Shown here one piece after another: positions 1-37,435 of a stretch of 37,435 nucleotides of DNA. Source of the DNA: Acholeplasmataceae bacterium (GTDB taxonomy: Bacteria; Bacillota_I; Bacilli_A; Izemoplasmatales; Hujiaoplasmataceae); assembly GCA_012515085.1 (NCBI GenBank), contig JAAYZB010000206.1:1-37435 (forward strand), read 5' to 3'. The notes below the pieces were generated by a model. The model was not told the origin of the DNA. It made no database searches and saw nothing but the letters and a program-made list of their open reading frames with translations. Positions within the stretch are counted from its first letter, which is position 1. The number at the start of each line of letters is the position of its first letter. Made by a program: the position numbers and the translations under genes.

Positions 1-500
1 CCGGCATATACATTGCTGCCATCACTCTCGATCACGATATCACCAGATACTATCACATTTTCCACATTTCCTTGAATCCTGCCTGCCAATCCTCCGGCAA
101 GAATCATCGAAGCGGAATCAACATCAATTGAGAAGTCCGCAATCGTCAAATCTTTAATTATTCCTTGAGCCCAACCAAAAAGCCCAATGAACCCGTCGTG
201 ATCATCCGTAATGGTCAAATTGCGGATGGTATGCCCATTTCCATCAAAAATTCCTAAATAAGGTTGTGAACCATTCCCAAGCGGAATCCATTCCACTCCG
301 GTCAAATCCAAATCAGCTACCAGCCGATAGGATCGATTCATCTCAATCGCCGCGAGATCATTGGCGGAGGAGATGTCGATAATATTAGCTGTATCAACCG
401 TTGTCACTGGAGGAGCAGTCGTGGTAGCTTGAGTTCCTTGGCGCCCCAACATCAACCCTAATAACAACATAACACCTATCCATATCGTTGTTTTTTTCAT
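1..500 (-). CDS. Secreted GLUG-repeat / beta-helix-like surface protein, N-terminal part (truncated by window edge)
   Basis: Manual translation from ATG at 500 (minus): MKKTTIWIGVMLLLGLMLGRQGTQATTTAPPVTTVD...LVADLDLTGVEWIPLGNGSQPYLGIFDGNGHTIRNLTI...GGLAGRIQGNVENVIVSGDIVI; signal peptide, GLUG-type motif, AGGAG RBS at 506-510; open to window edge so absent from the ORF track. Confidence 0.75.
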   Translation of the reverse strand, partial: MKKTTIWIGVMLLLGLMLGRQGTQATTTAPPVTTVDTANIIDISSANDLAAIEMNRSYRLVADLDLTGVEWIPLGNGSQPYLGIFDGNGHTIRNLTITDDHDGFIGLFGWAQGIIKDLTIADFSIDVDSASMILAGGLAGRIQGNVENVIVSGDIVIESDGSNVYA

Positions 501-527
501 AAGTACTCCTTTAATGAAAGCCATCAT

Positions 528-3158
528 TTAAAACAAGGTTTGTTGGATGATCACTTCATCCTCGTCTTGGTCCTCGGGCTCTTCTGGTTCTGCTTCAGAG
601 GTTTGAATGATTTTTTCAAGTTCCAGCAACATATCTTCATCGTCTTCAGGCAATGATTCCGTGATTATCCCAGATGCTTGATCTTGATATAATTTATAAA
701 GAATTCGGTTCGCCTCGCTCCCATTGTTCTTTTCAATGATAAGGCCAATGGGATCGATGTCTCTTTCCAATATCGGAATTCCATGCTCATAGCGATCAGG
801 CTTCAAATCACTTGCTGAAAGTTCAAACGGTTGATCAATGGTCATGATCCGAATCGTCAAATATTCCCGTAAACGGAAAATGTTTTCGGCCGCTATCCCA
901 CGGAAACGATAGGGATTTGTTTTTACCTGTTTCAAAAAGAGCTTTCCTTTAGCGGGACGATGACCTTGTTCAATATTCAACACACTTTCCCGTTTGATTG
1001 CTCCCCGATTGGTAAGCATCAATAATTCGTCCTTTGGAATCGATGACACATATTTTGCGCCAACAAGGATATCGTCACGAAGATTGATGCCCTTGACTCC
1101 CTTCGCCGATAGTCGTTGACTTGGGACTTCTGAAATCGGATATTTGAGTACATATCCATTTTCTGTAACCAGTACGATATCCGTATCAAACCTCTCCATT
1201 AAATCAACCGAAACCAGCGTGTTGATTTTCGAAGCCGGATGTGCGTTGTACGTTTTGTTCAATCGAATTTGTTGAAATTCAGAAAGCGCTACTTGCTTGA
1301 TCTGTCCTTCTTCATTGGCAAGCAACACCATTTTGTCCGCCGAAAAATCATCAATCACCAGAAAATCCAGTACCTCTTCTTGATCCTGTAAAGTGGCAGT
1401 CAAACCGATATAGCCTCCTTGGTCACGCCACTTCATATCGGAAATCTTGAAGACAGGCAAAACAATGTAATTGCCAAGATTCGTGAAAATAAGCAATGTG
1501 TCTTTTGTGTTGACTTCTTCTTTTTTCAGTACTTGATCGTTCTGTTTCAATCCTGGCTGCCCATTGGTTGCCTGATAGGATTTCAGTGACGAACGTTTGA
1601 TATAACCGCCCCGACTTATAACAACGATAACGTTTTCGTGTTCTATCAATGCAGTTTCATCAATTTCAACCTTTTGAATCTCTTCTTGAATCTGCGTTCT
1701 TCTGGGAGTTGGAACTGTGTCGATCACTTGGGTGATCTCATTTTTAATTACGTTTTCCAACTCTTTCTCATTGTGAAGTATTCGTCCCAAAGTACTGATT
1801 TGTTTTTCGAGAATCCCAGCTTCCGATTGCATTTCCTTGACATCGGTCGAAGACAATCGATAGAGTTGTAAGGAAACGATCGCATCCGCTTGCATTTCTG
1901 AAAAATCAAAGTGTTCGTACAATTTTAGAATGGCATCTTTTTTTCCTTCTGATTTTCGGATCAATGCGATGACTTCATCAAGAACACTCACCATTTTTAA
2001 GAAACCTTCGACGATATGTTTTCGTTTTTCCGCCCGAATCAACTCGAAATTCGAGCGGTTGCGAACGACTTCTTTTTGATGAAGGATATAGGCATCCAAA
2101 ATATCTGCTAGGGACATCAACTGGGGAGATTTGTTATGAATGGCCACCATATTATAGTTATAAGCGACCGATAAATCGGTATTTTTCAGCAGGTAGTTGT
2201 AGACCACTTCCGAATCTATTTCCTTTTTGATGTCAACCGCGATTCGCAAGCCTTCACGGTCGGATTCATCTCGGACTTCGATGATCCCGTCAATTTTCTT
2301 TTTCAGTCGGATGTCATCGATCTTTCGAACCAAATCCGCCTTATTGACCTCATAAGGAATCTCTGTAATGATGAGCCCGGACTCTTTGATTTCGACTTTG
2401 CTCTTGATGATGACACGTCCCTTACCGGAAAGAAATGCATCTTGAATCCCATCGATTCCTTCCACAATCGCTCCCGTCGGAAAATCCGGTCCTTTGACAA
2501 TGGACATCAGTTCAGCAATCGTTGCGTTTGGATGATCGATTTTATAAATGACGGCTTGAAGGATCTCGCCTAAGTTATGCGGCGGAATATTCGTCGCATA
2601 ACCCGTCGCCATCCCCATTGCGCCATTCACAAGCAGATTCGGAAACTTCGCTGGCAAGACGACCGGTTCATACTCTTCATCATCAAAATTCGGAACGAAG
2701 ATGACCGTTTTTTTATCGATGTCCCTTAATAACATTTCCGCAAACATCGACAAGCGTGCTTCCGTATAACGCATCGCTGCTGGTGGATCGTTATCGATTG
2801 ATCCATTGTTTCCATGCATGTCAATCAACAACGCGCCCATTTTCCATAGTTGGCTCATCCGTACTAGGGCATCATATACCGATTGATCACCATGGGGATG
2901 GTATTTACCGATCACTTCTCCAACGATCCGCGCTGATTTCTTGAACGGTTTGTCCGAAAACATACCCAATTGATTCATTGCAAAAAGAATCCGGCGTTGA
3001 ACCGGTTTCAGACCATCCCGAACATCGGGTAACGCTCGATCTTGAATGATATACTTGGAATATCTGCCGAAGCGATCACCAATGATCGTTTCAAGCTTTT
3101 CGGTCACGATTTTTTCAGATAAAAAGATATCCAACTTTTGCTTAGCCGACTTTGCCAT
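528..3158 (-). CDS. parC: DNA topoisomerase IV subunit A
   Basis: 876 aa; GyrA/ParC core (RYSKYIIQDRALPDVRDGLKPVQRRIL, GKYHPHGD), directly downstream of parE with TGATG overlap. Confidence 0.95.
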   Translation of the reverse strand: MAKSAKQKLDIFLSEKIVTEKLETIIGDRFGRYSKYIIQDRALPDVRDGLKPVQRRILFAMNQLGMFSDKPFKKSARIVGEVIGKYHPHGDQSVYDALVRMSQLWKMGALLIDMHGNNGSIDNDPPAAMRYTEARLSMFAEMLLRDIDKKTVIFVPNFDDEEYEPVVLPAKFPNLLVNGAMGMATGYATNIPPHNLGEILQAVIYKIDHPNATIAELMSIVKGPDFPTGAIVEGIDGIQDAFLSGKGRVIIKSKVEIKESGLIITEIPYEVNKADLVRKIDDIRLKKKIDGIIEVRDESDREGLRIAVDIKKEIDSEVVYNYLLKNTDLSVAYNYNMVAIHNKSPQLMSLADILDAYILHQKEVVRNRSNFELIRAEKRKHIVEGFLKMVSVLDEVIALIRKSEGKKDAILKLYEHFDFSEMQADAIVSLQLYRLSSTDVKEMQSEAGILEKQISTLGRILHNEKELENVIKNEITQVIDTVPTPRRTQIQEEIQKVEIDETALIEHENVIVVISRGGYIKRSSLKSYQATNGQPGLKQNDQVLKKEEVNTKDTLLIFTNLGNYIVLPVFKISDMKWRDQGGYIGLTATLQDQEEVLDFLVIDDFSADKMVLLANEEGQIKQVALSEFQQIRLNKTYNAHPASKINTLVSVDLMERFDTDIVLVTENGYVLKYPISEVPSQRLSAKGVKGINLRDDILVGAKYVSSIPKDELLMLTNRGAIKRESVLNIEQGHRPAKGKLFLKQVKTNPYRFRGIAAENIFRLREYLTIRIMTIDQPFELSASDLKPDRYEHGIPILERDIDPIGLIIEKNNGSEANRILYKLYQDQASGIITESLPEDDEDMLLELEKIIQTSEAEPEEPEDQDEDEVIIQQTLF

Positions 3159-5098
3159 CAGACACGCTCCTTGATCCGGAAAGTATCTTCGCTTTCAAAG
3201 GAAACAAACGTGTCGATCCATTCTTTGCGTGGCTCGACTTTGTCTCCCATCAACAGAGTGATCCGTTGGTCCGCATCGGCCATATCCTCAATACTGACCC
3301 GGATCAGCGTCCGGGTTTCCGGGTTCATCGTCGTATCCCAAAGTTGCGAGGCATTCATTTCCCCCAAGCCTTTGTATCGCTGAATCTCATAAAATTTAAA
3401 CCGCTTTGAAATTTCTTCCCTTTCTTCATCATCCCAAGCATAGGCGACTTCTTGTTTTTTGCCGGTTCGAGTGATCTTGTATAAAGGAGGCAAAGCGATA
3501 TAGAGTTTCCCCGCTTCAACGAGCGGACGCATATAACGGAAAAAGAAGGTGATCAGAAGCACTTGAATATGCGCACCATCCGTATCCGCATCGGTCATGA
3601 TGATCACTTTATTATAGTTGGATTTATGAACTTGAAAATCACTTCCAAGCCCGGCTCCAATCGTTGAAATGATCGTGCTGATTTCTTCGTTTTTTAGCAC
3701 ATCTTCCATCCGTTGCTTTTCAGAGTTGATGACTTTTCCTCGAAGCGGCAAAATAGCTTGATACAAGCGGTTGCGACCTTGTTTTGCGGATCCGCCCGCG
3801 GAATCACCTTCCACTAAAAACAGTTCGTTGATTTTGGGGTTTTTCGAAGTCGCTGGTGATAATTTCCCAGATAAAATCGTTTCTTGTTTAGCAACTTTTT
3901 TGACAAGTCGAGCATCCTCTCTGGCTTTTCGCGACGCTTCTCTTGCGTTGCGAGCATTGAGAGCTTTTTCAATCAATACCGATGCGATTTGGGTATTTTC
4001 AGTCAGATAGGTGTCGAGTTGCTCACTGAGCACATTTTCGACGGAGGGTCTTGCTTCTGGAGATCCGAGTTTGTTTTTTGTTTGGCCTTCAAACTGCAGC
4101 TTGTTCTCCGGAATTCGAACGGAAAGGATGCTGGTTAAACCTTCGCGAATATCTGCCCCTTCCAAAGGCAGATCTTTCTCCTTGAGAAAATTGAGCCGAC
4201 GCGCATGGTCATTGAATATTTTTGTGAATGCGGATTTAAATCCCGTTTCATGTGTGCCACCGTCTTTGGTGCGGACATTATTGACAAACGAGATCAAATT
4301 TTCCGAATAAGCATTGGAGTATTGAAAAGCGACTTCTACTTCGATGCTACCGGATTCGCCTTCAAAATAGGCAGTGGGATGGAGTGGCGTTTTTTGTTGG
4401 TTGATCAAGTCGATGTATGCCTTGATGCCTTCTTCATAAAAATAAGATTCTTTTTGCTTTGAGCGTTCATCGATTAATTGCATTCTCAATCCCTTGATCA
4501 AAAACGCACTTTCGCGGATGCGTTCCTCCAAGATCTGAAAATTGAAAAGGGTGGTTGAAAAAATGGTGGGATCTGGTTTAAACCAGACTTCAGTACCAGT
4601 TTTCTTGGTATCGCCAATGACATGGAGTTCTTCGACTTTTTTTCCTCCGTTTTCAAACCGCATGTGATAAGCAAGGCCGTCGCGATTGACGGTCACATCC
4701 AAAAACTCACTGAGTGCGTTGACGACTGAAGCGCCCACTCCGTGCAATCCACCGGAAACTTTATATACACCGGAAACTCCAAATTTTCCACCTGCATGGA
4801 GTTTGGAAAAAATAACTTCGACCCCGGTGATCCCTGAAGAGTGTAAGTCGATTGGCATACCACGACCATCATCCACAACCAAAATCGAGTTGTCTTCTTT
4901 CACAACCACCTTGATATTTTTACCATAACCCGCCAGCACTTCATCGATGGAGTTGTCGATCACTTCCCAAACCAAATGATGCAATCCACGTTGATCAGTA
5001 CTTCCCACATACATCCCTGGACGGCGGCGAACTGCTTCCAGCCCTTCCAAGATTTGAAGTGATTGAGCAGTATATTTCTCTTGAATCGGTTCTTTCAT
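3158..5098 (-). CDS. parE: DNA topoisomerase IV subunit B
   Basis: 646 aa; GHKL ATPase (RRRPGMYVGST, DDGRGMPID), TOPRIM (LVEGDSAGGSAKQGR; MTDADTDGAHI). Confidence 0.95.
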   Translation of the reverse strand: MKEPIQEKYTAQSLQILEGLEAVRRRPGMYVGSTDQRGLHHLVWEVIDNSIDEVLAGYGKNIKVVVKEDNSILVVDDGRGMPIDLHSSGITGVEVIFSKLHAGGKFGVSGVYKVSGGLHGVGASVVNALSEFLDVTVNRDGLAYHMRFENGGKKVEELHVIGDTKKTGTEVWFKPDPTIFSTTLFNFQILEERIRESAFLIKGLRMQLIDERSKQKESYFYEEGIKAYIDLINQQKTPLHPTAYFEGESGSIEVEVAFQYSNAYSENLISFVNNVRTKDGGTHETGFKSAFTKIFNDHARRLNFLKEKDLPLEGADIREGLTSILSVRIPENKLQFEGQTKNKLGSPEARPSVENVLSEQLDTYLTENTQIASVLIEKALNARNAREASRKAREDARLVKKVAKQETILSGKLSPATSKNPKINELFLVEGDSAGGSAKQGRNRLYQAILPLRGKVINSEKQRMEDVLKNEEISTIISTIGAGLGSDFQVHKSNYNKVIIMTDADTDGAHIQVLLITFFFRYMRPLVEAGKLYIALPPLYKITRTGKKQEVAYAWDDEEREEISKRFKFYEIQRYKGLGEMNASQLWDTTMNPETRTLIRVSIEDMADADQRITLLMGDKVEPRKEWIDTFVSFESEDTFRIKERV

Positions 5099-5176
5099 GC
5101 AAAAAACTCCTTTTTCTGTCGTATCTATTATATCAAACTTTGGGTGATTTTTCCTTTGTTTTTGATGATTTTATGG

Positions 5177-5182
5177 TATAAT
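5177..5182 (+). promoter_or_regulatory. Extended -10 promoter element for plsY
   Basis: TGGTATAAT (TGnTATAAT) 18-24 nt upstream of the plsY start codons. Confidence 0.5.
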
Positions 5183-5200
5183 TCTAGAGATTATGGGGGG

Positions 5201-5866
5201 ATGTTCATGTGGAGTGTTTTCTGGCTCTTTATCGCGTATTTACTCGGATCGATCCCCTTTTCCTATTTACTTGGGAAATGGATCAAAGGTGAAAATATTC
5301 GCGAACTTGGCAGCAAAAATATCGGAACCACCAATGCTTATCGTGTCTTTGGGAAAGCCATTGGAACGGCAGTCTTAATTTTCGATATGATGAAAAGCGG
5401 CATCATTGTATTTCTTTTCACTCGAACTGATTGGTTCGTCGGTCAAGATCTTTACCATCCCTTGGTGTATGGCTTATTTGCGATGCTCGGTCACATCTAT
5501 CCCGTATGGTTTAAATTCAAAGGCGGCAAAGGGGTTGCCTCAGCTTTCGGAATGCTCATCGCCTATGAACCTCTTTTAGGCGTTGTTATTTTACCGATCT
5601 TTTTGCTGGTCGAATATCTCACTCGCTATGTCTCGATCGCCTCAACAATCGCCGCGATATCGACGTTTTTCATTGTCCTCGGCTTGCACTTTTTCCACAC
5701 TCCAGACTGGGAATTTCTGATCGCAACTTTCCTCGCGGTGATGTTGATACTATTTCGTCACCGATCCAACTATGAACGATTGGCAAAAGGTTGTGAAAAT
5801 CGAGTCAAATTGTTTGATGGCATCGATCGATGGCGGGCGTCTAAAAGCAAAAGAAGTAAACCTTAA
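5201..5866 (+). CDS. plsY: Glycerol-3-phosphate acyltransferase PlsY
   Basis: FIAYLLGSIPFSYLLGKW..IRELGSKNIGTTNAYRVFGK and KGGKGVASAFG motifs; track start at 5063 is too early (overlaps parE); ATG at 5201 or 5207. Confidence 0.92.
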   Translation: MFMWSVFWLFIAYLLGSIPFSYLLGKWIKGENIRELGSKNIGTTNAYRVFGKAIGTAVLIFDMMKSGIIVFLFTRTDWFVGQDLYHPLVYGLFAMLGHIYPVWFKFKGGKGVASAFGMLIAYEPLLGVVILPIFLLVEYLTRYVSIASTIAAISTFFIVLGLHFFHTPDWEFLIATFLAVMLILFRHRSNYERLAKGCENRVKLFDGIDRWRASKSKRSKP

Positions 5867-5872
5867 AGAAAA

Positions 5873-5903
5873 TAAAAAAACGCACCTTGGATGCCAAGGT
5901 GCG
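5873..5903 (-). terminator. Rho-independent terminator of yneF
   Basis: CGCACCTTGG-ATG-CCAAGGTGCG perfect 10-bp stem followed on minus strand by T-run. Confidence 0.8.
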
Positions 5904-5918
5904 AATCAACGAGAAGAC

Positions 5919-6134
5919 CTATTTCGCTTGTTTCATGGAAGCCATCACCTGTCGAACCTGCTTTTCCGAAGGTGTTCTGCCCATTTGCGACATCATCGCT
6001 CGAATCATCTGTTCATTGATTGGCGGATTCTTTTCCAGGTAATTCTTAAAGTACTTTCTGGCAAGGATAAAACCAACAACCAGCCCAACCAACAGCGTGA
6101 CGATTGGCAGCACGATTTCTAACCATAAAGGCAT
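5919..6134 (-). CDS. yneF: UPF0154 (YneF-like) single-pass membrane protein
   Basis: 71 aa; N-terminal TM plus KYFKNYLEKNPPINEQMIRAMMSQMGRTPSEKQVRQVMASMK, characteristic of UPF0154. Confidence 0.85.
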   Translation of the reverse strand: MPLWLEIVLPIVTLLVGLVVGFILARKYFKNYLEKNPPINEQMIRAMMSQMGRTPSEKQVRQVMASMKQAK

Positions 6135-6252
6135 GCGTATCCACTCCTTTTTTCTCGAACATATTGTAACAGAGATAGTGCGTAATTACAAGCATAATCA
6201 TCGGTCAAAACCAACAAAAACCAACGAGGTGTCATTCGTTCACAATTTGAAC

Positions 6253-6281
6253 TTTACAAACTGAATGAAGATTGATACAAT
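6253..6281 (+). promoter_or_regulatory. Sigma-A promoter of ferredoxin gene
   Basis: TTTACA-N17-TACAAT. Confidence 0.55.
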
Positions 6282-6326
6282 TAGACATAGAAGCGTTCAT
6301 ACGATCCATGTTGAGGAGGCTCACTC

Positions 6327-6494
6327 ATGCCAAGAAGAATTTTGGATACCTGTATTGCCTGTGGGACTTGCAAGGAAAACTGTCCCGTCGACTGCATCAC
6401 AGCCGGAGACATTTACGTGATCGATCCTGAGCAATGCATTGACTGCGGTGTCTGCGAAGTCAATTGTCCAGTCGATTGCATCATTGCTGAATAG
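6327..6494 (+). CDS. 2[4Fe-4S] bacterial-type ferredoxin (55 aa)
   Basis: Manual translation: MPRRILDTCIACGTCKENCPVDCITAGDIYVIDPEQCIDCGVCEVNCPVDCIIAE; two CxxCxxCxxxCP motifs; GAGGAGG RBS; below the ORF-track length cut-off. Confidence 0.95.
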   Translation: MPRRILDTCIACGTCKENCPVDCITAGDIYVIDPEQCIDCGVCEVNCPVDCIIAE

Positions 6495-6501
6495 GCATCC
6501 C

Positions 6502-6527
6502 AAAAACGACGGATTCCGTCGTTTTTT
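6502..6527 (+). terminator. Rho-independent terminator (bidirectional: ferredoxin + / marR -)
   Basis: AAAAACGACGG-ATT-CCGTCGTTTTTT. Confidence 0.8.
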
Positions 6528-6530
6528 GTT

Positions 6531-6574
6531 GAAAGCGGTGAACCTTCTTTCTCTTAGGAAGGTTCACCGCTTTC
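6531..6574. repeat. Perfect 17-bp inverted repeat, 10-nt loop
   Basis: GAAAGCGGTGAACCTTC-TTTCTCTTAG-GAAGGTTCACCGCTTTC, no adjoining T-run. Confidence 0.85.
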
Positions 6575-6615
6575 GTTATAGGATGACTAAGGTGGAAGAA
6601 TCCAACCACGAGAGG

Positions 6616-7059
6616 TCAATCAATCGGGTAGTTCTTAAAATATTCAGAGACATTTCTTAACGTTTTTATCAACACTTCATCTTCATCAAGTTTGAGATCG
6701 ACATAAATGGAATCAATCATGCGTTTATGAAAAGCTTTATGGACTTCTAAAACGTCTTTGGCTTTTTGTTCCAACGAAATCAACACCTTACGCCGATCCA
6801 ATGGATCGGGATAGCGCCTGACATATCCTTTTTGAAACAAGGTGTTGATTGCTACCGTCAAGGATCCGACTGTGATTCCCAGTTTTTGGGCGATGGCCGT
6901 CATTGATGGCTCCGGCAACAATGCCACCGCCTCTAAGACATGAATTTCGCTCATGGACAATTTGATTCCGACCTTTTTCAAAGCTTCGCCTTCAATGGTC
7001 AAGATGCGGTTAAATGTCTCAACTAATAATTCATTGATTAATTCTTTAGGATTCTGCAT
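6616..7059 (-). CDS. MarR-family transcriptional regulator (FabT-like)
   Basis: 147 aa; MarR wHTH (MSEIHVLEAVALLPEPSMTAIAQKLGITVGSLTVAINTLFQKGYVRRYPDPLDRRKVLISL); co-operonic with degV. Confidence 0.85.
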   Translation of the reverse strand: MQNPKELINELLVETFNRILTIEGEALKKVGIKLSMSEIHVLEAVALLPEPSMTAIAQKLGITVGSLTVAINTLFQKGYVRRYPDPLDRRKVLISLEQKAKDVLEVHKAFHKRMIDSIYVDLKLDEDEVLIKTLRNVSEYFKNYPID

Positions 7060-7068
7060 AGATCCGAC

Positions 7069-7917
7069 CTACTTTTCAAGATATCCGAGCCCCATGGTTC
7101 CAGGGCCGGCATGACATCCGACCACCGGAGTCAAAGGAATCATTTTGACATCCACGATTTCGGGAATCTGTTCGAGTTCTTCTTGAAGATCAAAAAGCTC
7201 TGCTAGATTATTGGTATAGATGATGAAACAATCGACAGTCTTGCCCTTGATTTCCTGCATGAACCGTTCCAACATTTCCTGTCTGGCTTTTTGCGTTGTC
7301 CGGATTTTATCCACAGTCGCCACTTTTCCCACTTTCGATATTTCAAGCAGGGGTTTTAGTTTGAACAAGGTTCCGAAAAAGCCTGCAGCATTTGACAGCC
7401 TGCCATTTTTGACCAGATACTTCAACGTATCCACGGTGACATAAATATGGTTATGATCGCGGATCCATGCCAGGCGGTCCAATATTTCTTGGCTAGACTT
7501 TTGTTCATCCGCCATTTTTTTCGCAGTAGAGGCCAGTGTCGCTTCCACATAGGATAGTGACTGCGAATCAAACACATGAATTGGGATATCCGGAATCAAT
7601 TTCGCTGCGAGAACTGCGTTTTGGTAGGTGCCGCTCAAATGCTGAGAGATGGTGACAATGATCAGTTCGTCATATCCAGAATGAATCATTTCCTGATACA
7701 TCTCATGAATTTTTCCGGTACTGGTTTGGGCGGTGTGAATATCTATATCTGGATTCTTTGTCACTCGATCATAGAATTCATCCGTGGTTATTTCGACAAA
7801 ATCTTCATATTCTTTCCCTTCAATATAAAGTAAAGAACGAAAAATGCGGATTTCCTTGTCATGGACAAGATAATCTATTCCGGAATTGCCACAAACGGCA
7901 ACACCTATCCGAGACAT
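7069..7917 (-). CDS. degV: DegV-family fatty-acid-binding protein (FakB-like)
   Basis: DegV fold sequence: TVDTLKYLVKNGRLSNAAGFFGTLFKLKPLLEI, C-terminal PVVGCHAGPGTMGLGY; start at second Met (MSRIGV) more likely. Confidence 0.88.
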   Translation of the reverse strand: MSRIGVAVCGNSGIDYLVHDKEIRIFRSLLYIEGKEYEDFVEITTDEFYDRVTKNPDIDIHTAQTSTGKIHEMYQEMIHSGYDELIIVTISQHLSGTYQNAVLAAKLIPDIPIHVFDSQSLSYVEATLASTAKKMADEQKSSQEILDRLAWIRDHNHIYVTVDTLKYLVKNGRLSNAAGFFGTLFKLKPLLEISKVGKVATVDKIRTTQKARQEMLERFMQEIKGKTVDCFIIYTNNLAELFDLQEELEQIPEIVDVKMIPLTPVVGCHAGPGTMGLGYLEK

Positions 7918-7938
7918 CAAATCACTCCTTCACATTTG

Positions 7939-7967
7939 TTTTAATATCAAATTGTTTGAATTTCAAA
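7939..7967 (-). promoter_or_regulatory. Two FabT-like operator boxes over degV-marR promoter
   Basis: TTTGAATTTCAAA (7955-7967; TTTGA-N3-TCAAA) and TTTTAATATCAAA (7939-7951; one mismatch). Confidence 0.55.
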
Positions 7968-7970
7968 ATG

Positions 7971-7999
7971 AGTATACCACTTTCATAGCGGCAATGCAA
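7971..7999 (-). promoter_or_regulatory. Sigma-A promoter of degV-marR
   Basis: Minus strand TTGCAT-N17-TATACT. Confidence 0.65.
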
Positions 8000-8021
8000 G
8001 GAAAAAAGGACAAATAACAGC

Positions 8022-8049
8022 CAAAAAAAAGAAGCTCGATAGCTTCTTA
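8022..8049 (-). terminator. Rho-independent terminator of dnaG-rpoD-trmK-nif3 operon
   Basis: AAGAAGCT-ATCG-AGCTTCTT followed by T-run on minus strand. Confidence 0.8.
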
Positions 8050-8063
8050 TTCTTTGTTTGATT

Positions 8064-8828
8064 TTATATGATCCGATATGGACTTGTGTTTACTTGGGAT
8101 TCCAAAACTTCTATCTCCGGAAATTCCCGCTTGAGTATTTTTAATACTACTTCTTTGAATACCTTTTCGGCATAATGACCGATATCAACGACAATAAAGC
8201 CCATTTCTTGCGCATCCAAAGCGGTATGATACGTGATATCTCCAGTCAAATAAATATCGCAGCCCTGACGTTTGGCGTGATAAAGATGGCGTTCGCCAGA
8301 TCCCCCGGAAATCCCGATTTTTTTAATGACTTTTTCTGTATAGCCAATGGTGCGAACATGATCTAATTCCAGGGTGTTCTTGATCTTTACTAGCAATTCC
8401 GGAAATGGAATTGGATCGATCTCGCCGATTCGTCCAATGTCATCGTCGGGATCCAAAAGCGAGGTATTTCTCATACCCAATTTTTCAGCTAGTGCATCAT
8501 TCATACCGCCAGTCGCCCGATCAAAATTCGTATGCATGGAAAACAAAGCGATATCATGCTTGATCAACCGGCGGATAATCCACCCTCTCGGTGTATCAAA
8601 AGCGATGTTGGATATCGGGTGGAAAATCAAAGGATGATGACTGATCAAAAGATCGACACGCGTGTCGATGGCTTCTTTAACGACTTCTTTGGTGACATCC
8701 AGCGTCACCAATATCCGTTGTAATGGTTTGTTCAGAGTCCCGATTTGCAAACCAACATTATCCCAATCGTATGCCAAAGATCGTGGATATAATTCATCCA
8801 GAAATTTAGTCACATCGATCCGGTTCAT
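8064..8828 (-). CDS. Nif3-like dinuclear metal center protein (YqfO family)
   Basis: YDWDNVGLQIG, LISHHPLIFHPI, MHTNFDRATGGMND, GDITYHTALDAQEMGFIVVDIGHYAEK. Confidence 0.9.
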   Translation of the reverse strand: MNRIDVTKFLDELYPRSLAYDWDNVGLQIGTLNKPLQRILVTLDVTKEVVKEAIDTRVDLLISHHPLIFHPISNIAFDTPRGWIIRRLIKHDIALFSMHTNFDRATGGMNDALAEKLGMRNTSLLDPDDDIGRIGEIDPIPFPELLVKIKNTLELDHVRTIGYTEKVIKKIGISGGSGERHLYHAKRQGCDIYLTGDITYHTALDAQEMGFIVVDIGHYAEKVFKEVVLKILKREFPEIEVLESQVNTSPYRII

Positions 8829-9481
8829 CGAATCAATCCCTTCAGTAATTTTATCCGGTCAATCAAGACGGATTGTTCACTTTGATTTCGGGTTTTGTTC
8901 AGAGCAGATTGCAATTGATAAATCATCCGATTTAGATGATCTTGAAACGTCGTATTGCGCTTTTTGAGGATGATCGGACCAAATTCGCGTTCGATCGGGG
9001 TTAAAGTCATCTGCCCGGGTTTGGCGATGATCAATTGATAATATTTGTGTTTGTCCTCTAAAAAGTGCTCATCTTCGAGCATAAACTGGTGTTGTTCCAA
9101 CCATTCACGGACAACTTCTGATTCAGAATTGGGTGAGAGGATCAATCGTTTTACGGATTGGAGATTGGCCTTGCCCAAAATCTCGGCAATCGCGATTCCT
9201 CCCATTCCCAAAATGGCCACTACATCACAAGGTTCTTGTACATTGCTCAATCCATCAGACAATACCGCGGTGATTGCCTGGTCCAATTTGGCTTTAACAA
9301 TGTTTTTTTTCGCATTGTCAAGCGGTTTTTGCTTGTTGTCAATGGCGATTGCTCGAGGAACATATCCAAAGGACACTGCTTTGATTGGTAACAGCGCATG
9401 ATCTGTGCCGATATCCGCAAGCAGAGAAAACCCTTTGGTGTATTCCAGTGCCTTTTCCAGGCGAGGGCTTAATCTCGTCAT
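8825..9481 (-). CDS. trmK: tRNA (adenine(22)-N(1))-methyltransferase TrmK
   Basis: [16 protein letters not shown]...[16 protein letters not shown]...[14 protein letters not shown]...[14 protein letters not shown]; located between rpoD and nif3. Confidence 0.92.
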
Positions 9482-10782
9482 TGTTTTCCACTAGTGAAAT
9501 CTTTCAATTTTTTACTCCTTGAGGGATGGCGGAGTTTGCGTAAGGCCTTCGCCTCTATCTGTCGAATTCTTTCTCGGGTGACCCCGAATTCCTTGCCAAC
9601 TTCTTCTAAAGTGCGAGTTCGCCCATCCAGCAATCCAAACCGCATTCGCAAAACTTTCTCTTCGCGATCCGTCAAAGTTTCAAGCACCGAATCCAATTCC
9701 CGTTTCAACATCTCCTTTGAGGTATACTCATAAGGGGTGAGTGTATCCGGATCGGGAATGAAATCGCCCAGTGATGAATCTTCTTCTTCACCGACGGGCG
9801 ACTCAAGTGATATCGGCTCCTGGGCTACTTTCTGAATGATTTGGACTTTATCAACGGAAATCTTCATTTCTGCTGCTACTTCATCTGGATGCGGTTCGCG
9901 TTTTAATTTTTGCGTCAAAGTTCGTTGTGTCCGTACTAATTTATTGATGGTTTCCACCATGTGAACCGGAATCCGGATCGTCCGGGCTTGATCCGCAATT
10001 GCACGAGTGATTGCCTGACGAATCCACCATGTTGCATAAGTGGAAAACTTGAATCCTTTGGTATGATCGAATTTATATACCGCTTTGATAAGTCCCATGT
10101 TTCCTTCTTGGATCAAGTCCAAAAATTGCATACCTCGGCCAACATAGCGCTTGGCAATCGATACCACCAACCGCAAGTTGGCTTCCACCAATTTTTTTTC
10201 ACTGAATTCACCGCGTTTGAACATTTCCTCAAATTCGGCCAATTCTTCCGAAGAAATCGTCTCGTTGTTTCTCACTTTTTGATCGTAGGTTTCGCGAGCT
10301 CTGCGAGCTCGACTGATCAAGGTGGCAAGTTCGTATTCTTCGTCCGAATTCAATAGTTCTACCCTTCCGATCTCCTTGAGATACATTCGGACAGGATCAT
10401 CCACTTTGATCGAAACGCTGGAATCAAATTGCTTTTCGAGCATCAATTCCTCTTCGATCTCTTTGGAATAGTCAAAATCAACTAGTTCTTCTGTCTTGAT
10501 ATCTTCATCCGAGAGTTCATCGAGATCAATGAAATCGTCTTCTTCACCTTCTTCTTCCACTTTCTCCTCAGTCTCGGATCCGACACCCAAATATTCGTCG
10601 ACATCAATCTCAGGCAAGGCTTCATAGTCTTCAGGTGTAATTCCTTCATCTTCAAGAGACATCAAGATATCGTCGAACAAAGTCGAATTTTCATCGACTA
10701 GCTTGCGAATGTCTGCCAATACCAAGAGTCCTTTTTCTTCATGTAGTTTCAAAAGATGTTTGATTATTTCGTTTTTTTCCAT
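9478..10782 (-). CDS. rpoD: RNA polymerase primary sigma factor (sigma-A)
   Basis: Sigma-70 regions 1.2-4.2: [107 protein letters not shown]. Confidence 0.97.
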
Positions 10783-12560
10783 TTGTTACCCCTTCTGATC
10801 TTTTCCAGGTCCAAAATTTTCTGGTGAAGCTCCAAGTAGGCTAATCGGTCCTGCCCGGAATCCAATACAATCAATTGTTTTTTCAAACTGTCAATTTCCG
10901 CTGTGATTCGATCCATTTTCAACGAATGGACACTTTGTTCAAGTTCTAATTTGGAAAATTCATGATCCGGGCGAAACAGCCGATCTTCCACCGCTTTTTT
11001 CTTCTCGTCGGAAAATTGCGATATGATCGTTTTATGATCGATAACCGCTAGTCCGCTTTCCAAAATATCTTGGATCGAACCAAGTATCTCATTATTTAGA
11101 TTGTCACTTGCGAAAAAACCCGGTAATTGATCTTCAATGAAAGAACGATACTCCCGATCTTTCATATAGTAATTGATCAAGATTCGTTCCGCTTGATACG
11201 ACCGACTCAAGAAGGCGACATCGAGATGCCTCTGCTTTCTGTCATTTAGGCTTTGCTTGATCGCTTTGCTTAAGCGAAAGCTGTTGAAGTCGGATCGAAC
11301 GGACTCGATTGATACTTTGGTATCTCTTGCGAATTGCTCCAGAAACAAATCGGATAGCGTTCCTGAAGCGTTTTGAAGCAGATATTCAAACACCTTCAGT
11401 TTGAACTGCTCGATTTGTGAAGCTAATTTGAGATCCCGCCCTTTTTTCATTGTCAGATACAAGAAATCATAACTGTCGATCTGGTGTTGATTGATTTGTT
11501 CCAAGAAAGCATTGGCTCCATATTTTTTTTGATAATCATCGGGATCCAGTTCTTCAGGCAGCACCACCACGCGAACATCTAGTCCCGCCTTTTCCATGAT
11601 GGGAATGGCTTTGGCAGTTGCTTGAAAGCCTGCGTTATCCCCATCAAAACAGAGCACGACTTGTGGAGTATAGCGTTTGATCAATTCCGCGTGTTCGTGC
11701 GTCAGAGCAGTTCCCATGGCACAAATCGTTTCTTTGACCCCGGCTTTCACCGCGGCAATCACATCCATAAATCCTTCCGTGAGAACCAACCGCTGTTTCT
11801 GCCGTATAAAGGGCTGTGCCCGATCTAAATTATACAGGGTTTCTCCCTTGCTGAAGATTTCTGTAAACGGCGAATTGACATACTTGGGATCATTGGTCTC
11901 TTTCTTGAAGGTTCTACCACTAAATCCGACTATTTTTCCCCGTTCGTTTCGAATTGGAAAGATGATTCGATCCCGGAATAGGTCGATATATCCTTCGGGA
12001 TCTTTTGCCTTGATCAACCCAATCGCTAGCATTTCGATTTCTTCATATTTGTTTTTCAAATGACGATACAGTGCATCGGGTTCCTTTGGCGCAAACCCAA
12101 TCTCAAAATACTGGATCGTATGGATATCGAGTCCCCGAGCTTTGAGATACTCCAGTGCGGATTTTCCTTTTTCCAAATTAGTGAGATGCAAGGCATAGAA
12201 ATCTTTGGCATCTTCATTGATTTGATAGTATCGATGGCTTTCACCAACCCATTCCTCGCCGGTTTCGGTCTCGATGGGAATCCGATACTTCTCAGCCAAT
12301 AATTTCAATGCATCGACATAACTTACGTTTTTGATCTTTTGGATGAAAGTGATGGCATCGCCTTTTTCCTGGCAACCAAAACAATGGAAACTATTCCGTT
12401 CTTTGGATACCATGAATGACGGTGTTTTTTCATTATGGAAGGGGCATAAGCCCTTATGGTTTTTTCCAGCCGGCTGCAAAGCGACGTAATCGCCAACCAC
12501 ATCGATGATGTCCGAGGCACTCTTGATCGCTTCAATTGTCTTTTGGCTGATTCTCGCCAT
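10764..12560 (-). CDS. dnaG: DNA primase
   Basis: CHC2 zinc finger ([34 protein letters not shown]), TOPRIM ([11 protein letters not shown]); next to rpoD. Confidence 0.97.
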
Positions 12561-12575
12561 GTCTTCCCTCCCGAT

Positions 12576-13964
12576 TCATCCTTTTAACTGGTCATTTAAA
12601 TAGTCTGCTAATTCTCGGATCGGCACCCGATCCTGAACCATCGTGTCGCGATGTCGGACGGTTACGGACTTCTCTTCCAAAGTAGCGCCATCGACTGTCA
12701 CACAGAATGGTGTCCCAATTGCATCTTGCCTTCGATAGCGCCGACCAATGTTGCCGGTATCATCATAGACAGCATTAACTTTGCTTAGAAGTGTTTGATA
12801 CAAGTCCAGTGAAAACTCCTGATGCTGTTTCTTGATCAAGGGAAGGATCGCCACTTGATACGGCGCAATCCGTTTATCGATCTTCAACAGCGTCCGCATT
12901 TCGTTTGTCGCCGGAACCATCTCTTCCGTGAGGGCGTCATTCAAGACGGCTAAGAAAAGACGTTCCACACCCAAACTGGGCTCAATCACATAGGGTAGAA
13001 ATTTCTCATTTGTCTCTGGATCGAGATATTCCAAACTTTCACCGGAGTGTTTTTGATGCTGTTTCAAATCATAATCGGTCCGAGAGGCAATCCCCCACAA
13101 CTCATCAAATCCCCAAGGGAATTGATACAGTATATCTGTCGTTGCGTTGGAATAAAACGACAGTTTTTCTTGAGGATGGTCATAGAATTTTAGGTGATCT
13201 TCCTGAATTCCCAAACCAATCAAAAAGCGTCGTGAAAAGTCTTTCCAATAAGCAAACCAATCCAATTCAGTTCCAGGAACGGTGAAAAATTCAAGTTCCA
13301 TTTGTTCAAATTCTCTCGTTCGGAAAACAAAATTACCCGGCGTAATCTCATTGCGGAACGCTTTGCCGATTTGACCGATTCCAAAAGGGAGTTTTTTACG
13401 GGAGGTTCTTTGAATATTCTTGAAATTCAAAAATATTCCTTGGGCGGTTTCCGGCCGCAAATAGATCGTATTCTTCTGATCTTCGATCACCCCCATATGG
13501 GTTTCGAACATCAAATTAAACTTGCGGATTTCAGTGAAATCCATATTGCCGCACACCGGACATTTCAATTTGTGTATTTGGATATATTCCGTTAATTCCG
13601 AAATGGACCATCCATCGGCATCGACTGTTCCCTTGGAATGAGTTTCGATCAATTTATCGGCTCGAAAACGAGATTTACATACCCGACAATCGAGTAATGG
13701 GTCTTGAAAGCCGTTTACATGTCCCGAAGCCACCCAGGTATCCGAATGCAAAAGAATACCGGAATCCAAGCCGACGTTCATTGGATTATTGGCAACAAAT
13801 GATTCCCACCAAGTTTGTTTCAGGTTGTTTTTCAGTTGAACGCCAAGCGGACCGTAATCCCAAGAATTGGCAAGTCCACCATAGATTTCTGAGCCTGGAA
13901 AGACAAATCCATACTGCTTGCAATAATTTGCGAGTTGTTCCAACGTCTGGGACAAAATCATCAT
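12576..13964 (-). CDS. glyQS: Glycyl-tRNA synthetase (single-chain, class II)
   Basis: 462 aa; GFVFPGSEIYGGLANSWDYGPLGVQLKNNLK, FMFETHMGV-like, LRPETAQGIFLNFKN, anticodon-binding domain. Confidence 0.95.
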   Translation of the reverse strand: MMILSQTLEQLANYCKQYGFVFPGSEIYGGLANSWDYGPLGVQLKNNLKQTWWESFVANNPMNVGLDSGILLHSDTWVASGHVNGFQDPLLDCRVCKSRFRADKLIETHSKGTVDADGWSISELTEYIQIHKLKCPVCGNMDFTEIRKFNLMFETHMGVIEDQKNTIYLRPETAQGIFLNFKNIQRTSRKKLPFGIGQIGKAFRNEITPGNFVFRTREFEQMELEFFTVPGTELDWFAYWKDFSRRFLIGLGIQEDHLKFYDHPQEKLSFYSNATTDILYQFPWGFDELWGIASRTDYDLKQHQKHSGESLEYLDPETNEKFLPYVIEPSLGVERLFLAVLNDALTEEMVPATNEMRTLLKIDKRIAPYQVAILPLIKKQHQEFSLDLYQTLLSKVNAVYDDTGNIGRRYRRQDAIGTPFCVTVDGATLEEKSVTVRHRDTMVQDRVPIRELADYLNDQLKG

Positions 13965-13995
13965 CCTCTCAAAATGCGCATATTACTTCATTATA

Positions 13996-14023
13996 ATTAT
14001 ATGATTAAATATGATAAAGTCAA
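13996..14023 (-). promoter_or_regulatory. Sigma-A promoter of glyQS
   Basis: Minus strand TTGACT-N16-TATAAT. Confidence 0.55.
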
Positions 14024-14053
14024 GATTATCACGATAAAGCGATTCAGACAAGA

Positions 14054-14773
14054 TCAATATCCCAAGAGATTCGATAGCAGTTTTCGGGAAGTCGTCTCAA
14101 TCGACAAATGATAGCGATAATACTCATCCAATACATGACGAAGTTCGATCAGTTCTTCTTGTTTGATCTCCCACCCGCTTGGTTGATCCAGATTGTAAAG
14201 GTAGAGTGTCACCCACTTTTTAATCAGTTCCGGCGGATAGGATTTTTGAAGTGGAAGATGATTTGGACAACACATTCCGCCTTCCGAAACCACAAACCGG
14301 AGATTGTTCGTTTTTTTACACACGACACAACGGGCAAATTCCGGTTGAATTCCTAAAAGGTAGAGCAACTTGCTTTCAAACATGAGACAATAAGGGATGA
14401 AGTCGGATTCCACTTCGATTCTTAAGAGTAATCGGGTAAGAAAGTGAAATAGTTTCGAATGGTCCATTTCTGCTTCCGACACTTGATATAACAACTCCAA
14501 CAAGTGGAGACAGTAGGTATATTTGATCAGATCTGCTTTGATATTGCCATAAGCTGCGATCACATCAATTTCCTTGACCGTTTCCAAGTTTTTACCTTGA
14601 GAAGAAATCTCAACGAGTGTCAACACTTCGGTTATCGACAAAAAGGGGCTCGACAGCCGATTAGCCCCACGGACCAAAACGCTCTTTTTGCCCGACTCTG
14701 TATAACAGAAGAGGATTTTACTTGATTCTTTATAATCCATCCGTTTCAGGATAAATCCAGTGAATTTCGTCAC
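14054..14773 (-). CDS. recO: DNA repair protein RecO
   Basis: TGFILKRMDYKESSKILFCYTESGKKSVLVRGANR; CxxC...C..H-type zinc motif; downstream of era. Confidence 0.9.
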   Translation of the reverse strand: MTKFTGFILKRMDYKESSKILFCYTESGKKSVLVRGANRLSSPFLSITEVLTLVEISSQGKNLETVKEIDVIAAYGNIKADLIKYTYCLHLLELLYQVSEAEMDHSKLFHFLTRLLLRIEVESDFIPYCLMFESKLLYLLGIQPEFARCVVCKKTNNLRFVVSEGGMCCPNHLPLQKSYPPELIKKWVTLYLYNLDQPSGWEIKQEELIELRHVLDEYYRYHLSIETTSRKLLSNLLGY

Positions 14774-14779
14774 AAATTT

Positions 14780-15673
14780 TTATTCCTTTTCCGGTTTATA
14801 TCCATAGCTTTTTAAAAAATAATCACGATTGCGCCAATCTTCCTCAACTTTGCAGAATAAATCAAGATAGACTTGACGATTTAAAAGACCTTCAATATCT
14901 TCTCGAGCCATGGTCCCGATTTTTTTTAACATGGCCCCGTTCTTGCCAATGATGATTGCTTTTTGCGATGCTCTCTCCACAACAATCGTGGCTGCGATAT
15001 CGATCAATCGTTTCTTCCGTGTCATCTTTTCGATGATGACATTGACCGAATGCGGGATTTCCTCGCGTGTCAATTCAATGATCTTTTCGCGAATGAATTC
15101 TTGAATGAGAAAGGTTTCCGGTCGATCCGATATTTCGCCGTCAGGATAGTATTTAGGTCCTTCCGGAAGAAGCCCCTTGATATCATCAAGCAATAGGTCA
15201 ACGTGGTCGCCTGTCAGTGAGGAAATGGCGAAAACACCAGAAAATTTCCCTTTTTCTTTATAAGGAGCAACCGCTCGTTCCAAACGCGGAAAATCCTTGA
15301 CAGTGTCCAATTTGTTGATAATCAGAAATACCGGCGTATCGACCGTTTTTAGAATCTCAAGTATCTGCATATTGCTCTCTTTGACATCGTCATACGCATT
15401 GATGAAAAACAAAACCAAATCCACCGATTTGACTGTATCGATGGCCGCCTTCGTCATGTACTCGCCAAGTTTCGTCTTGCCATGATGGATTCCCGGCGTG
15501 TCCAAAAAGATCAACTGCGACTCATCGTCGTGATAGATGCCTGAAAATACGTTCCGAGTGGTTTGGGGTTTATTCGATACGATCGCCACTTTTTGCTTGA
15601 GAACTTGATTGAGAAAAGTTGATTTTCCAACATTTGGTTCGCCAATGATGGCAATAAATCCGGATCGGAACAT
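14780..15673 (-). CDS. era: GTPase Era
   Basis: G1 GEPNVGKST, G3 DTPG, G4 NKLD, KH domain (IIIGKNGAMLKKIGTMAREDIEGLL). Confidence 0.96.
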   Translation of the reverse strand: MFRSGFIAIIGEPNVGKSTFLNQVLKQKVAIVSNKPQTTRNVFSGIYHDDESQLIFLDTPGIHHGKTKLGEYMTKAAIDTVKSVDLVLFFINAYDDVKESNMQILEILKTVDTPVFLIINKLDTVKDFPRLERAVAPYKEKGKFSGVFAISSLTGDHVDLLLDDIKGLLPEGPKYYPDGEISDRPETFLIQEFIREKIIELTREEIPHSVNVIIEKMTRKKRLIDIAATIVVERASQKAIIIGKNGAMLKKIGTMAREDIEGLLNRQVYLDLFCKVEEDWRNRDYFLKSYGYKPEKE

Positions 15674-16065
15674 TAGAGATCCTCTTTGGAAAAGCCAAAT
15701 GGCAATAAATCATGATTGTGATAAGTTTTAGTTTCCAACTTGTTGTTCACAAGAATGATTTCCGCTTCTTGTGGCATCAATTCCGACATGACTTGTCGAC
15801 AAGATCCACAAGGTGATACAAAATAGTCATGATCCGTATAAATCACGATCCGGCGAATATCCTGTTTTCGGACTCCCTGCGAATACGCGGTAAAAAGTGC
15901 GCTTCTTTCAGCACAGTTGGCTAGTCCAAAAGCTGCGTTTTCAATGTTGACTCCGGGGATCATGCGACCGTCGTTCAACTCCAGCACCGCTGATACCGGA
16001 AAATTGGAATACGGCGAATAAGAGTTTTTTAAATTATCTTGAGCTAACTTAATTATTTTTTTCAT
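15673..16065 (-). CDS. cdd: Cytidine deaminase
   Basis: CAERSALF and PCGSCRQVM zinc-site motifs. Confidence 0.94.
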   Translation of the reverse strand: MKKIIKLAQDNLKNSYSPYSNFPVSAVLELNDGRMIPGVNIENAAFGLANCAERSALFTAYSQGVRKQDIRRIVIYTDHDYFVSPCGSCRQVMSELMPQEAEIILVNNKLETKTYHNHDLLPFGFSKEDL

Positions 16066-16070
16066 CCTGT

Positions 16071-16505
16071 TTACCTCGTGAATTTCGCTTTGTTAAGAAT
16101 TTCTTCTTGACGTAACAACATTGCTTTTTCTTCTGCGACATCTATGTGATCATATCCCAGACAATGTAAGAATCCATGAACAGCCAGAAAAGCCAATTCG
16201 CGTTCAAGGGAATGCTGATAGGTCTTAGCTTGTTCCTTGGCTCTATCAATGCTGATAAAGACATCGCCAAGCTCTGGGTTTAAATCCGTGTTGGGGAAGC
16301 TAAGAACATCCGTAGGTCGATCGACGTGGCGGTATGTAGCATTCAAGTCTCGAATTGCTTCATCGGTGAGTAGGATGATGTTGATGATCCTTTTCGATTT
16401 TGGCTTCGTAAGCATAAATGCGGTCCTTAAGGCTTTACGAATCGTTTTCCCCAAAGTAACGTCAACTTCTGTTTGGTAATGAATGTTAATCTTTGGCATC
16501 TTCAA
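16071..16505 (-). CDS. ybeY: Endoribonuclease YbeY / rRNA maturation factor
   Basis: LNATYRHVDRPTDVLSFPN and HGFLHCLGYDH motif. Confidence 0.95.
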   Translation of the reverse strand: MKMPKINIHYQTEVDVTLGKTIRKALRTAFMLTKPKSKRIINIILLTDEAIRDLNATYRHVDRPTDVLSFPNTDLNPELGDVFISIDRAKEQAKTYQHSLERELAFLAVHGFLHCLGYDHIDVAEEKAMLLRQEEILNKAKFTR

Positions 16506-17454
16506 ACCTCTGAATGATCGTCTGCACTAATGGGTGACGAACCACATCAATGTTTTCAAAAAAGAGAATATGGATGTCTTCAACATTCGTCAAAATTTGA
16601 GAAGCCTTGACTAATCCAGATAAAACTTTTTGCGGAAGATCGCTTTGAGTAATATCTCCGGTCACCACCATTTTCGAGCCAAATCCAAGACGGGTGAGAA
16701 ACAATTTCATCTGATTGATCGTTGTGTTTTGCGCTTCATCAAGAATGACAAACGCATTTTCCAGTGTTCGTCCCCGCATATAAGCGAGTGGAGCGATTTC
16801 AATGATTCCTTTTTCAATGGTCTCCTCGGTCTGGCGGACGCCTAAGATTTCATACATCGCATCATAGAGTGGCCGGAGATAGGGATCCACTTTATCTTTG
16901 AGATCGCCGGGAAGAAAGCCCAAGTTTTCTCCTGCTTCGACAGCTGGGCGGGTAAGGACCAGACGTTTAATTGCCCCTTCTTTCAGCTTTCTCAATGCGA
17001 CCAACACAGCCAGATAGGTTTTTCCGGTACCTGCGGGGCCAATTCCAAACGTCAATGTGTGTTTTTCGATAGCATCCAAATATAACGCTTGGTTGAATGT
17101 TTTTGGATAAATTGGTTTCCCATGAAGTGTTTTGATGATTTCTTTCCGCCCTAAAAACAAATCCAAAATATCTTCATCCGCAGTCTTTGGCAAGATATGA
17201 TGAATATAAATGAGATCGCGTTCGTTAAATCCAACGTTCCGTCTTAGTAGCCGAATCAGGATTTGGAACATACGCTTGATTGAGCTGATCAAGAGCGGAT
17301 CGCTTGTGTCGAGCAGAATCTCTTGCTGGTTTGCGAAAATTTCAATTCCATAAAGGTTAGATAATATCTTGACGTATTTTTCATTTACGCCAAAGAGCGT
17401 GACCATTTCGGATACACCACTGAATTCAAGATCCAATTTGACAAGATCAACCAT
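16486..17454 (-). CDS. phoH: PhoH-family ATPase
   Basis: GPAGTGKTYLAVLVALRKLKEGAIKRLVLTRPAVEAGENLGFLPGDLKDKVDPYLRPLYDAM; FVILDEAQNTT. Confidence 0.95.
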   Translation of the reverse strand: MVDLVKLDLEFSGVSEMVTLFGVNEKYVKILSNLYGIEIFANQQEILLDTSDPLLISSIKRMFQILIRLLRRNVGFNERDLIYIHHILPKTADEDILDLFLGRKEIIKTLHGKPIYPKTFNQALYLDAIEKHTLTFGIGPAGTGKTYLAVLVALRKLKEGAIKRLVLTRPAVEAGENLGFLPGDLKDKVDPYLRPLYDAMYEILGVRQTEETIEKGIIEIAPLAYMRGRTLENAFVILDEAQNTTINQMKLFLTRLGFGSKMVVTGDITQSDLPQKVLSGLVKASQILTNVEDIHILFFENIDVVRHPLVQTIIQRFEDAKD

Positions 17455-17516
17455 CGGTATGTCATCACCTCAAAATCATTATACCATAGATCGCCTTTTA
17501 TGCCATTATCGGCGGT

Positions 17517-17544
17517 AAAAAAAGCACTTCATCGAGTGAAGTGC
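17517..17544 (-). terminator. Rho-independent terminator of rpsU
   Basis: GCACTTCA-CTCGA-TGAAGTGC followed by T-run on minus strand. Confidence 0.8.
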
Positions 17545-17550
17545 CAGCGA

Positions 17551-17724
17551 TTAACCTTTGCGTGTTTGGTTTTGACGTTGTTTCAATTTTTTTGAAACGC
17601 TCGGCTTTAAATAGTATTCTCTCTTACGGGCTTCAGCTAACGTCCCAGCGCGAGAAACGTCACGTTTAAAACGACGCAATGCATCTTCGATGCTTTCGTT
17701 TTCTCTTACGACTGTTTTCGCCAT
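17551..17724 (-). CDS. rpsU: 30S ribosomal protein S21 (57 aa)
   Basis: Manual translation [57 protein letters not shown]; missed by ORF track because <60 aa. Confidence 0.97.
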
Positions 17725-17756
17725 TTGCTTTCACCCCTTTTCTGCTTGCTAGTGAT

Positions 17757-17785
17757 ATTATACACAATTAACCTGAGAAAGTAAA
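17757..17785 (-). promoter_or_regulatory. Sigma-A promoter of rpsU
   Basis: Minus strand TTTACT-N17-TATAAT. Confidence 0.6.
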
Positions 17786-17861
17786 CGATTTTTTTCTGAA
17801 ATCGATTTGAATAAACGCCACAATATGTTAAGATTAGCATGAACGACAAATGAGGTGAGAA

Positions 17862-18557
17862 GTGATGGTTTTCCTTGTTAATATCGGCGAACTCAACTGG
17901 ACATTGATCATTATTTTGGCAGTGGGTTTTATTGCCTTGATGATTTTTTTAGCAATCATGATCAATAAAGGAAAATATGCCGCCCGGTATAAACGTTTTT
18001 ACAAAAAAATGGACCGAATGATCACTAAAAAATATAACGGTAACCTGCTGAATGAAGTATTGATCAACTCGCAGATGAAAGATGAGCGAAACATGTACAA
18101 GTCGCTCAAAGGCAAGGGTAAGCGATTAGTTAGAAAGTATTTTGATTACTACACTAAAAATCTTCCTGAACTCGCATTTCTAAAAAGTTTCATCAGTTCA
18201 GACAAGAAAAAAGGGCAATTGGTAATCTTGTTTTTGAATGAATTGGACAAAGTCATTTTCCGCTGGGACAAGTCAAAAAAGATGCGGGGATTCATCAAGT
18301 CTGTCAATAAATACCAGATGCTTACGCCCCTAATTGGCTATTTGTATGAACTTCCGCTCCATATTCATGAAGGAGTACCTTACCGGATGACCAATCACGA
18401 TAACGGATTAATCCTCTCTTATGACATCGTGAAAAGTGCCAAACATATCAAACGGAAACAAAAACCCAAAAAATTGTCGAAAAAAGAACTAAAAGCGCAA
18501 GAACGGGTTCAATCCACCAAACTGAAAAAAAGTCAAAAGGCCTCAAAAAAAGCATAA
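17862..18557 (+). CDS. Uncharacterised membrane-anchored protein with basic C-terminal tail
   Basis: 231 aa (GTG 17862 or ATG 17865); N-terminal TM (WTLIIILAVGFIALMIFLAIMI), soluble domain, Lys-rich tail KRKQKPKKLSKKELKAQ; GAGGTGAG RBS. Confidence 0.75.
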   Translation: MMVFLVNIGELNWTLIIILAVGFIALMIFLAIMINKGKYAARYKRFYKKMDRMITKKYNGNLLNEVLINSQMKDERNMYKSLKGKGKRLVRKYFDYYTKNLPELAFLKSFISSDKKKGQLVILFLNELDKVIFRWDKSKKMRGFIKSVNKYQMLTPLIGYLYELPLHIHEGVPYRMTNHDNGLILSYDIVKSAKHIKRKQKPKKLSKKELKAQERVQSTKLKKSQKASKKA

Positions 18558-18565
18558 AAATCAAA

Positions 18566-18598
18566 AAATCACTCTTTGTTTTCAAGGAGTGATTTTTA
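18566..18598. terminator. Bidirectional terminator between the 231-aa gene (+) and mtaB (-)
   Basis: AAATCACTCTTTG-TTTT-CAAGGAGTGATTTTTATT; one wobble; overlaps the mtaB stop codon. Confidence 0.65.
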
Positions 18599-19888
18599 TT
18601 CTGGAAGCATTTCTCCGAAACTCAACGGATAATTTTCGGAAATCAAACGCACACGAACCTCTTTACCGATCCACTCCGCGTTTCCCAAAAAGGCTACTTG
18701 AATGTAGTTACGGCTATGACCTTGTAATCGGCCCAATCGCTGTCGTTCAGGGATGACTCTCAAAATGGACCCAATTTGCTTTTGAATCGATCTTTTGGCT
18801 AGTCTTTTACCAATCGCAATGAGCCTCGCAACCCGTCTTTTTTTTATGTCGCCAGGGACTTCTGCTGGTAACGATGCGGCAATCGTCCCTTTTCGGGGAG
18901 AAAAGGGAAATACGTGCAGTTCGGAAAACCCAATTTCCTCGACAAAATGACAGGTTTCTTCAAACGCTTGATCGGTTTCTCCTGGAAAACCCACAATGAC
19001 ATCGGTCGTAATTGCCAAGTTAGGTATTTGCTCACGTAATTGTCTGATTTTTTCCCGGTATTCAATCGTGTTATACTTTCGGTTCATTTGCCTTAAGACC
19101 CAATCTGATCCGCTTTGAAGGGGAACATGCAAATGGTGACAAATCTGTTCGCTGGAAGCGATGATATCGATGACTCTTTCTGTCAATTCATTGATTTCGA
19201 TGGAAGATATTCGTATCCGGTTTATTTCCTGAATTCGCCCGAGATCTTCCAACAAATCCGCAAATTTATAGTTTGGTAAATCCGCCCCATATCCACCTGT
19301 ATGAATTCCCGTTAAAATAATCTCAGCGTGCTGCATCCCCAATTCCTTGGCTTCTTCCAGCACTCGCGCTTTCGGTTTTGAGCGAACTCGTCCTCGGGCA
19401 TACGGAATGATGCAATAAGAACAAAAATTATCACACCCGTCTTCGATTTTTAGAAACGCTCGATGTTGATGCGAAAAGTCTGTTACTTTTAACAGGTCAT
19501 ATGGTTCATTCTTCTCTAAGGGAGTGACTAATAGTTGTTTGACTCCGGTTTTCAAATATTCATCCAACAGATCCGGAATGCGTTCGCGATCTTTGGTGCC
19601 GACCATCACTTTTACCTGTTCGATTACGGCAATGCTGTCGGGATTCAATTCTGCCAGACACCCCATCACAACCAAAATAGCATTCGGATTGAGTTTGAGC
19701 GGATGACGGATCATTTGTCTGGATTTCGCTTCTCCGGTATTGGTGACCATACAAGTGTTGATGACATAAAGATCCGCAAGCTCGTTAAAGTCCACCCGCG
19801 TAAATCCTTTCATCTTCAACTGCTCCCAAATGGCTTCTGTTTCATAGGTATTCACTTTACATCCAAGTGTTGTCAAGGCGACTTTCAT
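18596..19888 (-). CDS. mtaB: tRNA t6A37 methylthiotransferase MtaB (radical SAM)
   Basis: TLGCKVNTYETEAI, CVTNTGEAKSRQMIR, radical SAM CDNFCSYCIIPYARGRVRSK. Confidence 0.93.
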   Translation of the reverse strand: MKVALTTLGCKVNTYETEAIWEQLKMKGFTRVDFNELADLYVINTCMVTNTGEAKSRQMIRHPLKLNPNAILVVMGCLAELNPDSIAVIEQVKVMVGTKDRERIPDLLDEYLKTGVKQLLVTPLEKNEPYDLLKVTDFSHQHRAFLKIEDGCDNFCSYCIIPYARGRVRSKPKARVLEEAKELGMQHAEIILTGIHTGGYGADLPNYKFADLLEDLGRIQEINRIRISSIEINELTERVIDIIASSEQICHHLHVPLQSGSDWVLRQMNRKYNTIEYREKIRQLREQIPNLAITTDVIVGFPGETDQAFEETCHFVEEIGFSELHVFPFSPRKGTIAASLPAEVPGDIKKRRVARLIAIGKRLAKRSIQKQIGSILRVIPERQRLGRLQGHSRNYIQVAFLGNAEWIGKEVRVRLISENYPLSFGEMLPE

Positions 19889-19954
19889 TCGAACACCATC
19901 TCTCGTCTGCCATAAAACATGAAATCATCATATCATATTTTCTTTCACGATGCA

Positions 19955-19986
19955 AAAAAAATAACCGATCAAATCGGTTATTTTTA
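19955..19986 (-). terminator. Terminator of padR-jetABC operon
   Basis: AAAAATAACCGAT-TTG-ATCGGTTATTTTTTTT on minus strand. Confidence 0.8.
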
Positions 19987-19993
19987 AAGCACC

Positions 19994-22900
19994 TTAGTCT
20001 TTTTGCACTACTTCATATGCCCGAGCCGCTTTGCCTTCTCGTAAGGTTACAACGGTCGTATCGGTATACTTACTCAAGACTTCCATTTTTTGTGGAGGGG
20101 TTGCCAAAACGATCTGCACTGGCAAGCACTGGATAAACTCCATCATCGACTTGATTCGTGAAGTATCCATTTTATCGAATACTTCGTCAAACAAGATCAA
20201 TCCGATGGCATCATGCATGACACCTCTTTGGGCTTGTTGGAAGACGCGGACAAAGGAAGCCAAGGTTGCCACATAGAAGGGTACTTGGGTTTCTCCTCCG
20301 GACTTCTCTTTGAAAACCTTGGAGTAAAGGATGACATCTCCTTGGGCATTTTTGATCTTAATATCGTAATCCATATAAGTTCGATAATCGGTGAACTTAT
20401 TCATCGAGCCTTGGTCATTCAATCCTTCGCTCGCCAGATTGATAAATAATTCTTCTAACTGTCTTTGGTATTTCATCTCAAATTCAACATTGAAGATTTC
20501 GGAACCGCTCTTCATGGACTCATCCGAAAGTACCATATCATAATAATCTCCATATTCATGACTCTTCGGAAAGATGAATTCATAAGTATCATCACCAAAA
20601 TGAATCGTGGACAACGTATCATTGATCTTTTTGATTTCTTCTTGTGCTGTCACGATATAGTTACGTAGCTTAGCCATAAAGTCTTCTTTGAACAATTTCT
20701 CCGCTGCTTCGCGCGCTTCACGTACTCTCGCTTCGTATTTCACCAATTCCGATTTTACTAATTTGTTCAACTCATTCAGATACAGATCAACATATTCCAA
20801 ACCATATTGATACGATAAATTATACGTGTTTGTAAATTTGAATTGCTTTGATTTCAAAGCGTCCTCAAGACTTGCTAGGTTTTCCAGTTCGGTTTGAATG
20901 CGACTGAAATATTCCTCCTGAACTTTTTTCTGATCGCTGGCATTGGCGATTTCCTGACGGAATAACTCGCGGGCGTCTTTTTCCATTGTGAGATTATCTT
21001 GACCCTGTTTTACCAAGTCGTCATTCAAGCTGGATATACGTTGTTCCAGCGTGAGGATGTCCTCTTGATATCGCAAGTGATCCGCTTGTAATTTCCCGTT
21101 CTCTTCATAGAGCTTCCGACGATTTGCTTGATATCCCCGAATTTCCTCTTTGATATTTTCGTATTCCAAGCGAATCTGGTTCAAGTTTTCTTTCGGCATG
21201 TTCTGTTTCTTAAGAACCAGCGACTTGCGTTTTTCTTTTAAGCTTGGCAACTCAATTGAGGATTGCAACATACCGACAAGAGACATGATTCCAAGACTGG
21301 CAATCGCGCTGTTTTCTTCTTGGAGTGCTTGAATCCGATTTGAGAGCAGTTGATATTGATCTTTATCTTGTTTCGCTTGTTTCCGCCATTTGTCTAACTG
21401 TTCTTCATAAGCTCGTTTGCCGATGAATGGTTTTTCTGTGTTTTTGTTGAGGCTTCTCACCGTGAAAGAACGATAGACCATCCCTGACTGTGTGATCGCC
21501 TGGGGAAATTTTTCTAGATCGGTCACTTCATCGACCATGATCAGATTCCCCACCAGCATGTTGATATAGTGCTCCGCATCCACGTTGTCAGTCTGGATGA
21601 TCCTCGCTAACGATTGTTCTTGTGATTTGGTGAAATGCATGATTTTCTTGGTGTTGACCAGCCCAATTCCGTAGATGTTAAAATTGTCTTTGATCTTATT
21701 GTATACTTGCAACGCCTCATCAAAGTACCGTGGTTCGACAATCAGATTGAAACGTTGTTGTCCCAAATAATCTTCAACTGTGTTGTGCCAATTTCGATCA
21801 GTCACTTCAAGCAATTCGCCTAATATATGGACGCTAATATCCGCCCCGTATCGATTTTTCAAGCTTTCTTCGATAGCGCTTTGCAGTTTTCGAATCATCG
21901 GATTGTATCGAAGTTGATGATTCTCCAGTTCTTTAAGTGTTTGGTACACTTCATTGATCTCGATAACCAGTCGGTTGCGCTCCTCTTCCACTTTCCCCAG
22001 TTCTTTTTGATTTTCTTCCAGGGTTTGCTGAAGACGCTTGTCGATATCGATCAAGGATAACTTAATCTTATCAAACTTGTCGGGTTCTATATTGTTTAAT
22101 TCCACTTTGGCCAATTCGTCATAGATCGGCTTTTTAGTTTCGGTTTTCAACTCAGCCACGATTGGTTTGAATTTTTCAAGCCGACGGTTATAATACCTTC
22201 GTATTTCTTCTTGCTGATCGATCGTCTGATTCAGGCTTATGATTTCCTTATCATAAATCTCACCCGCTTTAAACGTATCGTCGCTTTGTAATAACGCATA
22301 TATTTCCTTGCTTCTTTCATCTAATAGATCAAGTTGGTGATCGATATCAACCAGTAGTTTTTGGTTTTTCTCCTTGCCAATGGAAATCTTATCCAGCTGA
22401 CGATTCTTTTTGCGGATTTCCTCTTTGGCGGTTTCTACTTCGATCAATTTCAAAAAATATTCATAGAACGTTTTGCGATCTTGATTTTTCTTGATATCAT
22501 CGTACAGATCCTTGATTTCCTGAAGGCTTCCAATTTTTAGTTTTATGATTTTGAGCGTTGCCTCAAGATCACGGTAAGATTGAATCGACTCGCGAATGGA
22601 TGCCACGTCCAGCGTTTTTTCTTCTAATAAGTAATGATAGATGAAGTCTTTGACATCCGCAATGGGCTTGAAGGCAAGTGCTTTTGGCAACAATGAGAAA
22701 TAGGTCTCGTTTATGGAGCCAAATTTCGAACGATAGGCTAGTTTTGCTTCGCGTCGAGTTGGATACACCTTGTCCGCCAATTTTGCTTTTTTAAACATCA
22801 ACGTTGTGCGGATTCGACCTTCTTCATCAATAAAAAGTGTTTCTGTAATTCGACCTTCTAACTCATAAAAGAGCACTTTGGGTGGCAGCACTTCGCCAAA

Positions 22901-23236
22901 AGCATCGATGATAGCGCCCACCGTGAAAAACAGGTCTTTCGACTCGTCATAAAATTCAAGTGAAACATGTCCGGTGACATCGCCCTCACGTAAATATTCT
23001 TGATTGTCAATCCCCAGTTTGCACTTGACATATCCTCTTAAATCCCGCTTGCTCTTTTCGTTGGCCGCTAAATTGAATATTTGATCTCCTGCGGTGATCA
23101 CGAAAGCGATCGCATCGACAATAGTCGATTTCCCTGTCGCATTCTGTCCGGTAATCAATGTGTTGTTTTTTATATAAATCGTCTCATTTGCAAAGTAATG
23201 CCAGTTAATCAGTCGAACTTTGGTCAGTTTCTTCAT
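19994..23236 (-). CDS. jetC: JetC-like SMC/MukB/MksB-type ATPase (Wadjet family)
   Basis: About 1080 aa; Walker A GQNATGKSTIVDAIAF, long coiled coil, signature KSGGETQVPFYVATLASF, Walker B IGLILFDEVFDKMD; start MKKLTKV at 23236 has AGGAGGT RBS (track start at 23254 less likely). Confidence 0.9.
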   Translation of the reverse strand: MKKLTKVRLINWHYFANETIYIKNNTLITGQNATGKSTIVDAIAFVITAGDQIFNLAANEKSKRDLRGYVKCKLGIDNQEYLREGDVTGHVSLEFYDESKDLFFTVGAIIDAFGEVLPPKVLFYELEGRITETLFIDEEGRIRTTLMFKKAKLADKVYPTRREAKLAYRSKFGSINETYFSLLPKALAFKPIADVKDFIYHYLLEEKTLDVASIRESIQSYRDLEATLKIIKLKIGSLQEIKDLYDDIKKNQDRKTFYEYFLKLIEVETAKEEIRKKNRQLDKISIGKEKNQKLLVDIDHQLDLLDERSKEIYALLQSDDTFKAGEIYDKEIISLNQTIDQQEEIRRYYNRRLEKFKPIVAELKTETKKPIYDELAKVELNNIEPDKFDKIKLSLIDIDKRLQQTLEENQKELGKVEEERNRLVIEINEVYQTLKELENHQLRYNPMIRKLQSAIEESLKNRYGADISVHILGELLEVTDRNWHNTVEDYLGQQRFNLIVEPRYFDEALQVYNKIKDNFNIYGIGLVNTKKIMHFTKSQEQSLARIIQTDNVDAEHYINMLVGNLIMVDEVTDLEKFPQAITQSGMVYRSFTVRSLNKNTEKPFIGKRAYEEQLDKWRKQAKQDKDQYQLLSNRIQALQEENSAIASLGIMSLVGMLQSSIELPSLKEKRKSLVLKKQNMPKENLNQIRLEYENIKEEIRGYQANRRKLYEENGKLQADHLRYQEDILTLEQRISSLNDDLVKQGQDNLTMEKDARELFRQEIANASDQKKVQEEYFSRIQTELENLASLEDALKSKQFKFTNTYNLSYQYGLEYVDLYLNELNKLVKSELVKYEARVREAREAAEKLFKEDFMAKLRNYIVTAQEEIKKINDTLSTIHFGDDTYEFIFPKSHEYGDYYDMVLSDESMKSGSEIFNVEFEMKYQRQLEELFINLASEGLNDQGSMNKFTDYRTYMDYDIKIKNAQGDVILYSKVFKEKSGGETQVPFYVATLASFVRVFQQAQRGVMHDAIGLILFDEVFDKMDTSRIKSMMEFIQCLPVQIVLATPPQKMEVLSKYTDTTVVTLREGKAARAYEVVQKD

Positions 23237-23828
23237 CGGATATACCTCCTTCATTACCGGTTATCTTACCGATCAAATCATAGATGTCATTGATTTGATG
23301 CGTATTGATGGCCATCAAAATCGTGGGATAGATGATGACTTTAGTATTGCTTTGGGTGATGTCTCCCATCGGTTCGATCAGATTGTATTTTCGATACAAT
23401 CGAAGAATCGCGACCAAATCCGTTTTGTTAATTTTTCTCTTTTTGATTTCTAAAGCGTCATATTTCTGATGAATCTCATCAACGCGGATCACCACATTGT
23501 CATTGATGGATGTTTCGACGAGGTGCTGATGATATAGGATTCTCAAAATCAGGAGTACGATCGATTCATCACGTTTAAGGCGCAAGAGGTTTCGATTTTC
23601 CCGACTCAATAATTGAATGGCTCCTTGCTCACGATCGAGAACAATATCATAATTGATGACCGCAAAATATTCATCAAAATATTGCTTGAAACTAAGTAAG
23701 AAATAATATTGTTCTTTGTTGTCTCGTTTATCTCTCGCCAAAAACCCGGTTGCCAATAGCTTATTGCTAGTATCGCTGAACAGTTGTTTTTGTCCTTGTG
23801 ATAAATTTTCAAAATTCTCCAAGATCAT
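23205..23828 (-). CDS. jetB: JetB-like (DUF4194, MksE-type) winged-helix subunit
   Basis: 207 aa between jetA and jetC; DUF4194-like sequence (LLSRENRNLLRLKRDESIVLLILRILYHQH); ATGA overlap with jetA. Confidence 0.82.
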   Translation of the reverse strand: MILENFENLSQGQKQLFSDTSNKLLATGFLARDKRDNKEQYYFLLSFKQYFDEYFAVINYDIVLDREQGAIQLLSRENRNLLRLKRDESIVLLILRILYHQHLVETSINDNVVIRVDEIHQKYDALEIKKRKINKTDLVAILRLYRKYNLIEPMGDITQSNTKVIIYPTILMAINTHQINDIYDLIGKITGNEGGISDEETDQSSTD

Positions 23829-25219
23829 AAGTCATACCCCCTAATGATTTCGAAATCGGCAAGTCGGAATTTATGATGTTCAATGTCTGTCCTGAGTGGA
23901 ATAATTGAGTAGTCGAGTTCGTCTCCTGCATAAATCAAAATATATAATAGCCTCATGATCGCTTCATCGCTCATATCCGATCGAAGTATCTCCGACGCTT
24001 TGATTGATGATCGTGTTTTAAAATACTCCATCAAATACTTTTTGATGACATCGGTACTATAGTTTGACTCAAACTCCTTATAGAACTCTTCCTGAAGCCG
24101 ATTGGACGGTGTATCCTCATTTGCAGCCAAGAACTGCTCTTTACTGCGGATATATGCGCCTCTTGGCGTATAGATGGACGAATTGGCAATCTGATTGTTT
24201 TGTTGGAACAAGAATAAGGGTTGAATTTGTTTCAGCGCTTGTTCTGTTTTCTTGCTCTTCACTTTGTTCGCGACAAATTTCAAGATTCGATTCAATTTCC
24301 CGATGATGTTTTCATCATCGTTGAGTAAGAATTTGATTTTGGCAATCGTGGTATTGACATATATTTTATTTTTATTATCAATTTCGCTAATAATCCAGTC
24401 GAGCGAATTATAGATATCGATCATATCATCCAGTTTTTTGTTTGCTTTGACTTTGGCTAGTTCATAATTATTGTTTGCTTTTAATAAATATTCTCGGGCA
24501 ATGGTCTCCATGATCACTGGATTTTGTTGGTACAGCTCCAACCGTTTAATGATTTCCAGTTTATATTTATGGACATTATCCGATGTCTTCAGTCGATAAT
24601 AAGCCTGATCAACCAACTCGACCTTATAATTGACCAACAAATGTATGAGATCGCGAATTTCCGAATTTTCAATTATCGATCGGATATAAAATTTCAATCT
24701 TGAATCCAATTTACGGATCTCGCGAACAAACGCAATAGTATTTTTATATACTTGATCGATGACCATCGCGTATTCAACGTGCTCATTCATCAGAAGCGAA
24801 TAAGCGGTGAAAATGTACCCGCGGAACTCATGATTTTCATCATCGTATCCATATAAATTATCTTGAGTGACTGAGCGTAGTGCTTCAATGATCGTGATGG
24901 CATAATCACGGAAATTGAGCACTTCGACGTAATCGTTGTTCACGTCAATATCCACCCATTCGCACTCTTCAAATCGCCGGAGTATTTGATTTGCTTTATC
25001 GCGATTTGTGGCTTCTACGTCGATATCATCCACTTCGGAATGCGGATGCATTTCCAAGTAGTCGATCACAACTTGTTGAGCTACTTGCTTGTCCATCCCC
25101 AGAATCGACCCTTGCTCGTAAGCCTTGAAGACTTCAAACAAAGCGTTCACATATAGATTTTGATTTTTTCCCGATAGCAGGTTGAAGAAGTTGGTCGGGA
25201 TAATTTCGAACAATTCCAT
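23825..25219 (-). CDS. jetA: JetA-like (MksF-type kleisin) subunit of Wadjet system
   Basis: N-terminus MELFEIIPTNFFNLLSGKNQNLYVNALFEVFKAYEQGS typical of the JetA/DUF5716 family; the first 33 aa of the track ORF overlap padR, so start moved to 25219 (GGGGAG RBS). Confidence 0.85.
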   Translation of the reverse strand: MELFEIIPTNFFNLLSGKNQNLYVNALFEVFKAYEQGSILGMDKQVAQQVVIDYLEMHPHSEVDDIDVEATNRDKANQILRRFEECEWVDIDVNNDYVEVLNFRDYAITIIEALRSVTQDNLYGYDDENHEFRGYIFTAYSLLMNEHVEYAMVIDQVYKNTIAFVREIRKLDSRLKFYIRSIIENSEIRDLIHLLVNYKVELVDQAYYRLKTSDNVHKYKLEIIKRLELYQQNPVIMETIAREYLLKANNNYELAKVKANKKLDDMIDIYNSLDWIISEIDNKNKIYVNTTIAKIKFLLNDDENIIGKLNRILKFVANKVKSKKTEQALKQIQPLFLFQQNNQIANSSIYTPRGAYIRSKEQFLAANEDTPSNRLQEEFYKEFESNYSTDVIKKYLMEYFKTRSSIKASEILRSDMSDEAIMRLLYILIYAGDELDYSIIPLRTDIEHHKFRLADFEIIRGYDL

Positions 25220-25232
25220 AGGCTTTCTCCCC

Positions 25233-25583
25233 TTATTCCTCTCGTAAGTATTCGAATGTGCCGCCGACCAGATTCGCCAAGGTGTTTTCGATCTGAATCC
25301 AATCCTTGCGGAAATCATGCAAGGCCTGTTTGCCCTCGGAAGTGATTTGATAATAACGCCGGCTCATCCCTTTTTTGTTTTTTTCCTTATAAGAAGAAAT
25401 TTTCCCATCTTCCAACAATCGTTTCAAAGCAAAATACAGCGTTGCCTCCGTTAATTGGAAGTGTTCATCGCTGACTTGTTCGATAATCTTGCTCATTTCA
25501 TAACCATAACTGTCAAACTTGGCTAGAATCGACAAGATGATATAGTCGGTGAAACCGCGGACATACTCGCCGGAATTCGTCAT
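25233..25583 (-). CDS. PadR-family transcriptional regulator
   Basis: 116 aa; FTDYIILSILAKFDSYGYEMSKIIEQ...LTEATLYFALKRLLEDGKISSYKEKNKKGMSRRYYQITSEGKQAL, canonical PadR wHTH; 13 nt upstream of jetA. Confidence 0.93.
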   Translation of the reverse strand: MTNSGEYVRGFTDYIILSILAKFDSYGYEMSKIIEQVSDEHFQLTEATLYFALKRLLEDGKISSYKEKNKKGMSRRYYQITSEGKQALHDFRKDWIQIENTLANLVGGTFEYLREE

Positions 25584-25596
25584 TATCTCACCTCCT

Positions 25597-25671
25597 TTTT
25601 ATATATAACCTGATTATATATAATCGCATTATATATATTCTGATTATGCATAATCTGGTTATATTATAACA
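25597..25671. repeat. Tandem 15-bp-periodic palindromic operator-like array upstream of padR-jetABC
   Basis: Units at 25597, 25612, 25627, 25642, 25657: TTTTATATATAACC/GATTATATATAATC/CATTATATATATTC/GATTATGCATAATC/GGTTATATTATAAC; units 2 and 4 are perfect 14-bp palindromes. Confidence 0.8.
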
Positions 25672-25692
25672 GGTTACATATCCGGCAAGCAA
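25663..25692 (-). promoter_or_regulatory. Candidate sigma-A promoter of padR-jetABC
   Basis: Minus strand TTGCTT-N18-TATAAT; -10 lies in the fifth unit of the palindromic array. Confidence 0.45.
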
Positions 25693-25754
25693 GTTTTTTT
25701 TGCTTCTTTTCGCATTTTTTAAAAAACGTATCAAGTCACTGTCAGTGTTTTCTC

Positions 25755-25783
25755 TTTACTTTAGCGCTTATTTCCGCTATAAT
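25755..25783 (+). promoter_or_regulatory. Sigma-A promoter of condensation-domain-like gene
   Basis: TTTACT-N17-TATAAT. Confidence 0.5.
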
Positions 25784-25808
25784 TTTCTTTGATAGTTCTC
25801 TAAAGGAA

Positions 25809-27095
25809 ATGAAAAGAATGTCCCGTCTATCCAACAAAGCTCATCAATGGTTCCGCTTAGACAACGCGGCAAAAATCTACCCTGTCATTGTCAGCGTAAA
25901 AAATTCCAGTATTTACCGCATGGGAGTTATCATGAAAGACCCAGTGGACCCTCGCGCGCTTCAAAGCGCTGTTTTAGAGTGCCGCGATCGGTTCCCTTCA
26001 TTTTTTGTCAAACTTCGTCGTGGTTTTTTTTGGTATTATTTCGAATCCAACGATAAAAACCCCGTTGTCTATCCCGAATCCCCCTTTATTTGTCAAAGTA
26101 TCAATACATATACTAACAACGGCTTTCTCTTTACATTTTACTATTATCAGAACCGCATCAGCTTAGAAGTCTTCCATGCGCTGTCAGACGGTTATGGCTC
26201 GTTTATGCTTTTAAAAGCTGTCATATTTCGTTATTTGGAAAAAATTGGTCGCCCCCAACAAAACGATGGATCCGTTATGATGATTGATCAAGCACCTGAT
26301 CCAGACGAGTTCGTCGATTGTTATAAACTGAACAATACTCGCGACAAAATTCAAAAATTCCCAATTCATAAAGCGTATCGCGTCCCCGGAAAGCGATATA
26401 AACATCGGGGGATTCATATAACAATCGCGCATATCGATACAGTGGCACTACAGGATCTAGCCCAAAAACACGGTGCATCGGTAACACGCTTTTTGGTAGG
26501 GCTCTATCACTATTCACTCCAAAAAAATGGAGATCCAAACCAACTCCGGAAGCGTCCTCTCACCATCAGTGTTCCCGTTAATCTTCGACGATATTTTCCA
26601 GCTATCACTGTGCGTAATTTTTCTTTGTATTTCAATAGTACTACTCAATATAAGGACGATCCGATTTCTTTAGCTGCCATCTTGGAAACACTCAAACCTC
26701 AGTTTGAAAGCGGATTGAACAAACAATCGCTCTTAAATCGTTTGAATTCCAACATGGCTTTTGAAAACAATTTTTTAATTAGAATATTGCCTTTGTTCAT
26801 CAAGAAACCGCTGTTCAAAATCGGATATACACTGATTGGAAATTCTCCGATCAGTTCTTCCATCTCAAATTTCGGTGAAATCACTCTCCCTAAAACGATG
26901 GCTGATGCCATCGAGTCTTTCGAATTTAATTTGGCATCTTCGTATAAACCGGGGATTGCTCTGAATACCTTTAACAATCAAACCACTATGGTGTTTAGCC
27001 GTTATTTTCAGGAATCCAGTCTCGAACAGACCTATCTCTCTTATTTAGGAGAGCACGGTGTCAAAGTGGAAGTCTTGACTAACAGTTGGAAATAA
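25809..27095 (+). CDS. Condensation-domain / alcohol-acetyltransferase-like (PapA-type CoA-dependent acyltransferase fold) protein
   Basis: 428 aa; HHxxxDG-like motif EVFHALSDGYGSFMLLK, C-terminal ISNFG segment; start may be 25818. Confidence 0.6.
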   Translation: MKRMSRLSNKAHQWFRLDNAAKIYPVIVSVKNSSIYRMGVIMKDPVDPRALQSAVLECRDRFPSFFVKLRRGFFWYYFESNDKNPVVYPESPFICQSINTYTNNGFLFTFYYYQNRISLEVFHALSDGYGSFMLLKAVIFRYLEKIGRPQQNDGSVMMIDQAPDPDEFVDCYKLNNTRDKIQKFPIHKAYRVPGKRYKHRGIHITIAHIDTVALQDLAQKHGASVTRFLVGLYHYSLQKNGDPNQLRKRPLTISVPVNLRRYFPAITVRNFSLYFNSTTQYKDDPISLAAILETLKPQFESGLNKQSLLNRLNSNMAFENNFLIRILPLFIKKPLFKIGYTLIGNSPISSSISNFGEITLPKTMADAIESFEFNLASSYKPGIALNTFNNQTTMVFSRYFQESSLEQTYLSYLGEHGVKVEVLTNSWK

Positions 27096-27171
27096 CCACC
27101 GATTTTTTTCGCATTCGAACAAATATGTTCCGCTTCGTGATAGAATAGGTACGAAATGACGGAGGAAAACG

Positions 27172-28641
27172 ATGCGTGATTTACTGGGAAAATTCAAAGA
27201 AGTTTTTTTGTCGGTTTTGCCGGTTGTTTTGGTTGTGACTTTCATTCATTTTTTATATCTGCCCTTATCGTCCGCCCAATTGGGAAGGTTTTATCTGGGG
27301 GCTTTCTTGATATTTGTTGGCCTCTCGGTGTTTCTCATTGGTATTGATGTGGGAGTCACTCCGATTGGACAAATGTTTGGAAAAACAATCGCCAAATCGA
27401 AAAAAATCTGGATCATTGCGATCGGAGGATTGGTACTGGGGATTCTCATTACCATTGCCGAACCGGATCTTTTGATTGTTGCCAAACGCATCGATGAGTT
27501 GACTTTAGGTAAAATTCCCACAGCAGCAATGGTCATATCCGTTGCTGCTTTCATAGGCTTGTTTGTAGCAATAGGCTTGTTGCGAATTTTTTTCAAGATC
27601 CCGCTAATCTACGTATTCTTGGGATCTTATCTCGTTATCCTTATATTTGCTATTTTCACTCCCAAAGATTATTTAGCCATCGCTTTCGATATTTCGGGTG
27701 CCACGACCGGAGCGATGACAGTACCGTTTGTCCTTGCACTGGCAGTAGGGGTATCCGCCATGCAGCGTTATGGTAAAAGCGCTGAAAAAGATAGTTTTGG
27801 TCTCATTGGGCTTGCATCAGCGGGTGCGATCATCAGTGTATTTGTTCTCGTTGCCATTCTCCGACCATCCGTCAATGGATTGATTGATTTGGAAGCGCCT
27901 GCTTCACATGGCTTTCTCGATGTTGCTTGGGAATCCTTTATCGCTTTAGCTCCGGTCTTTGGACTGGGAATATTGGGAAACCTCTTCATCTTCAAACTCA
28001 AACGACGAGTATTTCGTCGCTATATACTTGGTTTCATTTACACATACATCGGCCTGACGCTCTTTTTATTTGGCGTCTACTCTGGTTTTCTTGATTTGGG
28101 ACTCTATCTCGGTGAAAGCTTGGCTCAGAGCCCGATCATGATTTTACTCGTGATTGGTTTTCTCCTGGGAGTCTTTGCCATTTTGGCTGAGCCGGCGGTC
28201 TATGTTCTTACTGAACAAGTCAATGAAGTCACCGCTGGTTATGTATCCAAAAAATTGGTTGTGATCTCCCTTGCCCTCGGTGTGGGCTCTGCGTTGGTAT
28301 TCAACATCATTCGCACTCGCGTGGAATCATTCGAATTATGGTATCTTTTATTGCCAGGCTATCTTCTCGCAATCGGAATGATGTTTGTTACTCCCAAAAT
28401 GTTTATCGGAATGGCCTTTGATGCCGGCGGTGTTGCATCCGGTCCGATCTCCGCAACATTCATCTTTGCGTTTTCGCAAGGAATTGCAACTCATTCGGGC
28501 ACTCAATTGCCCCTTGGAGATGCATTTGGTATGATTGCCTTGATTGCCATGACCCCGATCATCATGATCCAAGGTCTGGGTATCCTCTATAAAATCAAAG
28601 CCAGAAAGAAGGTGATCGACGATGTTTCAAACGGGAAATAA
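27172..28641 (+). CDS. DUF1538 multi-pass membrane protein, internally duplicated
   Basis: 489 aa; repeated halves: ITIAEPDL..VPFVLALAVGVSAM and FAILAEPAVYVLTEQVNEVTAGY..FDAGGVASGPISATFIFAFSQG. Confidence 0.8.
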   Translation: MRDLLGKFKEVFLSVLPVVLVVTFIHFLYLPLSSAQLGRFYLGAFLIFVGLSVFLIGIDVGVTPIGQMFGKTIAKSKKIWIIAIGGLVLGILITIAEPDLLIVAKRIDELTLGKIPTAAMVISVAAFIGLFVAIGLLRIFFKIPLIYVFLGSYLVILIFAIFTPKDYLAIAFDISGATTGAMTVPFVLALAVGVSAMQRYGKSAEKDSFGLIGLASAGAIISVFVLVAILRPSVNGLIDLEAPASHGFLDVAWESFIALAPVFGLGILGNLFIFKLKRRVFRRYILGFIYTYIGLTLFLFGVYSGFLDLGLYLGESLAQSPIMILLVIGFLLGVFAILAEPAVYVLTEQVNEVTAGYVSKKLVVISLALGVGSALVFNIIRTRVESFELWYLLLPGYLLAIGMMFVTPKMFIGMAFDAGGVASGPISATFIFAFSQGIATHSGTQLPLGDAFGMIALIAMTPIIMIQGLGILYKIKARKKVIDDVSNGK

Positions 28642-29284
28642 TTTGATTCTTTGTGTGGCGATCGTCGCTCAAGGGAAGGCAAAACAGGTCATCCATTTTG
28701 CAAAAGAGTTTGGCGTTCCTGGCGCAACCGTTTTCTTGGGACACGGCACATCTTCAAAAGGAATTCTTTCCTATCTCATGCTCAACAATCCACACAAGGA
28801 AATCGTTCTCATGGTCACCGATGGGTCGCGAGGTGATTATGCAATAGAACAAATAGTCCAAGCGATGCAAATAAAAAAACCAAATCACGGAATCATTTTC
28901 ACCTTACCTATCAATGCGGTGATCGGCTGTCGAAGTGTATCCGATAATCCGGAAGGGAGGAACCCCAACATGAGCAATTATCAAGCCATCTATACCATCG
29001 TGGACAAAGGAAAAGCGGAATGGGTCATCGAAGCAGCCGCCAAGGGCGGTGCTTCCGGTGGAACGGTCATCAATGCCCGAGGATCGGGCATTCATGAAAC
29101 TGAAAAAATCTTCCAAATGGCAATCGAGCCAGAAAAAGAGTTGGTTTTGATTCTCGCCAAATGCAATCTGGTCGAGGGGATATGTCAAAACATCCGCGAA
29201 GAACTCCATATTGATGACCCGGGAAAAGGCATTATCTTCGTTCAAGATGTTCGGAGTGCTTTTGGGCTGTTTGAAAAAGAATAA
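28622..29284 (+). CDS. Tandem PII-like (GlnB-related) protein
   Basis: 220 aa with two PII-like halves (NLILCVAIVAQGKAKQVIHFAKEFGVPGATVFLGHGT... and YQAIYTIVDKGKAEWVIEAAAKGGASGGTVINARG...); overlaps DUF1538 gene by 20 nt. Confidence 0.8.
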   Translation: MFQTGNNLILCVAIVAQGKAKQVIHFAKEFGVPGATVFLGHGTSSKGILSYLMLNNPHKEIVLMVTDGSRGDYAIEQIVQAMQIKKPNHGIIFTLPINAVIGCRSVSDNPEGRNPNMSNYQAIYTIVDKGKAEWVIEAAAKGGASGGTVINARGSGIHETEKIFQMAIEPEKELVLILAKCNLVEGICQNIREELHIDDPGKGIIFVQDVRSAFGLFEKE

Positions 29285-29291
29285 TTCAACA

Positions 29292-29364
29292 ATAAAAAAA
29301 CCGAAAGGGGGATATCCTTCGAGAAATTCTTGAAGAAGGAACACTCGCTTTTCGGTTTTTTTTA
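29292..29364. terminator. Bidirectional two-tier hairpin terminator between PII-like gene and dnaJ
   Basis: Outer AAAAACCGAAA/TTTTCGGTTTTTTTT with inner CCTTC/GAAGG stem; T-runs on both sides. Confidence 0.7.
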
Positions 29365-30486
29365 TTATTTGCGGCTAAAGTTGCTTTTGAATCGATCCCA
29401 CATTGTCTTTGAAGCAGGATTGTCTTCAATTTTTGCCAGTTGTTCAAATAATCGTTTTTGTTCGGGTGTCAAGCGCGTTGGCGTTTCAACCGTAATGATC
29501 ACATGTTGATCGCCGGTGACTTTGGTGCGAACATTGGGAGCTCCTTTGCCACGAACTCGAAATTTGGCGTTGCTTTGAGTCCCTGGCGGAATCTTCAGAA
29601 GCACCTTCCCATACACGGTCGGCACTTCGATTTCCGCACCCAGCGCGGCTTGGGCAAAGGTAATTGGAACAGTAATGACGATATCATCGCCTTCTCGGAT
29701 GAAACTATTCGACGGTTTGACTTCAAATACAATATACAAGTCACCGCTCGGGCCACCATTCATGCCTTTGTTGCCAAAGCCTTCCAAACGGATCTGTTGC
29801 CCGGTTTCAATCCCTTCCGGCACCTTGATTTCAACTTCCTTGGTAACTCGTTCCACGCCTTCGCCGGAGCAGTTCGAACATTTGACCTTGATTTCTTTTC
29901 CGCTTCCACCACAAACGGGACAAGTCGTTCTTGTCTGTGACCGGCCAAAGAGGGTCTGTGTTTCCATAATGACCGAGCCACTTCCATGGCATCTTGAACA
30001 AGTCTGAATATCTTTAGAAGATGCCGCTCCGGTTCCGTGGCATACGTGACATTCCTCATAAATCGGAACTTTGATTTTTTCACGTTTTCCGAAGATCGAC
30101 TCTTCGAAAGTGATTGTCATGCGCCGTTGAATATCCGAGCCTTTTCTTGGACGATTCCGTGTTCCTTGTGACGAACGGGATTGCCCACCGAAAAAAGCCG
30201 AAAAAATATCACCAAAATCAAAGCCATCGAAGCCACCGGAAAACCCGCCGCCACCAAAATTGCCGTTGGCTGCTTGATGGCCAAATTGGTCATATTGAGC
30301 CCGTTTAGTTTCATCGCTCAACATGTCATAGGCTTCTTGGACTTCTTTGAATTTTGCTTCCGCATCTTTTTCCTTTGATACATCCGGATGATATTTTTTT
30401 GCTAGTTGGCGATAGGCTTTTTTGATTTCATCATCCGTGGCGTTTTTGCCAACGCCCAACACGTCATAATAATCCCGTTTTTCCAT
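29365..30486 (-). CDS. dnaJ: Chaperone DnaJ
   Basis: J domain HPD, G/F region, four CxxCxGxG-type zinc motifs. Confidence 0.97.
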
Positions 30487-30506
30487 CAGTTCTCCTCGCT
30501 AATTGG

Positions 30507-30532
30507 ACAAAAAGCAGTTGCCTGCTTTTTGT
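30507..30532 (-). terminator. dnaK-dnaJ intergenic hairpin (attenuator or processing element)
   Basis: ACAAAAAGCAG-GCAA-CTGCTTTTTGT perfect 11-bp stem. Confidence 0.6.
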
Positions 30533-30541
30533 GTGAATCGG

Positions 30542-33025
<2,484 letters not shown>

Positions 33026-33029
<4 letters not shown>

Positions 33030-34039
33030 TCCTCCTCATAGAGTTTGCTGATATGGTCAGCGATGTATTTGATTAAGGGGATTACTTTCCGGTAATCCAT
33101 ACGCGTGGGACCGACGATGGAAATGCTTCCTTTTTCGCCACTCCCCGTATCATAACTGGAACTGACTACCGTACAGTCATGCATGGCTGTCACTTTATTC
33201 TCAGTTCCGATTTTTACAGAAATGCCATCGGCATTTGTTTCGATAATTTTAAAGATTTCGTTATTCTCAATGGTGTGAATAAACTCTCTCAGCTTCCGGA
33301 TATCATTGAATTCCGGCTGGTAAAGCATATTGGATTGCCCAGTGAGATAATACCGCGTTTGGGCAAACTTCGAGAAAGCCTCGATAAAGGAATCCACGAT
33401 CGTCTCTCGATATTTCATCAATTCCTTGATGTGGCTGTGCTGGATTTCATAATGAAGTTTTTCCGATACTTTTGAAATCGGTGTATCCATAAGCAACTCA
33501 TTCAATAGCTCGATCACTTTCGCAAGCTCCACCATATCCATTTCTTCTTGAATCGTGATTTGTTTGGACTCAACATACCCGAAGTTGGTAATGACGATGA
33601 TGAGCGCTTGTGTATCATTTAAGGGAACCATTTGGACTTTCTTAACTTTTGAGTGATACGCGTTCGGGCCTAAGGAGATCGCTGTGCAATTGGTGGCTTG
33701 ACTCAACAAATTGATTGCTTCTTTGATCAACTCGTCGCGTTGAATTTCCTTGTTTTCAAACAACTTTTCAAATTCAAAGAACCCATTGGTTTCATCATCT
33801 AAGTTCTTGATAATGGTTTCGATATAATAACGATATCCTTTTTCCGAGGGGATTCTTCCGCTTGAAGTATGGGTTTTTTCCAGAAAGCCCAATTCTTCAA
33901 GAATACTCATCTCGTTTCGAATCGTTGCTGAAGAGACCTTCAGTTGACCGGCCAGGCTTTTCGATCCCACTGGTTCAGCGGTTTTGACATAGCCATCAAC
34001 GATCAATCGGAGAATCATTTCTTGACGTTCCGTCAACAT
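33026..34039 (-). CDS. hrcA: Heat-inducible transcription repressor HrcA
   Basis: MLTERQEMILRLIVDGYVKTAEPVGSKSLAGQLKVSSATIRNEMSILEELGFLEKTHTSSGRIPSEKGYRYY. Confidence 0.97.
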
Positions 34040-34052
34040 CTTTTCACCCCTT

Positions 34053-34079
34053 TTAGCACTCTGATCATCTGAATGCTAA
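34053..34079 (-). promoter_or_regulatory. CIRCE element 1
   Basis: TTAGCACTC-N9-GAATGCTAA (consensus TTAGCACTC-N9-GAGTGCTAA). Confidence 0.9.
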
Positions 34080-34083
34080 ACAT

Positions 34084-34112
34084 ATTGTACCTAAGTGATT
34101 TAGCAATGTCAA
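34084..34112 (-). promoter_or_regulatory. Sigma-A promoter of hrcA operon
   Basis: Minus strand TTGACA-N17-TACAAT lying between and overlapping the CIRCEs. Confidence 0.8.
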
Positions 34113-34126
34113 GTGTTGAGTGCTAA
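34100..34126 (-). promoter_or_regulatory. CIRCE element 2
   Basis: TTAGCAATG-N9-GAGTGCTAA; overlaps the -35 box. Confidence 0.85.
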
Positions 34127-34187
34127 TATAAATTAACGCTCAAAAAACACTTGTAACAAAGTAATGAAATTCTCTGAAAAAGCCCGC

Positions 34188-34215
34188 TTGAAGTTTCGGG
34201 AAAATGGAGTATAAT
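34188..34215 (+). promoter_or_regulatory. Sigma-A promoter of SLC13/ArsB-type transporter
   Basis: TTGAAG-N16-TATAAT. Confidence 0.6.
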
Positions 34216-34248
34216 ATACGATTGACATCCAAGAGAAAGGATGAGAGA

Positions 34249-35373
34249 ATGAAAGCCACACTTCACTATTTTTGGCGTGACAAAGTCTTCGTTATCGCGA
34301 TGATTTTCGCCTTGATTTCGCTTTTGTTCTTTCCTCCCACTATCGATACATTCCACGCAATCAATCCGAATGTGCTCGTGATCATGTTTTCTCTCATGAT
34401 CGCCGTTTCGGGAATGACAGAAGCCAATTTGTTTTCGAAAATCGCCATTTTCCTCACCAGTCGTTTTTTTACAGTTCGATATGTGGGATTGGCGATTATC
34501 ATCGCGACGTTTTTTATGGGAATGCTATTGACCAATGATGCCGTTTTATTAACGCTGGTTCCCTTTTCTTTGTTTGTCATGCGTCAAACGGATAACACAC
34601 GCTATTCCCTTACCATTGTGATCTTAATGACTTTTGCGGCTAATATGGGTAGCGCACTGACACCGATGGGCGACCCACAAAATATTTTCTTATATCAATT
34701 TTATAATTTGGATTTTGGAGAATTTCTTCTGGCAACACTGCCGATTGCTCTCTCAGCTTTTGTGTTGATTATCGCTGTCACTTGCGCGCTTCTTCCCAAT
34801 CGATTCATAAAACCAGTGATGATATCTCCGAAAGTGGACCAAAAACGTGTTGCGATCGGATTGATTATCTTCATTTTGGTATTGTTATTGATTATCCGAA
34901 TCATTCCGCCCTGGGTCGTCTTTGCGGGTGCCTTCCTTTTAACTATCTCTTTCTATCCTCACCTCTTCAAAAAAGTTGATTATCCGCTTTTGCTGACATT
35001 TGTTTCTTTTTTTATCCTTACGCATAATCTGGGAAATTGGACTTGGCTTATGGAAAAAACCCAAGTTCTTCTCAAGAGCCCTTGGTCCGTATATTTATCC
35101 GCCCTTGGCTTTAGTCAAGTCATGAGCAATGTGCCGGCATCGGTTTTGTTAGCGACATTCACTGAAAAAACGTATTGGCGATACTTATTGCAGGGAGTGA
35201 ATGTCGGATCGATGGGATCGATCATTGCCTCGCTTGCCAGCTTGATTACCTTTAAGTTTGTGATTCGGGAATTCCCCAGTCAAATGAAAGCCTATTTACA
35301 GCTCTATACGACACTGGGTTTGATTTTTATGGGTTTGATCAGTTTGCTGCTGGTTATCACTAATGGCATATAA
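34249..35373 (+). CDS. SLC13/CitM/ArsB-NhaD (ion transporter superfamily) permease
   Basis: MFSLMIAVSGMTEANLFSKIA, LLTNDAVLLTLVPF, GSALTPMGDPQNIFLYQ, QVMSNVPASVLLA; start 34249 preceded by AGAAAGG (track start 34204 overlaps the promoter). Confidence 0.82.
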   Translation: MKATLHYFWRDKVFVIAMIFALISLLFFPPTIDTFHAINPNVLVIMFSLMIAVSGMTEANLFSKIAIFLTSRFFTVRYVGLAIIIATFFMGMLLTNDAVLLTLVPFSLFVMRQTDNTRYSLTIVILMTFAANMGSALTPMGDPQNIFLYQFYNLDFGEFLLATLPIALSAFVLIIAVTCALLPNRFIKPVMISPKVDQKRVAIGLIIFILVLLLIIRIIPPWVVFAGAFLLTISFYPHLFKKVDYPLLLTFVSFFILTHNLGNWTWLMEKTQVLLKSPWSVYLSALGFSQVMSNVPASVLLATFTEKTYWRYLLQGVNVGSMGSIIASLASLITFKFVIREFPSQMKAYLQLYTTLGLIFMGLISLLLVITNGI

Positions 35374-35374
35374 A

Positions 35375-35412
35375 AATAAGCAGTCAATTCTTAGGAAATG
35401 ACTGCTTATTTA
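35375..35412. terminator. Bidirectional terminator between transporter and GGDEF gene
   Basis: AAATAAGCAGTCA...TGACTGCTTATTT; includes stop codon of the minus-strand gene. Confidence 0.7.
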
Positions 35413-37427
35413 TCTGATTGAAAGTTGTCGACAAACTTACGTGCAATAGACGGATCGAACTGAGTGCCAGAACAGCGGATGATCTCCGCTAACGCTTCTT
35501 CCTTTGACAATGCTTTGCGATAAGGTCGATCGGAAGTCATGGCGTCATAGGCATCGGCGATAGCGATGATTCTGGCCCGATAGGGGATGTCTTTCCCTTT
35601 TAAGCCTTGAGGATACCCATCGCCATCCCACCGTTCATGGTGCGATAGGATATCTTCACTGATTTCTGCATATTCGCTGGAAGATGAAAGAATTCGATAA
35701 CCGATCTCCGGATGACGCTTTATTTCCGCCCATTCTTCTTCGTTCAGTTTCCCGGGCTTATTCAATATCTGTTCATCAATAGCGATTTTCCCGATGTCAT
35801 GAAGATTGCTGATGACTTTCAACAAGTTTATTTCATCTTTTCGCATCCCGAGTATTTGACCTATATGTTGACATATATCGCCGACTCTCTCCGAATGCAG
35901 TTCCTCGCGGGGGTTTTTCATAAACAAGGTAGACAAAATCGCATTGATCGCTTCACTGCGGGAGGAACTGGTTTCAAACAACTTGTGTTTGTACATATCG
36001 TCTTCAGCAATTTTGATGACTTCTTGAATCGACAGATTATCCACTTTCGTTTCAACTCCAAAAGACACAGACACATTCATTGAATTGAGTGTGTGATTTT
36101 CAATTCGAGTTTTCGCACGTTCGATATAATTCGTCGCTTCGCCTTTGGATGTGTTTTCCAAAATGATGACAAATTCGTCACCGCCAACTCGAGAAACATT
36201 GGCTTTTCCCAAAAAGCAATTATTAAGTTCGGACGCCACTATACAAAGCAATTCATCCCCCGCATCATGACCAAACGCATCATTCATCAGCTTCAATCCG
36301 TTAATGTCTGCCATGATGATTGATAATGGCAAAGCGTCCGGATGATCCACTCGAGCAAGTTCTTCAATATAGAACCGTCGGTTTTTCAAGCCTGTCAACG
36401 CATCATGATAACTTAAATAGAGTATTGATTGTTCGTAATTTTTGCGTTCAGTTACGTCGTTTGTAAACACAGTCACGCCGATGATTTTTCCGGATTCGTT
36501 TGTAATCGGCGAATAATTGTTTTCAAGAAACTTTCCCGGAACAGTCTCAACTTCCTCTATCTTGGAAATGACTTCTCCTTTTAAAGCCTTTTCGAAACTA
36601 TTTCGGATTCGATGTGCCATTTGATCGTCCGTAATGTTGTCAAAGAAATGCATCCCCGGGGCAATTGTCTTATCGTAATATTTACGGATGCATTTTGCAT
36701 GAAAATCATTATAGGTGAGATAGTTAAAATCGGTATCCACCGCATATATTTCCATCTCTTTTGGACTGTCAATCGATGATTGCAACAATACTTGCTGGCG
36801 CCGTTGAAAAGCAGCGCTTGACAGTCGATCTATCTGGTTATGAATGGTGATTGCCAGTAAAGCAGTCACTACTGGAAATATCCCAAGAAACATCGGAAAC
36901 ACCTGCAGAATCATATCCTGCCGATCTATTGCCGGTAAGGCTAAGAAGCACAGGACCGTCACGATATGGAGCACTACACCAAACAGATAATACTGGAAAA
37001 ATCGTGGCCACCGTGAAAATAGTCGTCTTCCCTTATGAAACAATAATCCAAGAATTGATGATGTACCAATGATTAAAACCCCAGAGATGACTCCTGCACC
37101 GCCAATGACAAATAAACGATAATATAGCGCAATCAAGGCTGCAATAATCGTCGCAATCGGTCCAAAAAACACACCCGTTATACCCAAAAGAACACTTCGC
37201 GTATCAAAGATTACACCCGTTCCGGTTTCCCAAGGAAATGTCATGATCAGAATCGAGAAGCCCCCAATTATCAACCCTTGGATCACTTTACGAAACGGCT
37301 TGGTCCCTTCTGGCGTCATGTTGGACGAACTATAAAGAAAAATCATCGCAAATAAAAGAACGATGTTTTGTACTAGTGCAGCAGCAATTTCCGAGAAAGA
37401 TTCCCACCAATCGGCTAGAGGCGGCAT
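35406..37427 (-). CDS. 5TM(LytS-like)-PAS-GGDEF-HD-GYP bifunctional c-di-GMP protein (N-terminus may extend past window)
   Basis: 673 aa; 5TMR-like N-term, PAS, SRVGGDEFVIILEN, HDIGKIAI...HHERWDGDGYPQGLKG. Confidence 0.92.
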   Translation of the reverse strand: MPPLADWWESFSEIAAALVQNIVLLFAMIFLYSSSNMTPEGTKPFRKVIQGLIIGGFSILIMTFPWETGTGVIFDTRSVLLGITGVFFGPIATIIAALIALYYRLFVIGGAGVISGVLIIGTSSILGLLFHKGRRLFSRWPRFFQYYLFGVVLHIVTVLCFLALPAIDRQDMILQVFPMFLGIFPVVTALLAITIHNQIDRLSSAAFQRRQQVLLQSSIDSPKEMEIYAVDTDFNYLTYNDFHAKCIRKYYDKTIAPGMHFFDNITDDQMAHRIRNSFEKALKGEVISKIEEVETVPGKFLENNYSPITNESGKIIGVTVFTNDVTERKNYEQSILYLSYHDALTGLKNRRFYIEELARVDHPDALPLSIIMADINGLKLMNDAFGHDAGDELLCIVASELNNCFLGKANVSRVGGDEFVIILENTSKGEATNYIERAKTRIENHTLNSMNVSVSFGVETKVDNLSIQEVIKIAEDDMYKHKLFETSSSRSEAINAILSTLFMKNPREELHSERVGDICQHIGQILGMRKDEINLLKVISNLHDIGKIAIDEQILNKPGKLNEEEWAEIKRHPEIGYRILSSSSEYAEISEDILSHHERWDGDGYPQGLKGKDIPYRARIIAIADAYDAMTSDRPYRKALSKEEALAEIIRCSGTQFDPSIARKFVDNFQSDK

Positions 37428-37435
37428 CGTCTCCA

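What the first reader, a model, noticed from the sequence alone, without database searches (positions are those of the whole stretch)
19994..25583. PadR-jetA-jetB-jetC operon: Wadjet/MksBEF-like SMC system lacking the JetD nuclease
Seen: four tightly packed minus-strand genes (13-nt gap, ATGA overlap, 32-nt overlap) followed by a terminator. JetC has intact Walker A (GQNATGKST), signature (KSGGE) and Walker B (LILFDE). No JetD-like (DUF3322/DUF2220, Toprim) gene lies on either side; the neighbours are mtaB and a condensation-domain-like gene. Established: Wadjet JetABCD is an SMC-based anti-plasmid system in which JetD cleaves circular DNA. MksBEF complexes without MksG/JetD are linked to chromosome organisation. 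Inference: either a JetD-less condensin, a defence system using another nuclease, or JetD encoded elsewhere. A PadR switch as first gene suggests ligand- or stress-controlled expression.
Basis: partly seen in the sequence, partly recalled or inferred. Interest (0 to 1): 0.8.

Follow-up and report, generated by a model that had tools for sequence, protein, structure and literature searches.

The report
Nuclease-free Wadjet complex replacing chromosome condensin
A DNA-looping protein machine known as a bacterial defence against plasmids is found here without its DNA-cutting part, as a fixed core gene set in bacteria that lack the usual chromosome-organising machine, so it has probably taken over the job of organising the chromosome.

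Summary
The operon is real and intact: padR-jetA-jetB-jetC, closest to type I Wadjet, with intact ATPase motifs and no jetD. The host genome and all sampled members of its family (f1) and a sister family (f2) lack JetD and also lack the canonical condensin (no Smc, no ScpA). In f1, jetABC is nearly universal, single-copy, fixed between the dnaK-dnaJ and mtaB-phoH-era blocks, and diverges in step with housekeeping genes. Among 43 named genomes with a related jetC, ScpA occurs in exactly the 7 whose jetC is followed by jetD and in none of the other 36. Across 395 genomes of the class, JetA and ScpA rarely coexist (13 both, 102 JetA only), and Smc is present in exactly those 13 of 72 JetA genomes tested. 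The JetC tree suggests about five separate groups in this state; a few genomes carry a JetD-less copy plus a separate JetABCD copy. Best reading: a Wadjet-derived SMC complex now acts as the main chromosome condensin. Function is inferred, not shown. Caveats: few independent events, and a sister family with no detectable condensin at all.

The parts
25600..25692 (-). Predicted promoter and operator of the operon: TTGCTT / TATAAT (-10 at 25663-25668), then about three tandem TTATNTATAA-type repeats up to the padR RBS; probable PadR autoregulatory site
   Evidence: Conserved -35, -10 and repeat array upstream of padR in 20 family loci; motif count 29 against a mean of 1.5 in mononucleotide shuffles. 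Function inferred.
25233..25583 (-). padR, 116-aa PadR-family regulator, first gene of the operon
   Evidence: PF03551 68 bits; conserved as first gene across the family
23825..25219 (-). jetA, 464-aa kleisin (DUF5716/JetA)
   Evidence: PF18982 245 bits; JetA1 353 bits; AF2 model (mean pLDDT 73) best PDB match 8as8_E Wadjet JetABC, then MukF
23205..23828 (-). jetB, 207-aa KITE subunit (DUF4194)
   Evidence: PF13835 103 bits; JetB1 208 bits; AF2 model (pLDDT 83) matches MukE and Wadjet JetB structures
19994..23236 (-). jetC, 1080-aa SMC ATPase with Walker A GQNATGKST, signature KSGGE, Walker B LILFDE
   Evidence: JetC1 977 bits full length; solved relatives 8as8, 8bfn and 8dk2 JetC; motifs conserved
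19957..19985 (-). Rho-independent terminator after jetC
   Evidence: Hairpin plus U-run, -17.7 kcal/mol, z -5.8; not listed by the simple consensus scan

Best explanation
The operon encodes a Wadjet-derived SMC complex that has lost its nuclease and now serves as the main chromosome-organising condensin of its host lineage, in place of Smc-ScpAB. JetC dimers, bridged by JetA with JetB bound, would use ATP to load on chromosomal DNA and extrude loops, compacting and separating sister chromosomes. Without JetD, complete extrusion of a circle is not followed by cutting. PadR probably represses its own operon by binding the repeat array over the promoter. Shown here: gene content, intact ATPase motifs, folds, no detectable JetD, ScpA or Smc, near-universal single-copy syntenic presence, co-divergence with core genes, conserved operator-like repeats. 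Inferred: complex assembly, loop extrusion, chromosome role, PadR control.
For: No JetD in the host or in any f1, f2 or f3 genome among 101 relatives. No ScpA and no Smc over cut-off in f1 or f2. JetC in 30 of 34 f1 and 6 of 7 f2 draft genomes, one copy each. Conserved position between dnaJ and mtaB in f1, next to dnaJ in part of f2. JetC identity tracks PhoH, Era, DnaJ, DnaK and MtaB (r 0.83-0.94, Mantel p 0.0005) at housekeeping rates. Among 43 named genomes, ScpA is in exactly the 7 with jetD after jetC. Class survey: JetA and ScpA together in 13, JetA alone in 102; Smc in exactly those 13 of 72 tested. Genomes G229, G421 and G375 hold a JetD-less copy plus a separate JetABCD copy. jetC is followed by sepF, a cell-division gene, in Anaeroplasmataceae.
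Against: No functional data exist. The association rests on few independent events: on the JetC tree, 2-3 informative pairs, all in the expected direction, none opposite, sign test not significant. Family f3 of the same order lacks Smc, ScpA and JetA/JetC, so Smc loss is tolerated without JetABC and need not be compensated. In f10, JetD-less JetABC coexists with Smc-ScpAB, so JetD loss does not require Smc loss. ScpB and ParB were not searched. Most genomes are drafts.
Confidence: 0.7

Rival explanations
1. It is still a defence system: JetABC recognises small circular DNA and either recruits an unrelated nuclease encoded elsewhere or silences the DNA without cutting, as proposed for Smc5/6.
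For: All subunits are closest to type I Wadjet. In the reviewed work JetABC alone does the shape sensing (PMC10586767). An unlinked partner cannot be excluded by sequence.
Against: Near-universal, single-copy, syntenic and co-diverging with core genes, unlike the JetD-bearing copies, whose neighbours are mostly not shared. No conserved partner gene across lineages. Coincides with absence of Smc-ScpAB.
Confidence: 0.14
2. An accessory or repair SMC complex, like Pseudomonas MksBEF, while the chromosome is organised without any main condensin; loss of Smc-ScpAB is independent genome reduction.
For: Family f3 of the same order has no detectable Smc, ScpA or JetABC. 112 of 395 class genomes have neither JetA nor ScpA. 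f10 keeps both.
Against: JetABC is retained nearly everywhere in f1 and f2 and in several other lineages where Smc is missing.
Confidence: 0.14
3. Ordinary Wadjet with jetD split off elsewhere or missed in assembly gaps.
For: The host assembly is 91% complete in 252 contigs.
Against: No JetD in any of the f1/f2 genomes searched, including single-contig genomes G020 and G026, nor after jetC in about 70 relatives. The same search does find JetD in f9, f10, f15, f21 and f22 genomes.
Confidence: 0.02

Closest known systems
Wadjet type I (JetABCD)
   Same: JetA, JetB and JetC in the same gene order and domain families; full-length matches to PADLOC type I models; fold and sequence matches to solved E. 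coli and P. aeruginosa JetABC
   Different: No JetD nuclease nearby or in the genome; core and syntenic rather than patchy; host lacks Smc and ScpA
MksBEF of Pseudomonas aeruginosa (JetD/MksG-less)
   Same: Nuclease-less kleisin-KITE-SMC complex; [quoted passage not shown]
   Different: There it works beside SMC-ScpAB; here no Smc or ScpA is found. MksE profile just below cut-off (25.5 against 27 bits)
MukBEF of enterobacteria
   Same: Same three-subunit architecture; a case of Smc-ScpAB being replaced (PMC10586767); JetB and JetA models resemble MukE and MukF
   Different: No MukB family match; JetC is 1080 aa, shorter than MukB (from general knowledge); a different lineage, so an independent replacement
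Smc-ScpAB
   Same: Presumed cellular job
   Different: JetC scores 41 bits against a 567-bit cut-off for bacterial Smc; no ScpA in the genome

Membership tests
Wadjet type I defence system | JetA, JetB and JetC of type I in one operon | tested here: met
   Full-length JetA1, JetB1 and JetC1 best models
Wadjet type I defence system | JetD Toprim nuclease in the operon | tested here: not met
   No PF09983 or PF11795 in the operon or genome; no PF09983 in the family
Wadjet type I defence system | Restricts small circular plasmids | not testable with these tools
   Needs a transformation assay
MksBEF (nuclease-less chromosomal complex) | Kleisin, KITE and SMC subunits without MksG/JetD | tested here: met
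MksBEF (nuclease-less chromosomal complex) | MksE family profile (PF21980) | tested here: inconclusive
   25.5 bits, cut-off 27
MukBEF | MukB, MukE and MukF family matches | tested here: not met
   No Muk family among Pfam or NCBIfam matches
Smc-ScpAB | Smc (TIGR02168) and ScpA (PF02616) in the genome | tested here: not met
Chromosome condensin (functional class) | Intact ABC ATPase motifs, kleisin and KITE folds | tested here: met
Chromosome condensin (functional class) | Loss causes chromosome folding or segregation defects | not testable with these tools

The most novel reading that the evidence does not exclude
Wadjet-type defence complexes have repeatedly (about five lineages of one bacterial class) shed the JetD nuclease and become the only chromosome condensin where Smc-ScpAB was lost. 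Family f10, with Smc-ScpAB, JetABCD and JetD-less JetABC together in some genomes, would preserve the intermediate stage.
Probability: 0.5. Interest if true: 0.85.

Novelty: new variant of a known kind. Interest (0 to 1): 0.7.

Why it matters
It has been proposed that MukBEF and MksBEF descend from a Wadjet-like defence system (PMC10586767), but MukBEF looks like one ancient event without visible intermediates. Here the same switch seems to have happened several times in one class, with both states and possible intermediates in living genomes, including culturable species. That makes it testable how a plasmid-cutting machine becomes a chromosome organiser. It also warns that automated defence surveys will count such loci as Wadjet when they are probably housekeeping genes.

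Tried and rejected
JetD elsewhere in the genome: not found. A conserved fourth gene replacing JetD: none; downstream genes differ by lineage (an unnamed conserved family before mtaB in f1, sepF in Anaeroplasmataceae, glgC-like or others elsewhere). Loss of the JetB N-terminal IFDR motif as a signature of JetD loss: the motif is also absent from JetD-bearing relatives here, so uninformative. Phylogenetically controlled sign test: too few independent events. PDB sequence search for JetA and JetB: nothing, so folds were used. Plasmid carriage of close relatives: only distant ones at about 21-27% identity. Prior report of this replacement in these lineages: none found in the held papers; most subscription papers are not held.

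Full report
What is there. The window (G000:C159, a 1.49-Mb draft genome, 91% complete) carries padR-jetA-jetB-jetC on the minus strand exactly as described. Family searches give PadR, JetA (PF18982), DUF4194 and SbcC_Walker_B. PADLOC places all three Jet proteins full-length in type I models, JetC at 977 bits. The JetA model resembles the kleisin of solved Wadjet JetABC and MukF, although TM-scores are low and the model is of middling confidence. JetB matches MukE and Wadjet JetB. ATPase motifs are conserved across relatives. The operon ends in a strong hairpin terminator.

Is JetD missing? Yes. Neither JetD_C nor DUF3322 is found in the genome. JetD_C is absent from every genome of the window's family (f1), the sister family f2 and the third family f3 among 101 relatives. 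The same search detects JetD in other families and in the expected control genome, so the method works. Family codes f1, f2 and so on are the tool's labels; f22 holds Anaeroplasma bactoclasticum and f10 holds Haloplasma-named genomes, by matching contig lengths.

The key context. The same genomes have no ScpA and no Smc over cut-off (one f3 hit on a 4.6-kb contig is probably contamination). The JetC match is present in 30 of 34 f1 genomes and 6 of 7 f2 genomes, one copy each (counted). In f1 it sits at one fixed place, hrcA-grpE-dnaK-dnaJ-(padR)-jetA-jetB-jetC-mtaB-phoH-ybeY-cdd-era, sometimes with insertions, and it follows dnaJ in part of f2. JetC identity between f1 loci correlates with PhoH, Era, DnaJ, DnaK and MtaB (r 0.83-0.94; Mantel p 0.0005), with a mean identity like that of PhoH. 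This is what a vertically inherited core gene looks like, not a patchy defence gene.

Named relatives. A scan of named genomes gave 80 jetC loci, from Izemoplasmatales MAGs and strain zrk2 to Anaeroplasma bactoclasticum, Haloplasma, Tepidibacter and Clostridium. A gene of about 400 aa follows jetC in seven of them; those checked are JetD by Pfam. Of 43 of these genomes searched, ScpA is present in exactly those seven and in none of the 36 without jetD. In Anaeroplasmataceae the gene after jetC is sepF, a cell-division gene.

Class-wide survey. Of 395 genomes, 115 have JetA and 181 have ScpA, only 13 both, 112 neither (Fisher p 3e-20, inflated by shared ancestry). Smc is present in exactly the 13 ScpA-bearing genomes of 72 JetA-bearing genomes tested. 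Of the 102 genomes with JetA but no ScpA, 94 have no JetD. Of the other eight, G229, G421 and G375 carry two jet loci, one JetD-less and one with JetD, and G153 a JetD-less locus plus a broken JetD-bearing one. G211 is a plain JetABCD genome without ScpA. In f10, JetD-less loci coexist with Smc-ScpAB and in some genomes with a JetABCD locus as well: a plausible intermediate stage.

Tree. A quick maximum-likelihood tree of 74 JetC proteins puts the JetD-less, ScpA-less loci in five separate groups: f1+f2+f22 with two others; f9+f20+f24+f25; f12; f5; and a divergent f9 genus. Long branches make some joins unsure, and the tree is unrooted, so it cannot tell gain from loss. Counting independent pairs, ScpA state changes in the expected direction in 2-3 and never in the opposite one, which is too few for significance.

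Regulation. Upstream of padR, 20 family loci share promoter elements and tandem TTATNTATAA-like repeats. PadR autoregulation is the natural reading; the signal is unknown.

Mechanism. Established knowledge (PMC10586767; PMC10123090): JetABC is the shape-sensing core proposed to extrude DNA loops, JetD the cutter, and the kleisin binds MksG, the JetD counterpart. Removing JetD leaves a motor of the MukBEF kind. With no Smc-ScpAB in the cell, the simplest inference is that JetABC does the chromosome work. Not excluded: a non-cutting defence role, or an accessory role in cells that manage without a main condensin. Family f3, which shows no Smc, ScpA, JetA/JetC or SMC-sized Walker B match over cut-off, suggests that cells of this order can live without either complex, and is the strongest counterweight.

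Prior knowledge. MukBEF replacing Smc-ScpAB, and MksBEF arising by loss of JetD, are published ideas (PMC10586767). A gut Hi-C study noted species with only distant MksBEF homologues or no known condensin (PMC10197239). A paper on Bulleidia reports a four-gene Wadjet (PMC12786226). No held paper found here describes the replacement seen in these lineages, but coverage is limited.

Noticed in passing
Genomes G035, G037, G039, G041, G043, G045 and others of family f3 (same order): No Smc, ScpA, JetA/JetC, nor any SMC-sized Walker B match over cut-off: possibly a bacterial family with no SMC condensin at all.
   Followed up: partly
L118:10246-10602, L104:10261-10596 and about 40 Anaeroplasmataceae-type loci: jetABC is followed directly by a sepF cell-division gene, linking the complex to division.
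   Followed up: partly
window 17862-18557 (+): 231-aa protein conserved between mtaB and phoH across the family, with no Pfam family.
   Followed up: partly
window 27172-29284 (+): DUF1538 (UmpAB-like antiporter) gene overlapping a double P-II-like gene, beside the operon and also near jet loci in some relatives.
   Followed up: no
L204 (G153): A decayed JetABCD locus with broken jetA and jetD, while the JetD-less copy of the same genome (L203) is intact.
   Followed up: partly
L089; G032:C34: jetC split into two frames in L089 and in-frame stops in jetA of G032, in draft MAGs; possibly assembly errors.
   Followed up: no
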